This document shows, piece after piece, positions 1 to 64,000 of a stretch of 64,000 bases of DNA; the stretch's first letter is position 1; every line of letters starts with the position of its first letter. The stretch lies in NCBI GenBank assembly GCA_033391075.1, contig JAWPMV010000001.1, forward strand, positions 7,378,001 to 7,442,000, in the 5' to 3' direction. The DNA is from Bacteroidia bacterium (GTDB taxonomy: Bacteria; Bacteroidota; Bacteroidia; J057). The notes beneath the pieces were generated by a model that did not search any database, was not told the DNA's origin, and saw only the letters and a list, made by a program, of their open reading frames with translations. Position numbers and translations under genes: made by a program.

Positions 1-114
1 CGACCCGCTGATGGCAGCTGGAGTAAAAGCAAATATCATTTATTTCTTTTTTGGCTCGAGCGCACTCCATTATTTGAGCAATAAGGGAGTGTGGGGCGGA
101 GGCGGTGGGTTCCG

Positions 115-1401
115 TCAACTCCCGACCTGCATAATCGCAGCTACAAACTTATCCAAATCCTGGATGCTGGTATACAGATGGGGAGTTACTCGTACTCCCT
201 TTACAGATTTGCGATTGATGGCTACCGTGAAAATTCGGTGCTCCTCAAAAAAGTAGGTAGACAACTCATGAGGACTCATTCCCTCAAGAGCGATATTGGC
301 GATGGCACAACTCCTTTCTTTATCGACCGGCGTATTGATACGGACTTTTGGCAGTTCCCTGACTTTATCTGTCCAGTATCTTTGTAGATACCTCAATCTA
401 TCCTGTTTTCGCTCACTTCCGATCATTTCATGAAATTTGAGGGCACTGGATATCGTAAGGGGAGTGGTAACTGGACGGGTACCAATGTGCTCGAATTTCC
501 GAATGCTGTCTTTGGGTGCAGCAACATCCCCATACAAAGGCCAAATCTTGGGTATATGTTCCTTTTTCATATACAACAATCCCGCACCAAGTGGACAACA
601 CAACCATTTATGTAAACTGGCCGCATAATAATCTGCGCCAAGATCAGGAATCTTGAAGTTCAGTTGGGCAAAAGCATGAGCACCATCGACAATCACTTCT
701 ACGCCATGCACGTGTGCCATATCGCATATCTTTCTGACGGGAAGGATTTGACCCGAAATATTGATCAGATGACTGACCAACATGATACGCGTTTTGGGAG
801 TAATGGCTTTCTCATAAATCCCTAGAATCTCTTCATCACTTTTGGGATGCAAAGGGAGCTCCACATATTTCAGAACAATTCCTCTCCTCTCTGCCTGTTG
901 TTTAAACTGCTCCTGCATACTTCCATAATCCTGGTCGCATAAAATAACTTCCTCTCCTTTCTCAAAATCCATCCCCATGATTACTGTGTTGATGGATTCA
1001 GTTGTGTTGCGGGTAATCACAATTTCTTCATGTGTACAGCCTGCCAGATCGGCCAGTTGTTTTTTGACATTGAGGTGATCTTCGAATTGATCGGTTCGCA
1101 TATAATAAGAAGGAATGTGATTGATCCTTCGGATATTGGCGATTTGTGCTTCCATTACTTCGGTTGCCTGGGGACTGAAATATCCATTTTCCAGGTTGAT
1201 GAAATGAGGACTGGGGTTAAAGGCCTTTTGCACTTGATACCAGAAGGTGTCGTCTCTGGCAATTTCTTCTGAAGAGAGATGCGCCCTTTTTCTCAGAGCT
1301 GCTTCTATATGTTGGGTATGAGATTCATGGAAGAAAGGAAGACTTAGGCTTCCCAATGCAAAAGCTCCCATATTTTGTATAGCTGTTCGGCGAGTGTTCA
1401 T
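115..1401 (-). CDS. Tat-exported class V aminotransferase-fold PLP enzyme (cysteine desulfurase-like)
   Basis: Predicted pyridoxal-phosphate enzyme of fold type I, aminotransferase class V/isopenicillin-N epimerase-like. The PLP lysine is probably K265 in the motif ASLHKWLCCPLGAGLLY, preceded by the cofactor-binding region with VDGAHAFAQ. The ATG at 1401 is preferred over an upstream in-frame start at 1431 because it begins with MNTRRTAIQNMGAFALGS, a twin-arginine-like signal with a hydrophobic stretch; Tat export would fit an enzyme that must fold around its cofactor first. Length (about 428 residues) is normal for the family. It stands alone, divergent from the GNAT gene at 1492. Substrate is unknown; cysteine desulfurase, epimerase and kynureninase-like activities cannot be separated from sequence alone. 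Confidence 0.8.
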   Translation of the reverse strand: MNTRRTAIQNMGAFALGSLSLPFFHESHTQHIEAALRKRAHLSSEEIARDDTFWYQVQKAFNPSPHFINLENGYFSPQATEVMEAQIANIRRINHIPSYYMRTDQFEDHLNVKKQLADLAGCTHEEIVITRNTTESINTVIMGMDFEKGEEVILCDQDYGSMQEQFKQQAERRGIVLKYVELPLHPKSDEEILGIYEKAITPKTRIMLVSHLINISGQILPVRKICDMAHVHGVEVIVDGAHAFAQLNFKIPDLGADYYAASLHKWLCCPLGAGLLYMKKEHIPKIWPLYGDVAAPKDSIRKFEHIGTRPVTTPLTISSALKFHEMIGSERKQDRLRYLQRYWTDKVRELPKVRINTPVDKERSCAIANIALEGMSPHELSTYFFEEHRIFTVAINRKSVKGVRVTPHLYTSIQDLDKFVAAIMQVGS

Positions 1402-1491
1402 GATAAGTAGTAGGTAAAAGTCTATAATCAATATACAATCAAGAGAAGAGGAGACAAAGCCTTAAGGCAGATTTGATATATTAGTGCTAGT

Positions 1492-2031
1492 ATGACTGGA
1501 AAGAAAGATATCATTCTGGAAACCCCACGTTTGCTGCTCAGGAATTTTTTGGTTTCTGATGCTGAGGATATGTATAAGTTGAACAGCGATTGGGAGGTGA
1601 TAAAATATACGGGCGATACGGCTTTTGACTCCCTGGAGGCGGCTAAAGATTTTCTCCGAAATTATGATCCTTATTCGAAGACCGGTATGGGGAGATGGCT
1701 GGTGATTCGCAAATCAGATCATACTTGCTTAGGATGGTGTGGATTAAAATGGCATGAAGGAGATTGGGTGGATCTTGGCTATCGCTTTTTTAAGAAATAC
1801 TGGAATCAGGGATATGCTAGCGAATCTTCGATTTACTGTCTGGAATATGGGTTCTCAGAGCTGGAACTGAAGGAGGTATTTGCTACGGTTATGCCTGAAA
1901 ATGTTGGCTCTGTTCGTGTGCTTGAGAAACTGGGTTTTCAATTTATCAAAGAGATAGATGAAGACTTGATGGGGAAATCTCTGTATTATGGCTTAAATAA
2001 AGAGACTTGGGAAACTCAGAACAGATTTTGA
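1492..2031 (+). CDS. GNAT N-acetyltransferase (RimJ/RimL type)
   Basis: A 179-residue single-domain acetyltransferase. It opens with the RimJ/RimL-like pattern LETPRLLLRNF, has WVDLGYRFFKKYWNQGYASE where NQGYASE is the acetyl-CoA pyrophosphate-binding loop, and ends with the usual NVGSVRVLEKLGF helix-strand. These enzymes move an acetyl group from acetyl-CoA to an amine on a protein N-terminus, antibiotic or small molecule; the acceptor here is unknown. No signal peptide, so cytoplasmic. It ends 4 bp before the end of the converging amidase gene. Confidence 0.85.
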   Translation: MTGKKDIILETPRLLLRNFLVSDAEDMYKLNSDWEVIKYTGDTAFDSLEAAKDFLRNYDPYSKTGMGRWLVIRKSDHTCLGWCGLKWHEGDWVDLGYRFFKKYWNQGYASESSIYCLEYGFSELELKEVFATVMPENVGSVRVLEKLGFQFIKEIDEDLMGKSLYYGLNKETWETQNRF

Positions 2032-2035
2032 AAAA

Positions 2036-2899
2036 TCAACTTATGACCTCTTCCGGCTCCATTTCTTCTTCTTCTGTAAACGCCAGGTAATTTTTGTGTA
2101 CGTAGCCCAGTAGATTTATCCCATTCCGACTAACCGCGACCCAGTTGGTAAGTTCGGCTCTCTTGTAAATGGTAGATAATACATAAACTTCTTCGCCAGG
2201 ATTCAATGCATCTACTTTCTGTGAGGAGCTATGGCCCCAGCGCCTGACATTCAAGACATCATGAGAAGCTACATTGATCACTTTATGCCTGAATTTTTTC
2301 TCAACATCCAAATCCACACAAGAACGGAGGGTTCCGACATTAAGCGTTGGTCCCGGATCTATCTTGCGGCCCCTTGAGATGTCATCATGGCCCACGATAT
2401 TTCTAATTGGATACTCCGCCGTCAGAGTTTCTATGAGTTCCTGCAATTTTTCGATTTGAATCCCCTCATATGTTTCCCAATACTGATTCCTTCGATCTGG
2501 AGTTCCGTTGGGGTGATCTGCTTTGAAGGCCTTTGCTGTGGGAACAATCTTGCTGCCGATTTCTGAACGAAAAGTCCCATCCTGAATTTTATTTATCGGG
2601 CCATAGTTAGACAAAGAGATTCCTATGCTATGAGCGTTTAGGCTTTCCAGGCCCTTCCAATTGCTATAGCCGGCATGACCGATCCTTTTATTGAATGGAG
2701 CGCATTGATACAAATCGCCATTTCTATCAATGACAATATGATAGCCAACTCCGGGCCTTTCTCTCCTCAGGAAGTTGATGGTTGAAATAGCACTGGCTCC
2801 GGCGGTATTATGGACGACGATATAAGTAGGAAGAATGGTATGGCTATGATTGAGTGCTTCGCGTTTAGCCTGCCTAAGAAAGTGATTCTGAATATCCAT
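2036..2899 (-). CDS. N-acetylmuramoyl-L-alanine amidase with C-terminal SH3-like domain
   Basis: Amidase_2/PGRP-type zinc amidase that would cut the bond between N-acetylmuramic acid and L-Ala in peptidoglycan. Visible hallmarks are YIVVHNTAGAS (first zinc His), GVGYHIVIDRNGDLYQCAP, IGHAGYSNW, and NIVGHDDISRGRKIDPG (second His and the downstream Asp). Residues from about 200 to the end look like a bacterial SH3 domain (NVRRWGHSSSQKV...VYVLSTIYKR...GYVHKNYLAF), a wall-binding module. The ATG at 2899 is chosen; a TTG two codons upstream is also open. No signal peptide is visible, which is unusual for a wall enzyme and could mean a recycling role, release by lysis, or non-classical export. Confidence 0.85.
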   Translation of the reverse strand: MDIQNHFLRQAKREALNHSHTILPTYIVVHNTAGASAISTINFLRRERPGVGYHIVIDRNGDLYQCAPFNKRIGHAGYSNWKGLESLNAHSIGISLSNYGPINKIQDGTFRSEIGSKIVPTAKAFKADHPNGTPDRRNQYWETYEGIQIEKLQELIETLTAEYPIRNIVGHDDISRGRKIDPGPTLNVGTLRSCVDLDVEKKFRHKVINVASHDVLNVRRWGHSSSQKVDALNPGEEVYVLSTIYKRAELTNWVAVSRNGINLLGYVHKNYLAFTEEEEMEPEEVIS

Positions 2900-2934
2900 T
2901 AACAAGTAAGCTTTAGGTATAGTAGTAGCATGGT

Positions 2935-2949
2935 GTTTCCTGAGGAAAC
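2935..2949. promoter_or_regulatory. Perfect 15-bp palindrome between divergent genes
   Basis: GTTTCCT-G-AGGAAAC is a perfect dyad lying about 36 bp upstream of the amidase start and 119 bp upstream of the amidohydrolase start. Position and symmetry suit a repressor or activator site for the divergent pair, but no factor is identified. A short hairpin in the leader is an alternative. Confidence 0.3.
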
Positions 2950-3067
2950 GCTTGACTTGTTAGGGAAATAGATTAGTCTTTGACTTCTGGTCAAGGTAAA
3001 TATTTCATTTTCTAATGGCAAGTCTTATCCAATATGGCTAATTTGGTTTACCCAAAAAATTAGATCT

Positions 3068-4405
3068 ATGAGAAACTACTATCAATCCCTTTTTTTATTT
3101 ATCGCATGTTCCTTTCCTTTTCTTATCCAAGCCCAAACCAAGGCATTGGTGGGAGGTACCCTTATCGATGGCTATGGAGGAAAGCCGATTTACAATAGTG
3201 TAATAGTTATTGAAGGGGAAAAAATCACTGCCGTAGGGGAGGAGGGGAGTGTTGAAATTCCGAAAAAAGCGGAAATTATTTCGACCGAAGGAATGAGTGT
3301 GATGCCCGGTATGTGGGACATGCATGTACACCTGATGATCAATGGTCATTCAGATTATGCGCATTGGGATACCGCTTATCCTGCTGTTTTTAAAGATGTC
3401 ATTATGCCAGCCTCTGCCAAACAACTCTTATATGCTGGAGTAACCAGTGCTCGAGATTTGGGAGGGCCTTTGGAGGAAAGTCTGGCTGTCAGAGATGCCA
3501 TCAATTCCGGGAAGATGGAAGGCCCAACTATGTATATGTCTGGACCTTTTATTCAGAAGAAACCTTATCCCGGGACAGAAGCTTTCCGGTGGGGAGTAGA
3601 GGGAGCGGATGATGCCAGAGAAAAAGTAAGAACCCTGGCCGAAGCGGGCGTGGATTGTATCAAACTCATTGACCAGGATCAAATGACAATGGAAGAGGTG
3701 AAGGCCGTCGTCGATGAAGCTCATAAGCATAATTTGACGGTAGTGGCTCACTCTCATCGGCCAGAAGAAATCCGAATAGGATTGGAAGCGGGAGTTGATT
3801 GCTTTGAACATACCGGACTCTCATCTGCTCCTGAATATCCTGCTGATGTCATCGAGATGATCAAGGAAAGAACTGCTCAGATGAATAAGGGCCCACTCTA
3901 CTGGACACCCACGGTCGAAGGACTTTACAATTACGAATACACCCGCGACAATCCGGAAGCGCTTGACAATGACTGTTGGCATATGGGCATGCCCAAGCAT
4001 ATCATAGATGATATCGAAGCCTCCATCCAGAAGCCAGGGGAGTTGCCTTATTTCCAGTTGACTCCCAGTCGTCGGCCCACCCTCCAAAGAAAAGTCAAAC
4101 AATTGATCGCAGCTGGAGTGGTACCCATGATTGGTACCGATAGTGGTATCCCTATGAAATTTCATTGCCAATCCACCTGGCATGAGCTGGATGTCTGGGT
4201 AAATGAATTTGGCATTGATCCGATGTATACGATCAAAGCTGCAACCTACTGGCCTGCAAAATTGATGGGGGTAGATGATGAAGTCGGGACGATTAGCGAA
4301 GGGAAATATGCAGACATCATAGCAGTAAAAGGAGATGTGCTTAGGTATATATCCCTATTGCAAGATGTGAAGATGGTCATCAAGCATGGGAAGAGGTATA
4401 AATAG
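3068..4405 (+). CDS. Secreted metal-dependent amidohydrolase (imidazolonepropionase/prolidase-like)
   Basis: A 445-residue amidohydrolase-superfamily protein with a signal peptide (hydrophobic N-terminus ending FLIQAQ, about residues 1-23), so exported to the periplasm or beyond. The core carries the metal-binding series in order: MWDMHVHLM (H86, H88), CIKLIDQDQ (bridging Lys region), LTVVAHSH, CFEHTG and MIGTDSGIP (final Asp). The small N-terminal beta domain begins TKALVGGTLIDGYGG and is completed after the barrel by GTISEGKYADIIAVKGD. This subgroup includes Xaa-Pro dipeptidase-like and imidazolonepropionase-like hydrolases; the substrate is not predictable. It converges on the gene ending at 4527 and shares a bidirectional terminator with it. 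Confidence 0.85.
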   Translation: MRNYYQSLFLFIACSFPFLIQAQTKALVGGTLIDGYGGKPIYNSVIVIEGEKITAVGEEGSVEIPKKAEIISTEGMSVMPGMWDMHVHLMINGHSDYAHWDTAYPAVFKDVIMPASAKQLLYAGVTSARDLGGPLEESLAVRDAINSGKMEGPTMYMSGPFIQKKPYPGTEAFRWGVEGADDAREKVRTLAEAGVDCIKLIDQDQMTMEEVKAVVDEAHKHNLTVVAHSHRPEEIRIGLEAGVDCFEHTGLSSAPEYPADVIEMIKERTAQMNKGPLYWTPTVEGLYNYEYTRDNPEALDNDCWHMGMPKHIIDDIEASIQKPGELPYFQLTPSRRPTLQRKVKQLIAAGVVPMIGTDSGIPMKFHCQSTWHELDVWVNEFGIDPMYTIKAATYWPAKLMGVDDEVGTISEGKYADIIAVKGDVLRYISLLQDVKMVIKHGKRYK

Positions 4406-4409
4406 AAGG

Positions 4410-4486
4410 GTGTTGGAGTTGGTGTGTGCTAGGGTGCGGGAGTTTCGTACTATTACTAACACCAACACGCTAACACCCCAACACAT
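4410..4486. repeat. GTGTTGG-rich imperfect inverted repeat
   Basis: Between the amidohydrolase stop and the terminator lies a TG-rich left arm (GTGTTGGAGTTGGTGTG) and an AC-rich right arm (AACACCAACACGCTAACACC) that can form an imperfect hairpin. Similar wording occurs around 26810 and around 59191-59257, so it may be a dispersed intergenic element. Confidence 0.3.
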
Positions 4487-4497
4487 TCAATAAAAAA

Positions 4498-4522
4498 GGG
4501 AGGAAATTTTCCTCCCTCTTTT
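4498..4522. terminator. Bidirectional intrinsic terminator
   Basis: GGGAGGA/TCCTCCC stem flanked by AAAAAA on the left and CTTTTA on the right, placed between two convergent stop codons (4405 and 4527). It can terminate both genes. Confidence 0.7.
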
Positions 4523-4526
4523 ATTA

Positions 4527-5318
4527 CTAATCATGCAAATTCCAATTCCTCGTCCATATCTCATGGATCGGATTTCCTTTGCTGCTCTTTCCTTTGTGGC
4601 TCCAGTCATCTCCTTCGAGACTGGCTTCAAATTCCAGGCTTGCGCCTACGCGGCTTCCATCTCTTGAGAAGAATTCGATATTCTCCGTATACTTCCCATC
4701 TTTTACCGTATAGGTTCCGCCTCCTGTACCAAAAAATTGCTTGGTTTTTGCATTGATAGCTGCCCATTGAAAACGGGTTCCTGTCAGCATTTTGATGGTC
4801 TTTCTGGGACCTGGACGAGATTGGCGCATTTCTCCATTTCTATATCTCCCACTGATTCGGTATGCGCCGGCCATTTCATTTCCACTATCATCTACACGGC
4901 TCATTTCTACCTTGAAAGGACCTTCCGGGCCTTCGCCAGATACAGCAAAAGTATTCTCATCAGGCATTTCAATTTTATAGTCATAGTTCGTGCCGACGTT
5001 GGAAGTATCCTGGGTGTCAAAGTCAACTCTTCCGGTCAGGCGATCTCCGTCAATTTTATAAGAGCCACCACCTGCGGCGATAAATTGCTTTTCTTCCAAA
5101 TTGTAAACAGCAAACATAGAATAGTCATCAGAAATCAACCTCATGACTTTTACTCCTTCCGGCGCTGTCTCTCCATTCATGCTACTGACGAACCAGGCAC
5201 CCTCGATATTTATTCCGGTGCTAGATTCCGTTGAATTTTGGGGGGAATTGACCCAAATAAATCCCACTGCAGGGATCAGGAGTAATACGAATAATAATTT
5301 GAGCTGAATAGATTTCAT
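4527..5318 (-). CDS. Secreted protein of two tandem lipocalin-like domains
   Basis: A 263-residue exported protein of unknown function. The N-terminus is a signal anchor or signal peptide (LLFVLLLIPAVGFIWV). Two halves of about 110 residues resemble each other. Each begins with a G.W/GRY phrase and has a MRLISDDYSMFAVYN / MLTGTRFQWAAINA segment, then FIAAGGGSYKIDGDRLTG / FFGTGGGTYTVKDGKYTE, then a final F..S.EG..W segment. The GGG.Y pattern is typical of the lipocalin-like small secreted proteins found in Bacteroidota. It may bind a small ligand, but no binding residues can be named. It is monocistronic and ends at the shared terminator. Confidence 0.7.
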   Translation of the reverse strand: MKSIQLKLLFVLLLIPAVGFIWVNSPQNSTESSTGINIEGAWFVSSMNGETAPEGVKVMRLISDDYSMFAVYNLEEKQFIAAGGGSYKIDGDRLTGRVDFDTQDTSNVGTNYDYKIEMPDENTFAVSGEGPEGPFKVEMSRVDDSGNEMAGAYRISGRYRNGEMRQSRPGPRKTIKMLTGTRFQWAAINAKTKQFFGTGGGTYTVKDGKYTENIEFFSRDGSRVGASLEFEASLEGDDWSHKGKSSKGNPIHEIWTRNWNLHD

Positions 5319-5491
5319 GTGTTTGAAATTAGGTTCTTAATAATTGCACTTCGGGTGAAGCAAGCTTAGGTTTCTATTTAGAATAATATAGGAGAATTTG
5401 AGTTCGAGTGAAAATAAAATAGCTGGCTGTAAGTCTGGGCTCTATCAATTCTCTACTTTCCTCTATAAATGAGATTGACACTGATGAGAAA

Positions 5492-5523
5492 ACCCGGACT
5501 AGATCGAAGGATCAAGTCCGGGT
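5492..5523 (-). terminator. Strong hairpin terminator for the DUF547 gene
   Basis: ACCCGGACT and AGTCCGGGT pair over 9 bp, an A/A mismatch follows, then GATC/GATC closes a GAAG loop. Read on the minus strand the stem is followed by TTTTCTC, 28 bp after the stop at 5551. Confidence 0.75.
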
Positions 5524-5550
5524 GGAAAAACTAAAACAAGATTGGATATA

Positions 5551-6603
5551 TTATTCGTTCAAATTCCAGTTATAAGCTTTGAAAGTGATCTCTGCATCTG
5601 GATTGAGTTTTACTTTGGAGTATTTGTTGATGTAATCGATGAGGCTTCCTTTTTTTGTAAAATCTCCTTTATACCATTCGAAAATTTGAGATAGTTCCGC
5701 TTTCTCAGGGGTGATTTTATTGTGTCTGGAATCATTGATATAAATGGATGCCAGGCTACCCATTTGAGCAGAAACATTGGCTTCTGTAAAGGCTTTGTTC
5801 AACAATTTTGGGCAGGAGAAAGAAGCACAATTCACAGCGAAGTGAATGCGAGAATCAAAATACTTGGCGCGTAGGATGTTGTGCTCAATATCATTGAGGC
5901 TATAGGTGCTGCCTCCGATTTTGATGAATTTCTTGTCCCAGGGTTTTCCCAAATTGGTAATGCTTTTGAGTGGATAATTATCTAAAATGGTTTTAACGGT
6001 AAAAGCATTATAAGCATTGATCCAATAGGCCCTGATCTTATTTCTGCTCCAATCTGCTTTGGGAGGATTGGCAACCAACAGATCGAGATAGGCCTGGAAG
6101 CTGGACATTTCAGATTTAAATCCTTTATAATTTACCTTGCCGGAAGGGCTGACATATTTTTTGAGGAGTTTGTCCCAGGCATCATGAGAAAGCGTCTCTT
6201 TGACAGCCTCTTCTTCAATGGGTTCTTTTTTTACCTCTTCTGTTTCAGGAGTTTTTATTACCTTGACTTCCGTTTCCTCCTTAGTTTCTTGCGGGGTGTT
6301 CTCAACTGACGTTTGAGTTGTTTTTGGTTCTTTCACTGGAATCTCTTTCAACTCCAGGGGTTCTTTTTGTACATCTTTTAGCTCAGACTTTGTCTGCTCT
6401 TTTGGGCTTTCCGCTTCGAGCATTTGTTCATCAGCGGCTTCCTGTACAGTTGTGGGCGTTTCATCCTGATTGTGGGTCAGTTGAACATCCGGGATCGTGA
6501 TCTTTTCTTCGATCGTGCTTTGTTTGTTATCAACTTCTTTCCCCTGACAGGATATGAAGCTGAAAATGAGGAGTGAAGCAATGAAAATTACTGTATTTCG
6601 CAT
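5551..6603 (-). CDS. DUF547-domain lipoprotein with Glu/Lys/Thr-rich linker
   Basis: A 350-residue lipoprotein. The signal peptide ends in a lipobox (FISCQGKE), so Cys19 is probably lipidated. Residues about 25-140 are low complexity, rich in E, K, T and P (many repeats of KEP/TPE/EEE type), and likely form an extended tether. Residues about 145-345 match DUF547: ISYVSPSGKVNYKGF-like entry, RAYWINAYNAFTVKTIL, GSTYSLNDIEHNILR and RIHFAVNCASFSCPKL. The function of DUF547 is not established; the conserved His and Cys have led to suggestions of an enzymatic fold. No operon partner; terminator directly downstream. Confidence 0.8.
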   Translation of the reverse strand: MRNTVIFIASLLIFSFISCQGKEVDNKQSTIEEKITIPDVQLTHNQDETPTTVQEAADEQMLEAESPKEQTKSELKDVQKEPLELKEIPVKEPKTTQTSVENTPQETKEETEVKVIKTPETEEVKKEPIEEEAVKETLSHDAWDKLLKKYVSPSGKVNYKGFKSEMSSFQAYLDLLVANPPKADWSRNKIRAYWINAYNAFTVKTILDNYPLKSITNLGKPWDKKFIKIGGSTYSLNDIEHNILRAKYFDSRIHFAVNCASFSCPKLLNKAFTEANVSAQMGSLASIYINDSRHNKITPEKAELSQIFEWYKGDFTKKGSLIDYINKYSKVKLNPDAEITFKAYNWNLNE

Positions 6604-6729
6604 GTCGTTAATATATTGAATGATCTTTTATTTATGTTAGGGTAAAGCAAAGTAAAGCCCTCTCAGCTAAAGTCAAGGTCGTTAGCTTGACAGAATTACA
6701 TAAGCCTTTAATCTAAAACCTTTCCTTAT

Positions 6730-8373
6730 ATGAAATTACTTAACTATTTATCAGGAGCCCTCCTTTGTTTGGTGTTTTGCTTCTGTAATAATGCATTGCA
6801 AGCACAGTGTACCCCTGATAGTTCCATAACAAGTACAGGGATATTTCCCGATACGCTGGTAGGAACCTGTGCAGGTCTTCCTTATGAAGAAGTAATCAAC
6901 CTTGTGATACCCAATGATACCATCGTGGGAGGATTTCCTGCAACAATAGATTCACTAGTATTGGATTCCGTTGCAGGTTTGCCTCCAGGACTTAACTTTT
7001 TCTGCCTGAATGGAAGCTGTTCGATAGCTGGAGGATCACGTTCTTGTGTCCTGGTTTCGGGTACACCAACTACCCCAGGAGTTTATCCTATTGATCTATA
7101 TATAACCGGTCATGTTGTTGTTTTTGGGGCTCCCATTGCGCAGCCTGATACCTTGTTTGCTTTCTATACTCTGACTGTAAATCCTGGTTTGATAACCTCA
7201 ATCAGTATAACAAATGCGGCTTGTGGCGCCAGCGATGGTTCTGCAACGGCTATGCCCTCAGGTGCAGCTCCATACACCTACGCCTGGAGTACAGGTGCGA
7301 CTACAGCTACTGCAAGTGGATTGGCTGCTGGTCTTTATTCAGTTACAATTACAGATGCAAATGGTTGTGAGGTAACAGAATCATTGGAAATACAAAACAT
7401 AGGGAATATTCCAGCTATTAGTGTAAGCAGTTCTGGCTGGGTAGGATGTTCTGAAACGGGTGGAGGAGCGATAGACCTGACAATTAGTGGAGGAATGGCA
7501 GCTTATTCTTATGCCTGGTCAAGTGGAGAAACTACAGAAGACCTGAGTGGTCTGGCTGAAGGGATGTATACCGTTACTGTTACAGATGCAAATAATTGTA
7601 CAGACACGGAGGTGATCAATATCACCCAGCCAAGCGTGATGGACCTGGCTATTGATAGCCAAACGGATCTACTATGTGCGGGAGATAATTCTGGTACAAT
7701 TACAGCTAGCTTGAGTGGAGGTCAAACACCTTATACCACAAGCTGGGATACCAATCCTGTTTCTACGGGTTTGAGTATTGGGAATCTTTCCGGTGGAACC
7801 TATACCCTCACCGTTACAGATGATTTGGGTTGTATCAAAACAGCTGCAGCAACATTGACCGAACCTAGCCCAATTGTCCTAAGTGTAGCTGATACTTCTG
7901 AAACCGCTGCTGGTGCAATGAACGGTTCTGCAACGGCTACAGTTAGCGGAGGTACTCCTCCTTATACGTATTCCTGGGACAATGGAGCTGATAGCTCAAG
8001 AATTGATAGCCTTATTAGCGGCACCTATATTCTGACGGTTACCGATGCTAATAATTGTGTGGTGAAGGATACAGTAGTAGTACAACAATGGGCTGTGGGG
8101 ATTGAAGATGAATTGGCTGCGGGGATCAACTCACTCAGTATTTATCCCAATCCAAACCAGGGACAATTTAGCCTGGACCTTTCTCTGCAAAATCCTGAAT
8201 CTGTTATCATCAGTGTATTTGATCTGAGAGGACAAAAGGTCTTCGAAGAACAGACCGAAAGAGGTCTTCAATTTGAGAAATTGATTCAATTGAATGATGC
8301 CGGAAAAGGGATGTATGTATTGCAGATACAAAGCCCCAGAGGCCTGGCTATCCGGAAATTTGTTATAGAATAA
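6730..8373 (+). CDS. SprB-repeat exoprotein with T9SS type A sorting domain (paralogue 1)
   Basis: A 547-residue secreted protein. Order: signal peptide to about residue 25 (ending ALQAQ); an N-terminal domain to about residue 155 with paired cysteines (TPDSS...GTCAGLPYEE, GLPPGLNFFCLNGSCSIAGG); then SprB-like repeats of 75-85 residues marked by PYTYAWSTGATTATASGL and YSVTITDANGC, each ending in a conserved Cys; finally a C-terminal T9SS signal from about 470 (LSIYPNPNQGQFSLDL... GMYVLQIQSP...FVIE). The protein should cross the outer membrane by T9SS and be surface-anchored or released. The N-terminal domain and overall plan are shared with the next gene, so the two are tandem duplicates. Role is likely adhesion or matrix, but this is inference. 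Confidence 0.8.
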   Translation: MKLLNYLSGALLCLVFCFCNNALQAQCTPDSSITSTGIFPDTLVGTCAGLPYEEVINLVIPNDTIVGGFPATIDSLVLDSVAGLPPGLNFFCLNGSCSIAGGSRSCVLVSGTPTTPGVYPIDLYITGHVVVFGAPIAQPDTLFAFYTLTVNPGLITSISITNAACGASDGSATAMPSGAAPYTYAWSTGATTATASGLAAGLYSVTITDANGCEVTESLEIQNIGNIPAISVSSSGWVGCSETGGGAIDLTISGGMAAYSYAWSSGETTEDLSGLAEGMYTVTVTDANNCTDTEVINITQPSVMDLAIDSQTDLLCAGDNSGTITASLSGGQTPYTTSWDTNPVSTGLSIGNLSGGTYTLTVTDDLGCIKTAAATLTEPSPIVLSVADTSETAAGAMNGSATATVSGGTPPYTYSWDNGADSSRIDSLISGTYILTVTDANNCVVKDTVVVQQWAVGIEDELAAGINSLSIYPNPNQGQFSLDLSLQNPESVIISVFDLRGQKVFEEQTERGLQFEKLIQLNDAGKGMYVLQIQSPRGLAIRKFVIE

Positions 8374-8387
8374 ATAAACCTACAGAA

Positions 8388-8422
8388 AAGCGGTGAGGTC
8401 TTCGGATTTCACCGCTTTTTTT
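8388..8422 (+). terminator. Intrinsic terminator
   Basis: AAGCGGTGA/TCACCGCTT (9 bp perfect) with a 12-nt loop, followed by a run of T. Located 14 bp after the stop of the first SprB-repeat gene, so the paralogue downstream is probably transcribed separately. Confidence 0.8.
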
Positions 8423-8435
8423 ATAAAATAAATTG

Positions 8436-8443
8436 TATATTTG
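8436..8443 (+). promoter_or_regulatory. Candidate -7 box (TATATTTG)
   Basis: Exact match to the Bacteroidota TAnnTTTG element, just after the terminator of the preceding gene and 120 bp before the ATG at 8564. No clear TTG at the -33 position, so only tentative. Confidence 0.3.
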
Positions 8444-8563
8444 GTTAATTTACGCTAAAGCGCTGATGAAAGAATTCAGCCAAATTCCCACCTAAGCAAA
8501 CGCATTTTTTTAGTTTTTTATCCCCCATTGGATATAAGGCATTACAATTTATTGACCTAACTA

Positions 8564-10219
8564 ATGAAAACGGTTACCATTTTCTTTAAGGAAATTCTGG
8601 TGCTTGCTTGCTTGCTTTTTTGCACCAACTTACATGCTCAAATTTGTGTTCCTGATACCTCGGGAAATGCTCAGGGCATTTTCCCTTCAACTCTCCCCAA
8701 TATATGTTTAAATGAAAGCTATCAGGCGACAATCACTGTTAGAGTACCCGCTGATACGAATATCGTAGTTGGAGGCACAACTTTTTTTGCAATTATTGAT
8801 TCTCAGGTGATTGATAGTATCAAAGGTCTGCCTCCGGGCATAACATATTCCTGTCAAATGTCAGCTTGTGTAATTTCAGGAGGTTCTGAATCCTGCATTC
8901 TGGTTTCAGGTACTGCCAGTCAGGCAGGTACCTATCCCATAGATATTATTTCAACGATCTACGGAACAGTAAGCGGAGTACCCAACACGCTGGTAGATAC
9001 ACAACAGGCATATTATACCATCATCGTTAATACACTAACCGCTACAACTGCCTCTACTCCGGCAGATTGCGATGCGATGAATGGAACTGCCAGTATTACG
9101 CCCAGTGGAACGGCACCATATACCTATAGCTGGAATAATGGAGGAACAACGGCTACAATTTCTAACCTTGCTACTGGGCAATATACCGTGACAGTCACGG
9201 ATGCAAATGCCTGTTCGATTACGGAGACGGTAAGTGTTGGAAATACAGGAGCTGCCCCTCAAATCACAGTAGATAATGTAAGCTGGACGGGTTGTGCGGA
9301 AGATGGTTCGGGACAGATTGATTTGACGGTTTCAGGTGGAAGTCCGGCCTACACCTATGCCTGGTCTTCTGGTCAGGATACAGAGGATCTCAGTGCGCTG
9401 CCTGCCGGAAATTATCAACTGACTGTTACTGATGCACTCGGTTGTATAGCTATGCAAAGTGTGGAACTTACTGCTCCAGCTACGCTAACAAGCCAGGTAT
9501 TGATTCAAACCAATAACCTTTGTTCAGGTGAAAATAATGGGTCTATTTCAACCACCATCACCGGAGGAGTCACTCCTTATATGATCAGTTGGAATACGGC
9601 TCCTCCTGTAACAGTGGAGACAATCAATAATCTTCCAGCAGGTCAATACACCATGAGAGTTGAAGACGCTATCGGCTGTGTGAAATTATTGAATACAACG
9701 ATCACTGAACCTCCGGCTCTTGGGATTGTCTTTGAGGATAGTTCTGAAACTGCTGCAGCTGCTATGGATGGTTCTATAGAAGCCGTAGCAAGTGGAGGTA
9801 CGCCGCCTTATACCTATGCCTGGTCTAATGGAGAAAGTACGGCCTTTATTGATAGCTTGAGTTCTGCCAGTTATAGCCTGACCATAACAGACGCTAATAA
9901 TTGTGTGTTTACAGATTCTGTGCAATTGGGACAATGGGCAGTTGGAATTGAGAATGAATTCGAAGCAGCTATTTCCGATCTGAGAATCAGTCCTAATCCC
10001 TCAAGTGGAATATTCAAGCTGGATCTGGAATTAAGCAAACGACAGGAACTAAAACTGGAAGTTCTGGATTTGCAAGGGAAGCTTCTTTTCGCCAAATCCT
10101 TTCCTCAAAGCCTATTGCTTCAGGAAGAAATAAAGCTCGATCGTTTAAATAGCGGTTTATACTTTGTCAGGATAAGCTCTCCGCTGGGTTCTACCAGTAG
10201 AAAATTGATGCTTAGATAA
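8564..10219 (+). CDS. SprB-repeat exoprotein with T9SS type A sorting domain (paralogue 2)
   Basis: A 551-residue paralogue of the preceding gene with the same plan: signal peptide (LLFCTNLHAQ), N-terminal domain with GLPPGITYSCQMSACVISGG, several SprB-like repeats (APYTYSWNNGGTTATISNL, YTVTVTDANACSITE, PAYTYAWSSGQDTEDLSAL) and a C-terminal sorting domain (LRISPNPSSGIFKLDL...GLYFVRISSPLGSTSRKLML). The last repeat of both proteins shares SETAA.AM.GS. Sequence drift between the two is substantial, so the duplication is not recent. Expected location is the outer surface via T9SS. Confidence 0.8.
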   Translation: MKTVTIFFKEILVLACLLFCTNLHAQICVPDTSGNAQGIFPSTLPNICLNESYQATITVRVPADTNIVVGGTTFFAIIDSQVIDSIKGLPPGITYSCQMSACVISGGSESCILVSGTASQAGTYPIDIISTIYGTVSGVPNTLVDTQQAYYTIIVNTLTATTASTPADCDAMNGTASITPSGTAPYTYSWNNGGTTATISNLATGQYTVTVTDANACSITETVSVGNTGAAPQITVDNVSWTGCAEDGSGQIDLTVSGGSPAYTYAWSSGQDTEDLSALPAGNYQLTVTDALGCIAMQSVELTAPATLTSQVLIQTNNLCSGENNGSISTTITGGVTPYMISWNTAPPVTVETINNLPAGQYTMRVEDAIGCVKLLNTTITEPPALGIVFEDSSETAAAAMDGSIEAVASGGTPPYTYAWSNGESTAFIDSLSSASYSLTITDANNCVFTDSVQLGQWAVGIENEFEAAISDLRISPNPSSGIFKLDLELSKRQELKLEVLDLQGKLLFAKSFPQSLLLQEEIKLDRLNSGLYFVRISSPLGSTSRKLMLR

Positions 10220-10222
10220 ATG

Positions 10223-10254
10223 AAAAAAGGAGAGTCAGATGACTCTCCTTTTTT
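10223..10254. terminator. Bidirectional intrinsic terminator
   Basis: GGAGAGTCA/TGACTCTCC perfect 9-bp stem, 2-nt loop, flanked by AAAAAA and TTTTTT. It separates the converging SprB-repeat gene (stop 10219) and histidine kinase gene (stop 10256). Confidence 0.85.
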
Positions 10255-10255
10255 C

Positions 10256-11743
10256 TTAAACTCCATTTGCCTGAAGTTGATTATAGAGGGGAAGAGAAAA
10301 GAAAAATTCCGCTCCCGAATTTCTTTTGTTGCGAACGTTGATATGCGTTTCGTGGAGTTCGAGGATTTTTTTCACGATGGCTAGTCCCAGACCCACTCCC
10401 TCATTGGGTGTGTCATCGGGAGATTTGCCTCTTTGATAGCGTTCAAAAATAAAGGATTGTTTCTCGGCGGGTATTCCCGGACCACTGTCCAATACGCGTA
10501 TGGTTACACCTTCTTCTCCGTTCTCCAACTGCAGACTTACCTTTCCTCCTTCAGGCGTAAATTTAATCGCATTGTCCAGAAGGTTTTGCAAAACCCTTTC
10601 GACCAAAGAAATATCAGCAAAAACCAAAGGAAGCTGATCCGGATGAATAAGTTCGAGGCTGATATTTTTTTTCTTCCCCAAAACCTCATATTTCAATTTT
10701 ACATCATGAGCTAATTCCGTCAAAAAAAAAGGTTCTTTTTGAGGCTCAATCTGCATAGCATCCAACTTCGTATATTCAAAAAGCTGCTGAATAAGGCGAT
10801 TGAGTCTATGGCTGCTGCTGGTGATGATATTGAGATACTTCATGCGTTCCTCCTCTCCCAATTCCGTATTCTTGATCATCAGGGTTTCCACATATCCCTG
10901 CATGATGGCAAGAGGAGTTCGCAGGTCATGAGATACATTGGCAATCAATTCCTGCCGTAGTTTCTCCACAGATTTGATCTGTTCGATATTGGCTTCCAGC
11001 GTATCGGCCATCTCATTGAATGTTTCTGCCAGAGGATGCCAATCCTGAGCTGCGTGCTCATCTATTCGGGCATCCATATCGCCCTCTTTAAATCTGGTTA
11101 CAGTGGCAAGAACTTCCCGCAAACTTCGGGTTACGTACCAAAGTGCGAACAATCCCAGGGCCAATGCCAGAAAAAGGGAAAGAAAGAAGTAACGGGTGCC
11201 CAAATTTATAAAATAGTCGCTTTCGAGGACCCCCGCTACTCCAGCTCTTTTTTCGCTAGCCAGTATGATATAAATGTATCCTTGCAGCTTTTCATCCTGT
11301 ACAATCTTGGCCGCAGAGAACACATTTTGTTTTTCCGGATGTCTGGGATCGTCTCCCATGATGAAGGGTTTTTCTTCGCTGGCAATAAATTCTTTTAAAG
11401 GAGCCAGACTGACCTTCTCCAGTTTGACCACTTTGTAAGGGGCAACATAGGTGATAATGTTTCCGAGCGTATCCAATAGGTAGACTTCTACTGAAGGATT
11501 GATCATCATCATCGAATGCATGATGTCCTGCATCGCAGTCGTATCTACCTGCCCGTCCTTGTAAATGGATTTATTTTCCGCAACTGTATACTCCGCAATA
11601 TTTCCATACAGCTGCTGATTGACTTCGTACATATAATCCCGCTGGATCATGCGCGAGATGAGCAAATAGACCAGCCCCAGACTTGCCAGTGCAAAGAGGA
11701 GGGTCATAGCTACCTTGAAAAATAAGGTGTTTTTGAGATTCAT
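10256..11743 (-). CDS. Membrane sensor histidine kinase of a two-component system
   Basis: A 495-residue classical sensor kinase. It has a transmembrane helix at 10-30, a periplasmic sensor region (about 31-180, unrecognised), a second helix around 182-205 (YFFLSLFLALALGLFALWYV), then HAMP (about 205-255), HisKA with the phospho-acceptor in ANVSHDLRTPL (H272), and HATPase_c with the N box LLDNAIKFT, the DSGPGIP G1 box and GVGLGLAIV. It should autophosphorylate on His and pass the phosphate to the regulator encoded 9 bp upstream. The pair is co-transcribed. The signal sensed is unknown. Confidence 0.92.
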   Translation of the reverse strand: MNLKNTLFFKVAMTLLFALASLGLVYLLISRMIQRDYMYEVNQQLYGNIAEYTVAENKSIYKDGQVDTTAMQDIMHSMMMINPSVEVYLLDTLGNIITYVAPYKVVKLEKVSLAPLKEFIASEEKPFIMGDDPRHPEKQNVFSAAKIVQDEKLQGYIYIILASEKRAGVAGVLESDYFINLGTRYFFLSLFLALALGLFALWYVTRSLREVLATVTRFKEGDMDARIDEHAAQDWHPLAETFNEMADTLEANIEQIKSVEKLRQELIANVSHDLRTPLAIMQGYVETLMIKNTELGEEERMKYLNIITSSSHRLNRLIQQLFEYTKLDAMQIEPQKEPFFLTELAHDVKLKYEVLGKKKNISLELIHPDQLPLVFADISLVERVLQNLLDNAIKFTPEGGKVSLQLENGEEGVTIRVLDSGPGIPAEKQSFIFERYQRGKSPDDTPNEGVGLGLAIVKKILELHETHINVRNKRNSGAEFFFSLPLYNQLQANGV

Positions 11744-11752
11744 GAGAACTTC

Positions 11753-12472
11753 TTAAGCATTTTCGTTAAAGCGATACCCTATGCCCCAGGAGGTAAGGAT
11801 ATAGCTGGGCTGATTCATATCAGGCTCTATTTTTCTTCTTAGGCGATTGATGTGAGAGTTGACTGTATGTTCATAGCCGTCAAAATCATAGCCCCATACG
11901 AGGTTCAGGATGCGACTTCTGTCAAAGCTTTTCCCTGGATGAGAGGCAAGCAAACTCAGGAGCTCAAATTCTTTAGGTGAAAGGTCAATTCTTTCTTCCC
12001 TGATGCTAACAGCTCTTTTTTCCAGGTCAATTACCAATTCGCCAAATTGAAGCTTCTGTTTGATCTTTGATTCCTCCTCGCTGGATTTGAGGACTTCCGT
12101 TCTTCTTAAAATGGATTTCACCCGTGCCAAAAATTCTCTGACACTAAAAGGCTTGGTCATATAGTCATCAGCCCCCATTTCCAGTCCCAGTACTTTATCG
12201 ATTTCTTCTGAACGTGCCGTGAGCATCATAATGGGAGTACTTTTCTGTTCCACACGAAGAGTACGGCAAATTTCCAGTCCATCTATACCGGGAAGGTTCA
12301 GGTCAAGAATCACCAGATCAAATCTTTCAGCCCTTGCCATTTCCAATCCTTTCTTCCCTTCGAATGCGGTAGAAAGGGCGTATTCATGGTCTTTTAGGTG
12401 GATTTCCAGCAAAGAAACGATGTCCGGATCATCCTCAATGATCAATATCTTCTTCATTTTTTGATTTTTCAT
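11753..12472 (-). CDS. OmpR/PhoB-family response regulator
   Basis: A 239-residue regulator with an N-terminal receiver domain (IIEDDPDIVSLLEIH; acceptor Asp in LVILDLNLPG, D57 from this start; Thr in MMLTA; Lys in YMTKPFS) and a C-terminal winged-helix DNA-binding domain (LSPKEFELLSLLASHPGKSF... VWGYDF...VNSHINRLRRKIE). A second ATG five codons in (12457) is equally possible. It leads the operon with the kinase gene and is divergent from the repeat exoprotein at 12626. Three TATCACA copies in the divergent region are candidate binding sites. Confidence 0.92.
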   Translation of the reverse strand: MKNQKMKKILIIEDDPDIVSLLEIHLKDHEYALSTAFEGKKGLEMARAERFDLVILDLNLPGIDGLEICRTLRVEQKSTPIMMLTARSEEIDKVLGLEMGADDYMTKPFSVREFLARVKSILRRTEVLKSSEEESKIKQKLQFGELVIDLEKRAVSIREERIDLSPKEFELLSLLASHPGKSFDRSRILNLVWGYDFDGYEHTVNSHINRLRRKIEPDMNQPSYILTSWGIGYRFNENA

Positions 12473-12491
12473 GCTAAAGTACGCCTCTAAT

Positions 12492-12562
12492 TATCACAAA
12501 AATATCACAGAGATGACAAGTATTCTGTTTAATGATGATCCAATCGTGATCATTCTGTGATA
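12492..12562. promoter_or_regulatory. Candidate response-regulator site: three TATCACA copies
   Basis: TATCACA occurs at 12492-12498 and 12503-12509, an exact direct repeat with 11-bp phasing as used by OmpR/PhoB-family dimers. An inverted copy TGTGATA lies at 12556-12562. The minus-strand -7 candidate TATTTTTG (12497-12504) sits between and overlaps the direct pair, and the plus-strand candidate at 12572 follows the inverted copy. This would let the adjacent regulator control itself and the exoprotein gene. Inference from arrangement only. Confidence 0.45.
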
Positions 12563-12571
12563 ATGTAACGA

Positions 12572-12579
12572 TAATTTTG
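12572..12579 (+). promoter_or_regulatory. Candidate -7 box of the repeat exoprotein gene (TAATTTTG)
   Basis: Exact TAnnTTTG match 46 bp before the ATG at 12626 and 9 bp after the inverted TGTGATA. No good TTG at the expected upstream distance, which would fit activator dependence. Confidence 0.4.
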
Positions 12580-12625
12580 GTCCCTCATCCAATTCTCAAA
12601 GCTCAGCACATTTTAAGCTACGCGT

Positions 12626-15600
12626 ATGAAACGAATTTATTCTTTTCTTCTGGTAGCCCTGTTTTGCAGTTTACCCTTTATCTATGGGAAACTTGTGGAA
12701 CAGGCTAAATTTCTGGACCATCGTTCAGAAACCAGAGTTGCTGCGGTAGAAGTAGATCTATCTACTCCTGCGGCATTTTCAAACACCCTGATGACTTGTG
12801 ATGGGGGTATGGTAAGCACAAGTTCTGGAGCCGACACAACCTATGTATGCTATGACGGAACAGATCAAATCATTGCTTTCGACAGCACCAACACAAGTAT
12901 GGACAATTTCCAGTACGTAGTTACCGATGCCAATGGCGTTATCCTGGGGCTTCCTCCGGCAGATATGGTGAATTTCACCGCCGCAGGACCTGGAGAATGC
13001 TGGGTGTGGGGACTATCCTATACTGGAAACCTGACCGCTATGGTTGGGGATACTGCAACAAGCATCAATCTGTCTGATGATTGTTTCGACCTCTCCGACA
13101 ATTTTGTAGTAGTATTGAGAGACACTGTTAGCGGCGGTATCGTCAGTTCTGCTTTTGGAACAGATACAGTCAATGTTTGTATCGATGATGCTACAGCTGC
13201 TATTTCATTTAATAGCACTGATGCAGTAGGACCCAACTTCCGGTATGTAGTTACGGATGCCAATGGAGTTATCCTTGGGCTTCCTCCTGCAAATATGGTA
13301 GACTTCTCAGGAGCCGGAATCGGCGAGTGCTGGGTATGGGGTCTTTCTTATTCAGGCATGCTAACGGCTCAGCTGGGAGATACGGCTACAGCTGTTGATT
13401 TGACCGATGGTTGTTTTGACCTCTCCGACAACTTTGTAGTTGTATTGAGAGATTCAATGCCCATCGATGGAGGCCGGGTTTATACCGAGTCTCAAATGGA
13501 TACAGTTTACGTTTGTTATGATGGCAGTCAGCAAGTAATTGCTTTCGACAGTTCCATGACCAGCGGACCTAATTTCCAATATGTAGTAACGGATGCAAAT
13601 GGAACTATCCTGGGATTGCCACCAGCAGACATGGTTGACTTTACAGCAGCTGGTCCTGGTGAGTGCTGGGTTTGGGGACTTTCTTACAGTGGAAACCTCA
13701 CTGCACAAGCAGGAGACAATGCGACTCAGGTTGCGTTGACTGACGGATGTTTTGAGTTGTCTGAAAACTTTGTAGTAGTATTCAGAGATAGTGTAAGTGG
13801 GGGTATCGTGAGTTCTGCTTTTGGAACGGATACGGTTCATGTATGTATCGATGATGCTACACCTGCAGTTTCCTTTTCAAGCATGGATGCGGTTGGACCT
13901 AACTTCCGGTATGTCGTTACAGATGACAATGGAGTTATCCTCGGACTTCCTCCTGCAAATACGGTAGACTTCTCTGGTGCTGGCATCGGCGAATGCTGGG
14001 TATGGGGACTTTCCTACTCTGGCATGATCACTGCTCAAGTGGGTGATACAGCTACTTCCGTCCCTTTGACTGATGGTTGTTTTGACCTTTCTGACAACTT
14101 TGTAGTTGTACTGAGGGATTCCATGCAGATCGACGGTGGACGTGTATACACAGAAGCTTTGCAGGATACGGTTTACGTTTGCTACGATGGTACGCAGCAG
14201 GTGATTGCTTTTGATAGCTCTATGACTGCCGGACCTAATTTCCAATATGTAGTTACTGATGCAAATGGAACCATCCTCGGATTGCCACCTGCGGATATGG
14301 TTGACTTTACAGCAGCTGGTCCTGGCGAGTGCTGGGTATGGGGGCTTTCCTATACCGGGACCATCACGGCTCAAGCTGGAGACAATGCGACGCAAGTTGC
14401 CTTGACCGATGGATGCTTTGAGTTGTCTGAAAACTTTGTAGTAGTCTTCCGAGATTCTGTAAATGGGGGTATGGTAAGTACTGCTATGGGTGAGGATACG
14501 GTAAGCGTTTGTATTGATGACAATACGGCAGCTATTGAGTTTGCCAGCATGAATGCTACAGGAGAAAACTTCCAGTATGTAGTAACTGACAACAATGGTA
14601 TCATCCTCGGATTACCACCCGCAAATATGGTAGACTTTTCCGGAGCCGGTATCGGTGAATGCTGGGTGTGGGGACTTTCCTACACTGGAAATCTCACAGC
14701 TATGACCGGACAAGATGCAACTCAGATCGATTTCTCTGATGGTTGTTTTGACCTCTCCGACAACTTTGTAGTTGTATTCAGGGATTCGATTCCTGTAGAT
14801 GGAGGTATGGTGCTGACTGAAAGTGGTAAGGATACTACCTATATATGCTACGATGGTACTCCACAAGTGATTGCTTTCGATAGCGCAGGAACTGCCGGAC
14901 CTAACTTCCAATATGTAGTTACAGATGCAAATGGAACTATCCTGGGATTACCACCTGCAGATATGGTTGACTTTACGGCTGCTGGACCTGGTGAGTGCTG
15001 GGTATGGGGACTTTCCTATACGGGTACTATTACTGCCATGGCCGGAGACAATGCTACGCAAGTAGCCTTGAGTGATGGCTGTTTTGAATTGTCAGAAAAC
15101 TTTGTCGTGGTATTCCGCGATTCAGTAAGTGGAGGTATGGTAAGTTCTGCTTTCGGGCAGGATACCGTGAATGTGTGTATCGATGATTCAACTCCTGCAG
15201 TGGCTTTCGCAAGCACAGATGCAGTAGGGATGAACTTCAGCTATGTAGTGACAGATGCCAATGGAGTAATCCTCGGCCTGCCACCTGCGAACATGGTTGA
15301 CTTCTCTGGCGCTGGAATTGGCGAATGTTGGGTATGGGGACTTTCCTATTCAGGAGAAATTACCGCTCAATTGGGAGATACTGCTACAGCGGTTGATCTG
15401 GCTTCCGGTTGCTTTGACCTCTCTGATAATTTTGTAGTAGTACTTCGCGACTCTATGGAAATTGACGGAGGAATGGTACTGGCTCAATCAGGAGTTGATA
15501 CAGTTGAAGTTTGTATTGATGGTTCTGCTCAGCTGGTACGCTTTGATAGCACCGGAACTTCCGGAGCCAATTTCCAATACGTGGTAACTGATGCTTCAGG

Positions 15601-16087
15601 AAAAATTCTTGGATTGCCTCCGGGTGATCAGGTTGATTTTGGTCCTGCGGGTGTTGGTGAGTGCTGGGTTTGGGGATTGTCCTATACGGGTAATCTGACT
15701 GCAGCTGTAGATGACAATGCCTTGGAGGTAGCTCTTAGTGATGGCTGCTTCGAATTGTCAGAAAGCTTCCTCGTCGTACTGAGAGATTCATCTTTCTGTA
15801 ATGTGGGCATCGAAGACGAATTGGGACTTGAGGATTTCAAAATCTATCCGAATCCGACTACGGACAAGGTGGTGGTTTCTTTCCTCTCTATCCAGCCGAT
15901 TCGTGAAGATGTAGAACTTCGGGTTTATGATCTGAAAGGACAGCTCCTGGATAGCAGAAGCGTAGCACCCACAGGCTCCAGCAGTTTCGAAGCTGAGGTC
16001 GATTTGAGCAGATTCGAAGATGGATTATACCTTATCCAAATTCAAAACAATCAAGGAGTATATCATCAGAAAGTCATAAAAAGATAG
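12626..16087 (+). CDS. Secreted protein with nine alternating A/B repeats and T9SS type A sorting domain
   Basis: A 1153-residue exoprotein of no recognised fold. After a signal peptide (about 1-22) and a short linker come nine repeats of 110-112 residues, each containing YVVTDANGVILGLPPA, GECWVWGLSY and a segment like DGCFDLSDNFVVVLRD. The repeats alternate between A (VYVCYDG, AAGPGECW) and B (VCIDD, GAGIGECW), giving a 666-bp two-unit period. Each repeat has three Cys, including one in GECWVWG and one in GCF. The last 80 residues are a T9SS signal (FKIYPNPTTDKVVVSF ... GLYLIQIQNNQG ... KVIKR). Expected on the cell surface. The divergent two-component operon may regulate it. Function unknown; adhesion or a surface layer are guesses. 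Confidence 0.8.
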   Translation: MKRIYSFLLVALFCSLPFIYGKLVEQAKFLDHRSETRVAAVEVDLSTPAAFSNTLMTCDGGMVSTSSGADTTYVCYDGTDQIIAFDSTNTSMDNFQYVVTDANGVILGLPPADMVNFTAAGPGECWVWGLSYTGNLTAMVGDTATSINLSDDCFDLSDNFVVVLRDTVSGGIVSSAFGTDTVNVCIDDATAAISFNSTDAVGPNFRYVVTDANGVILGLPPANMVDFSGAGIGECWVWGLSYSGMLTAQLGDTATAVDLTDGCFDLSDNFVVVLRDSMPIDGGRVYTESQMDTVYVCYDGSQQVIAFDSSMTSGPNFQYVVTDANGTILGLPPADMVDFTAAGPGECWVWGLSYSGNLTAQAGDNATQVALTDGCFELSENFVVVFRDSVSGGIVSSAFGTDTVHVCIDDATPAVSFSSMDAVGPNFRYVVTDDNGVILGLPPANTVDFSGAGIGECWVWGLSYSGMITAQVGDTATSVPLTDGCFDLSDNFVVVLRDSMQIDGGRVYTEALQDTVYVCYDGTQQVIAFDSSMTAGPNFQYVVTDANGTILGLPPADMVDFTAAGPGECWVWGLSYTGTITAQAGDNATQVALTDGCFELSENFVVVFRDSVNGGMVSTAMGEDTVSVCIDDNTAAIEFASMNATGENFQYVVTDNNGIILGLPPANMVDFSGAGIGECWVWGLSYTGNLTAMTGQDATQIDFSDGCFDLSDNFVVVFRDSIPVDGGMVLTESGKDTTYICYDGTPQVIAFDSAGTAGPNFQYVVTDANGTILGLPPADMVDFTAAGPGECWVWGLSYTGTITAMAGDNATQVALSDGCFELSENFVVVFRDSVSGGMVSSAFGQDTVNVCIDDSTPAVAFASTDAVGMNFSYVVTDANGVILGLPPANMVDFSGAGIGECWVWGLSYSGEITAQLGDTATAVDLASGCFDLSDNFVVVLRDSMEIDGGMVLAQSGVDTVEVCIDGSAQLVRFDSTGTSGANFQYVVTDASGKILGLPPGDQVDFGPAGVGECWVWGLSYTGNLTAAVDDNALEVALSDGCFELSESFLVVLRDSSFCNVGIEDELGLEDFKIYPNPTTDKVVVSFLSIQPIREDVELRVYDLKGQLLDSRSVAPTGSSSFEAEVDLSRFEDGLYLIQIQNNQGVYHQKVIKR
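12800..15790 (+). repeat. Nine tandem coding repeats, 330/336 bp alternating (666-bp period)
   Basis: The GGn-GAn codons opening the GECWVWG motif lie at 12992, 13322, 13658, 13988, 14324, 14654, 14990, 15320 and 15656. The steps are 330, 336, 330, 336, 330, 336, 330 and 336, so the unit of duplication was an A+B dimer. The last copy is the most diverged. Confidence 0.9.
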
Positions 16088-16127
16088 TTTTAGTTTTGGT
16101 TTAAGGTTTGCCTTTGGCAAAGATGTG

Positions 16128-16156
16128 TCCCCGACCCATGGGGTCGGGGATCTTTT
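16128..16156 (+). terminator. Intrinsic terminator of the A/B repeat gene
   Basis: TCCCCGACCC/GGGTCGGGGA, a perfect 10-bp stem with a 3-nt loop, followed by TCTTTT; 40 bp after the stop codon at 16087. Confidence 0.75.
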
Positions 16157-16189
16157 CCTCAAAACAATACGTGCTGAGCAATTTAGAAA

Positions 16190-16218
16190 TCCCCACCTCT
16201 GGTGGGGGTTTTCTTTTT
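16190..16218 (+). terminator. Second downstream hairpin with T tail
   Basis: CCCCACC/GGTGGGG with a TCT loop followed by TTTTCTTTTT. A second, back-up terminator for the plus strand. Confidence 0.55.
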
Positions 16219-16258
16219 GTCCTGGAACAGTTTATCAACTCTGATTGAGTCCGAAGGA

Positions 16259-16306
16259 AAGTTCAAGTATCAAAACCAGACTCAAATAAGTATGATACTT
16301 GAACTT
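16259..16306. repeat. 14-bp perfect inverted repeat AAGTTCAAGTATCA / TGATACTTGAACTT
   Basis: Arms at 16259-16272 and 16293-16306, 20-nt spacer. The core CAAGTT/AACTTG recurs in a related palindrome at 56540-56603, also downstream of a giant repeat exoprotein gene. No Ts follow, so it does not look like a terminator. Confidence 0.55.
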
Positions 16307-16367
16307 AATTCGAATGGAATAGTAGCTAGCCTTAGCTATAAAAACTCTTTTCTCAGAAAGACATTCC

Positions 16368-16407
16368 TCCAAACAAAAAATCCCCAGTCCTCTCGGACCA
16401 GGGATTT
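16368..16407 (-). terminator. Terminator for the minus-strand gene at 16501
   Basis: AAATCCC (16378-16384) pairs with GGGATTT (16401-16407) and inner GTCC pairs with GGAC. Read on the minus strand the stem runs into TTTTTTG. About 94 bp after the stop codon. Confidence 0.55.
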
Positions 16408-16500
16408 CCCTTTTAAGGGAAGTGTGATGGTAGTAGTAGTATGTTCTCTTTTAGCGTATTGACAGCTTATCTTTCGTTTCGGTAATGGCGGGGGAGGGCA

Positions 16501-17364
16501 TTACTCATTAGCGATATACTCAAATACCTGAGAGCTGGCATGCTTGATACCCGGAGCCTGGTTGAGCACTCGGTTCATTTGTACCAACATACCATTGTTG
16601 TCATAGACGTAGGACATAACTCCCATTTGAACACCGTTTTCTTTCCATTCGGCTTCAATAGGATTACCCGCTACATTGTAGACATAATTGTACTCTACTA
16701 CATTATTAGTTTCAGTTTCTGTTTTTACCTGCACAAGCAGATCCATATCATTGTATGCATAAGAAACTTTCTTTTTCGTCATTCCGACAGCATCTTCTTC
16801 AGATTCACTGGTGGTTCTCCCCAACTCATCATAGGTAAATTTCTGAACTTGTTTCACCTGGTTGTTTTGAAGAAATTTGATTGCCACCAATTGACTGTCC
16901 GCATTGTAGATATATCTTCTGGATTCTATGAGCATGACATCATCTTTATTGATCATCTCATAGTTTTTGACCTGATAGATATTCTTGTTCCCATCAAAGC
17001 GATAGCCTGCTTTATAGGATTTGTTATAAATCTTGTCTTCTTTCAATTCCCACCGTAAAACTCCCCGATCATTATAATCAAACTCACGAATCTGGCTAGT
17101 GTCATTTTTTCCAAGCTCTACAAACTGGATCATTTGTCCCTCTTCGTCAAAAAGAAAGGTGCGGGAAGCATCATGCTTGGCGCTGAGAGAATAAAGACTG
17201 GAAAAAGATTTTACATTGATGGCTTTGATGTTGTTACGACGAACAAAACTGCCATCGAAATCCTTGGGATACCAGGATGACTCAGTGATTTTAAAGGGGA
17301 ATGATTGACCATAAGATACGGTACATATAGCCAATGAGATGAACAGAGTAAATATATTCCTCAT
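16501..17364 (-). CDS. Secreted YD/RHS-like repeat protein, small
   Basis: A 287-residue protein with a signal peptide (LFISLAICTVSYGQ). The body is a series of about 20-30-residue beta-hairpin units of the form YxYNxxGxLxxxxxxxxxxVxxxxYxY, for example TFLFDEEGQMIQFVE, REFDYNDRGVLRWEL, RRYIYNADSQLVAIKF, FTYDELGRTTSES, SYAYNDMDLLVQVKTE and YVYNVAGNPIEAEW. This resembles YD repeats of RHS shells, but at this length it cannot form a toxin cocoon and no C-terminal toxin domain follows. Stand-alone YD-like secreted proteins are common in Bacteroidota and their role is unknown. Confidence 0.7.
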   Translation of the reverse strand: MRNIFTLFISLAICTVSYGQSFPFKITESSWYPKDFDGSFVRRNNIKAINVKSFSSLYSLSAKHDASRTFLFDEEGQMIQFVELGKNDTSQIREFDYNDRGVLRWELKEDKIYNKSYKAGYRFDGNKNIYQVKNYEMINKDDVMLIESRRYIYNADSQLVAIKFLQNNQVKQVQKFTYDELGRTTSESEEDAVGMTKKKVSYAYNDMDLLVQVKTETETNNVVEYNYVYNVAGNPIEAEWKENGVQMGVMSYVYDNNGMLVQMNRVLNQAPGIKHASSQVFEYIANE

Positions 17365-17685
17365 AGAGAAAGCAAGGTTAACGTGCTTAATGGGTAACTA
17401 ACAACTTTTTACAATTGGCCTTCTGGTTGTATTAAAGGGGGGAATTGGGCGATAACTTTTTGTATTGTTCGTGTTAGAAGGAGGTTGGATTTTTGTCCGT
17501 CTTATATAAAAAACGAATAAAAACTTTACGCCCTTAGAACACAATACTTTAGGTTAACGCAATGAAGATACAGATTTATTAGGCATAAATTCAAGTGCTA
17601 TTCAAAATTTTATTTTTTCGAAGTATTTAACTAACAGATAATTATGCTCGTGCTAATTAATTTAGCTGGAAATCTGCACTTCTGC
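17365..17685. other. Intergenic region, AT-rich, nothing identified
   Basis: A 321-bp gap between the start of the YD-like gene and the stop of the RDD gene. It is AT-rich with poly-T/A tracts. No ORF with coding character, no convincing terminator and no RNA structure were found by eye. Confidence 0.5.
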
Positions 17686-18468
17686 CTATTTTCTCCCAAA
17701 AATATGATTATAATCTTGCAATAAAGTTTGCAAAAACTGACGGGGAGGCATGTCTGACTGAATCTTTGCTACTGATTTTACTTTTTCTGATAGTTTTCTG
17801 AGCAAACGAGGATTCGAGCTTTTAATTCCTGCATCCAGAACTTCTTTCAGGATGGAGACATCTCTATCTGAAAGTCTTTCGATTTCCGGGAACTTTACTA
17901 CATAATCCTGACCCGTTTCTACAAAAATAGTATCCCCAAAAGTTGTAACGAGTTTTAACTTGACCACCGTAGTACCTGCAGCTAAATCTCCCAGTCGTTG
18001 GTTGTTTTTTGTGATGCCTATGGCAATCAGTCCGACCACTCCGGGAATAAACACACCAAAGCCCCCACCGAAAATGCTGAAAATGTATAGAGAAAACCAT
18101 ACATCAATCATTTTCAGTACCCAGCGAATCAAATAATTGGAGAGGGTTGTAGACTTGCCATCCACCCGTATGGTGCGCAGTTTTAAGGCCATTTTCCCCA
18201 GGGTTTGCCCATTGAATAAAAATTCCATCAATAAGCTATAGGCAGCAGCAGGTAGCGTAAGTATCTGAAAGATGGCATTTTGTTTATACCAATAATCCCC
18301 TAAAGATTCATCCCCCATAGGACTCGTATTTACCAGATACAAGATCAGGAAGAGGTATAACCAATACAGAATGAAATCTATAAGTCCGGCAAGAATTCTT
18401 TCCCCCATATTGGCCACTGGGTATTCCAGTTCAATATTTTGGGTGGTAGGGATAATGATAGTTTTCAT
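17686..18468 (-). CDS. RDD family membrane protein
   Basis: A 260-residue membrane protein. The RDD domain occupies about 18-165: MGERILAGLIDFILYWLY (the R..A...D core in the first helix), a second helix with Asn/Tyr, GQTLGKMALKLRTIRVDGK after helix two, and a third pair including YLIRWVLKMIDVWFSLY. The C-terminal 90 residues are soluble and helical. RDD proteins are poorly defined; some are ion antiporters. Here it diverges by 88 bp from a SpoIIM/MoxR/DUF58 operon, a frequent companion in Bacteroidota, which suggests a joint envelope role. Confidence 0.85.
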   Translation of the reverse strand: MKTIIIPTTQNIELEYPVANMGERILAGLIDFILYWLYLFLILYLVNTSPMGDESLGDYWYKQNAIFQILTLPAAAYSLLMEFLFNGQTLGKMALKLRTIRVDGKSTTLSNYLIRWVLKMIDVWFSLYIFSIFGGGFGVFIPGVVGLIAIGITKNNQRLGDLAAGTTVVKLKLVTTFGDTIFVETGQDYVVKFPEIERLSDRDVSILKEVLDAGIKSSNPRLLRKLSEKVKSVAKIQSDMPPRQFLQTLLQDYNHIFGRK

Positions 18469-18555
18469 GGAAGAATTTTCCTAATTTCACTTTTCAACAT
18501 ACAGCCTGGTCGTCCCATGAGCTTTGACCCAGGACAAATATAGCACAATTATTAG

Positions 18556-19557
18556 ATGAGAGAGCCAGCTTTTCTGCGCCGAAATAAAGATAAATGGCTG
18601 GAATATGAAAAAACCTTGTCCTCAGGATATCAGGGAAACTTAGCTCCTGACCGTCTCGCAGAACTTTATGTCCAACTTACCGATGACCTTGCCTATGCAA
18701 GGACATTTTATCCCCAAAGCCAAACGGTCAAGTACCTCAATGGTCTTGCTGCCAGGACGCATTTAGCCATCTATAAAAACAAGCGCGAAAAGAGCAATCG
18801 ATTTGTCAACTTCTGGAAAACAGAATTGCCCCTGATTTATCGGAAGACCCATCGATATATGCTCTACTCTTTTGTCCTCTTTACTTTTACTTTTTTTGTT
18901 GGTTTTATCGCAACCCTCGAATCCGATACCTTCGCACGTGCGGTTTTGGGAGATGGTTATGTGGATATGACAATCGAGAATATCGAAAAGGGAGATCCCA
19001 TGGGCGTTTATAAGGATGACCCTTCCTTTCCCATGTTTGTGTCCATCTCTCTAAATAATATCCGAGTGTCTTTCTTTGCCTTCGTATTGGGCATATTTAT
19101 ATCCTTTGGAACCATGTATATACTCTTCCAAAATGGGATCATGGTGGGCGTATTCTTTGCCTTTTTCCATACCAAAGGTTTGATATGGGAAGCCCTGCCT
19201 GTAATATATATTCATGGTACGCTCGAACTTTCAGCTATCGTAATTGCCGGAGGCGCAGGTTTCTTGCTGGGAAATAGTATCCTTTTTCCTGGCACCTTTA
19301 CTCGACTTCAATCTGTACAAATGGCTGCAAAAGATGGCATCAAAATTCTGATTGGATTAGTTCCGGTATTCCTTATGGCAAGCTGGTTGGAATCTTATAT
19401 TACGCGTCTGACAGAAATGCCTTTGATCGTGAAGCTCCTGATAATTCTGGTTTCTCTGGCCTTTATTTTAGGGTATTACGTAATTTATCCCATCTATTTG
19501 GAGCGGAAAATGGGGCAGATAGCGATAGCCGATTTTTGGGAAAAAACAGCCGAATAG
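18556..19557 (+). CDS. Stage II sporulation protein M-like (SpoIIM/DUF95) membrane protein
   Basis: A 333-residue membrane protein that opens with the typical MREPAFLRRNKDKWLEYEKTL and RLAELYVQLTDDLAYARTFYP region (soluble, about 1-85). It then has around five or six transmembrane helices, including SFVLFTFTFFVGFIATLES, NIRVSFFAFVLGIFISFGTMYIL and IYIHGTLELSAIVIAGGAGFLLG. The EL.A...AG pattern is the SpoIIM signature. This organism type does not sporulate; the family occurs widely beside MoxR and DUF58 genes. First gene of a five-gene operon; the next starts 6 bp downstream. Confidence 0.88.
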   Translation: MREPAFLRRNKDKWLEYEKTLSSGYQGNLAPDRLAELYVQLTDDLAYARTFYPQSQTVKYLNGLAARTHLAIYKNKREKSNRFVNFWKTELPLIYRKTHRYMLYSFVLFTFTFFVGFIATLESDTFARAVLGDGYVDMTIENIEKGDPMGVYKDDPSFPMFVSISLNNIRVSFFAFVLGIFISFGTMYILFQNGIMVGVFFAFFHTKGLIWEALPVIYIHGTLELSAIVIAGGAGFLLGNSILFPGTFTRLQSVQMAAKDGIKILIGLVPVFLMASWLESYITRLTEMPLIVKLLIILVSLAFILGYYVIYPIYLERKMGQIAIADFWEKTAE

Positions 19558-19563
19558 ACAATC

Positions 19564-20274
19564 GTGAAAACAATAAAAATTCTACATATCCTGTGCATGT
19601 TTATATTCTTTTCTGGCTTTGAGCTGGAAGCGAAAGAACCTATACAGGATTTTGATAAAGAAAAGCTGGAAGAACTATGGGGAACGGAAGACTTTGATCA
19701 GGAAAAGAAAAATGAAGCTGTTCCTTTTTACGGGAAAGAACCCCTACGAAAAGGCTCTCCCAGCAATCAAAGTGGGAGCGGCAATGATCGAAGCATTTCT
19801 TCCCGCTCATCTTCCAGTAGCATAGGAGGTGCTGCTTCAACTTTCATGTACCTGATTGCTGCTTTATTTCTTTGTCTGATCGTGTATCTGGTCCTGAAAA
19901 GCACCCTCGGAGGCTCAGGTTTGAAAATTCAGGGCGACCAAATTCCCGAATTAGAAGAAGGAGATATTCAATCTTTGGATACGCGAAGCCTTATCGAACA
20001 AGCCCTGGATAGAAGCGACTACCGCCAGGCCATTCGTCTTCAATACCTGGATGTGCTCAAAGGGCTGGATGAAAAAAAGTGGATCCATTGGGAGCAGAAC
20101 AAAACCAATCAGGACTATGTGAAAGAGTTGAATAAATCTAAACATGGGGAAGTCTTTGAGAGATTGACCTTCCATTTCGATTATGCCTGGTACGGAGATT
20201 TTCGAGTGGGAAAAGACTTATATGATAAGATTGCCCCGGGATTTAGGGATTTTAAAAAGAGATTAGGAGCCTAA
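19564..20274 (+). CDS. DUF4129-domain membrane protein
   Basis: A 236-residue protein starting at GTG, 6 bp after the SpoIIM stop. Signal peptide (ILHILCMFIFFSGFELEA), an acidic then Ser/Gly-rich periplasmic segment (about 70-95), one transmembrane helix (TFMYLIAALFLCLIVYLVL) and a C-terminal cytoplasmic domain with the DUF4129 pattern: ALDRSDYRQAIRLQYLDVLKGL, NKTNQDYVKEL, and RLTFHFDYAWYGDF. Similar to the C-terminal extension of bacterial transglutaminase-like proteins. It probably forms a membrane complex with its operon partners; no enzymatic residues are seen. Confidence 0.82.
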   Translation: MKTIKILHILCMFIFFSGFELEAKEPIQDFDKEKLEELWGTEDFDQEKKNEAVPFYGKEPLRKGSPSNQSGSGNDRSISSRSSSSSIGGAASTFMYLIAALFLCLIVYLVLKSTLGGSGLKIQGDQIPELEEGDIQSLDTRSLIEQALDRSDYRQAIRLQYLDVLKGLDEKKWIHWEQNKTNQDYVKELNKSKHGEVFERLTFHFDYAWYGDFRVGKDLYDKIAPGFRDFKKRLGA

Positions 20275-20275
20275 G

Positions 20276-21493
20276 ATGAAGTTTGATAAAAGAACATATC
20301 TCTTTATGGGTACTGGAGTCGGATTGATTCTGGTCTTCTATTTCATTGCCTTATTATTTCCGGGGAAAAAGCAGGTGGACTGGAGAGAAAACTTTGAAGG
20401 AGACAGAAAAGAACCTTATGGTAGCTATTTATTGAAGAATAGCCTTGCGGATCTTTATGAGCTGGATTCTGTGATCGTGAAAGAAGCATCCATGTTCGAA
20501 CTCATGGCCCTGCAGGAGCAAAAAGGGGTGAGTATGTTTCTGATGAATAATAAAGTGAATTCAGATTATCTGGAAGTAGAGGAGATGATGCTTTTTGCAG
20601 AAAGAGGAAACCACCTCTTTATTGCAGCACGAGAGTTCCCCTACTATTTAGGAGATACCCTTAATTTTGTGATAAAGGAATATTCAGAAGAACAGGATTC
20701 TATCCAGTTGCGGTTATCGGAAGACTCTGAGCTTCAGGCTAAATTTCCCAGCTATGGAATGAACTACCTCATACCGGGTATGGAGAAGGAGCTGGAGGTG
20801 CTGGTAGAAGACGAGCAGGGAAATCCTACCATGATAAAATACCTGATTGGGAAAGGTAGTCTTACCATCAGCACGACTCCCCGTATTTACTGCAACTACT
20901 ATATGGTGCAGGATAGCAAAAGGGAGTTTATTTCAACCGCCCTCTCACAATTTCCGGTGCAAGAGGAATTGTGGTGGGATGAATACTACAAGAAAAACAA
21001 GTTCAGGTTTCGAGGAAGCTCCGGAGGAGGTGGGGGAGAAAATTCCGTCAGCACAATGGATTATATTTTCTCTCAGGAAGGACTCAAATGGGCCTTTTGG
21101 TTGAGTTTGTTGGCGCTGGCGGTTTATGCCATCTTTGAGTCAAAGCGCAAACAGCGAATTATTCCGGTCATCGAGCCCTTACCCAATTTGACCCTGGACT
21201 TTACAGAAACGGTTGGCAGGCTTTATTTTAAGTCTTCCGCACATAAAGAAATTGCCGAAAAAAGGGTCCGGGCTCTCCTGGCCTACATTCGCGAACACTA
21301 CTTTTTGAAAACCGATAAATTTGATGAGAAGTTCCTGGCTTCCCTTTCGGCCAAGTCCAACATTTCTCTAAAGGATGTTCGGGTACTTTTCAGAAGTATA
21401 GAAAGAATCAGAAATGCACCTGAGATCTCAGAATCTCAATTAATAGAAATCAACCAATCCATAGACAATTTTTATTCTCTAGGGGCACGATAA
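20276..21493 (+). CDS. DUF4350-domain membrane protein
   Basis: A 405-residue protein whose ATG lies one base after the previous stop. N-terminal transmembrane helix (GVGLILVFYFIALLFPG), then a periplasmic GATase-like DUF4350 region (FEGDRKEPYGSYLLKNSL at the start; LFAERGNHLFIAAREFP; a degenerate glutamine-amidotransferase fold with no catalytic triad visible), a second helix around 275-295 (GLKWAFWLSLLALAVYAIF) and a C-terminal cytoplasmic helical part. DUF4350 proteins nearly always sit between DUF4129 and MoxR genes, as here. Confidence 0.82.
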   Translation: MKFDKRTYLFMGTGVGLILVFYFIALLFPGKKQVDWRENFEGDRKEPYGSYLLKNSLADLYELDSVIVKEASMFELMALQEQKGVSMFLMNNKVNSDYLEVEEMMLFAERGNHLFIAAREFPYYLGDTLNFVIKEYSEEQDSIQLRLSEDSELQAKFPSYGMNYLIPGMEKELEVLVEDEQGNPTMIKYLIGKGSLTISTTPRIYCNYYMVQDSKREFISTALSQFPVQEELWWDEYYKKNKFRFRGSSGGGGGENSVSTMDYIFSQEGLKWAFWLSLLALAVYAIFESKRKQRIIPVIEPLPNLTLDFTETVGRLYFKSSAHKEIAEKRVRALLAYIREHYFLKTDKFDEKFLASLSAKSNISLKDVRVLFRSIERIRNAPEISESQLIEINQSIDNFYSLGAR

Positions 21494-21537
21494 GATGCCC
21501 ATTGGAAGGAAAGCACAGTGTATAAACAGAAAAATCT

Positions 21538-22638
21538 ATGTCAGAAGAACACACAAATCAGGAATTATCAGGGACAGAAGAGCCGACAAACCTTAGCCCA
21601 CAAACAGAGCAAACAGCTGTAGAACAGGAAGGCGTGAAGCTAGAAGGAGGAACCGAAAATAGCCCTGAAAATGAGTATGCCTTGCGAACCCCTCTGGCCG
21701 CTTTCAAGACTACGGTTCAAAAAGTTAAGGATGAGATTGGCCTGGTGATCGTAGGGCAGGAGAAGATGGTGGAACTGATGATGGCAGCTATGCTTGCTGA
21801 AGGTCATATATTGATCGAAGGAGTACCGGGAGTCGCAAAAACCCTTGCTTCCAAACTTCTGGCAAGAACTCTGGAAATTCCTTTTTCCAGGATACAATTT
21901 ACACCGGACCTAATGCCCTCAGATGTGCTTGGAACATCAGTCTTCAATGCCAAAACCACGGATTTTGAATTCCGTCCGGGCCCCATCTTTTCTCAAGTCG
22001 TCCTGATTGATGAGATCAACCGTGCTCCCGCCAAGACCCAGGCAGCTTTATTTGAGGTAATGGAAGAACGTCAGGTTACTATGGATGGAACCCGACACAT
22101 AATGAAAGCTCCTTTCCTCGTTATCGCTACCCAAAATCCCATTGAACAGGAAGGAACTTATCGTCTGCCCGAAGCTCAATTGGATAGATTTATGTTCAAA
22201 ATTGAAGTGGGATATCCCAGCCCGGAGGAAGAAAGCCGTATCCTGATGCACCACCACAACCGCAAAGGGATCAATGAAATCGAAGCAGTCAATGCGATTC
22301 TTTCTGCTGAAAAAATCCTCGAACTCCAGGCATTGGTAAAAGAGCTACACATAGAAGATAAACTGATGAACTATATCGTTCAGATTGTCAATAATACCCG
22401 AAACAATAAAGACATCTACCTCGGTGCTTCTCCACGTGCCTCCCTCAACATCATGATGGGAGCCAAAGCCATCGCAGCGATGCGAGGAAGAGATTTCGTT
22501 ACGCCCGAAGATATTCAGTTTGTAAGCGCGCCTGTATTGAGACACCGCATCGTTCTGACACCTGAAAAAGAAATGGAAGGTGCCAGCACAGAGTCTGTCG
22601 TAAAACAAATGGTCGAACAAGTAGAAGTTCCGAGATAA
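21538..22638 (+). CDS. MoxR-family AAA+ ATPase
   Basis: A 366-residue AAA+ ATPase. The first 45 residues are a low-complexity Glu/Thr-rich leader. The Walker A is GVPGVAKTLASKLLA, with GVAKT as usual for MoxR; RIQFTPDLMPSDVLGT and FRPGPIFSQVVLIDEINRAPAKTQAALFEVMEE carry Walker B, followed by sensor 1 (ATQNPIEQEGTYRLPEAQLDRF) and the C-terminal AAA lid. MoxR ATPases act as chaperones that load metals or remodel partner proteins, typically with a DUF58/VWA adaptor; that adaptor is encoded 17 bp downstream. Confidence 0.93.
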   Translation: MSEEHTNQELSGTEEPTNLSPQTEQTAVEQEGVKLEGGTENSPENEYALRTPLAAFKTTVQKVKDEIGLVIVGQEKMVELMMAAMLAEGHILIEGVPGVAKTLASKLLARTLEIPFSRIQFTPDLMPSDVLGTSVFNAKTTDFEFRPGPIFSQVVLIDEINRAPAKTQAALFEVMEERQVTMDGTRHIMKAPFLVIATQNPIEQEGTYRLPEAQLDRFMFKIEVGYPSPEEESRILMHHHNRKGINEIEAVNAILSAEKILELQALVKELHIEDKLMNYIVQIVNNTRNNKDIYLGASPRASLNIMMGAKAIAAMRGRDFVTPEDIQFVSAPVLRHRIVLTPEKEMEGASTESVVKQMVEQVEVPR

Positions 22639-22655
22639 TCATTTAAGAATCCGCT

Positions 22656-23990
22656 TTGAATACATTTTTTAAAAGTCTGTTTCTTCGACCGAGGCTCTTC
22701 ATAGTCTGGGGGGGACTGATTGCCTTTTTTGTCAGTGCATATCTATTCCCCTTACTTATACCTCTGGCCAAGATTGCGACCATGGTTCTTGCGGCATTTT
22801 GCTTTCTGGATGCAGCTCTTTTGTATTTGGGGAAAGGCAAAGTTGTAGGGGAAAGACTTACTCCGGAAAGGTTCTCAAATGGTGATATCAACCTCGTCAA
22901 GCTGAAACTGAAGAATGAATATAACTTTCCTGTTCAGTTGGAAGTGATAGATGAGGCACCTGATCAGTTTCAACTCAGGAAATTGAAGTTCTTCTCTAAT
23001 CTTAAATCAGGAGGAGAAGATCAAGTCGAATACGAACTTAGACCGGTCGAAAGAGGGGAGTACCATTTTGGAGGATTACATGTATTTGTTTCTTCTCCCT
23101 TAGGTTTGTTGAAAAGACGCTTTACTTTTGGACAGGATCAGATGGTTCCAACCTATCCCTCTTATATCCAGATGCGCCGCTTTCAGTTTCTCGCCATTTC
23201 TCAGAGGCTCAATGATGTCGGAGTAAAGCAAATCCGGAGATTGGGAAACAGTACCGAATTTGAAAAGATAAAAGAGTACGTAAGAGGGGATGACTATCGC
23301 ACGATCAACTGGAAGGCTACCGCTCGATCCGGAAAATTGATGGTCAATCAGTACATCGATGAGCGGGCCCAATATGTTTACTGTCTCATTGATAAAAGCC
23401 GGGGTATGAAAATGCCTTTCGAGGGCATGAGTCTGCTGGATTATGCCATCAATGCCTGTCTTGTACTTAGCAATATTGCCCTCTATCGTCAGGACAGAAG
23501 TGGATTGATCACTTTCGCAGAAAAGATTGATGCTTGCTTACCGGCCACCAATAAAATGACCCAGATGAATCGGATTCAGGAGGTGTTGTATAATCAGAAA
23601 ACCCAATACCTGGAAGCCGATTACGAACGTCTATATACCTTTGTCAAACATAAAATTTCCCAAAGGAGTCTCCTGATCCTCTTTACCAATTTTGAAACCC
23701 TGACTGCCGTGAGGCGCCAATTGCCTTACTTACAAAAAATCGCTAAAAACCATCTGTTGGTGGTCGTGTTTTTTGAGAATACCGAACTCAGTGGATTGCT
23801 TGAGTCAAATCCTAAAAACACCGAGGAGATTTACATCAAATCCATCGGGGAAAATTTTGCCTTCGAAAAGCAACAAATTGTTAGAGAGTTGGAAAGGAAT
23901 GGAATTATATCCATCCTTTCACCCCCACAAAGCCTCACAGTCAATACCATCAATAAATACCTCGAGATAAAATCACGGGCCATGATCTGA
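22656..23990 (+). CDS. DUF58 domain protein (MoxR partner, VWA-like)
   Basis: A 444-residue protein with two N-terminal transmembrane helices. The DUF58 signature is complete: FEKIKEYVRGDDYRTINWKATARSGKLMVNQY, followed by the VWA-like fold with YCLIDKSRGM. The usual MIDAS motif is DxSxS; here it reads DKSRG, so metal binding may be altered. The start is TTG at 22656 because it is the only one that keeps the first membrane segment in full; no nearby ATG fits. Last gene of the SpoIIM-MoxR operon. Confidence 0.88.
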   Translation: MNTFFKSLFLRPRLFIVWGGLIAFFVSAYLFPLLIPLAKIATMVLAAFCFLDAALLYLGKGKVVGERLTPERFSNGDINLVKLKLKNEYNFPVQLEVIDEAPDQFQLRKLKFFSNLKSGGEDQVEYELRPVERGEYHFGGLHVFVSSPLGLLKRRFTFGQDQMVPTYPSYIQMRRFQFLAISQRLNDVGVKQIRRLGNSTEFEKIKEYVRGDDYRTINWKATARSGKLMVNQYIDERAQYVYCLIDKSRGMKMPFEGMSLLDYAINACLVLSNIALYRQDRSGLITFAEKIDACLPATNKMTQMNRIQEVLYNQKTQYLEADYERLYTFVKHKISQRSLLILFTNFETLTAVRRQLPYLQKIAKNHLLVVVFFENTELSGLLESNPKNTEEIYIKSIGENFAFEKQQIVRELERNGIISILSPPQSLTVNTINKYLEIKSRAMI

Positions 23991-24005
23991 TTGAGGAAAA
24001 ATCCG

Positions 24006-24013
24006 TAGTTTTG
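24006..24013 (+). promoter_or_regulatory. Candidate -7 box of the aldo/keto reductase gene (TAGTTTTG)
   Basis: Exact TAnnTTTG match 26 bp before the ATG at 24040, in the short gap after the DUF58 stop. It implies independent transcription of the reductase. Confidence 0.4.
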
Positions 24014-24039
24014 GGACGCTTTACTCAAAAAAACCTTCA

Positions 24040-25023
24040 ATGAACTACAGAACCCTCGGCAAAACCAAATGGAAAATTTCGGATGTATCCCTTGGCACCT
24101 GGCAAGTAGGTGGCAAATGGGGGCAGCCCTTTGATCCAAAACGTGCAAATGAAATTATCCGCACAGCTATAGACAATGGAGTCAACTTCATAGATACAGC
24201 GGATGTATACTCAGATGGATTGAGTGAGCAGGCGGTTTCTAAAGCCGTCAAAGAAACCAGTGAAAAAGTATTTATTGCAAGTAAATGTGGCCGAAGATTG
24301 AGCCCGCATAATGCCGATGGCTACAATCGGGAAAATATCACCCGATTTGTGGAGGAAAGTTTGCAGCGAATGAAAATTGATACCATCGACCTCATTCAAC
24401 TTCATTGTCCTCCAACAGAAGTCTTTGAGCGTCCTGAAGTCTTTGGGATTTTGGATGACCTGCGTGAACAGGGAAAAATCAGAAGATATGGAGTGAGTGT
24501 TGAAAAAGTCGAGGAAGCGATGAAAGCCATTAAATTTCCCAATGTGGCTACGGTTCAAATCATCTTTAATCTCTTTCGCCTGAAACCAGCTGAGGAATTT
24601 TTTGCAGCCGCACAAAAAGCCAATGTGGGCATACTTGCTCGCGTTCCTCTGGCCAGTGGGCTGCTTTCCGGGAAAATGAACCTTGATACCAAATTTGGCG
24701 AGCACGATCACCGAAACTTCAACCGCAATGGCGAGGCTTTTGATAAAGGGGAAACCTTTTCAGGAGTCGATTATGCCCTGGGATTGAAGGTGGTGAAAGA
24801 ATATATCCGCCTTTTTGGGGAAGAATACCTGGTCCAACATGCGCTGAGATGGATCCTCATGCATGAGGCCGTTTCCTGTGTGATTCCTGGCGCAAGTTCT
24901 GTAGACCAGGTACTCTCCAATGTCATGGCTTCTGAAATTCCAGCCTTACCTGAATTGGCGATGGAAGATGTGCTCAAGGTTTATGATACACATGTACGTG
25001 AGCATGTCCATCACCTTTGGTAA
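24040..25023 (+). CDS. Aldo/keto reductase
   Basis: A 327-residue (alpha/beta)8 oxidoreductase. The catalytic tetrad is visible: Asp and Tyr in NFIDTADVYSDGLSE, Lys in VFIASKCGRR and His in LIQLHCPP. The C-terminal NADPH-binding region includes ARVPLASGLLSGKM and SCVIPGASSVDQV. It should reduce carbonyls to alcohols with NAD(P)H in the cytoplasm. Subgroup resembles YajO/PdxI-like or Gfo-type sugar-aldehyde reductases; the substrate is unknown. Converges with the membrane protein gene ending at 25027. Confidence 0.9.
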   Translation: MNYRTLGKTKWKISDVSLGTWQVGGKWGQPFDPKRANEIIRTAIDNGVNFIDTADVYSDGLSEQAVSKAVKETSEKVFIASKCGRRLSPHNADGYNRENITRFVEESLQRMKIDTIDLIQLHCPPTEVFERPEVFGILDDLREQGKIRRYGVSVEKVEEAMKAIKFPNVATVQIIFNLFRLKPAEEFFAAAQKANVGILARVPLASGLLSGKMNLDTKFGEHDHRNFNRNGEAFDKGETFSGVDYALGLKVVKEYIRLFGEEYLVQHALRWILMHEAVSCVIPGASSVDQVLSNVMASEIPALPELAMEDVLKVYDTHVREHVHHLW

Positions 25024-25026
25024 GCT

Positions 25027-26205
25027 TTATACCCAGGCGATCAATTTCTGATTTTTGACCCTTCTGTATGACCAGAGTAGGCAGAGGATAAATGCCATAT
25101 TTGTCAAAATGACCTGCAGCCCCAATGCCTGATGATATTTGAACATTCCCAATTCAGCGGCTTTCAGCATCGTGGACTGCATAAGCCCTGTCAGGATAAA
25201 TGCAGGGAAAATGAGTAGTATTAAGCTAAGGAAGTAAATGCTGAAGTTTTTTCTGCTTTTGTTTATGGAATGGCTGATGGCAGGGAGACTGTTATGCGGC
25301 TTGGTATAGAGGTAAACTATTCCACCGATCCAGCATAAACTTACCAGCCCAATCGAAATCCCACTCATCAGTTCGGTGCTAAGGGGAAGTCCGAGGTATT
25401 TCATCAAAAAAATGCTGCCATCACCCAGGATTCCAGTAGTAAGTTTAAGTAAAACGTATAAAAATGCTCCTGCCAAGACACAGAGTTTAAGCCGTAGGTT
25501 CAATTTGCTTTCCAGATTTTTCTCCCCCAATATTCTATAGTTCCAAAGCTCTTTGAAAAGGAGTATACCGGGCGAAAGATAGAATGAAAACTTCCAGATT
25601 AACATATGCCACCCAGTTGAAACAGAGCTACTGCCCGGAGTTCCCAGAAGGGAAGATAATCCAATCTGGAATAAAACCGGCAAGGGCAATAGTAAAATCC
25701 CTACCACAAAGAATGCCGGTCGTTTTATAAGTACAGGTATAATTTTGTTGTATAGCCTGAAGGCAAGGTTTTTAAATTGGAAGAGGACATACAGAAATAA
25801 TACGCTCAGGCCTACACTACATCCATAAAGAAGAAAATTTGCCATTTCTGGTGAAAAATTACTTCCCAGATGGATAAAAGTATTGATGTATAAGGTATTG
25901 AAAAAGCTTGAGATCAAAGTCCAGAAAATCAAGCTGAGCGAAATGATCCAGAAATAGTTGATCCAGATATTTTTCTGGTTGGCCTGATAATATTGATCTA
26001 TCAGTTTTTCGGTATCTCCCAGACTTTCCAGGCTCAATTCATAGGCTTTTTGGTCTGAGTGATCTTCGCGATTTATTTCGTAGGCATCCCTCACATGACT
26101 TTCCAGTTCATTGATATTGTCATAGGTAAAGGCTCCGCTTTTGCTAAGTCTGCTGCGTAAAGAATGGAGTGCAAGTTTTATCGAAAAAGAATCGGGGTCT
26201 TTCAT
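25027..26205 (-). CDS. Multi-pass membrane protein with permease-prefix-like N-terminus
   Basis: About 392 residues. The soluble N-terminal 80 residues (LRSRLSKSGAFTYDNINELESHV, YELSLESLGDTEKLIDQYYQ) resemble the permease prefix domain found on FtsX-like ABC permeases that are linked to PadR regulators. It is followed by about nine or ten hydrophobic helices, but no ABC ATPase and no FtsX/MacB periplasmic domain. An ATG at 26205 is preferred over the TTG at 26226. It is the next gene downstream of the PadR regulator on the same strand (about 195 bp gap) and is probably under its control. Function unknown. Confidence 0.7.
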   Translation of the reverse strand: MKDPDSFSIKLALHSLRSRLSKSGAFTYDNINELESHVRDAYEINREDHSDQKAYELSLESLGDTEKLIDQYYQANQKNIWINYFWIISLSLIFWTLISSFFNTLYINTFIHLGSNFSPEMANFLLYGCSVGLSVLFLYVLFQFKNLAFRLYNKIIPVLIKRPAFFVVGILLLPLPVLFQIGLSSLLGTPGSSSVSTGWHMLIWKFSFYLSPGILLFKELWNYRILGEKNLESKLNLRLKLCVLAGAFLYVLLKLTTGILGDGSIFLMKYLGLPLSTELMSGISIGLVSLCWIGGIVYLYTKPHNSLPAISHSINKSRKNFSIYFLSLILLIFPAFILTGLMQSTMLKAAELGMFKYHQALGLQVILTNMAFILCLLWSYRRVKNQKLIAWV

Positions 26206-26399
26206 AAAATTGGAAGGATGATGCAATCGTCTCGTGATTCGATCACAATATGTTGTTCAATGAGTTGAATAATAATTGTTTAAAATTCTCAGCTGGAAGT
26301 CTACTCAATTCCAGGCAATCAGTTTTTTATTTAGGGCCCTTTTGAAATTCCATTCACAAGGATTGATCTATAGAAAAATGTATTAGCTTTTCATAGGAG

Positions 26400-26738
26400 T
26401 TAGCTTAAATGGGCTTTCCAAAGCTTATCAAGCATCCCATTGATGAGCTTCCATTGCTGAATCTCCTGCTCCTGGGCTTTTTTGCCTGATTTAGTAATCT
26501 GATAATATTTTCTCCTCCTGCCATTTTCTCCCGCTTTCCATTGAGAACTGATCAGGCCTTTCTTTTCCAGTTTGTGTAAAACCGGATAAAGCATGCCATC
26601 AGTCCAGGTGATCTTATCACTCGAAAGTAATTTTACCTCCTGAATGATTTCGTATCCATAACTCTCTCCCTTACTGAGGATGCCCAATATGACAGGGATA
26701 GAGCTGGCGGCTGTTAAATCTTTAGATATCTTATCCAT
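26400..26738 (-). CDS. PadR-family transcriptional regulator
   Basis: A 112-residue winged-helix repressor. Characteristic PadR segments are IPVILGILSKGESYGYEIIQEV, WTDGMLYPVLHKLEKKGLI and GRRRKYYQITKSGKKAQEQEIQQW, followed by the dimerisation helix. The ATG at 26738 is chosen because an upstream in-frame start at 26765 lies inside a perfect operator-like palindrome. PadR proteins usually repress transporter or membrane protein genes and their own gene; the neighbouring membrane protein is the likely target. Confidence 0.9.
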   Translation of the reverse strand: MDKISKDLTAASSIPVILGILSKGESYGYEIIQEVKLLSSDKITWTDGMLYPVLHKLEKKGLISSQWKAGENGRRRKYYQITKSGKKAQEQEIQQWKLINGMLDKLWKAHLS

Positions 26739-26747
26739 ACCTTGTAG

Positions 26748-26777
26748 TTCTATGTATATACGCAAGTATACATAGAA
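26748..26777. promoter_or_regulatory. PadR operator candidate: 11-bp perfect inverted repeat
   Basis: Arms TTCTATGTATA (26748-26758) and TATACATAGAA (26767-26777) with an 8-bp spacer, 10 bp upstream of the PadR ATG. It contains the ATGT/ACAT half sites typical of PadR-family operators, though the ATGT-to-ACAT gap (14 bp) is longer than the usual 8. Autoregulation is the simplest reading. Confidence 0.65.
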
Positions 26778-26933
26778 GTTCTGGGTATGGCAAGGAGTTT
26801 ATGAAAAAATGTGTTGTTGTGTTGGTGTTTATCATGGATAATAACTCCTGCACCCCAAGACCTCCGTTGCTTAATCCCAAAAACCGCAGTAATTTAGTAT
26901 GAATATAAAGGACCTATACTCACGTCTACCTAA

Positions 26934-29900
26934 ATGAAAAAGTTTTTAATCGTTCTCGCCATCTTGGGAGCAATAGCAGCAGCTGCATTCTTCTTCCTCA
27001 GAGATACCGGAGAAATCAAGGTGCTCATTTTCTCCAAAACGGAGGGCTTTCGACACGAATCCATAGAGCCCGGAATTGAGGCCATCAAAAAGATGGGAGA
27101 GGAAAAAGGCTTTTCCGTAGCTGCTACAGAAGATGCTGCGGTTTTTACGGAAACAGAACTCCAAAAATATAATGTCATCATTTTCCTGAATACCACAGGA
27201 GATATACTTGATCAGACTCAGCAAATTGAACTCAATCGGTTTATACAAGCCGGAGGAGGTTGGCTGGGAATCCATGCGGCGGCTGATACCGAATATGATT
27301 GGCCCTGGTATGGAGGCCTGGTAGGTGGTTATTTCAAAAGCCATCCCAACAATCCCAATGTTCGCGAAGCCAGCATGAAGGTGCTTGACCAGGGACATCC
27401 TGCTACAGAGGGATTACCTACGGATATGAAGCGTACAGATGAGTGGTACAATTACAAAGCCATAGACCCGGATATCAATGTGCTGATCAATTTGGATGAA
27501 AGTTCTTATGGAGGTGGAGAAAATGGAGAAGAACATCCCATTACCTGGTACAAAGAATACGATGGTGGCCGTACTTTTTATACTGGTTTTGGACATACCA
27601 AGGAAAGCTATCAGGAACCTGAATTCCTCAAATTGCTTTGGGGAGGAATCCAATATGTAGCAGGAGAAGGTCAGCCCGTAAACTTTGATTTGGCAACGGC
27701 TGCTCCAGAAGAAAATCGCTTCCGCAAGATCGTTCATGCACAGAATCTCTTCGAACCGATGGAATTGGTGATGCTTCCTAATCGCAAAATCCTTTTTGTA
27801 GAAAGAAGAGGAGGCGTCAAAGAATATGATCCCAAGACCAAAGAATTACGATTGGTAAAGGAAATGGATGTCCATTTCGGACATGAAGATGGTTTGCTGG
27901 GATTGGCACTTGATCCCAAATATGCTGAGACCAATCAAATATATCTTTTCTATTCGCCTCCCGGAGAGGAAGCCAAGCAGCACGTCTCTCGCTTTATCTA
28001 TAAGGACGGAGAACTGGATTTGGCATCAGAACAAGTAATCATTGAAATTCCTACCCAAAGGCAAGAATGTTGTCATGCAGCAGGCTCTTTGGAGTTTGGT
28101 CCCAATGGGAATCTCTTTATCTCAACAGGCGACAATACCAGTCCTCGTGAGTCAGATGGATTTTCGCCTAGCGATGAGCGGGAAGGAAGAGGACCTTTTG
28201 ATGCCCAGAAATCTTCTTCTAATACCAATGACCTCCGAGGGAAAATTTTGCGTATCAGACCTACTGCCGATGGATATGAAATCCCGGAAGGTAATCTATT
28301 CGCTGCTGACGGATCAGAAGGTAGACCGGAGATTTATGTGATGGGTTGTAGAAATCCTTATCGTATCAGTATAGACCAGCATACAGGAGATCTTTTTTGG
28401 GGAGATGTAGGGCCAGATGCGGGAAATCCTATGGAGAATCGAGGACCGCAAGGGCATGATGAAATCAATCGAGCCAAAGGCCCTGGTTTTTTTGGTTGGC
28501 CCTATTTCGTAGGAGACAATAAAGCCTATAATGAGTTTGATTTTGCGGACAGCCTTTCTCTGGCTGCTTATGATCCTTTGAAACCGATCAATAATTCACC
28601 CAATAATACAGGAGCCCAGGAATTACCTCCTGCTCAGCCTGCAATGGTTTACTATCCTTATTCAGCTTCTCCTGAATTTCCCTTAGTGGGAGATGGTGGA
28701 CGAAATGCCATGGCTGGACCTGTGTTTTATCTGGAAGATTATCCTGAAAACCCCTATAGATATCCAGAATACTATGATGGAAAATTCTTTGCCTATGACT
28801 GGATGAGGGGCTGGATCATGGCCATCAGTTTTGATGAAAATGGTGAGATGCTTCGGATGGAGCCCTTTCTCCCGAATATGAAATTTAATAATCCGGTAGA
28901 CATCATCTTCGGACCAGATGGTGATATGTGGATGCTGGAGTATGGGACAAACTGGTTCGCCCAGAATACTGATGCCCGACTGGTCCATATCGAATATAGC
29001 TCAGGTAATCGCGAACCGGTAGCTGTAATCGAGGCGGAAAAAAGCATCGGTGGCCTGCCGCTCAATCTACAGTTTAAAGGAGAAAATTCTATAGACTATG
29101 ATGGAGATGTACTCACTTATGCCTGGAGTTTTACTTCGGATGAAGTGCAGAGTACGGAGGCCAATCCTCGCTTTACCTTTGAAAAGGCAGGGACTTATAA
29201 TGTGAAACTCAAAGTTTCCGATCCGGACGGACTGGTACATCAATCAAGCTTTCAGGTAATGGTAGGAAATGCACTTCCAGAGATCAAGTGGAATATTGCA
29301 GGTAATCGTTCCTTCTATTTTGAGGGCCAAAATCTGGAGTATGAAGTTGAAGTATCTGATGAGGAAGATGGAAATATCGTGGAAAGCAATCCTTCGGCCA
29401 TTACCGTTAGTATGGATTATCTGGCGAAAGGATTTGATATCAATGAAATCAGCCTGGGGCATGAAGCCATGATGGAAAAATCAACGGCCCTGATAGGTAA
29501 ACAATTGATCTCAAATTATAACTGTAAGGCCTGTCATCAGGAAAAAGAAAAATCTGTCGGACCCACATATACTCAGATTAGCAAGCGTTATAAAGGAGAT
29601 GATACAGCTATTAAGAATCTGGCCCAAAAGGTGATCAAGGGAGGCAATGGTGTATGGGGCCAATTGGCGATGGCTGCCCATCCTCATGTATCCACAGGAG
29701 AAGCCGAACAAATGATTCGCTACATTCTTTCTTTGGAAGGAGAAATTGCGATGCCATCACAGCCATTGAGTGGAAGCCTTGCTCCTGATTTCAAAGAAGA
29801 AAATGAAGAAGCAGTATATGTCCTCATGGCCAGCTATACGGATAAGGGAGGAGTGGAGATTGGACCTTTGACCGGAAGAGAAACCCTTATCCTAAAATAT

Positions 29901-30326
29901 CCCAAAATCCATGCGGAGAGCGCAAAGAGCCTCAAAAAGGTGATGAAATTTGAAGTTACCCCTGAGATGGCAGAAGGGATGATCGATGAGCCCATGGAGA
30001 TTTTGATCGGACGGGATCAGGGATATGCAGAATATGAAGCTTTTGACTTCACTGGTATCCAATCCTTTGACCTTATGGCTATCGCCAACTCCATGTTCAT
30101 GGATGGAGGAAGTATAGAGTTCAGAATTGATGCTCCTGATGGGAAAGTAATTGGCAGAAAGGAAATAGAGACGAGTCTGGACTTCGATCCGGTTCTGGTA
30201 CCTATGGCTATTGAGTCGGTAGAGGGTATGCATAAACTCTATGTAGTCTTTCATTCAAATGGAGATGGAATGGCTTGTGTGCTCGACTATTTCTTGCCAA
30301 GGATTACAGCTGCACCTGGTTCCTGA
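26934..30326 (+). CDS. ThuA / sugar dehydrogenase (GSDH) / PKD / cytochrome c / carbohydrate-binding fusion protein
   Basis: An 1130-residue exported protein anchored or secreted by an N-terminal hydrophobic segment (FLIVLAILGAIAAAAFFFL). Domains in order: ThuA, a glutamine-amidotransferase-like fold (about 28-245; GGGWLGIHAAADTEYDWPWY, YTGFGHTKESYQEPEFLKLL); a PQQ-dependent glucose/sorbosone dehydrogenase-type beta propeller (about 265-690; GHEDGLLGLALDPKY, QECCHAAGSLEFGPNG, GDNTSP, MGCRNPYRISID); a PKD domain (about 700-785; DGDVLTYAWSF); a c-type cytochrome with one heme site CKACH (about 863-867); and a C-terminal beta domain (about 945-1125) resembling CBM6. Likely oxidises a sugar and passes electrons to its own heme. 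Known as a Bacteroidota/Planctomycete fusion type. Confidence 0.85.
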   Translation: MKKFLIVLAILGAIAAAAFFFLRDTGEIKVLIFSKTEGFRHESIEPGIEAIKKMGEEKGFSVAATEDAAVFTETELQKYNVIIFLNTTGDILDQTQQIELNRFIQAGGGWLGIHAAADTEYDWPWYGGLVGGYFKSHPNNPNVREASMKVLDQGHPATEGLPTDMKRTDEWYNYKAIDPDINVLINLDESSYGGGENGEEHPITWYKEYDGGRTFYTGFGHTKESYQEPEFLKLLWGGIQYVAGEGQPVNFDLATAAPEENRFRKIVHAQNLFEPMELVMLPNRKILFVERRGGVKEYDPKTKELRLVKEMDVHFGHEDGLLGLALDPKYAETNQIYLFYSPPGEEAKQHVSRFIYKDGELDLASEQVIIEIPTQRQECCHAAGSLEFGPNGNLFISTGDNTSPRESDGFSPSDEREGRGPFDAQKSSSNTNDLRGKILRIRPTADGYEIPEGNLFAADGSEGRPEIYVMGCRNPYRISIDQHTGDLFWGDVGPDAGNPMENRGPQGHDEINRAKGPGFFGWPYFVGDNKAYNEFDFADSLSLAAYDPLKPINNSPNNTGAQELPPAQPAMVYYPYSASPEFPLVGDGGRNAMAGPVFYLEDYPENPYRYPEYYDGKFFAYDWMRGWIMAISFDENGEMLRMEPFLPNMKFNNPVDIIFGPDGDMWMLEYGTNWFAQNTDARLVHIEYSSGNREPVAVIEAEKSIGGLPLNLQFKGENSIDYDGDVLTYAWSFTSDEVQSTEANPRFTFEKAGTYNVKLKVSDPDGLVHQSSFQVMVGNALPEIKWNIAGNRSFYFEGQNLEYEVEVSDEEDGNIVESNPSAITVSMDYLAKGFDINEISLGHEAMMEKSTALIGKQLISNYNCKACHQEKEKSVGPTYTQISKRYKGDDTAIKNLAQKVIKGGNGVWGQLAMAAHPHVSTGEAEQMIRYILSLEGEIAMPSQPLSGSLAPDFKEENEEAVYVLMASYTDKGGVEIGPLTGRETLILKYPKIHAESAKSLKKVMKFEVTPEMAEGMIDEPMEILIGRDQGYAEYEAFDFTGIQSFDLMAIANSMFMDGGSIEFRIDAPDGKVIGRKEIETSLDFDPVLVPMAIESVEGMHKLYVVFHSNGDGMACVLDYFLPRITAAPGS

Positions 30327-30346
30327 TAAAGAATATGAGAAAGGCA

Positions 30347-30378
30347 TTGGTGACTCAAAGGGCTGAGTCCTATCTTTG
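30347..30378 (+). promoter_or_regulatory. Bacteroidota-type promoter of the surE operon
   Basis: TTG (30347-30349), a 21-bp spacer and TATCTTTG (30371-30378) match the TTG-N19-21-TAnnTTTG consensus. The start codon of surE is at 30384, only 5 bp past the box, so the transcript would have almost no 5' leader. Confidence 0.55.
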
Positions 30379-30383
30379 CCTCA

Positions 30384-31157
30384 ATGAAAACGAGACCACA
30401 TATTCTTATATCCAATGACGATGGGATACTGGCACCCGGTATCCTGAATCTGGCAGAGATTGCCAGCGAGCTGGGCGACATCAGTATTGTTGCTCCTGAC
30501 AGTGCCCAAAGTGGTATGGGACATGCAATTACCATCGGCAAACCTTTGCGGGTTTATGAAGAAGATTTGCCCGGAGGTTTGCACGGCTTTGCGATCAATG
30601 GTACGCCCGCAGATTGTGTAAAACTAGCAACAGGCGTTTTACTGGATAGGGCGCCTGACCTAATCATATCAGGCATCAACCACGGGGCCAATACTTCTGT
30701 TAGTACTATTTATTCTGGTACCCTGTCCGCTGCCCGAGAAGGAGCCATTCAGGACATTCCTTCCATTGGTTTCTCTCTTTGCAATTTTCAGCATGATGCA
30801 GATATGAGCGCAGCCAAAGCTATTGCGCGTATCATTATCAAAGAAGCACTGGAGCAGAAAATGCCTGCCGGCCAGTGTCTGAATGTAAACATACCTGATT
30901 TACCTTTGGACAAACTCAAAGGAATCAAGGTGACCCGCCAGGCAGAAGGTCGTTGGACAGAAGGTTTTGACGAAAGGGTAGATCCTTTTGGACGAAAGTA
31001 CTACTGGATGACCGGAGAATTTGTACTGACGGACAAAAACAATGGGACGGATATACATGCCATCGAAGCGGGTTATGTTTCCGTAACACCTATAAATCGC
31101 GACATGACCAGACATCAGGACCTTCCTTCTTTGTCTGAGTGGACGCTCGAAATATGA
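30384..31157 (+). CDS. surE: 5'/3'-nucleotidase SurE
   Basis: A 257-residue metal-dependent nucleoside monophosphatase. The metal and active-site loops are clear: ILISNDDGILAPGI (Asp-Asp), VAPDSAQSGMGHAIT, GTPADCVKLA and LIISGINHGANTS...YSGTLSAAREG. It removes phosphate from nucleoside 5'- and 3'-monophosphates and may act on polyphosphate. First gene of a three-gene operon; its TGA overlaps the ATG of lpxB (ATGA). It is linked to lpxB here rather than to the pcm/rpoS cluster seen in Proteobacteria. Confidence 0.95.
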   Translation: MKTRPHILISNDDGILAPGILNLAEIASELGDISIVAPDSAQSGMGHAITIGKPLRVYEEDLPGGLHGFAINGTPADCVKLATGVLLDRAPDLIISGINHGANTSVSTIYSGTLSAAREGAIQDIPSIGFSLCNFQHDADMSAAKAIARIIIKEALEQKMPAGQCLNVNIPDLPLDKLKGIKVTRQAEGRWTEGFDERVDPFGRKYYWMTGEFVLTDKNNGTDIHAIEAGYVSVTPINRDMTRHQDLPSLSEWTLEI

Positions 31158-32251
31158 AGCTCTATTTCATAGCCGGAGAAGATTCTGGAGATCTTCACAG
31201 CAAGAACCTGGTCAGGGCTTTGAAAGCCCAGCTACCCAGCTTGCAAACCCGTGGAGTAGGAGGGGACAAGATGATTGATGCGGGCACTGAATTGATCGCC
31301 CATATCAAGGACATCAATTTCATGGGCTTTTGGGAAGTGCTGAAAAACCTTTCTACCATTCGTCGCCTGTTCAAAAAGGTGAAAGCAGACATTCGTATCT
31401 GGAAACCTGATGCAGTCGTTTTGGTGGATTATCCCGGCTTCAATTTGCGCATGCTTCCCTTCCTCAAAGAGTTGGGCTTGCCGGTTTACTATTACATCTC
31501 GCCTCAACTCTGGGCCTGGAAAAAAGGACGCAAAGAGATCATCCGTCAATACGTAGATAGGATGTTTGTGATCTTGCCTTTTGAGAAAGATTTTTATGCT
31601 AAAGAAGGCATTGAAGTTGATTTTGTAGGTCATCCGCTATTAGATGAATTGACCTATAAGCCAGCGGACAAAAAAGAGAGCAAAACCATAGCATTATTGC
31701 CAGGAAGCAGGTCGCAGGAGATCAAACGTATGCTTCCCGTCATGCTCAATATGACACATCATTTCCCCGGCTATGATTTTGTGGTTGCAGGAGCTCCTTC
31801 TAAAACAGAAGCTTTCTATAAAGATATCATCGGAAATAAACCGGTCGAGCTGCGGATGAAGCAAACCTATAAGATTCTGGAAGAAGCAGATTTTGCATTG
31901 GTTACTTCTGGAACGGCTACTCTGGAGACAGCTCTTCACGGCGTACCTCAGGTCGTTTGCTACAAAGGCTCTTTCATTTCCTATCAAATAGGGAAAAGAC
32001 TGGTTAAGGTGAAATACATCTCTTTGGTCAATCTCATTCTGGATCGCCTTGCGGTCAAAGAATTGATCCAGGGAGAATTCAATGTAGCGAACTTGAAAGC
32101 TCAACTGGAGCTCTTGATGGATGAAGGGCATAGGTCAAAGCTTCTAGATGATTATGAGGACCTGAGAGAGAAGTTGGGCAATGAAGGGGCTTCAGAAAGA
32201 TGTGCAAAATATCTCCTGGGTTATTTGGGAGATGCTGTAGTTCAATCCTAA
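31154..32251 (+). CDS. lpxB: Lipid-A-disaccharide synthase LpxB
   Basis: About 365 residues, GT19 glycosyltransferase that joins UDP-2,3-diacylglucosamine and lipid X to form the lipid A disaccharide at the inner membrane. Signatures: FIAGEDSGDLHSKNLVRAL, GVGGDKMIDAG, INFMGFWEVL, VLVDYPGFNLRML, YYISPQLWAWKKGR, FVGHPLLDEL, ALLPGSRSQEIKRMLP and LVTSGTATLETALHGVPQVVCYK. The ATG at 31154 overlaps the surE stop by ATGA coupling and is preferred over the in-frame GTG at 31139. It shows that the organism makes lipid A. Confidence 0.96.
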   Translation: MKLYFIAGEDSGDLHSKNLVRALKAQLPSLQTRGVGGDKMIDAGTELIAHIKDINFMGFWEVLKNLSTIRRLFKKVKADIRIWKPDAVVLVDYPGFNLRMLPFLKELGLPVYYYISPQLWAWKKGRKEIIRQYVDRMFVILPFEKDFYAKEGIEVDFVGHPLLDELTYKPADKKESKTIALLPGSRSQEIKRMLPVMLNMTHHFPGYDFVVAGAPSKTEAFYKDIIGNKPVELRMKQTYKILEEADFALVTSGTATLETALHGVPQVVCYKGSFISYQIGKRLVKVKYISLVNLILDRLAVKELIQGEFNVANLKAQLELLMDEGHRSKLLDDYEDLREKLGNEGASERCAKYLLGYLGDAVVQS

Positions 32252-32255
32252 GCTT

Positions 32256-33314
32256 ATGGAGCGCAAGAGATTCCTGATTGTTGGTGGTGGACTGGCCGGT
32301 AGCATGCTGGCTGCTCGACTTTGCCTAAAAGAGCAGGAAGTAGTCCTTCTGGATGATAGAGATCCCCATGCGGCTTCAGCAGTAGCTGCCGGACTCTTCA
32401 ATGTTATTACGGGTCGCTTCGGAGCTAAGTCCTGGATGGCCGATGCCCTGGTCCCTGAACTCCGCAATTTTCTCGAAATTCCCGTTTTCCAAGAACTGAA
32501 ATCTTTCGTCCACGACAGCCTCATTTACCGACCTTTTAAAACGGCAGAAGAGTACAACAAATGGACTGCAAGGTCTGAAGAAGATGCCTATAAAGACTGG
32601 GCAGATTTTCTCTCCTTTCCTCAATACTCAGACTATATAGAAAATCCCCTGGGAGGCATCATGATCAAGCAATGCGGTTGGTTGGATATCCCCCATTTCC
32701 TGGAGCGCTTGCAGCAAATTCTCGTCGATCAATTCCAACTGGAAATTCAGTATGTAGCTTTTGAGGAAGCAGGGCTGGATTTAGGGAAGATGACCTATGG
32801 CGATTTTGGTACATTTGATGAGATCATTTTCTGTTCGGGATACAGAAGTAAGGATATTTCCCTTTTTTCTGAACTCCCGATTATTCCCAATAAAGGAGAA
32901 GTATTATTGCTCGAAATCCCTGATCTTCGGATTCCTTTTGTTCTGTCTAAAAAAGTTTATCTCATCCCTCAGGGAGATCAAAAGTTCATCTGTGGCTCGA
33001 CTTATAAAAATCAATTTGACGATCCCCATCCCACACAATCAGGCAAAGAAGAAATCTGTTTTCATCTGGAAAAGGCCCTCAAAGTTCCTTACAAAGTCCT
33101 GGAACAAAGAAGTGGGATTCGACCTACTACGCCTAATCGGCGACCGGTATTAGGAACTCACCCTGCGCATGATCACCTTCATTATTTTGGAGGCTTTGGA
33201 ACCAAAGGCGTTTTGCTTTCTCCTTACTTTTCGAAAAAGATGGCAGAGTATGTATGCGGAGGAAAAGAAGATTTTCTGAAAGAGGTGAGTATCGGGCGCT
33301 ACCTTTCCTCATAA
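32256..33314 (+). CDS. FAD-dependent oxidoreductase (DAO/glycine oxidase-like)
   Basis: A 352-residue flavoprotein with an N-terminal dinucleotide-binding motif (FLIVGGGLAGSMLAARL, GxGxxG) and a DAO-type layout: VVLLDDRDPHAASAVAAGLFN, a mid-region substrate domain, VLEQRSGIRPTTPNRRPVLGT and the C-terminal HYFGGFGTKGVLLSPYF closing the FAD site. It probably oxidises an amine or amino acid, or acts on tRNA-modification intermediates like the MnmC C-domain; which is unknown. ATG 4 bp after the lpxB stop, so third gene of the operon. The last 6 bp overlap the end of the convergent ABC gene. Confidence 0.8.
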   Translation: MERKRFLIVGGGLAGSMLAARLCLKEQEVVLLDDRDPHAASAVAAGLFNVITGRFGAKSWMADALVPELRNFLEIPVFQELKSFVHDSLIYRPFKTAEEYNKWTARSEEDAYKDWADFLSFPQYSDYIENPLGGIMIKQCGWLDIPHFLERLQQILVDQFQLEIQYVAFEEAGLDLGKMTYGDFGTFDEIIFCSGYRSKDISLFSELPIIPNKGEVLLLEIPDLRIPFVLSKKVYLIPQGDQKFICGSTYKNQFDDPHPTQSGKEEICFHLEKALKVPYKVLEQRSGIRPTTPNRRPVLGTHPAHDHLHYFGGFGTKGVLLSPYFSKKMAEYVCGGKEDFLKEVSIGRYLSS

Positions 33315-34760
33315 TCCCAACTCCAGATCCACACAATCCGGCGCTTCTTCCTGAAAATGCGAGATAAAGAGAAGCGTATGTCGCTCCGACAGGACTTTAT
33401 CCAGCAAATATCTACTCCTGTAAATGCTGATTTCATCCAATCCCTGAAAAGGCTCATCCAGTAAAAGCACAGGCGCTGCTTTGACCAGGGCTCTAATAAG
33501 TAAGAGCAAACGCTGAGTTCCGGTTGATAGTCTTTCGAAGGATTGGTCAATGATGCTTTCCAATTCAAAATATTGAAAAAGCAGTCGAGCCAACTCTTTG
33601 TCTTTTTCTTGAGCTTTTGTTTTCAGGTAGAAAGTATCCGTCATGCCGGTCAAAACCAATTCCCAGGCAGAAATATCTCTATCAAAATAGGCATGGAGTT
33701 CAGGAGAAGTAAATCCGATTCGTTTTTTTACGTCCCAGATGCTTTGGCCACTTCCTACTTTTTGGTCGAACAAGAAAATCGAGTTTGCATAGGCCTGGGG
33801 ATTGTCCGCATAAATGAGGCTGAGCAAAGTGGATTTCCCGGAACCATTCGGCCCGATGATTCGCCATTTCTCTCCGGCTTTCACTTCCCAATTCAAGTCC
33901 TTGAGAATTTGCTTGTCCTTATATTGAATATTTACCTCCTCAAATCGGATGATGGAATCGAAGGTTTCTGCCTGTTCTGATTCTTGGTACTTCTTTTTTA
34001 TTTGGGTCAGGGCTTCCTCATTGATAGAAGGATTATCCTTCTTTTTTAGGAAATTTTTCAGTGGGCCAGCTTCAATTTTTTTATTTGGATAAATATGCAG
34101 ACGATGATTGATGCTTTTGGGTAAATCCCGATAGTGGCCAGCCAGAACCAGGCTGATATCTTGTGTCTCGACTAAATTATCTAATAGCTCATTTAGAAAT
34201 TGACGACTTCCGGTGTCCAGACCTATATAGGGATTGTCGAGAATGAGAATCTTGGGCTCCTTTAGCATCACTTTGCAGAGCAACATCTTCCTGGTCTGCC
34301 CACTTGACAATTTGATACGCTCCAGTTCGAGTAGGTCAAATATACCAATGGACTGAAGCAGGCCTTCATGCTTACGGATGTCAAAACCTCCATGTTCCAA
34401 ATACTGCCTGACTGTCAGATGTCCATCCGAATCAAAGGCATTATATCTTTGTTGATAATAATGAACGGCGTTTACACTCCGAAAAAGTCGACCCGTATCC
34501 ATAAAAGAGATCATCTGGATAGCAGCTTGTCGTTCATCAAAGCTGGGATTATCGCCGAGGAAAGGATAAGTGCGGGAACCAGAAATCAATCTGTGCTTTT
34601 GTGCAAGTGCTTCTGCTAGAAAAGATTTTCCTGTGCCCGCATTTCCACTGATTACCCAATGTTCTCCTGGTTTTAATCTCCAGGAAAAGTTTTCAAAAAA
34701 TATCTGAGAGCCCAAGGCTATAGAAGCCTGATCCAAAACGATCCGATCTTGTGTATGCAT
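33309..34760 (-). CDS. Tandem-NBD ABC ATPase, ModF/PhrA-like
   Basis: A 483-residue protein of two fused ABC ATPase domains with no membrane helices. NBD1 (about 5-235): Walker A GNAGTGKSFLAEAL, signature LSSGQTRKMLL, Walker B ILILDNPYIGLD. NBD2 (about 265-480): GPNGSGKSTLLSLI, LSTGTQRLLLLIRAL, VLLLDEPFQGLD. In NBD1 the catalytic Glu after Walker B is Asn, so that site may bind but not hydrolyse ATP well. Domain plan and size match ModF (PhrA), whose job is unclear. Likely co-transcribed with rarA, whose stop is 12 bp upstream. Confidence 0.82.
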   Translation of the reverse strand: MHTQDRIVLDQASIALGSQIFFENFSWRLKPGEHWVISGNAGTGKSFLAEALAQKHRLISGSRTYPFLGDNPSFDERQAAIQMISFMDTGRLFRSVNAVHYYQQRYNAFDSDGHLTVRQYLEHGGFDIRKHEGLLQSIGIFDLLELERIKLSSGQTRKMLLCKVMLKEPKILILDNPYIGLDTGSRQFLNELLDNLVETQDISLVLAGHYRDLPKSINHRLHIYPNKKIEAGPLKNFLKKKDNPSINEEALTQIKKKYQESEQAETFDSIIRFEEVNIQYKDKQILKDLNWEVKAGEKWRIIGPNGSGKSTLLSLIYADNPQAYANSIFLFDQKVGSGQSIWDVKKRIGFTSPELHAYFDRDISAWELVLTGMTDTFYLKTKAQEKDKELARLLFQYFELESIIDQSFERLSTGTQRLLLLIRALVKAAPVLLLDEPFQGLDEISIYRSRYLLDKVLSERHTLLFISHFQEEAPDCVDLELGL

Positions 34761-34772
34761 AGCGCCTGGCTG

Positions 34773-36071
<1,299 letters not shown>

Positions 36072-36125
36072 CTTCTCAATAAGAAGGGAAATTTACGAGA
36101 AAAAGAGGAGGGAAAGAAACGAAGC

Positions 36126-38330
36126 CTAGCTCTTCACTTTGGAGGCATAGGAAAGGATCTTTTGCTTGAGGTCTTTGGGGACGAAAGGCTTACTGGAATA
36201 ATCGTTCATGCCAGCATTGATGACTTTGTCCCGCACTTGCTCAGAGACTTCAGCACTCAAGGCAATTATTGGTAAGGTGTACCCCAGGGCTCGGATTTCA
36301 CGGCAAGCATCTATGCCTCCCATAACCGGCATTTGCAGGTCCATTAGAATGAGGTCGAAGTGTTCCCGCTGAATGGCATCGACTGCTTCTTGCCCATTTT
36401 TGGCAACGGTGGTTTCAAAGCCCCATTTATCGAGAAATTTACAAGCAATCTTTACATTGACGACATTGTCTTCTGCTAGGAGAATTTTCAGATCGCCTTG
36501 ATGCTCGACTTCAACAGCATGGCTAGAAGGAATAAAACTTGTTTCAGCTATCTCTTCTCCCAATTCAAGTGGGATATTGAAATAAAAGGTAGTTCCAACC
36601 CCGACCCGACTCATCACTTTGATTTCTGAGCCCATGAGTTCCAGGAGCTTTTTGCTAATAGCGAGCCCCAGGCCAGTCCCTCCGTATTTGCGGGTGGTAT
36701 CTGATTGGGCTTGCGTAAACTGATCGAAGATATGCTCTAGTTTCTCTTCGGGAATTCCTATGCCCGTATCGGTAACCTCAACTTTGATCCACTCGATCTT
36801 TCCTTCCGTTTTCAACCTCCTTACCCGTACGACAATTTCTCCTTCTTCTGTAAACTTCAGGGCATTGCCCACTAGATTAGTGATGATTTGTCCCAGTCGA
36901 GTAGGATCGCCTTTCACCCAATGGGGGAGAGGTTCCAGAATTTCAGCACGTAAATCCAGTCTTTTTTCCTGTGCCTGATAGGCGAAGGTATTGATGATAT
37001 TTTGCAACTTGCCTGGTAAGTGGAAGGATACACGTTCCAATTCTATACCACTGGCTTCAATTTTTGAAAAATCAAGGATGTCATTGATCAGGTAGAGGAG
37101 GCTTTCTGCGGAATATTGCAGGGTTTGAAGCGTGTCCATCTGATCCTCTCTGGGTTGATCCTGAAAGAGGAGATGTGTAGATCCGATCACTGCATTCATG
37201 GGCGTACGGATCTCATGCGTCATCACAGAGAGAAATTGAGACTTGGCGAGATTGGCTTGCTCAGCATCTTCCTTAGCCTTGAGTAATTCCTGCTCTGCTA
37301 TAAATTCTGTCGTGATATCCTGGCAAACTCCATAAATCCTGTTGATGAGCCCTTCTTCATACTCTCCATATCCTGTAAACCTTACATATCTATGGTTGCC
37401 TTTGAAGGTCGTAATCGCTCCCTTCAGGTCAAAAGGGATGCCGGAAAGGATACATTTTTGAACTGCTGCTGTAACCTCTTTGCGCATTTCTTCGGAGAAA
37501 GATTGAATGACATCATCTCTCTCAAGTGGTCTGCAATTATCAATTTCCAGGAGATAATATAGCTGGCCAGAACCCCGGAGTAGGTTGTTTTTGATATCGA
37601 ACTCCCAACTCCCCATATTGGCCATGGCTTGAGCTTTCTCCGAAACCAGTTGGGCTTTTTGTAATTCTGCATTAACCTGCAACAAATCTTCCCGGTTCTT
37701 TATCAGACTGTAGAGGATAAGATAAGAGACTCCAAAAACGACCAGAAACAAACTCAGAAATCCTATTCTGTCCTCCGTTGTTGCTTCAATGAAATAAAGG
37801 GTAACGAGTGTACTTATCAGGTAAAATAGATGCTGATAATGCATCATTTTTCTGTTGCCGATAGAATATCCCCAGGCAAATAAGGCAACAAATATCCAAA
37901 CTTCGAGGCGTTCGTTTAGCCCATTGAAATACAGACTTCCGTTTATCCAGATGGCCATGAGTAAAATCACAGAAAAGAAATAGGGATTGTACCTTTCCCA
38001 ATCTTTTCTGAAGGTGAAGATGACTGCTAAACATTGAAGTAGGACCATGCAAATTCTTACTATGGAAGAATCTATGAATCCGGGGAATAGTTGAGGTAAG
38101 GTAAATCCCTCAACAGCAGAGGCCGCGGCTCCCAAGAGAAAGGAACCCCGCATAAAGCTGCGTCTATCGCCTAAAAAGGCATCTATCAATTGGAGAATTT
38201 TACCCACAGGAAGCTTAAGTATTCTTGGTAGAGGGGGCAATATTGGAAAAATAGGATAATTTATCTTATGAGAATTCACAAGATACTTACAGCCTTTTTC
38301 GTCTGCTGAGAGATGAGCAAAAGGAGACAA
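36126..38330 (-). CDS. Hybrid sensor histidine kinase/response regulator, membrane-bound
   Basis: Up to 734 residues. N-terminal membrane region of about six helices (55-220; e.g. [37 protein letters not shown]), a coiled linker, a PAS-like segment (about 235-345), HisKA with [17 protein letters not shown] (phospho-His about 372), HATPase_c ([42 protein letters not shown]) and a C-terminal receiver domain with [13 protein letters not shown] (Asp about 663) and SSKPF. The start is uncertain: 38330 is a TTG, the GTG at 38207 or the ATG at 38153 are alternatives. No DNA-binding output, so the phosphate must go to another protein. Divergent from gcvT. Confidence 0.88.
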
Positions 38331-38354
38331 AATCCTAAAGAAATCGATTTCGGA

Positions 38355-38385
38355 CTGGTATGTTCGAGGGGTTTATATAAATTTG
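38355..38385 (+). promoter_or_regulatory. Candidate gcvT promoter
   Basis: TAAATTTG at 38378-38385 matches the -7 consensus, with CTG (one mismatch to TTG) at 38355-38357 and a 20-bp spacer. It predicts a leader of roughly 20-25 nt before the ATG at 38414. Confidence 0.45.
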
Positions 38386-38413
38386 CGTTCTATCACTCAG
38401 ACCCCTTAGAAAT

Positions 38414-39514
38414 ATGTCAAAGCAAACTGAACTATACAATACCCATAAAGCGCTGGGCGCCAAGTTGATCCCTTTTGCAGGTTATGATATGCCTGTCCGA
38501 TACACCTCTGACAAAGAGGAACACCTTTCGGTGAGAAATTTTGCCGGAATATTTGATGTTTCTCATATGGGAGAGTTTATTATTCGGGGCCCAAAAGCTT
38601 TGGAGTTGATCCAAAAGGTTTCGTCCAATGATGCATCCAAGCTCTATGCGGGCAAGGCGCAGTATTCCTGCATGCCAAACCATGAAGGCGGGATTATTGA
38701 TGATATCATTGTTTATCAGATCAAGGATGATCAATATATGATCGTGGCGAATGCTGCCAATATCCAAAAAGACTGGGACTGGATCGTTGACACTAATAAA
38801 GGTATAGGTGCAGAGCTGATCGATATTTCTGAGCAATCTTCTCTACTGGCAGTTTCTGGTCCAAAGGCTGAAGCGGCTCTTCAAAAATTGACAGATTGGG
38901 ATCTCAGTGAATTTGGTACCTACGAGTGCCGCAAAGGAACCTTCAATGGGGCAGAGAAATCCCTGATTGCGACTACCGGATATACAGGTGAAAGAACCTT
39001 TGAGGTATTTATTTATAATGAGCATGCCAAGCGCATGTGGGATGATATTGTTTCTGCAGGAGAAGAGTTTGGCTTGATTCCTACTGGATTGGGTGCTAGA
39101 GATACCCTACGCCTGGAAATGGGTTATATGCTCTATGGAAATGATATCGATGATACCACCTCTCCACTGGAGGCTGGTTTGAGCTGGATCACCAAATTGA
39201 AGAAGGGACCTTTCAATGGCTCGGAAGCTATCTCTAAATTGAAAGCTGAGGGATTAAAGCGTAAGCTGGTTGCTTTTAAGATGACTGAAAGAGGTATCCC
39301 ACGCAAGGATTACGAACTGGCCAAAGATGGAGAAATCATTGGAAAGGTAAGTTCTGGATCTATGAGTCCTGCCCTGAATATCGGTATTGGTATGGGCTAT
39401 GTGCCGATAGAGCATAGCAAGGCGGGTACTGAGATAGAAGTGATGATCCGTAAGAAAGCGGTAAAGGCAGAAGTTGTACGACCTCCTTTTTTCAAGAGAG
39501 AGGAACTGGGCTAG
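38414..39514 (+). CDS. gcvT: Aminomethyltransferase (glycine cleavage system T protein)
   Basis: A 366-residue folate-dependent T protein. It transfers the methylene carbon from the aminomethyl group on lipoyl-H protein to tetrahydrofolate and releases ammonia. Signatures: KLIPFAGYDMPVRYTS, NFAGIFDVSHMGEF, YSCMPNHEGGIIDDIIVY, ATTGYTGERTFEVF, PTGLGARDTLRLEMGYMLYGNDID, and the C-terminal VSSGSMSPALNIGIGMGYVP. Full length. gcvH and gcvP are not in the window, as is common in Bacteroidota where the genes are dispersed. Confidence 0.96.
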   Translation: MSKQTELYNTHKALGAKLIPFAGYDMPVRYTSDKEEHLSVRNFAGIFDVSHMGEFIIRGPKALELIQKVSSNDASKLYAGKAQYSCMPNHEGGIIDDIIVYQIKDDQYMIVANAANIQKDWDWIVDTNKGIGAELIDISEQSSLLAVSGPKAEAALQKLTDWDLSEFGTYECRKGTFNGAEKSLIATTGYTGERTFEVFIYNEHAKRMWDDIVSAGEEFGLIPTGLGARDTLRLEMGYMLYGNDIDDTTSPLEAGLSWITKLKKGPFNGSEAISKLKAEGLKRKLVAFKMTERGIPRKDYELAKDGEIIGKVSSGSMSPALNIGIGMGYVPIEHSKAGTEIEVMIRKKAVKAEVVRPPFFKREELG

Positions 39515-39613
39515 GCTTGCTCGAAATCAAAGTTAGACATCCAAGATTTTTTTTATTGTGAGCCCTGATTTAGGGTGCGGCAATCCCCTTGATTCAAATT
39601 ATAAATAAACGTT

Positions 39614-41164
39614 TTATTCGCAGATAACTTCCAATTTCCCTCCCTGGAGGATATCGGAAATCTTTATTTTCAGGTTTTCCAACTTCTTTCCATTGAAAGT
39701 AACTGAACTGACTCCTGCGGACCCCTCTGCGGGGCAATCACAGCTGAACTGAAATTCATTTGGCTTAGCTTTATTCAAAACCCAGGAAGTAAATACAGGC
39801 TTTTGCAGACCAAGATATTCTACATCAGTATCCAGGGCTTTTAATCCTAAATAACGCAAGACCTCGAGACTTGCTTTTTCTGCCAGATTCATATTTCCCC
39901 CACCAAAACCAGAGCTATCCAAATCAGAGGAAGGCCGAATCGCATCATGTTCCTTTGAAAAATGGATATCTTCTTTATTCTCAGGGAATAGCAGATGGAG
40001 GAATTTTTCCTGAGGGGAATTCCCATTCTCCCACATACTCAGGTCTCCATAAAAATTGCCGCTTTCCTTTCTTTCGGGAATTCTTTCACCTGAAAAAGAA
40101 GGATAAAGCCCATCTGTTCCACTAAAAGTTCGGGGAACTAAACTTGCCCAGAAGAGGCTTTGGTAAAAGTTTTGGATTTCTTGAGGAGAAATCTGGTCCT
40201 TTTGCTCAATGGATATCCTGCCTAATAGCTCCTCCCAACTTGCTCTACCTCTTTCTTTTACGCCCGCTATATCCCAATCCGGAATTTCTTTTTTGAGATG
40301 TAATCGTGCATCCTGTAGGTCCCAATAGGATCCTGCAATTTTGAATTGGAGACTTTCTGAGCTGTCTAGCGGAAATTCAATATAAAATCCTGCATCGGGA
40401 TTTGTGCTGATCAATTGTGTCTCTTTGGGCTCTTTGAGTCGGGCTTGCCAGATCCCATAGCCTGTATATATATTATTTGTCTGGATCAGGTAATACATGT
40501 TTAAGCCGGGGAATAATGCAGGCATTGAATCCTGAACCCAAATTTCTCCAGAGGCAGGGTAAAAATTGATTTTTGTATAGCTACTGCTTGTATGTGGGCT
40601 AATGCCCAGGACCAGGGTGTCCTTTTTGAGGGAATTGAGTTGAAATAATGCGGATCTGCTACTAATGGCAAATTCCAATGTGCTATTTAACTCCGGTAGA
40701 TTTCCCTGAAATGACACAGGCCCTCCAAAATCTTTATTAAGTGCCTGGGCTCGAAAAGGGAAAGATTTGTCTTTGCTTTGGTTTCCTAATCTTAGCTTAA
40801 ATGTACCATAGTCTGCAAAGCAACGTTTGAGGTTCCAATGAGTAGGCCTGATCGAAAGGATGCTATCCATTGGGTAGCTAAAATCTCCGAGGCAATCTTT
40901 GTAGTCAGGGGAATTTTGGAAAGTCCAATGGGTTTGGCCAAAAGGAAGGCCAAGCAGAGGGATTTCGGGAGCAGGAACGCTTTCTTTTAATTCACGAATT
41001 GAATTTTCCCAGGCTAAAGATTGTTTCTCCATGAAGGGATCTACATACTCAATGGGAGCTTTATCTTTTTCACTCAATTCTCTTTCTGTGCAGCTCCCGA
41101 AAAAAAAGCAACAAGAGACGGCTATAAGACGGATTATCTGAGCGAAGTTTTGTATCTTATTCAT
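39614..41164 (-). CDS. GH92-like lipoprotein lacking most of the catalytic barrel
   Basis: A 516-residue lipoprotein (lipobox FFFGSCTERE). The N-terminal part reads like the start of a GH92 alpha-mannosidase: IEYVDPFM, LLGLPFGQTHWTFQN, IRPTHWN...DYGTFKLRLG, a FYIEFPLDSSESLQFKIAGSYWD region, the linker RASWEELLGRISIEQ, then NFYQSLFWASLVPRTFSGTDGLYPSF and YGDLSMWENGNSPQEKFLHLLFP. GH92 enzymes are usually 700-800 residues; here about 270-300 residues of the (alpha/alpha)6 barrel, with the catalytic acids, are absent, and the text jumps to the usual C-terminal end (VTFNGKKLENLKIKISDILQGGKLEVI). The reading frame is intact, so this looks like an internal deletion or a pseudoenzyme that may still bind glycans. 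Confidence 0.6.
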   Translation of the reverse strand: MNKIQNFAQIIRLIAVSCCFFFGSCTERELSEKDKAPIEYVDPFMEKQSLAWENSIRELKESVPAPEIPLLGLPFGQTHWTFQNSPDYKDCLGDFSYPMDSILSIRPTHWNLKRCFADYGTFKLRLGNQSKDKSFPFRAQALNKDFGGPVSFQGNLPELNSTLEFAISSRSALFQLNSLKKDTLVLGISPHTSSSYTKINFYPASGEIWVQDSMPALFPGLNMYYLIQTNNIYTGYGIWQARLKEPKETQLISTNPDAGFYIEFPLDSSESLQFKIAGSYWDLQDARLHLKKEIPDWDIAGVKERGRASWEELLGRISIEQKDQISPQEIQNFYQSLFWASLVPRTFSGTDGLYPSFSGERIPERKESGNFYGDLSMWENGNSPQEKFLHLLFPENKEDIHFSKEHDAIRPSSDLDSSGFGGGNMNLAEKASLEVLRYLGLKALDTDVEYLGLQKPVFTSWVLNKAKPNEFQFSCDCPAEGSAGVSSVTFNGKKLENLKIKISDILQGGKLEVICE

Positions 41165-41208
41165 GATAACGATCCTTTCCCTAAGACTAATTTATTTGAT
41201 TTTATTGT

Positions 41209-41748
41209 ATGAACCTGAGAGAGATTCACATTACCGATGCAGAAGCTTATATAGAGTTGCTTTCTCAACTCGAACGTGAATCTCCTTATGTGTTGTTGGA
41301 GGAAGGTGAACGTAAGACGGGGATATTTGAGCAAATGGATGAAATTCGGGAAATTGAAGCTTCCGATAATCAGATCATTTTTGTTGTTGAAGATCGGGAC
41401 AAACTGGTTGCATGGTGTGGAGCTTTTGGCGAAAAGTACCGACGTGTCCGGCATACGGTTCTTATCGGAATAGGTGTTTTGGAGGCTTACCGAGCTCAGG
41501 GATGGGGAACCAAGCTTTTTGAAGCTTTGGAAGAATGGGCCTGGAAACAGGATGTCCGAAGATTGGAGCTCCTGGTTCAAACTGAAAATAAGGCCGGGAT
41601 TGCGTTGTATAGAAAAATGGGTTTCCAAATCGAAGGGACCAAACGTGAATCCTATAAGATAAATGGAGGTTTTATGGATGAATACCTGATGTCCAAATTG
41701 TTGGTCGTTCCTGATCCTCCCCGCAAGAGTAAATTCCCTAAATGGTAA
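41209..41748 (+). CDS. GNAT N-acetyltransferase
   Basis: A 179-residue acetyltransferase with the standard fold: MNLREIHITDAEAYIELLSQL at the start, beta-bulge strand TVLIGIGVLEAYRAQGWGTKLFEALEEWA (acetyl-CoA loop RAQGWG) and RRLELLVQTENKAGIALYRKMGFQIEGT at the C-terminus. The IGVLEAYRAQGWG wording resembles YncA/PhiNR-like enzymes. Divergent from the GH92-like gene by 44 bp. Acceptor substrate unknown; cytoplasmic. Confidence 0.87.
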   Translation: MNLREIHITDAEAYIELLSQLERESPYVLLEEGERKTGIFEQMDEIREIEASDNQIIFVVEDRDKLVAWCGAFGEKYRRVRHTVLIGIGVLEAYRAQGWGTKLFEALEEWAWKQDVRRLELLVQTENKAGIALYRKMGFQIEGTKRESYKINGGFMDEYLMSKLLVVPDPPRKSKFPKW

Positions 41749-41762
41749 AGTTGTAAAAAGAA

Positions 41763-41786
41763 AGCGGTGACCGGGCGGCCACCGCT
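41763..41786 (-). terminator. Terminator for the coiled-coil protein gene
   Basis: AGCGGTG/CACCGCT stem with an inner CC/GG pair around a GGGC loop. On the minus strand it is followed by TTTCTTTTT. It lies 81 bp after the stop at 41868, just past the end of the converging GNAT gene. Confidence 0.6.
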
Positions 41787-41867
41787 AAAAGTCAATACAC
41801 GCTAGTTAAATACTCTTCGTGATTCAAGGTTGACAATAAATTAGCACACAATATACAAAGTTTTGTA

Positions 41868-42548
41868 TTATCTTTTGATAATCAATTCTAATTCTTTAAT
41901 CAATTCGGCTAATTTTTTTCTTTCTCCTTCCAGAAGTTTCGCCTGACTCTCCTGATCGTCCTGGTTTTTCAGGATTGCTTTTTTGGTCTCCTCTATCTGC
42001 TTTTCCAATTTTTCAATTTCTTTGACCATATCTTCTTCCTCCTTCTGGAGATCCTTTTCCTCCTTTTCTTCTTTCTCAATCAATTCTTTCTGAGCAAGGA
42101 TTTTTTCCTGCACTTTGATAGTTGCTACTTCAACTTCAAGGGCATATAAAAATTGCTCGGCTCTTCGCATCTCATCCGGAAATTTTTCTGAACTCCAGAA
42201 GTTATTGTTTCCAGGGGAAAGGAATAGAGATACACTTGAAGAGTTATTTCCTGAAGACTCAACGCGATAATAATAATTTAAGGTCGCATCTGAGACTTCG
42301 GACAGGACTACGGCTTCATACATATACAAGCCTTTCTTCATGCTCTTGGGTTTCTTCTGGCCAATCTTCTCGAATTTGCTTCTCAGGGCTGCTTCAAGAT
42401 ATTGAGCCTCTTCCTGTATTTCTATGCTGATCCCATTTGCATTGGGAGCAATTCTTTTGTCGAAGTTGTACATACCTTCCTGGCCGAATAACAAAGAACT
42501 GCTAAAGAAGAAGGCAAGACTGATAATAGTAATAAGGCTGTTTCTCAT
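41868..42548 (-). CDS. Secreted coiled-coil protein of unknown function
   Basis: A 226-residue protein with a signal peptide (ITIISLAFFFSSSLLFGQ). Residues about 25-140 form a compact alpha/beta region (SIEIQEEAQYLEAALRSKFEKIG, MYEAVVLSEVSDATLNYYYRVES) and residues 140-226 are a continuous charged coiled coil (QEKILAQKELIEKEEKEEKD ... LIKELELIIKR). No known domain is recognised. Likely periplasmic, perhaps a scaffold or assembly factor. The long gap before the next gene (511 bp) suggests separate transcription. Confidence 0.7.
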   Translation of the reverse strand: MRNSLITIISLAFFFSSSLLFGQEGMYNFDKRIAPNANGISIEIQEEAQYLEAALRSKFEKIGQKKPKSMKKGLYMYEAVVLSEVSDATLNYYYRVESSGNNSSSVSLFLSPGNNNFWSSEKFPDEMRRAEQFLYALEVEVATIKVQEKILAQKELIEKEEKEEKDLQKEEEDMVKEIEKLEKQIEETKKAILKNQDDQESQAKLLEGERKKLAELIKELELIIKR

Positions 42549-43059
42549 TGTAAAGTATTAAATGTGGGCTTTTTCATTCTTATGACGAATCGTCTAATTT
42601 CAGGTCACAGTAACTTTTTTCCAAGCTTTTCTGTGTTAATAGAGCATAACCTGCTCATGTCAGAATAATGCTGCTAAAGCAACCAGCATTCCTACATACT
42701 CTCCAGACAACTGAATTCAGAACTTTGCATTCCTTTGCCTAAATATTTCTCTTCTTTTTTGGACCAATTTCACAAAGCCTAAAATCATAAATCCTTCAAG
42801 TGTCTGATTGCCTGTGAGTTAGAAGGTTTGTCTGGATAAGAGGGATGATGATTTTCTCCAATACGTTACTTCCTGTCGCTTTCTCTTCCTCTATCCATCA
42901 TTACATAAGGTCCAAAGCCTCCGCAAACAAGGGAGGCCGATTACTTACATAGGGCTGCCAAGAATCACGGCTAATTGGTACTTTTGAAAGGATAAATTCC
43001 ACCAATTGAAATAAGTAAAACCGAATAGGATAGACCAAATTTTACCTAATAAATCGGAT
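42549..43059. other. 511-bp intergenic region upstream of the giant PKD gene
   Basis: No ORF of coding character. It contains a small hairpin (GCCTCC...GGAGGC, 42917-42935) and a promoter candidate near its end. It should hold the regulatory region of both the giant adhesin gene and, on the other strand, the coiled-coil protein. No riboswitch structure was recognised. Confidence 0.5.
42955..42986 (+). promoter_or_regulatory. Candidate promoter of the giant PKD-repeat gene
   Basis: TACTTTTG at 42979-42986 matches TAnnTTTG, with CTG at 42955-42957 (21-bp spacer). It predicts a leader of about 65-70 nt before the ATG at 43060. Confidence 0.4.
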
Positions 43060-46000
43060 ATGAAAATAGTATTGAGAAATGCATTTGCTTCAGTGAAGAC
43101 GATACTCCTGTTGGGGGTATTCTTTTCTATGGCAGGCATTCAACACAGCTATGCTCAAGTTAATGCTAATTTCTCCCTGTCAGCTACTTCTGGATGTAGT
43201 CCTTTATCAGTCACAGGTACAGATCTATCCACCGGCACGGTAAATAGCTGGTTATGGGCCTTTGGGAATGGAAATACCTCTCGGGTCAATTCGGGGGTTA
43301 TTACTACTTACACCACTCCCGGGACTTATACCATTAGCCTAACGGTCAGAGATACATTGACCGGGGATATAGACACCCACACGGAAACCATTACAGTTTT
43401 TGGTGATCCCACGGCGGGTTTTACTGCTGATGTAACGAGCGGTTGTGCTCCGCTGGATGTCACCTTTACAGATGGCACTACTCCGGGAGATGGAACTTTG
43501 ACCTCCTGGCTCTGGGATTTTGGTGATGGTAATTTAGGAAATACACAAAATCCGACGCATACCTATGCGTCTTCTGGTGATTATACAGTCACCCTGATTG
43601 TTCAGGATGTAAATGGTTGTCAGGATTCTCTGGTCAGGAATGATTATATAACGGTTACCGAACTGGCGACAGTAGATTTCAGTGCGCCTGTACAAACGGG
43701 CTGTGCACCTCCACTCCTGGTTGATTTTACGGCAAGTGTTACCCCTGCTGATCCAACCTATACTTATCTATGGGATTTTGGGGATGGTGCAACTTCAAAT
43801 CAAATGAATCCTTCACACTTCTATTCTACGAATGGAAGTTTTACGGTTTCTCTGACTGTTACTGATCCGGGAGGCTGCCAGGAATTGGTTACAAAACCCA
43901 ATTTTGTCATTATCGATCAACCGATCGCGAATTTTACAGCACTCAGTACCAGTGTTTGTGCAGGTTCCGTTGTCAGTTTTATCAATGGTTCAACAGGAGC
44001 TGATTCTTATACCTGGACCTTTGGGGATGGAAATAGCTCAACAGATGTCAACCCTAATCATACCTATGGCGTTCCGGGTACATATTCGGTGAGCTTATTG
44101 GCCAACAATTCAGCAGGTTGTAATGATGTAGTGGTACAGACGAATTTGATCACAGTGAATCCGGCTCCTTCGGCCGCTTTTTCCGCTACCAATAATATAG
44201 GATGTGAAATTCCTCTTACGGTCAATTTTACAGATAATTCCAGTACGGATGTGATTGCCTGGTCCTGGGATTTGGGGAATGGAGTCATTTCTCCTTCTCA
44301 GAATCCAATTACGACCTATTCAACACCTGGATTCTATGACATCAGTTTGACGGTAACGAATACGAATGGCTGTCAGTCAACAGCTACTATTCCAAACTAT
44401 GTCCAATTGGGAGCTCCCGATGCAGAATTCATTGTGGGACCGACGGAAGGCTGTATGCCTTTGACGGTAAACTTCATAAATACGAGTACCTCTCCTTCCG
44501 ATCCTATTGTATCCTATGCCTGGAATTTTGGTGATGGAACGATCTCTTCATTGGCCAGTCCTTCTCATGTCTATACCGCAGTTGGACTTTATACGGTTTC
44601 TCTGACAGTAACTACAGCCAGTGGTTGCCAGGATCAGGAGATTTTTGCTCCTATAGAAGTAGGGGAGAGACCCAATGCAGATTTTAGTGCAAGTCCTCGT
44701 ACGGCTTGTGTAAATGAGCAAATCAATTTTACGGATCTCACTACCGGAAACGTGAGTGACTGGTATTGGGATTTTGGAGATGGAGCAGGTTCTAATCAAC
44801 CAAATCCAACACATCAGTACCAGGATACCGGCCTTTTTGATGTTCGTTTGATTGTTGAATTAAACGGATGTAGAGATACTATAGAAAGACAGGATTACAT
44901 TCAAATTCAGGGACCGGTTGCGGCCTTCCTGATGTCGCCAACTGCAGCCTGTGATCCACCAACGACAGTAAGTTTTTTCGACAACTCCATCAATGCGAGC
45001 ACTTATCTCTGGGACTTTGGAGATGGGAATACTTCAACTCAGGCCAATCCAAGCCATACCTATAATACAGTCGGAACCTATACCATTACCCTGACAATTG
45101 TAGATAATGTCTCAGGTTGTACCGATCAGATACAGCAGGATCTTCCTGTTACCCGCCCGCAGGCTGCCTTTACCGGTGATTTGACAAAGGGTTGTGTAGA
45201 TATGACCGTCAATTTTATCAATGGCAGTATAGATGCATCTGCTTATGTATGGGATTTTGGAGATGGAAATACCTCAACTGCAGCAAGTCCTACTCATACC
45301 TATACGAGTCCTGGAAATTATACGGTGATGTTGATTGCATCGGATGGCGCATGTTCTGATACCCTGATCCGAAATAACTACATAGAGGCAGTTGCTACCA
45401 ATGTAGATTTCTCGGTTGATGTAAGCAGTGGATGTGCGCCATTGACGGTAGAGTTTACCGATCTTTCCACGCCTTATCCCGGAGCGAGCATCAACAATGT
45501 TACCTGGTTGTTTGGAGATGGAGGAACTGCTACAGGCAGTCCGGTTACCTATGTATATAATAGCGGAGGGAGTTTTGATGTAACGCTCAGGGTAGAGGAT
45601 TCAGAAGGTTGTGTTACTGAACTTAGCCGATCAGGATTTGTCGCACCAACTTTACCAGAAGCAGAATTTACAACTACAGATACAGTTGCCTGTCCGGGCT
45701 CACGGGTAGACTTTACCAATCAGTCTCAGGGGAGCATAGTTAGCTATCAATGGGATTTTGGAGATGGAAGCCCTCTGGCCTCCACGCCCAACCCCAGTCA
45801 CTTATATACAACGAATGGTTTTTATACCGTAACCCTCACCGTCACAGATGTAAATGGATGTACGGATACAGAGAGCAAAGTTAACTTTCTGAATATAGGC
45901 AGACCGACGGCAAGCTTTGTCGCGGATAATACAGTGGCGACCTGTCCACCCATGACAGTGAATTTTACTGATCAGTCCAGTCCGGATGTAGTTTCCTGGT

Positions 46001-49000
46001 TATGGGATTTTGGAGATGGAAGCACTTCTGTTTTAGCAAATCCCTCCAAGATTTACACCATACCCGGCGACTATGATGTAAGCCTGATGGTGACCAATGC
46101 ACAAGGATGTACAGATACCCTCTTGATGGATGATCTCATTGATTTGAATGGTCCTACGGGTGCATTTACCTTTACCCCTAATGAAGGTTGTAGGCCCCAT
46201 ACGGTAAACTTTACGGCTACAAGTCCTACGCCCGGATGGACCTATACCTGGGATTTTGGAGATGGAACCGGAGGAAGTGGAACCACGATCAGCCATGAGT
46301 ATCAAACGGATACGACCATCAACCCCCTCATGTTTGTCGAGGATGATCAGGGATGTAGCGTTTTGGTTACCAATCCCAATAGTGTCGTGATTCGACCCTT
46401 ACCAGAGCCCAGTTTTATCAGCAATATTACAGAGGTTTGTTTGGGTCAATCTGTGATCTTTACCAATACTTCTACTTCAAAAAGATCCATTACAGATTTC
46501 TTGTGGGATTTTGGGGATGGAAATACTTCTACCTCTATCAATCCTACCCATGCTTATGCAGATACGGGAACCTATGATGTCTACCTTCGATTAACTACCG
46601 TTGATGGTTGTATCGATACAAGTAGTGTACCCCTTACTATTACTGTGACAAATCCTCCGGATGCGATCTTCACGGCTTCTCCCAATGTGGGATGTGAGCC
46701 TTATTTCGTAAGCTTCACCGAAAGTTCTACCGGAGACTATCCTTTGGTAGATTGGGCCTGGAGTTTTGGAGATGGAACTTTGGGAAGCGGGCAGGTTATT
46801 GCTCCTCATCAATATACGACTGCTGGCAATTATACAGCTACCTTAAGAGTTACGGATAATAGAGGATGTTCGAGTACCCTTACTCAGCCGATTACGGTTA
46901 ATCCTCTGCCTCCTGTAGAGTTCTCTGCTTTTAGGTATGGATGTGCTCCGATTACTGTGGCCTTTACAGATGAGACCATTCATCCTTCAACATTGGTTTC
47001 CTGGCTTTGGGATTTCGGCGATGGAAATACCTCCACCGTTCAAAACCCTAATCATACGTATACGACGGATGGAACCTATACGGTAAGTCTTACAGCTACG
47101 GATATCAATGGCTGTACCTTTACTACGATCAAAACAGATTACATAAAACTGGAGCATCCGCAAGCCAATTTTGTCTCAAATGCGGGCGTAACTTGTCCTC
47201 CGCAGGTGGTGAACTTTGTTGATACTTCCGTTCCGGATACAACGATTAGCTGGCGCTGGGATTTCGGAGATGGATCTCCGGTTTCCAATGCTCAGAATCC
47301 GACACATACCTATTATTCCAGTCCGGATACCTTCGATGTAAGCCTCATTGTAACCAATATTTTTGGCTGCGCAGATACTATTGTGAAGCCACAGCATGTC
47401 ATTACCTATGAGCCACCGAATGCGTCTTTTACCATTTCTGATACTTCTGCTTGTGTACCTCAAAATATAGTGGTTGCCAGCACCAGTACCTCCAATGCCA
47501 ATGGAGTCGCCATTAACGGATATTTCTGGGATTTCGGTACAGGTAGTGGATTAAATTCGCCAACGGCCAGTTTCTTATACAGCACTGCAGGAACTTATTC
47601 TATTAGCCTGGAAGTTACGGATGCAAACGGATGTAAAGACACAGCAAGTAAAGTGGTTTACATTCACCCGAATCCGGAGATAGATTTTATTGCAGGTGAT
47701 ACGGTTGGTTGTGCTGTTACAGCTATCAGCTTTACCGGAGTATCTACAGGAGTAAATGCTCCAGTACTTTGGGAGTGGGATTTTGGAGATGGGAAAAGTG
47801 GAACAGGTCAGAATCCTACCAATACCTATTTCAATGATGGAACTTATAGTGTCAGTCTAAGGGCAACAGATGCAAATGGTTGTCGGGATTCAGTCACCAA
47901 GATAAACTATATTGAACTTGACCATCCAACTGCCGACTTTTCTGTAGATCAATTGCAGACCTGTCCGGGGACGGCAGTTACGTTTAGTGATCTTTCGACC
48001 GGAAATTTCCCTATGAGCAGTTGGATTTGGGACTTTGGGGACGGTAGTCCACTTTCATTCGCCCAAAACCCAACGCATACCTATACTGTAGGAGGGACCT
48101 ATACGGTAAGTCTGGTAGTATCTGATGGAATAAATTGTCGGGATACCCTTACCAGAAATACCTATATACAAGTCTATGATCCTCCGGTAGCAGCATTCAA
48201 TGTTACTCCGAGTCAGGATTGTATTCCGATGAATGTATCTTTCTCAGATGTTTCTACCAATGGAACAGCAAGTATCGTTTCCTGGGCCTGGGATTTTGGA
48301 GATGGAGGAACCTCTTTGGTGCCAAATCCAAATTATTCTTATGCTACAGCCGGAACCTATACGGTAAGCCTCACAGTAACCGATGGAAATGGTTGTCAAT
48401 CGACGATTTCCAATACCGTAGAAGCTTTACAAACGCCCATTGTGGACTTCATGGCTGATCAACCTTTAGGTTGTGCTCCTCAGGGAATCACCTTCTCAGA
48501 CCTGACCGTCAGTCCTTATGTGAAAACTTCATATTTCTGGGACTTCGGAGATGGGACAACTTCTACTTCACCTGGTCCCTTTCATCAATACAATAATGAT
48601 GGAGTATATACGGTGAAATTGATCGTAGAGGATCAAAATGGATGTAGAGACTCGCTTACCAAAAATAATTATATCAGACTTTCGCATCCGGTATCCAATT
48701 TTACCTGGGATGCAACAGAAGTTTGTCCTAATGTACCCGTAGGTGTAAGCTTTACAGATGTCTCTATTCCTGATACGACCATAGTGGCCTATGTCTGGGA
48801 TTTTGGAGATGGGACTACTTCCACTGAAATCAACCCTTCACATTCTTATAGCACTCCCGGAAATTATAGCGTTTCTCTGCGAGTCATCAATGTATTGGGA
48901 TGTACAGATGATACAGTCCAATCGAACCTGATTGAGGTCCTGAATCCTCCAGCGACGGATTTTTCCATGACTGACTCCGCCAATTGTACCCCCTTAACTA

Positions 49001-52000
49001 TCCAGTTTGGAGATCTTTCGGTACAGGGAGATACAGCCATTTCTTCCTGGAATTGGAACTTTGGAAACGGGGATTTCTCTTTGAGCCAAAATCCGGTTTA
49101 TACCTGGAATACTTCAGGCGTTTATACGGTCAGTTTGACAACTCGAGACCTAAACGGCTGTGAAACTACAGATAGTGTGCAGGTGCACGCCTTCAATATG
49201 CCTGAAGCTAATTTTACTTCCTCTCAGGAAGTCGGCTGTGCACCTCAGAGTGTTTCATTCACCAATACTTCTACTGCACCTTATACCCTGACTTTTTTCA
49301 AATGGTATTTTGGCGACGGTGACAGTGCGGTGAATATTGAAAATCCGGTTCACGTATATCCTGTTGATGGCGATTATACAGTAACGCTCATCGTGGGAGA
49401 TGTAAATGGTTGTACCGATACCTTAGAGAGAACCCATTTCATTCGACTCAGCCATCCAGTAGCTGACTTCAACTTTGATCAAAGTCTGGTTTGTCCAGGA
49501 ATACCGGTGGGAGTAAGCTTTACTGACACTTCCGTACCGGATACAACCCTATCCACCTGGAGCTGGGATTTTGGAGATGGAACTACTTCCAATTTGCAAA
49601 ATCCTACCCATTCCTATAGTGCAGGAGGGACCTTTACCGTCAGCCTGATCGTGGAGAATGTATTAGGATGTAGAGATACTTTGATTAGAAGTAGTGCGAT
49701 TCGCGTACATGATGCTCCGCTTAGCTCATTTACTCTTTCCGATAGTACGGGTTGTGAGCCATTGAGCATAGATTTTACCAATACAACTACCACTGTAATT
49801 AATCCCGTTGTTTCCTGGGATTGGCAATTTGGAGATGGAAATAGTTCTTCGCTGAATTCGCCTTCTCATGAATTTGTCAATCATGGCAGCTATACTGTAA
49901 GTCTGACTGCAACGGATAATGAAGGCTGTACGGCGACTTATGCAAGGGATGTACTTGTATATGAAAATCCGGTAGCCAATTTTACGGCTAGCGATAGCCT
50001 CAGTTGTGCTCCTATCGATATTACATTCATCAGTAGTTCTACAGGAGCAGCAGCTTTGTCTGCCTGGCAATGGGACTTCGGTGATGGCAATACTTCCACT
50101 GCGCCCGTTCCGGTAAATACCTATGCAGCAGATGGAATATATGATGTGAGCCTGATTGTAACGGATATCAATGGCTGTACGGACACGCTTGATAAGCCTC
50201 AGTATATTAGGCTAAGTCACCCTCAAGCTGAATTTACGGCTGATCTGTTTGAAGTTTGTCCAGGCGAAACCATCCAGTTCACGGATACCTCAGTGCCAGA
50301 TACAACATTAGCGACATGGAGCTGGAACTTCGGAGATGGAAGCACTTCTTCTGTGCAAAATCCTTCTTATAGTTATTCGACTCCGGGAACCTATACCGTT
50401 GAATTGACCATTGAGAATATATTGGGTTGTGGAGATACGGAGACGAAAACAGCCCTTATACGAGTACTCACTCCACCTACTGCAGACTTTATCGTTGCAG
50501 ATACCATTGGATGTACGCCCTTCCTGGCGACATTCACCGACAACTCACAGGGAAATCCAGATCCGATCGTGAGTTGGCAATGGGATTTGGGAGATGGCAG
50601 CACTTCAAGTGCACAGAACCCATTTATCACCTATTCAACTCCTGGTATCTATACCGTGAATCTGACCATTACAGATAGTAAAGGATGTACGGCAACAACA
50701 ACGAAAAATATGGAAGCAGCTACCTTACCAGTTGCTAACTTCCAGTCCAGTGATTCAGTGGGTTGTGCAGCTTTCATCACCTTTACCGATCAAAGCCTGA
50801 CAGACTACGGCATTGCCAATTGGATATGGGATTTTGGAGATGGAAATACTTCCACTCAGCAGAGCCCAACGCATAGCTATTTTTCAACCGGTATCTATTC
50901 TGTTTCTCTGATGATTGAGGATATAAATGGTTGTAGAGATACCCTGAGTAAGCCGAATCATATCAACCTGACACGTCCGGTTGCGCTCTTTGGCCAAAGC
51001 CAGGAAACCATCTGTCCGGGCAGCCCGGTTGAATTCAGAGATGTGTCGATTCCAGACTTCCCATTGGTAGGATGGAATTGGGATTTTGGAGATGGAAATG
51101 TTTCGACCAATCGAAATCCTTCCCATGTCTTCACGACTCCGGGGGTTTATACCGTTACGCTGACCATTACCAATAGCAAAGGTTGTACAGATACGGAGAC
51201 GAGTACAGTTACAGTCCTTACGCCACCTATGGCTGATTTTGGTATACCTGTAGTACAAGGTTGTGTGCCCGTAACCGTGAACTTTGCGGATAGCTCCATT
51301 TCAAATAGTGGACCTATATCTAGTTGGAGTTGGGACTTTGGAGATGGTAGTACCGGAAGTACGCCTAATATCACGCATGTATATAACAATCCCGGTACCT
51401 ACCATGTGACTCTGACAGTTAGTGATGGAAATGGATGTACGGATGATACTGTAAGACAAGTTATTGTAGATCCCCTGCCAACAGTTGCATTCATTGCAGA
51501 TCAGACGGTGGGCTGTGCTCCGGAAACGATAAACTTTACGAATCAATCCACAGGCGTAAATGCTTTGGTGAGCTTCTTATGGGACTTTGGAGACGGCAAT
51601 ACTTCGACAGCAACTTCTCCTTCTCATACTTATGCAAGCGATGGATTGTATACGGTGAAATTGGTTGTAACCGATATCAACGGTTGTCAGGATTCATTGA
51701 TAAGAGTGGATTACATTCGCCTAAGACATCCACAGGCAGAATTTACTTATACGCCAGCAAGAGGATGTCCGGGAACAGAAGTTCAGTTTACCGATACTTC
51801 TCTTCCGGATACGACTTTGAATTCCTGGTTGTGGGACTTTGGTGATGGCAATACGTCCACACTTAGAAATCCTGCACATGTATACGCAAATGCGGGTATG
51901 TATACCGTGAGTTTGACAGTAGGCAATATACTGGGATGTGGGGATACGGAAACCAAAGTGGATATCATTGAGATTCTGCAGCAGCCTAATGTATCCTTTA

Positions 52001-55000
52001 CGCCAGCAGATACGGCGCAGTGTACTCCCTTTGCGCTGCAGTTTATCAATACATCCACTCCTGCAACAGCACCCATCATTGGCTATCAGTGGGATTTTGG
52101 AGATGGATTCAGTTCTACCCTCCCAAATCCAGCGCACACCTTCAATACGGCCGGTGTGTATGATGTGCAATTGATCGCCGTTGATGCTAATGGTTGTTTG
52201 GATTCTGTGAGCAATCAAATCAATGCAAGGCCGCTGCCAATTCCGAATATCACGGCCAGCGATAGCCTGGGTTGTTCACCTAAGCAGATCAGTTTCTCTG
52301 ATCAAACCGTACACAGTGCAGTTATCACTGCCTGGAACTGGGACTTTGGAGATGGAAATACCTCTGTGGTACCTTTCCCCGTCCATACCTATAATGCAGA
52401 CGGAGTATATAGCGTGAGTCTGACCCTTACGGATGAGTTCGGTTGTGTAGGTTCAATCACCAAACCAGATTGGATCAATCTTTCTCATCCTGTAGCAGAC
52501 TTCAATACCAATTCGGTGCAGGTATGTCCAGGTACGATTGTGAACTTCGGTGACCTTTCGACAGTAGATACGACAATCATTGGCTGGGCCTGGGACTTTG
52601 GAGATGGAAATACTTCCAATCAGCAAAACCCCATTCATACCTATACGACACAGGGAAATTATAATATTAGTCTGACGGTAACGGATGTATTTGGATGTAG
52701 CCATACTGAAACAAAGAATAGTTTCATACAGGTCTTGGATGCACCGACGGTCAGTTATGCCGTGAACCTGCCCGCAGCTTGTACACCTTTTGAGGTGACA
52801 TTCACCAATCAGTCTACTCCCAACTCAAGCCCAATCGTAAGTTGGCAATGGGACTTCGGAGATGGAAATGTTGATAATATTGCGAATCCCGTACACAGCT
52901 ATCAGACACCAGGAGTATATACTCCAGTATTGACAGCAACTGATGGAAATGGATGTTCGGCAAGTTTCTCTCGTCAAGTGGAAGCATGGAGCCTGCCAGA
53001 AGTGGCTTTCTTTAGCCCGGACACGCTCGGCTGTTCTCCATTGGATGTGGCCTTCTTTGACCAAACGACAAGCAGTAGTCTGATCACTTCCTGGCAATGG
53101 GACTTTGGAGATGGTACGACTTCTAATTCGACCAATCCGGTCCATACCTACAATGCAGATGGAATCTATGATGTTTCTCTGATTGTTCAGGACTTCAATG
53201 GATGTACTGATACGCTGGAAAAGGAGCGCTATATCAAGTTGACCAATCCAGTTGCGGAATTTAATTATACACCAAATATCGGTTGCCCCGGTACAGAGGT
53301 TCAGTTTACAGATGCTTCTATACCTGATACAACCATTGTCCAGTGGAGATGGGATTTCGGAGATGGTGCGACTTCTCTCCAGAGAAACCCGCTCCATACC
53401 TATCAGGTGCCCGGAATCTACTCTGTAAGTCTGACGATCACCAATGCGATCGGTTGTACCGATATTCATCAGAAAAATAATATCATAACGATAGTTGTTC
53501 CCCCGGAAGCTGACTTCCTCTTGCCAGATACCTTGAGCTGTACGCCTTTTGCGATGCAGTTGAGAGATCTGAGCCAAACCGTATCCGCTCCGATTGTGGA
53601 TTGGAATTGGGACTTTGGAAATGGAGACGTTTCTAATGCGCAGGAGCCGAGTTACAGTTATTTGGTCCCCGGAAACTACACCATAGAGTTGACGGTAATC
53701 GATGCCAATGGTTGTAGAGATTCCGTGAGCAAAGAAGTGGTAGCAGCATCTGCTCCAATTGCAGAGTTCGGATCTCCGGATACGGTAGGTTGTGCTCCAC
53801 AGCAGGTGAGATTTGAAGATCAATCCGGTGGTGCTTATCAATTGGTAAGTTGGGAATGGAACTTTGGCGATGGGAATACTTCCATCCAAAGGAATCCGGT
53901 ACATACCTATACACAGGATGGCAATTATACCGTTAGCCTGATTGTAACAGACCTTAATGGTTGTTCAGATACCCTGATTCGTCAGGATTATATCAGACTC
54001 AGCCATCCTCAAGCAGAATTTGTGGCGGATCAATTGGCAGGATGTGAAAATACGCTGGTGAACTTTACCGATACCAGTATAGGTGATACGACTTTGGTTA
54101 GATGGAGATGGGACTTTGGAAATGGCATACAATCGGTATTACAAAATCCTTCGCATACTTACAGAAGCTTCGGTCAGTTTGATGTGAAACTGGTCGTCAC
54201 CAATGTACTGGGATGTAGCGATAGCGTTACGCATGTCCGGGAGATCGATATATACGAGCCTCCGGTAGCAGCTTTCGTAGCAACAGACACGATTGGCTGT
54301 GTGCCGATTCAGATAGATTTTGAGGATCAAAGTAGCAGTCCATTTGGTATTGTGAGTTGGGAGTGGTTCCTGGATTCTACCCTTGTAGGACAAACACAGC
54401 AGATCTCTCAGTACTTCCCGAATGTTGGAGATTACGAATTGAAATTGCGAGTAGTGGATGCTAATGGTTGTGTGGACTCAACGATACAACTAATTCAGGT
54501 GAAACCTATTCCAGTGTCTAATTTTGTAGCATCCGATACACTAGGCTGTGCTGAGGAGACGATTGGATTTACAGATCTGAGTGTACACACGCCTTCACAA
54601 TGGTTGTGGGAATTTGGAGATGGAAATACTTCTACGGAACAAAGTCCGGTACACACCTATATCAAAGACGGTGTTTACAATGTCAAACTGAGCATCACGG
54701 ATCAATTTGGTTGTTCGGACGAGCGCGAAAAGATTCGATACATTGAGTTGGATCATCCTACGGCTGACTTCATCGCCACTTACGATCCGGGTTGTCCACC
54801 GCTGCCAGTGAAATTCCAGGCAACTGGTTCCGGATTGACAGGCATTGCAAATTGGAGATGGAACTTTGGAGATGGTAATGAAGGGAGCAGCAGAGCAGAT
54901 ACCATAGATTATGTATACCAAACGGCAGGCATTTATGATGTTACCCTGACAGCTACAGATTCGCTGGGTTGTTCAGTAAGCATCACCAAGCCTGAGCTGA

Positions 55001-56397
55001 TCGATGTGATTGGTGATATCATTCCTGATCCGATAAGCGTCCACCGGGTGAGTACCATTGGCAATAATCAAATTCTCATTCAATGGGCCCCACATAATGA
55101 TGATGACTTCCTGTCTTATACCATCTACCGAGATGATAGTACAGGGTTTGCACCGGTACATACGAGTTTCTCTCTGAATGATACCATGTTTATCGATAAT
55201 ACAGTAGCTGCCAATCTGAACAACTATTGTTACAAAGTGGCTGTTACCAATTATTGTGGATCAGAGTCTTCGCTCAATTTGACACAGGCTCATTGTACAG
55301 TAGAATTGACTGCTAATCCTACACCGAGCCAGATCATTCTGAGTTGGACTCCTTATCAGGGATGGCCAGTATCTCAATATGAGATTTACAAGGTTGATTC
55401 TTATGATCCGAACAATATGACCTTCCTGGGAGTAGTGCCGGGTGTTGTTACCCAATTCTCAGAGGCTTTGGAAGACTGTTTCAGTGATTTCTCCTATCGC
55501 ATCAAAGCAATTGGAGGAGCCAGCCACCAGGTTTCATTTAGTGATACCAGCCAGGCAGTCAATTTCCTCGGAATTATCGGACAAGCTAATGAGGTCGTAA
55601 CTGCTACGGTAGAAAATGATCTGAATGTGAAAGTGAGTTGGAAGCCCTTTACCGTAGAAGATGTGGCCCTGATTTATGTGGAGAAGGAAGATGAGACAGG
55701 TGTGCAGACGATTACTGCTACCCTTCCTCCAAGCAGTACAGAATTTGTCGATCAGGATGTGTATGTAGACGAACAATCTTATATCTATCGGGTATATGCT
55801 CAGGATAGTTGTGGAAACTCAACTCCGATCAGTAACCTCGGCAAAACGATACTTCTCAGCGTTGAGAAAGATTTGACAGGTGTTTCCCTTAACTGGAGTG
55901 CTTATGAGGATTGGAGATTTGGTCCGGATCGATATGAGATTCAGGTTAAGAATGATACAACAGGTGCCTGGGAACTGGTAGATGCCGTTCAGGGAACGCA
56001 GACCAGCTATCTGGATACCAAGACACGATTGGATCAACCTGAGTATTGCTACCGAATCCGAGCGATAGAGCGAGGGGGTAATGATGCCATCAGTGTGTCC
56101 AATGAAGATTGTATAAGTCTGGGAGATGATATTTACATCGGTAATGCTTTCACTCCGAATGGAGATGGAGTCAATGATGAGTTCAAAATTCTCGGCATAC
56201 AGGTACAAAACTTCAACCTGAAGATTTTCAGTAGATGGGGAACTCTCCTCTTCGAAACCAATAGCATCGACGATGCCTGGGATGGAACCTATAAAGGGCA
56301 ACCAGTCGATGAAGGAGCTTACACATTCGTAGCTACAGGAGTGAGTTATGACGGAAAACGATTCCAGTATACCGGAACGGTTACCGTATTGAGATAG
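43060..56397 (+). CDS. Giant PKD-repeat exoprotein (4445 residues) with T9SS type B sorting domain
   Basis: A single 13.3-kb reading frame. Signal peptide to about residue 32 (ending HSYAQ). 47 PKD units follow to about residue 3980, each near 83-86 residues with the core WDFGDGNTST..NPTHTY and one Cys near each end (GCAP..., VNGC), which probably form a disulfide. 46 units have a recognisable FGDG-type loop; unit 45 is degenerate. Units 17-46 are arranged in ten triplets. Then come three or four fibronectin-III-like domains (about 3985-4357; ILIQWAPHNDDDFLSYTIYRDD, IILSWTPYQGWPVSQYEIYK). The end is a gliding-associated/type B CTD (NAFTPNGDGVNDEFKILG, LKIFSRWGTLLFETN, AWDGTYKGQPVDEGAYTF). The plan suits a long surface filament for adhesion or SprB-like gliding; the ligand is unknown. 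A terminator follows 23 bp after the stop. Confidence 0.92.
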   Translation: MKIVLRNAFASVKTILLLGVFFSMAGIQHSYAQVNANFSLSATSGCSPLSVTGTDLSTGTVNSWLWAFGNGNTSRVNSGVITTYTTPGTYTISLTVRDTLTGDIDTHTETITVFGDPTAGFTADVTSGCAPLDVTFTDGTTPGDGTLTSWLWDFGDGNLGNTQNPTHTYASSGDYTVTLIVQDVNGCQDSLVRNDYITVTELATVDFSAPVQTGCAPPLLVDFTASVTPADPTYTYLWDFGDGATSNQMNPSHFYSTNGSFTVSLTVTDPGGCQELVTKPNFVIIDQPIANFTALSTSVCAGSVVSFINGSTGADSYTWTFGDGNSSTDVNPNHTYGVPGTYSVSLLANNSAGCNDVVVQTNLITVNPAPSAAFSATNNIGCEIPLTVNFTDNSSTDVIAWSWDLGNGVISPSQNPITTYSTPGFYDISLTVTNTNGCQSTATIPNYVQLGAPDAEFIVGPTEGCMPLTVNFINTSTSPSDPIVSYAWNFGDGTISSLASPSHVYTAVGLYTVSLTVTTASGCQDQEIFAPIEVGERPNADFSASPRTACVNEQINFTDLTTGNVSDWYWDFGDGAGSNQPNPTHQYQDTGLFDVRLIVELNGCRDTIERQDYIQIQGPVAAFLMSPTAACDPPTTVSFFDNSINASTYLWDFGDGNTSTQANPSHTYNTVGTYTITLTIVDNVSGCTDQIQQDLPVTRPQAAFTGDLTKGCVDMTVNFINGSIDASAYVWDFGDGNTSTAASPTHTYTSPGNYTVMLIASDGACSDTLIRNNYIEAVATNVDFSVDVSSGCAPLTVEFTDLSTPYPGASINNVTWLFGDGGTATGSPVTYVYNSGGSFDVTLRVEDSEGCVTELSRSGFVAPTLPEAEFTTTDTVACPGSRVDFTNQSQGSIVSYQWDFGDGSPLASTPNPSHLYTTNGFYTVTLTVTDVNGCTDTESKVNFLNIGRPTASFVADNTVATCPPMTVNFTDQSSPDVVSWLWDFGDGSTSVLANPSKIYTIPGDYDVSLMVTNAQGCTDTLLMDDLIDLNGPTGAFTFTPNEGCRPHTVNFTATSPTPGWTYTWDFGDGTGGSGTTISHEYQTDTTINPLMFVEDDQGCSVLVTNPNSVVIRPLPEPSFISNITEVCLGQSVIFTNTSTSKRSITDFLWDFGDGNTSTSINPTHAYADTGTYDVYLRLTTVDGCIDTSSVPLTITVTNPPDAIFTASPNVGCEPYFVSFTESSTGDYPLVDWAWSFGDGTLGSGQVIAPHQYTTAGNYTATLRVTDNRGCSSTLTQPITVNPLPPVEFSAFRYGCAPITVAFTDETIHPSTLVSWLWDFGDGNTSTVQNPNHTYTTDGTYTVSLTATDINGCTFTTIKTDYIKLEHPQANFVSNAGVTCPPQVVNFVDTSVPDTTISWRWDFGDGSPVSNAQNPTHTYYSSPDTFDVSLIVTNIFGCADTIVKPQHVITYEPPNASFTISDTSACVPQNIVVASTSTSNANGVAINGYFWDFGTGSGLNSPTASFLYSTAGTYSISLEVTDANGCKDTASKVVYIHPNPEIDFIAGDTVGCAVTAISFTGVSTGVNAPVLWEWDFGDGKSGTGQNPTNTYFNDGTYSVSLRATDANGCRDSVTKINYIELDHPTADFSVDQLQTCPGTAVTFSDLSTGNFPMSSWIWDFGDGSPLSFAQNPTHTYTVGGTYTVSLVVSDGINCRDTLTRNTYIQVYDPPVAAFNVTPSQDCIPMNVSFSDVSTNGTASIVSWAWDFGDGGTSLVPNPNYSYATAGTYTVSLTVTDGNGCQSTISNTVEALQTPIVDFMADQPLGCAPQGITFSDLTVSPYVKTSYFWDFGDGTTSTSPGPFHQYNNDGVYTVKLIVEDQNGCRDSLTKNNYIRLSHPVSNFTWDATEVCPNVPVGVSFTDVSIPDTTIVAYVWDFGDGTTSTEINPSHSYSTPGNYSVSLRVINVLGCTDDTVQSNLIEVLNPPATDFSMTDSANCTPLTIQFGDLSVQGDTAISSWNWNFGNGDFSLSQNPVYTWNTSGVYTVSLTTRDLNGCETTDSVQVHAFNMPEANFTSSQEVGCAPQSVSFTNTSTAPYTLTFFKWYFGDGDSAVNIENPVHVYPVDGDYTVTLIVGDVNGCTDTLERTHFIRLSHPVADFNFDQSLVCPGIPVGVSFTDTSVPDTTLSTWSWDFGDGTTSNLQNPTHSYSAGGTFTVSLIVENVLGCRDTLIRSSAIRVHDAPLSSFTLSDSTGCEPLSIDFTNTTTTVINPVVSWDWQFGDGNSSSLNSPSHEFVNHGSYTVSLTATDNEGCTATYARDVLVYENPVANFTASDSLSCAPIDITFISSSTGAAALSAWQWDFGDGNTSTAPVPVNTYAADGIYDVSLIVTDINGCTDTLDKPQYIRLSHPQAEFTADLFEVCPGETIQFTDTSVPDTTLATWSWNFGDGSTSSVQNPSYSYSTPGTYTVELTIENILGCGDTETKTALIRVLTPPTADFIVADTIGCTPFLATFTDNSQGNPDPIVSWQWDLGDGSTSSAQNPFITYSTPGIYTVNLTITDSKGCTATTTKNMEAATLPVANFQSSDSVGCAAFITFTDQSLTDYGIANWIWDFGDGNTSTQQSPTHSYFSTGIYSVSLMIEDINGCRDTLSKPNHINLTRPVALFGQSQETICPGSPVEFRDVSIPDFPLVGWNWDFGDGNVSTNRNPSHVFTTPGVYTVTLTITNSKGCTDTETSTVTVLTPPMADFGIPVVQGCVPVTVNFADSSISNSGPISSWSWDFGDGSTGSTPNITHVYNNPGTYHVTLTVSDGNGCTDDTVRQVIVDPLPTVAFIADQTVGCAPETINFTNQSTGVNALVSFLWDFGDGNTSTATSPSHTYASDGLYTVKLVVTDINGCQDSLIRVDYIRLRHPQAEFTYTPARGCPGTEVQFTDTSLPDTTLNSWLWDFGDGNTSTLRNPAHVYANAGMYTVSLTVGNILGCGDTETKVDIIEILQQPNVSFTPADTAQCTPFALQFINTSTPATAPIIGYQWDFGDGFSSTLPNPAHTFNTAGVYDVQLIAVDANGCLDSVSNQINARPLPIPNITASDSLGCSPKQISFSDQTVHSAVITAWNWDFGDGNTSVVPFPVHTYNADGVYSVSLTLTDEFGCVGSITKPDWINLSHPVADFNTNSVQVCPGTIVNFGDLSTVDTTIIGWAWDFGDGNTSNQQNPIHTYTTQGNYNISLTVTDVFGCSHTETKNSFIQVLDAPTVSYAVNLPAACTPFEVTFTNQSTPNSSPIVSWQWDFGDGNVDNIANPVHSYQTPGVYTPVLTATDGNGCSASFSRQVEAWSLPEVAFFSPDTLGCSPLDVAFFDQTTSSSLITSWQWDFGDGTTSNSTNPVHTYNADGIYDVSLIVQDFNGCTDTLEKERYIKLTNPVAEFNYTPNIGCPGTEVQFTDASIPDTTIVQWRWDFGDGATSLQRNPLHTYQVPGIYSVSLTITNAIGCTDIHQKNNIITIVVPPEADFLLPDTLSCTPFAMQLRDLSQTVSAPIVDWNWDFGNGDVSNAQEPSYSYLVPGNYTIELTVIDANGCRDSVSKEVVAASAPIAEFGSPDTVGCAPQQVRFEDQSGGAYQLVSWEWNFGDGNTSIQRNPVHTYTQDGNYTVSLIVTDLNGCSDTLIRQDYIRLSHPQAEFVADQLAGCENTLVNFTDTSIGDTTLVRWRWDFGNGIQSVLQNPSHTYRSFGQFDVKLVVTNVLGCSDSVTHVREIDIYEPPVAAFVATDTIGCVPIQIDFEDQSSSPFGIVSWEWFLDSTLVGQTQQISQYFPNVGDYELKLRVVDANGCVDSTIQLIQVKPIPVSNFVASDTLGCAEETIGFTDLSVHTPSQWLWEFGDGNTSTEQSPVHTYIKDGVYNVKLSITDQFGCSDEREKIRYIELDHPTADFIATYDPGCPPLPVKFQATGSGLTGIANWRWNFGDGNEGSSRADTIDYVYQTAGIYDVTLTATDSLGCSVSITKPELIDVIGDIIPDPISVHRVSTIGNNQILIQWAPHNDDDFLSYTIYRDDSTGFAPVHTSFSLNDTMFIDNTVAANLNNYCYKVAVTNYCGSESSLNLTQAHCTVELTANPTPSQIILSWTPYQGWPVSQYEIYKVDSYDPNNMTFLGVVPGVVTQFSEALEDCFSDFSYRIKAIGGASHQVSFSDTSQAVNFLGIIGQANEVVTATVENDLNVKVSWKPFTVEDVALIYVEKEDETGVQTITATLPPSSTEFVDQDVYVDEQSYIYRVYAQDSCGNSTPISNLGKTILLSVEKDLTGVSLNWSAYEDWRFGPDRYEIQVKNDTTGAWELVDAVQGTQTSYLDTKTRLDQPEYCYRIRAIERGGNDAISVSNEDCISLGDDIYIGNAFTPNGDGVNDEFKILGIQVQNFNLKIFSRWGTLLFETNSIDDAWDGTYKGQPVDEGAYTFVATGVSYDGKRFQYTGTVTVLR
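47149..54750 (+). repeat. Higher-order repeat: ten blocks of three PKD units (750-768 bp each)
   Basis: A signature related to LSHPxAxF recurs once every three PKDs. It starts at 47149, 47917, 48679, 49447, 50212, 50968, 51721, 52480, 53239, 53998 and 54748, with steps of 768, 762, 768, 765, 756, 753, 759, 759, 759 and 750 bp. Within a block the first PKD opens with a CPG...PDTT phrase, the second with CTPF...STP and the third with a GC.P phrase then DGxYxVxL. The first 16 PKDs do not show this period. Confidence 0.85.
54280..54510 (+). other. Degenerate PKD unit (number 45)
   Basis: Here the WDFGDGNTS core is replaced by WEWFLDSTLVGQTQQISQYF, while the flanks (GCVPIQIDFEDQS, DYELKLRVVDANGC) are intact. 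The fold is probably kept but the Asp-rich loop is lost. It is the only unit in the array without an FGDG/FGNG/FGTG/LGDG-type loop. Confidence 0.75.
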
Positions 56398-56420
56398 TCA
56401 AGGTTTTTATATAAACCTGA

Positions 56421-56447
56421 GGGGGAGCCGATAGGCTTCCCCTTTTT
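56421..56447 (+). terminator. Terminator of the giant PKD gene
   Basis: A 9-bp stem (GGGGGAGCC / GGCTTCCCC, one G-U pair) with a GATA loop followed by TTTTT; 23 bp after the stop codon. Confidence 0.8.
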
Positions 56448-56516
56448 GTTTGAGAATGGTTGATGGTGAGGCTTTGAAAGTTTTATCGAAAACATGCACC
56501 TGCATGATTTTAAATT

Positions 56517-56603
56517 AAGTTCAAGTTCAAGTTCAAGTTCAAGTGTCAAGTTCAAATATCAAGTTCAGGTATTAGCATGATTTGGGTTTGAACTTGACAC
56601 TTG
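56517..56603. repeat. AAGTTC tandem hexamers and 17-bp inverted repeat
   Basis: Four perfect AAGTTC copies (56517-56540) run into an inverted repeat with arms CAAGTGTCAAGTTCAAA (56540-56556) and TTTGAACTTGACACTTG (56587-56603), spacer 30 nt. The AAGTTCAAG core is shared with the palindrome at 16259-16306. Not followed by a T run, so probably not a terminator. Confidence 0.6.
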
Positions 56604-56643
56604 CATTTGATCTTATCTTCATTTCAATCAAAAGGATGAAGAA

Positions 56644-56700
56644 TGAGCGCCGAGGAATCTTGTAGTTAACTTCTGGGAATACAGGGTTTCTCGGCGCTCA
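56644..56700. repeat. 11-bp inverted repeat TGAGCGCCGAG / CTCGGCGCTCA
   Basis: Perfect arms at 56644-56654 and 56690-56700, 35-nt spacer, with a few further pairs inward. REP-like in look; no other copy seen in the window. Confidence 0.45.
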
Positions 56701-56754
56701 AACCTTCCCGCGACCCAGGCTCGAAATGACCATTGTCTGGTTTAGGATTCAAAA

Positions 56755-56787
56755 AGAAAGCCCCCACCAAAGGTGGAGGCTATTTTT
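56755..56787. terminator. Terminator between convergent genes
   Basis: AGCCCCCACC/GGTGGAGGCT (one mismatch), AAA loop. Minus-strand reading gives a T-rich tail (TTTCTTTTT), plus-strand ATTTTTA. It mainly serves the gene ending at 56815. Confidence 0.65.
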
Positions 56788-56814
56788 ATACTAAACGACT
56801 AGAAATTCTAGCGA

Positions 56815-57360
56815 TCAATATTTCAAATCTCCCATATCCATCGGTCGCAATTTCCAGCGTTTACCAATCTTGTATTTATCCCGTCCGATATACCGAATGA
56901 TCAGCCCACTGATGAGAATTCCGGTTGCAATCAGGATGCTACTGGCATCGGGTTCCTGATTTTCCAATAAGGTATTGGCAGAAGTAATCAAGATGAGAAC
57001 TCCTCCTCCTACCATGGCAGTTCCAGAGTACATATTTCGGAAGTAATGCCAATAGGTTTTCTCTCCATTATAAATGGCTTTGATCTCTTTCAAGGGGACA
57101 TAATCCCGAAAAACATTATTGGTTGCATCCCCTTCATTTTCCATTTTTACAATTTTAACCAGTACCACACTGGAATCATTTACGGATTCTATATAACCCG
57201 AATACCTTGCCTGGCTATCATTGCCTTCAATCCTGATAAAATCTCCGGCTTTGAAAAATAGTCGTTTGAACTTCTTGGCATTTTCCAGGGCAAGTACCTT
57301 TTGAGCACTTAACTGAGAACTGCACAGAAAAAGGGAAAGCAATAAAATGATCTTGTACAT
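56815..57360 (-). CDS. Small exported membrane protein of unknown function
   Basis: A 181-residue protein with a signal peptide (IILLLSLFLCSSQLSAQ), a beta-rich region of about 85 residues (FKAGDFIRIEGNDSQARYSGYI, DSSVVLVKIVKME) that looks SH3/OB-like, and two hydrophobic helices near the C-terminus (GTAMVGGGVLILITSA; SSILIATGILISGLIIRYIG) with a basic end. Similar proteins are common and uncharacterised in Bacteroidota. Monocistronic; ends at its own terminator. Confidence 0.65.
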   Translation of the reverse strand: MYKIILLLSLFLCSSQLSAQKVLALENAKKFKRLFFKAGDFIRIEGNDSQARYSGYIESVNDSSVVLVKIVKMENEGDATNNVFRDYVPLKEIKAIYNGEKTYWHYFRNMYSGTAMVGGGVLILITSANTLLENQEPDASSILIATGILISGLIIRYIGRDKYKIGKRWKLRPMDMGDLKY

Positions 57361-57455
57361 GAATTGAAGCGATTTAGGCCTTGAGCTTAAGATGTGGTTC
57401 CTTTATTAGAATAACAGCAATCTTACTGACATTCCCTCTTATATCCGAAAAAATC

Positions 57456-57488
57456 TTGCATAGAATTAGAAAAATTCTCCTATATTTG
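57456..57488 (+). promoter_or_regulatory. Promoter of tRNA-Leu
   Basis: TTG (57456-57458), 22-bp spacer and TATATTTG (57481-57488), a perfect TAnnTTTG box 12 bp upstream of the mature 5' end of the tRNA. Confidence 0.6.
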
Positions 57489-57500
57489 TCCTCGAATTTT

Positions 57501-57585
57501 GCGGATGTGGCGGAATTGGTAGACGCGCTAGATTCAGGTTCTAGTGCCCATTGCGGGCGTGAAGGTTCGAGTCCTTTCATCCGCA
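57501..57585 (+). tRNA. tRNA-Leu (anticodon CAG)
   Basis: 85-nt cloverleaf. The acceptor stem GCGGATG pairs with CATCCGC plus discriminator A. The anticodon stem is CTAGA/TCTAG with loop TTCAGGT, giving anticodon CAG. A long variable arm (TGCCCATTGCGGGCG) is typical of class II tRNAs, and the T arm is GGTTCGAGTCC. The 3' CCA is not encoded. It recognises CUG codons. Confidence 0.95.
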
Positions 57586-57587
57586 CA

Positions 57588-57621
57588 AATGCCAGCCTTC
57601 AGGGCTGGCATTCGTGTTTTT
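57588..57621 (+). terminator. Terminator of tRNA-Leu
   Basis: AATGCCAGCC/GGCTGGCATT, a perfect 10-bp stem with loop TTCAG, followed by CGTGTTTTT. It begins 3 nt after the tRNA and touches the end of the converging protease gene. Confidence 0.8.
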
Positions 57622-59161
57622 ACAACTGTCGCCTTGTTTCGATAATGAGGGATACTAATTCTCCCGAATCTTTCAGGGAATTGAAGGCGATCTTCCCATT
57701 TTCGTACTGGACATTCCGGGCTGATACCATCTCGCTTCCCAGAGCTTGCTGGACCCTCCGTGTAAGCGTCCCGGAGGCAGCTTCTATTTTTTCCTGAATG
57801 CTGGAAATGTTGAGAGGGTTCTTGGCAAAAATCACGCAAAGGTAATCCCGATCAGAATCACTTTCATCCAACTGAATATAATGTCGACTGTCCGGCACAT
57901 TCATCGGAGCAGATGAACCATCGAGTAAGGCATTTCCTCCATTTTTTTGAGGAAAAAGCTGGACGGTTTTATAGCTGGCATCCGTTCCTAGTACATATAC
58001 ATAGGCGCCATTTGCAGTGGAAAGTTGTATGCGAAATTTTGTTCCTTTTGCATAGCGTTCTTTGGTTCTGTAAAGGTTGCCATATAGGCGGGCTTGCATC
58101 TCATCGCCATCAGACCTGATGAGTTTTACCTCACCTGCCAGACCAGATATAGAAGCACTGGCGGTTTTAGTATAGCTGTTTTGCGTTTGTTTTTGATAGG
58201 ATTTTGGAGCAGACTTTTTAGGACCAGGCTTATTAGCTTGTGTAGCATTAGGTCTGCTTTTAGGAGAAGGATTCTCTTTGCTCGCGATTTGAGGGCGAGA
58301 ACCCTGAGTCGGGGATCCTTGAGAGCCCATAGGAACATAGGCGTATTTGGCGAAGTGCACAAAATCATCATATTTCACCCAGATGAATCCGCCATTTCCC
58401 CAGCCTTGCCCCCAACTATTCATGATTTCAAAAGCGCCTCCAAATTTCTTATTGTCATAACTGACTACACACATCGCATGACCAAAGTATTGGGTGGTAT
58501 TCAGTTCCTCCGCTCTGTTCCAAACTTCCATGCCATCGGAGCGCTCAAAAGAAGGCGTGCATTTCATCCCAATTATGACCGGACTCCCGTCAGCAATGGC
58601 TTTCTTGACAGACAGCAATTTGAGCTTTTGGGGATCTTTCAAAAAAAACAGGCGACTGTAATCATCTATGGTATATCTTTTTGCTACGGGATAAAGACTG
58701 GAAGGAATACTTCCCGAGCAGGCATAATCGAAATCTCTCTTGGGCACGACTCCACGCTCTTTCAAACTTCGCAGGGCTTTCTCTATGCTGGTCGGAGTGA
58801 AGCAGGATTGATCTGTGCTGATAAGTCTGTAGGTGAAAGCGGGCGAAAATGCATTTACATTGACCGCTCCCCCTTGCTTGATATTGCTGGCTTTATTGTA
58901 GAGAATCGTTCGTGCTGCATAGGCACTCGACCAACCTACACAATTGTTGTATTGTCCCTGATTTTGTGGTTTGGGGGCATAGGCTTTGAGAGAGGCTTTA
59001 TTCGGTAGGCGGGCAGCTGTAGCATCCCTAACCAGAGGAACTGTAATGGCAGAACCTTCATAAGCCACATCATCAAATTCAAGTCCTCCGGCATATTTTT
59101 CCTGAGCCATCAGAGGTGATAGTAATATGCAGCAAAGCAGTAGCGAAAAGTAGCTTTTCAT
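57620..59161 (-). CDS. Secreted papain-like (C1) protease with C-terminal DUF4384 domain
   Basis: A 513-residue protein with a signal peptide (LLLCCILLSPLMAQ). The peptidase C1 domain (about 50-280) shows the catalytic set: Cys74 in QNQGQYNNCVGWSSAYAA (preceded by the oxyanion Gln), His228 in FGHAMCVVSYDN and Asn248 in FEIMNSWGQGWGNGGF. A Lys/Pro/Gln-rich linker (about 290-335) leads to DUF4384 (about 350-513; RIQLSTANGAYVYVLGTDA, SDRDYLCVIFAKNPLNI). DUF4384 is more often attached to caspase-like domains; here a caspase protein is encoded just upstream on the same strand (99-bp gap), so the pair may form an operon. No propeptide is obvious. Confidence 0.88.
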   Translation of the reverse strand: MKSYFSLLLCCILLSPLMAQEKYAGGLEFDDVAYEGSAITVPLVRDATAARLPNKASLKAYAPKPQNQGQYNNCVGWSSAYAARTILYNKASNIKQGGAVNVNAFSPAFTYRLISTDQSCFTPTSIEKALRSLKERGVVPKRDFDYACSGSIPSSLYPVAKRYTIDDYSRLFFLKDPQKLKLLSVKKAIADGSPVIIGMKCTPSFERSDGMEVWNRAEELNTTQYFGHAMCVVSYDNKKFGGAFEIMNSWGQGWGNGGFIWVKYDDFVHFAKYAYVPMGSQGSPTQGSRPQIASKENPSPKSRPNATQANKPGPKKSAPKSYQKQTQNSYTKTASASISGLAGEVKLIRSDGDEMQARLYGNLYRTKERYAKGTKFRIQLSTANGAYVYVLGTDASYKTVQLFPQKNGGNALLDGSSAPMNVPDSRHYIQLDESDSDRDYLCVIFAKNPLNISSIQEKIEAASGTLTRRVQQALGSEMVSARNVQYENGKIAFNSLKDSGELVSLIIETRRQL

Positions 59162-59190
59162 AAGGTGGAAGTTTTAAGGAGTAGTGCGGT

Positions 59191-59257
59191 GGTGTTTTAG
59201 TGTTGTAGTTGGCGTGAGGCTAGCTCTTGAACTTCAACCCTACAAAACTATAACACT
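59191..59257. repeat. TG/AC-rich inverted repeat between the protease genes
   Basis: AGTGTTGTAGTT (59199-59210) and AACTATAACACT (59246-59257) pair with one mismatch. Wording resembles the GTGTTGG-rich elements near 4410 and 26810. Confidence 0.3.
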
Positions 59258-59260
59258 GTC

Positions 59261-60826
59261 TCAGTTAACTTTAAAATAAAAATCCCCTTCGATAGAAGAA
59301 TTTTCCCAGGGGATTTGGGCACCATTGGATTTTATTCGAACCTGAGTTCTGACTTTTTTAAAGACGTCTTCAATTTTAAGGCCGGGAACAGTCAGGGCAT
59401 TGAGGAGTTCCTGGGTATATAGACCATTTGCTCCCATCCCATCAGCCGCGACAGAACCCGGAGCCGTTGCAAAAGCAATGAAGGTTCCGCTGGGAGCTGC
59501 TGTAATATTGAGCCCTTCGCCAGTACGACTTCTCAGCGCCCGGGTATAAGGATTGTTTCTGCAGGCATCCAGAATTACAATATTCATGCGATTGTCTGCA
59601 TCTTCCATTTCACCCATCACCCGATAAAGTTCGACGGATTCTAATTCGACATCCAGTTCTCGTTCTATTTTGGCACCTACTGGAATAAGGTAATTATTCC
59701 CGTTTACCTGCATCCCATGTCCGGCAAAATAAAAGAGACCAATGCCTCCGTTTTGGCTAATGGCTTTCCCAAAATCCCGTATTGCAACTTTCATGTCGCG
59801 TTGACTGATGTCGGTATGTAGCATCACATCAAAGCCCAGAGCTTTGAGGGTTTGAGCCATAGATTCCGCATCATTAACCGGATTTCTTAAGGGACCATTA
59901 TTATATCCACCATTTCCGATGATCAAGGCAGTCCTTTTTTCATCTGCTTTCGCAATGTTACTGAAATTGGCTTGTATACTTTTGCTACTGGAGGCACTCC
60001 TTCCGGCTGCATTACTCACAAAGACCTGGAGTTGATTTTTACCTGGTTTTAAGGAAATTTCTCTTCTCAGGCTAAAGTTGCAGGCTTCACTTGGAACAAT
60101 CTTAAAACCTCGACTTCCCTGTTGCACCTCTCCATTAACATAAAATTCTACCTGCTCCACTTTGCTATCGCTCTGGATGCAAAGGGATACTTCCATTTTA
60201 GAATCATTAACCTGAACAGAAGCCTCAACAGGATTCATCCAATTGATGCTTGCTTTTTGGGGCCCCTGCTGCGCATCTATTGGATCAGCATTAGCGGGAG
60301 CGGCCTGGGTAAATTGACCGTTTTGCCACTGACCACTTCTCTTTTTTCCAGAAGATGCGATAAAGGTTCCAAAGCCATTTCGCTGATCGTTTACCCAATC
60401 TCCTACATAGCTTGATCCATCCTTCCAATAGTAAGTGCCGGTTCCCTGGCGTTTTCCATTCATAAATCCGCCAATGTATCGATCCCCACTTTTATATTCC
60501 TTACTTCCTGTTCCCGTCATGCGATTGTTTACAAAAGAACCTCTGTAAACATTGCCATTGGGCCAGGTGTAGGTTCCTCTTCCATGTTTGGAATCTTTCT
60601 GCCATTGACCATTGTAATATGCGCCACTGTCATATTGGAGTTTTCCTTTCCCATGCTTCATTCCCTCTCTCCACTCACCGCTATATTGAGAACCATCTCG
60701 ATAGACATAGGTTCCCTGACCGTTTTCACAGTTTCCACTTACACAGGCACTATTTTGGGCAGAAATAAAAGAAAATGAAAGAATGAGCAAGCAAAAGCTA
60801 AGGGACTTTCGCATAGATGTATGCAT
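59261..60826 (-). CDS. Secreted caspase-like (C14) protease with N-terminal MORN repeats
   Basis: A 521-residue protein. Signal peptide to about residue 24 (ILSFSFISAQ). Six MORN repeats of 23 residues fill about 35-172 (GQGTYVYRDGSQYSGEW, GKGKLQYDSGAYYNGQW, GRGTYTWPNGNVYRGSF, GTGTYYWKDGSSYVGDW). An Ig-like beta segment follows (about 195-290), then the C14 domain (about 298-521) with RTALIIGNGGYNNGPLRNPVNDA, catalytic His370 in FYFAGHGMQ and Cys422 in IVILDACRNNP, and the basic-specificity metacaspase look. The second ATG (60814) is an alternative start. Unusually for a caspase homologue it is exported. It is upstream of the C1-DUF4384 gene and likely acts together with it. Confidence 0.88.
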   Translation of the reverse strand: MHTSMRKSLSFCLLILSFSFISAQNSACVSGNCENGQGTYVYRDGSQYSGEWREGMKHGKGKLQYDSGAYYNGQWQKDSKHGRGTYTWPNGNVYRGSFVNNRMTGTGSKEYKSGDRYIGGFMNGKRQGTGTYYWKDGSSYVGDWVNDQRNGFGTFIASSGKKRSGQWQNGQFTQAAPANADPIDAQQGPQKASINWMNPVEASVQVNDSKMEVSLCIQSDSKVEQVEFYVNGEVQQGSRGFKIVPSEACNFSLRREISLKPGKNQLQVFVSNAAGRSASSSKSIQANFSNIAKADEKRTALIIGNGGYNNGPLRNPVNDAESMAQTLKALGFDVMLHTDISQRDMKVAIRDFGKAISQNGGIGLFYFAGHGMQVNGNNYLIPVGAKIERELDVELESVELYRVMGEMEDADNRMNIVILDACRNNPYTRALRSRTGEGLNITAAPSGTFIAFATAPGSVAADGMGANGLYTQELLNALTVPGLKIEDVFKKVRTQVRIKSNGAQIPWENSSIEGDFYFKVN

Positions 60827-60873
60827 TTGATATGAGCATGGAGCCGGATTTTTTTAAAAAATACCCTGTTTGC

Positions 60874-60888
60874 GAGCTATGATAGCTC
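60874..60888. promoter_or_regulatory. 15-bp palindrome GAGCTA-TGA-TAGCTC
   Basis: A perfect dyad 48 bp upstream of the caspase gene start, in the gap before the DUF819 gene. Possible operator or small hairpin; no factor known. Confidence 0.25.
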
Positions 60889-61020
60889 AACCTTTTCCCT
60901 GTCCGACCCCTAAATATAAGAACTGAATAAACAGATTATCACGTATTCAAAAATATTCGAATTTCGTCATAGTCGCAAATCCTTAAGAAAGCACTTATGG
61001 CCATTCACGAAGGAATCTAA

Positions 61021-62133
61021 TCAACTCAGGAGATTGAAAATCAGGATGCCTACAAAATTCCCGATTGCGAGATTGATAACTCCGAGGGTCATTCCTGAAA
61101 GAACAATCTCTCGATTCTTCATGGCCGTGGCAATAGGTCCGATAAAAGGAGGACCAAAAATTCCGGCAGAATGGGTAATCAAAACGGTGTCGGCATCTAT
61201 CTTGAAAAGCCAGGCAAAAAAGCTATGAAAGCAAACCGTTCCAAAGGCAATGGTCCCCATAAAGGCAAGGGTTACCGGCACGGCCTGTAGTACCTGAACA
61301 AGGTCTACCCTTGAGCCAACAGCGACACAAAAAATCAGGAAAATGTATTCACCGGTATGATAACTCATAGGGAGCTTCTGTATACGGGGGAAAGTGGAAG
61401 CGGCAATTCCCAAAACAGCCAAAGCGATAACCACAAAAGTCTCCTCCAGTTTGCCGAAGAACAGGAAACTCATCCCGATGCTTAGGCCCACAACCAGAAT
61501 GGCCCATCCGAGAGAAGTCAGAATACTTGGGAGGGACCAGGATTTTTTTTCTGCTGTTTCTATTTCGGCCTCTTCTGTTAAGTCTTCATTTTTTTGGGGG
61601 AAAGCCGGGAGAAATTTGAGTAAAAGTTTTTGTGCGGCCGTTAATACAAAAATGAGGTAAAGTCCACTAAAACTCAGGTCGCTCAAATTCATCGTATCAA
61701 AGAGTTGTGAGGGAGCCTTGATCGCAAATTGAACGGCCGACATATTGGCGGTGCCTCCGGTATAAACGCTGGATGCCATTGCAGCCATAGCTTTGGGGAG
61801 CTCGAAGAAGTCCTGCCAGATAAAAGAAGCTGCAACTGCCATGATGGCCACACAGATTACCCAAATGATAAAAGATAAAAGGGTTTTGCCTGCCAACCTT
61901 GCCCAATCCTTGAGTTCGCTGGGAAAGAGCAGCAAAGGAATCGCGAGGGCCACAGCAGCTGTTTGCGTTAGCTCACTCATGTGGAGATCGAGAGGAAGTA
62001 TGTTGCCGAAAAAAATACCCAGGGCATAGCACCAGAAAGCCGGACTTAGCCAGGAAATCAATCTTATCCTTGATTCCGCTCGAATCAAGATCCCAGGTAA
62101 CAATACAAAAATCAGAAGGGAGAGAACTGACAT
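61021..62133 (-). CDS. DUF819-family membrane protein (YjcL-like)
   Basis: A 370-residue integral membrane protein with about ten hydrophobic helices in two similar halves, e.g. LSLLIFVLLPGILIRAES, FFGNILPLDL, MAAMASSVYTGGTANMSAVQFAI and VLITHSAGIFGPPFIGPIATAMKNREIVLSGM. The glycine-rich TGGTANMSAV and GPPFIGPIA loops are the DUF819 marks and look like paired transport-site motifs. A carrier role is plausible but unproven. Its ATG directly follows the stop of the M1 aminopeptidase gene with no gap, so the two are co-transcribed and may be translationally coupled, perhaps for uptake of peptidase products. Confidence 0.88.
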   Translation of the reverse strand: MSVLSLLIFVLLPGILIRAESRIRLISWLSPAFWCYALGIFFGNILPLDLHMSELTQTAAVALAIPLLLFPSELKDWARLAGKTLLSFIIWVICVAIMAVAASFIWQDFFELPKAMAAMASSVYTGGTANMSAVQFAIKAPSQLFDTMNLSDLSFSGLYLIFVLTAAQKLLLKFLPAFPQKNEDLTEEAEIETAEKKSWSLPSILTSLGWAILVVGLSIGMSFLFFGKLEETFVVIALAVLGIAASTFPRIQKLPMSYHTGEYIFLIFCVAVGSRVDLVQVLQAVPVTLAFMGTIAFGTVCFHSFFAWLFKIDADTVLITHSAGIFGPPFIGPIATAMKNREIVLSGMTLGVINLAIGNFVGILIFNLLS

Positions 62134-63738
62134 TTACTTTTTACTAAATGAAGCGAGTACACGGCTATCCGGATCAATTTCTACTGAGTCAGGAGCCTTT
62201 TTCATCGGAATTCGAAAGCTGTGCATTTTCTCAGTTAGCGGAAAAGAGTGCCTGCTAGCCTTATCTCCCGTTTTTACTTCAAATTCTATATCCAGATTGA
62301 AAACATCTCCTGTTTGCTCTTGCGTGCAGCTAAGGAGCAATTCTTTCTTGGCATCATCATAGGACCATGTCCAACTGAGTGCTGGATTGTAAGCTCTGTA
62401 TAGCCATTGCTTGAAAAAATTGTCTAAATCTTGTCCACTAATCTTTTCCGCGATCTCCTGAAAATCAGAACTACTGGCATTGCTACCGGCATAGGTTTTA
62501 TAATAGGATCGGATGATTCTCCAGAAAATCGCATCTCCAACTTCCTCCCTTAGCATATGAAGTACCCAGCCTCCTTTTTGATATGAATTGGCATTGAGGA
62601 GAGCCATAAGATTGTCGGCTTGCTTAGGGACAACTCCACTGGGAGGAGCCTGGCTAAGTACCGTCTCTCTATTTTCATTCATGCTCTTTTGTAAGGCCTC
62701 AAATCCATATTTATTTTCCAGGAATAATGCCGTGAAATAGGTGGCAAATCCCTCACTAAGCCAGATATGTTGCCAATCTGACTCAGAAGCTGAGTTTCCA
62801 AACCACTGATGAGCTACTTCATGGGCGATCAATCCTTCCGAACTTCTTTTTCCATCCACAGAAGCCTCCATGTAAAAGATATTACTGGCATTTTCCATGC
62901 CTCCAAATCTGGTTTTCGATTGGACGTTGGCCAGTTTTTCGAAAGGGTAGGGGCCTACGTTTTCGATCATGAAATCCAGGACTTCTTCTGCCAGGGCATA
63001 ATCAAAAAAACCTGCTTCGCGATCTTGTGGGTATACCCAGGAAGAGAGGGGAATTCCTTCTTGAGTTGAAAGATACTGCACCGCAAATTCGGCTATCCCG
63101 ATCACCATGACTTTGGTGGCAATCTGAGCCTCGCTTTCCCAATGGTAGAACCTTCTGTTTTTATCCAGATCACTTTCTTCCTTTAATCGACCTGTACCTA
63201 CGACCTGATATTTTTCCGGAACGATCACTTTGAATGCAACCGTAGCCTTGTCTGAAGGATGATCCACTACGGGAAGCCAATTGCGAGCCCTGTTTGGCCA
63301 ATTATCTCCGAAAAACGTACGATCCCCATGCTTGTTTTTGCTAATGATCATGCCATCGGCAGGGACGCCTTCGTACTCGATCTCTATAGGATTTGCTGAA
63401 TCGAAATTTTCTGGCAGATCTACCTTAATGACATCATTTTCATAGGTATAGGTCAGGGGACTGGATAAATAAGTTACAGCCTTTAGCTGCATGCCAGTTG
63501 TACCATTGGTTTTCTTTATGAGGTCCAGTTTCAGCGTGCCAATTGTGGGTTCTCGTTCCAAAAATATTTGGGCCTTTCCAAAGAGAGCATCTGCTTCGTC
63601 AAAAAACTCCAGTGAGAAACTGTAGTGCTGGATATCGATGCCAGGATCAGGCAACCATTTAGTTTGTGCTTTTGCTGAATTGAGCAGGCAAAAACTAAGA
63701 ATAATGAGAGAAATAAGCCGAAAAGAAGTCCAATTCAT
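62134..63738 (-). CDS. Secreted M1-family zinc aminopeptidase
   Basis: About 534 residues from the ATG at 63738, chosen because it starts a signal peptide (LISLIILSFCLLNSAKAQ); an upstream in-frame start at 63816 would bury it. M1 core: exopeptidase motif GGMENAS, zinc site HEVAHQWFG (H306, H310) and LSEGFATYF with the third ligand Glu, then the Tyr-containing SYQKGGWVLHMLREEVGD. It lacks the long C-terminal helical superdomain, like the shorter LTA4-hydrolase-like bacterial forms. It would trim N-terminal residues from peptides in the periplasm or outside. Coupled to the DUF819 gene. Confidence 0.92.
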   Translation of the reverse strand: MNWTSFRLISLIILSFCLLNSAKAQTKWLPDPGIDIQHYSFSLEFFDEADALFGKAQIFLEREPTIGTLKLDLIKKTNGTTGMQLKAVTYLSSPLTYTYENDVIKVDLPENFDSANPIEIEYEGVPADGMIISKNKHGDRTFFGDNWPNRARNWLPVVDHPSDKATVAFKVIVPEKYQVVGTGRLKEESDLDKNRRFYHWESEAQIATKVMVIGIAEFAVQYLSTQEGIPLSSWVYPQDREAGFFDYALAEEVLDFMIENVGPYPFEKLANVQSKTRFGGMENASNIFYMEASVDGKRSSEGLIAHEVAHQWFGNSASESDWQHIWLSEGFATYFTALFLENKYGFEALQKSMNENRETVLSQAPPSGVVPKQADNLMALLNANSYQKGGWVLHMLREEVGDAIFWRIIRSYYKTYAGSNASSSDFQEIAEKISGQDLDNFFKQWLYRAYNPALSWTWSYDDAKKELLLSCTQEQTGDVFNLDIEFEVKTGDKASRHSFPLTEKMHSFRIPMKKAPDSVEIDPDSRVLASFSKK

Positions 63739-64000
63739 AAAGAGGAAATTAGCTAAAATTCGAAAAATTCTGGGATTGCGATACACCAAACCTAAAGATA
63801 TTTGTGGGAAACCCAACCTTTTTTGTTAATTAGAGTTTAAAGGAATAGACAAGAGTTCGTGTTTTCCCCCATAAAAGACAAATCGAACTCTGCGATCATT
63901 GACAAGCACTGTACTTGAGACACAATATCTACCCACACCAGAACATGCGTCTGTTCTTTATTGGTTACTAAGAGCCTGCAAAACTATCAACGAAATTTAA

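Follow-up and report, generated by a model that had tools for sequence, protein, structure and literature searches.

Two exported cysteine proteases encoded head to tail

The window analysed here, a stretch of 64,000 nucleotides from the genome of a Bacteroidia bacterium, carries on its minus strand two neighbouring genes for cysteine proteases. The upstream member of the pair, at 60826-59261, is an ORF of 521 aa that encodes a caspase; 3' of it on the same strand, at 59161-57620, an ORF of 513 aa encodes a papain-like protein. A preliminary description of this DNA had identified the two as exported cysteine proteases arranged head to tail with intact catalytic residues, and both ORFs fall exactly within the span that it gave; His370 and Cys422 of the C14 domain and Gln68, Cys74, His228 and Asn248 of the C1 domain are all present. 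The genes are separated by 99 bp (59162..59260, minus strand, as for all features below), and a search of this gap found no terminator-like site. Both proteins begin with signal peptides typical of Bacteroidota (FISAQ↓N in the caspase and PLMAQ↓E in the papain, called by eye from the sequence, without SignalP). Neither has a Pfam match to a T9SS C-terminal sorting domain at E values up to 0.01, which suggests that the two are periplasmic or simply Sec-exported proteins. The AlphaFold models of the two proteins, made with 65 and 43 aligned sequences, have pLDDT values of 87 and 83, respectively, and the catalytic domains of both are confident.

The ORF, Pfam matches, model and Foldseek search identify the first protein (59261..60826) as an exported MORN-Ig-C14 caspase. 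Its signal peptide (aa 1-23, 60758..60826; low pLDDT) is followed by MORN repeats (aa 24-175, 60302..60757; Pfam MORN E=1.5e-28, Foldseek MORN1 E=1e-17) that form about six beta-hairpins in the model. Between the MORN repeats and the caspase domain lies an Ig-like segment (aa 190-287, 59966..60259) modelled as beta strands, for which the Big_7 match (E=0.0013) is under the cut-off; such a segment is common to other partner caspases, and in one of them (L030) the CasN_Big profile matches. The C14 domain (aa 297-517, 59276..59938; Pfam E=4e-40) scores 138 bits against a cut-off of 21.4 for PF00656 and covers profile positions 1-233, that is, the whole domain. It contains the C14 dyad motif HG ... 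D-x-C, and the catalytic residues His370 (59717..59719) and Cys422 (59561..59563) are each kept in 50/50 partner caspases. Arg-rich residues follow Cys422. In a structure search with the caspase protein the best fold matches were MORN1 and MALT1.

The second protein (57620..59161) is an exported papain-like C1-DUF4384 protein according to its ORF, Pfam matches, model and fold match. The signal peptide (aa 1-19, 59105..59161; helix 2-18 in the model) precedes a short predicted pro-segment (aa 20-45, 59027..59104) with the family-conserved motif G-L-x-F-D-D-x-x-Y. Pfam reports no I29-type pro-domain on this protein; its short segment at the N-terminus is matched in the alignment by the extension that xylellain has there. 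The papain-like domain (aa 52-281, 58319..59008) is supported by Pfam (C1, E=6e-7, residues 128-265), by best fold matches to papain-like enzymes, and by a comparison of model residues 7-281 with xylellain (VIA-align Z 28.4 over 245 residues). The Gln/Cys/His/Asn set of the papain family is kept in 77-79 of 79 relatives: Cys74 (58940..58942) in 77/79, and His228 (58478..58480) and Asn248 (58418..58420) each in 79/79. A disordered basic linker (aa 285-341, 58139..58309; pLDDT mostly under 60, not conserved) leads to a DUF4384-type C-terminal beta domain (aa 342-512, 57626..58138; pLDDT mostly over 85). The Pfam DUF4384 match over residues 370-416 is weak (E=6e-5, 23.5 bits, where the cut-off is 27) and in the genome scan is borderline, at exactly the 27-bit cut-off; a relative of the same architecture (L157) scores 27.5 bits, over the cut-off.

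A recurrent gene pair with exchangeable scaffolds

How often do the two families adjoin? The co-occurrence survey suggested in the preliminary description used 80 loci picked by similarity to C1-DUF4384 alone, with neighbours not selected for, and neighbours were counted in 79 of them, those whose focal C1 gene was usable. Its outcome was positive. C14 genes occupy 45/148 flanking positions, 44 of the 45 on the same strand, as compared with 5/519 positions at offsets of at least three genes, or 30% against a background of about 1%. They lie on either side of the C1 gene (−1 in 23/76, +1 in 22/72), so the gene order runs either way round, the spacing is often 2-50 bp, and no other neighbour family in the 79 loci is comparably common. 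Clustering at 60% identity places the pairs in 19 sequence clusters (range 10 to 19), and along the C1 tree pairing switches state 18 times. The records that contain the pair carry the labels Bacteroidota, Chlorobiota, Thiomargarita, Sulfurovum and spirochaete. Partner caspases with the same gene order, from records with the labels Bacteroidales, Chlorobi and Thiomargarita, share 56-68% identity with the window's caspase domain. C1 and C14 distances are correlated (r=0.67; 0/2000 permutations above 0.21), a correlation to which shared species history contributes. We conclude that C14 and C1-DUF4384 genes recur as a pair in several phyla. Could two abundant families simply have landed side by side, or hitch-hiked together in a few clades? 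The window's own genome has 16 C14 matches and related rows inflate the counts; nevertheless, the offset profile strongly disfavours adjacency without function, as do the 10 to 19 clusters and several phylum labels, and we regard it as highly improbable.

The pairing is nonetheless not obligatory for either partner. C1-DUF4384 is widely present without an adjacent caspase. Evenly sampled genomes of the class, 197 in all, agree with the survey: a C14 gene adjoins the exported C1-DUF4384 of three genomes (G152, G142 and G174) and, in G145, a form that combines C1 with MORN, while the membrane-anchored 'MPIR' and lipoprotein C1 subfamilies have no adjoining C14. Two of the three C1 genes in the window's own genome, both exported, and the exported C1 copy of G007 are exceptions with no same-strand C14 neighbour. 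The expectation that close homologues of the caspase would always be paired failed: the closest homologues in 395 phylum genomes are mostly without a C1 neighbour, and of 16 phylum matches only the window itself had C1 within 1.5 kb. An adjoining papain is therefore not a requirement for the caspase. The preliminary description had also taken the position of DUF4384 on the papain as a hint of a split or swapped system. We rejected the idea that the domain came from the caspase, since C1-DUF4384 is the ordinary architecture of its family (79/79 loci) and exists without caspases as well.

The partner caspases are exported and vary mainly at the N-terminus. MORN-type partners (L084, L089, L092, L093, L094 and L097) are joined by WD40 (L030), DUF7477 (L080), Sel1 (L107 and L145), TPR (L140 and L149) and Ig/Glucodextran_B forms (L095 and L108), and in one operon (L173) the MORN array is on the papain and TPRs are on the caspase. 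Because the catalytic residues are kept in both families while the N-termini vary, both enzymes appear to be kept active as the recognition module is exchanged. The suggestion that the MORN repeats bind lipid is now doubtful, as the MORN1 proteins with solved structures serve as dimerisation modules, and T. brucei MORN1, the one tested, showed no membrane binding (PMC7725318).

Caspase relatives act in bacterial defence, and exchangeable scaffolds would suit a periplasmic abortive-infection or self-lysis module directed against phage or rivals. The PADLOC caspase model does match the window caspase weakly (E=2e-8); this match is partial, the papain and a 181-aa neighbour have no convincing PADLOC match, and neither PADLOC nor a phage collection yielded anything specific for a known caspase defence system. 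Both proteins are exported, and none of the neighbouring genes was recognised as a defence gene. Moreover, the genes around the pair keep their order in Flavobacteriaceae, with several flavobacterial loci in chromosomal synteny, and none of the phage records encodes the papain; these two observations speak against a mobile defence island. On balance we consider a defence module improbable.

A candidate activation site and a MALT1-type pocket

What might one protease do to the other? After the signal peptide, the papain family shows the pattern G-L-x-F-D-D-x-x-Y ... L-T-R-S-x-x-x-L-P-x-x-S-L-K. The Arg of this pattern, Arg45 in the window (59027..59029, PLVR↓DAT), is the predicted P1 residue of an activation cut, a prediction based on the conserved [TSVMILN]R motif, the sequence logo and a local dip in model confidence (pLDDT 60 in block 41-50). 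Cys74 follows 29 residues after Arg45, and model residue 52, which corresponds to position 1 of mature papain-type enzymes, about seven residues after it; Arg45 thus stands where a pro/mature junction belongs. The logo from 47 pairs reads A/P-x-L-T-R↓S, and 39/47 have Thr at P2; most relatives have Thr-Arg↓Ser where the window has Val-Arg45↓Asp. Papain-family autocatalysis favours a bulky hydrophobic P2, and the Thr P2 of the site differs from this preference. A second candidate, a caspase site in the linker between C1 and DUF4384, was rejected: the linker is Lys/Arg-rich in the window, but neither conserved nor basic in other pairs.

The site is associated with the caspase neighbour. It occurs in 47/52 caspase-adjacent copies versus 21/58 non-adjacent ones (Fisher 4e-9), or versus 21/41 when only exported types are compared (p=4e-5), and of the three C1 genes in the window's genome, the one beside the caspase is alone in having it. 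With one row per 60%-identity cluster the contrast falls to 13/18 versus 13/33 (p=0.04), and for exported types only to p=0.13; tree-independent pairs point in the same direction and are too few for significance. Five caspase-adjacent papains (L124, L134, L147, L158 and L173) have no Arg. As the association weakens on dereplication and independent pairs are few, adjacency alone is not the right predictor of the Arg. If a caspase is what matters, a papain that keeps the Arg without an adjacent caspase should come from a genome that encodes one elsewhere, and this is the case in 18/18 such genomes; in two of them the caspases at the other locus are MORN-caspases (L194 and L193 in the genomes of L077 and L078, respectively). 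Among genomes whose papain has no Arg, 2/8 encode a caspase and 6/8 encode none (Fisher 1.2e-4 versus 18/18), and in one of the two exceptions (L210) the protein has no evident signal peptide. Because most of the Arg-less genomes form one flavobacterial clade, this tracking of genome-encoded caspases by the Arg site is suggestive, not decisive.

The caspase is predicted to have a matching specificity. Its nearest solved relative is MALT1 (phmmer E=2e-14), in which Asp365, Asp462 and Glu500 line the pocket for a P1 Arg (PMC4357240). In the MALT1 alignment, the window's Asp319 (59870..59872; 49/50 partners) is equivalent to MALT1 Asp365, Asp420 (59567..59569; 50/50 partners) to Asp462, and Asp462 (59441..59443), the third S1 acid, to Glu500. 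By this alignment the window caspase keeps a MALT1-type acidic S1 pocket for Arg at P1. The third position divides the partner caspases by class: it is Asp or Glu in 20/20 partners of the DACR class, which are mostly upstream of the papain, and Ser in 27/27 of the DACF class, which are mostly downstream. The best MALT1 substrate, LVSR (PMC6207715), is broadly like the L-T-R of the papain site.

The preliminary description had left the direction of activation open, with the caspase activating the papain or being activated by it. Two features favour the caspase acting on the papain: the Arg conserved where pro-segment and mature enzyme meet, and the caspase's S1 pocket of the Arg type. In the reverse order, the papain would cut and activate the caspase, for example in the L4 region or by release from the MORN scaffold; that symmetrical suggestion and the Arg-rich stretch behind Cys422 can be cited for it. 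Against it, the pro-segment and the conserved candidate site are on the papain, a non-exhaustive search identified none comparable in the caspases, and MALT1-type caspases need no L4 cleavage (PMC4357240). We judge papain-driven activation quite improbable.

A proposed proteolytic switch outside the cytoplasm

We propose that the pair is an exported two-step proteolytic switch in which the caspase activates the papain zymogen, a reading from sequence to which we assign a probability of roughly 0.5. The switch would operate either in the periplasm or on the cell surface. First, the MORN array (elsewhere WD40, TPR, Sel1 or Ig) would cluster or dimerise the caspase on meeting its ligand. MORN arrays dimerise (PMC7725318) and paracaspases such as MALT1 require dimerisation (PMC4357240), and so ligand-driven clustering could switch the caspase on. 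Second, the active caspase would cut the papain pro-segment after Arg45, opening the papain cleft; bulk proteolysis would then fall to the mature papain, which DUF4384 would tether or aim. More broadly, we put slightly short of an even chance on an extracytoplasmic cascade, previously unrecognised and present in several phyla, in which Arg-specific caspases with interchangeable repeat scaffolds activate papain zymogens at Thr-Arg↓Ser. Given the conserved chromosomal synteny of several flavobacterial loci, our guess is a role in envelope stress or in controlled self-digestion, in preference to phage defence.

Neighbouring genes whose products belong to a secreted pathway can have a substrate in common and still not act on one another. 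The two enzymes might be exported, co-regulated proteases working side by side on common substrates, in peptide nutrition or envelope turnover, with the papain maturing alone or by means of a different protease specific for Arg (C11, C25 or trypsin-like). Classical cathepsins can autoactivate, many C1-DUF4384 genes stand apart from any caspase, and the five caspase-adjacent papains that have no Arg also fit. Parallel action would not lead one to expect a uniform Thr-Arg↓Ser site that tracks caspases across genomes, and the adjacency, far above background in both gene orders, also counts against it; we consider it a credible but unlikely explanation.

The enzyme families themselves are known; what is new is an unrecognised, widespread exported pairing with a candidate activation site. 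With MALT1 and the prokaryotic para- and metacaspases (MEROPS C14B) the window caspase shares the three acidic S1 residues and a putative Ig-like domain beside the caspase domain. The Ig domain that precedes p20 in paracaspases of C14B(P) may correspond here to a beta-strand domain in the model, with Big_7 under its cut-off. In contrast to those relatives, the window caspase is bacterial, apparently exported, has an N-terminal MORN scaffold, and is encoded with a predicted papain-like zymogen. Similarly, the papain has the fold, catalytic set and short N-terminal extension of xylellain-type and other bacterial C1A peptidases, to which it adds the C-terminal DUF4384, the conserved junction Arg and the caspase neighbour. 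MORN-metacaspases, the same architecture as here, and a Sel1-caspase are known from Baltic Sea metagenomes, with neither a papain partner nor export mentioned where they are described (PMC4933709). Caspase-DUF4384 fusions in cyanobacteria and trypsin-pseudocaspase-DUF4384 proteins in Alphaproteobacteria (PMC7475262, PMC6426788) also combine DUF4384 with a caspase fold, in the latter case together with a second protease domain; unlike the window pair they are single chains, and the alphaproteobacterial caspase-fold domain, unlike the window C14, has no HC dyad. Neither the open-access literature nor NCBIfam yielded a description or model naming a C14/C1-DUF4384 operon.

Finally, the proposed switch can be compared by analogy, not membership, with the caspase cascades of animals, where an initiator clustered on a scaffold likewise cleaves a second cysteine protease in its zymogen form. 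Here the second protease would be a clan CA papain, P1 would be Arg rather than Asp, and the cleavage would take place outside the cytoplasm. Bacterial caspase relatives are common. The literature that we consulted on them is largely sequence-based and gives no partner substrate for the exported ones; in the present case genome context, candidate cleavage site and S1 pocket point to one specific neighbouring substrate. If our proposal is correct, scaffold-driven cascades from caspase to zymogen would exist outside the bacterial cytoplasm, with a papain as the executioner.

Variants of the papain-caspase operon

How is the papain-caspase pairing arranged outside the window? Among the survey loci of C1-DUF4384 relatives, Ignavibacteria-type operons encode an extra protein between the papain and the caspase; it contains an FGE-sulfatase domain in L146 (9357-10523), and L150 and L154 encode an inserted protein at a similar position. 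In the spirochaete-labelled genome of L206 (3-3637), consecutive genes encode a DUF4384-only protein, a C14 protein, and a C1-DUF4384 protein. In L173 (2679-7440), a caspase-TPR gene is followed by a papain bearing MORN repeats, a module swap.

C1-DUF4384 genes without an adjacent caspase

The C1-DUF4384 subfamily starting with MPIR is membrane-anchored, and no caspase was seen alongside it among the loci examined; in one example, L035 (4987-8345), the gene adjoins a dynamin-like GTPase. In flavobacteria without an adjacent caspase, a lipoprotein of ~163 residues directly follows the papain (L115, L119, L127, L129, L130, L136, and L138). The L115 copy has no Pfam match, and the papains at these seven loci lack the Arg conserved at the pro/mature junction, the candidate caspase cut site.

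Surroundings of the pair and caspases of the genome

Upstream lies an exported protein of 4445 residues with many PKD-like repeats (43060-56397, plus strand). At 57501-57612, a tRNA-Leu(CAG) gene on the plus strand is followed by a perfect 11-bp hairpin with a T-run. The end of this hairpin and the stop codon of the window papain are 8 bp apart. The window's own genome yields 16 C14 matches, several of which are grouped within 21 kb (contig C1:1427772-1449073).
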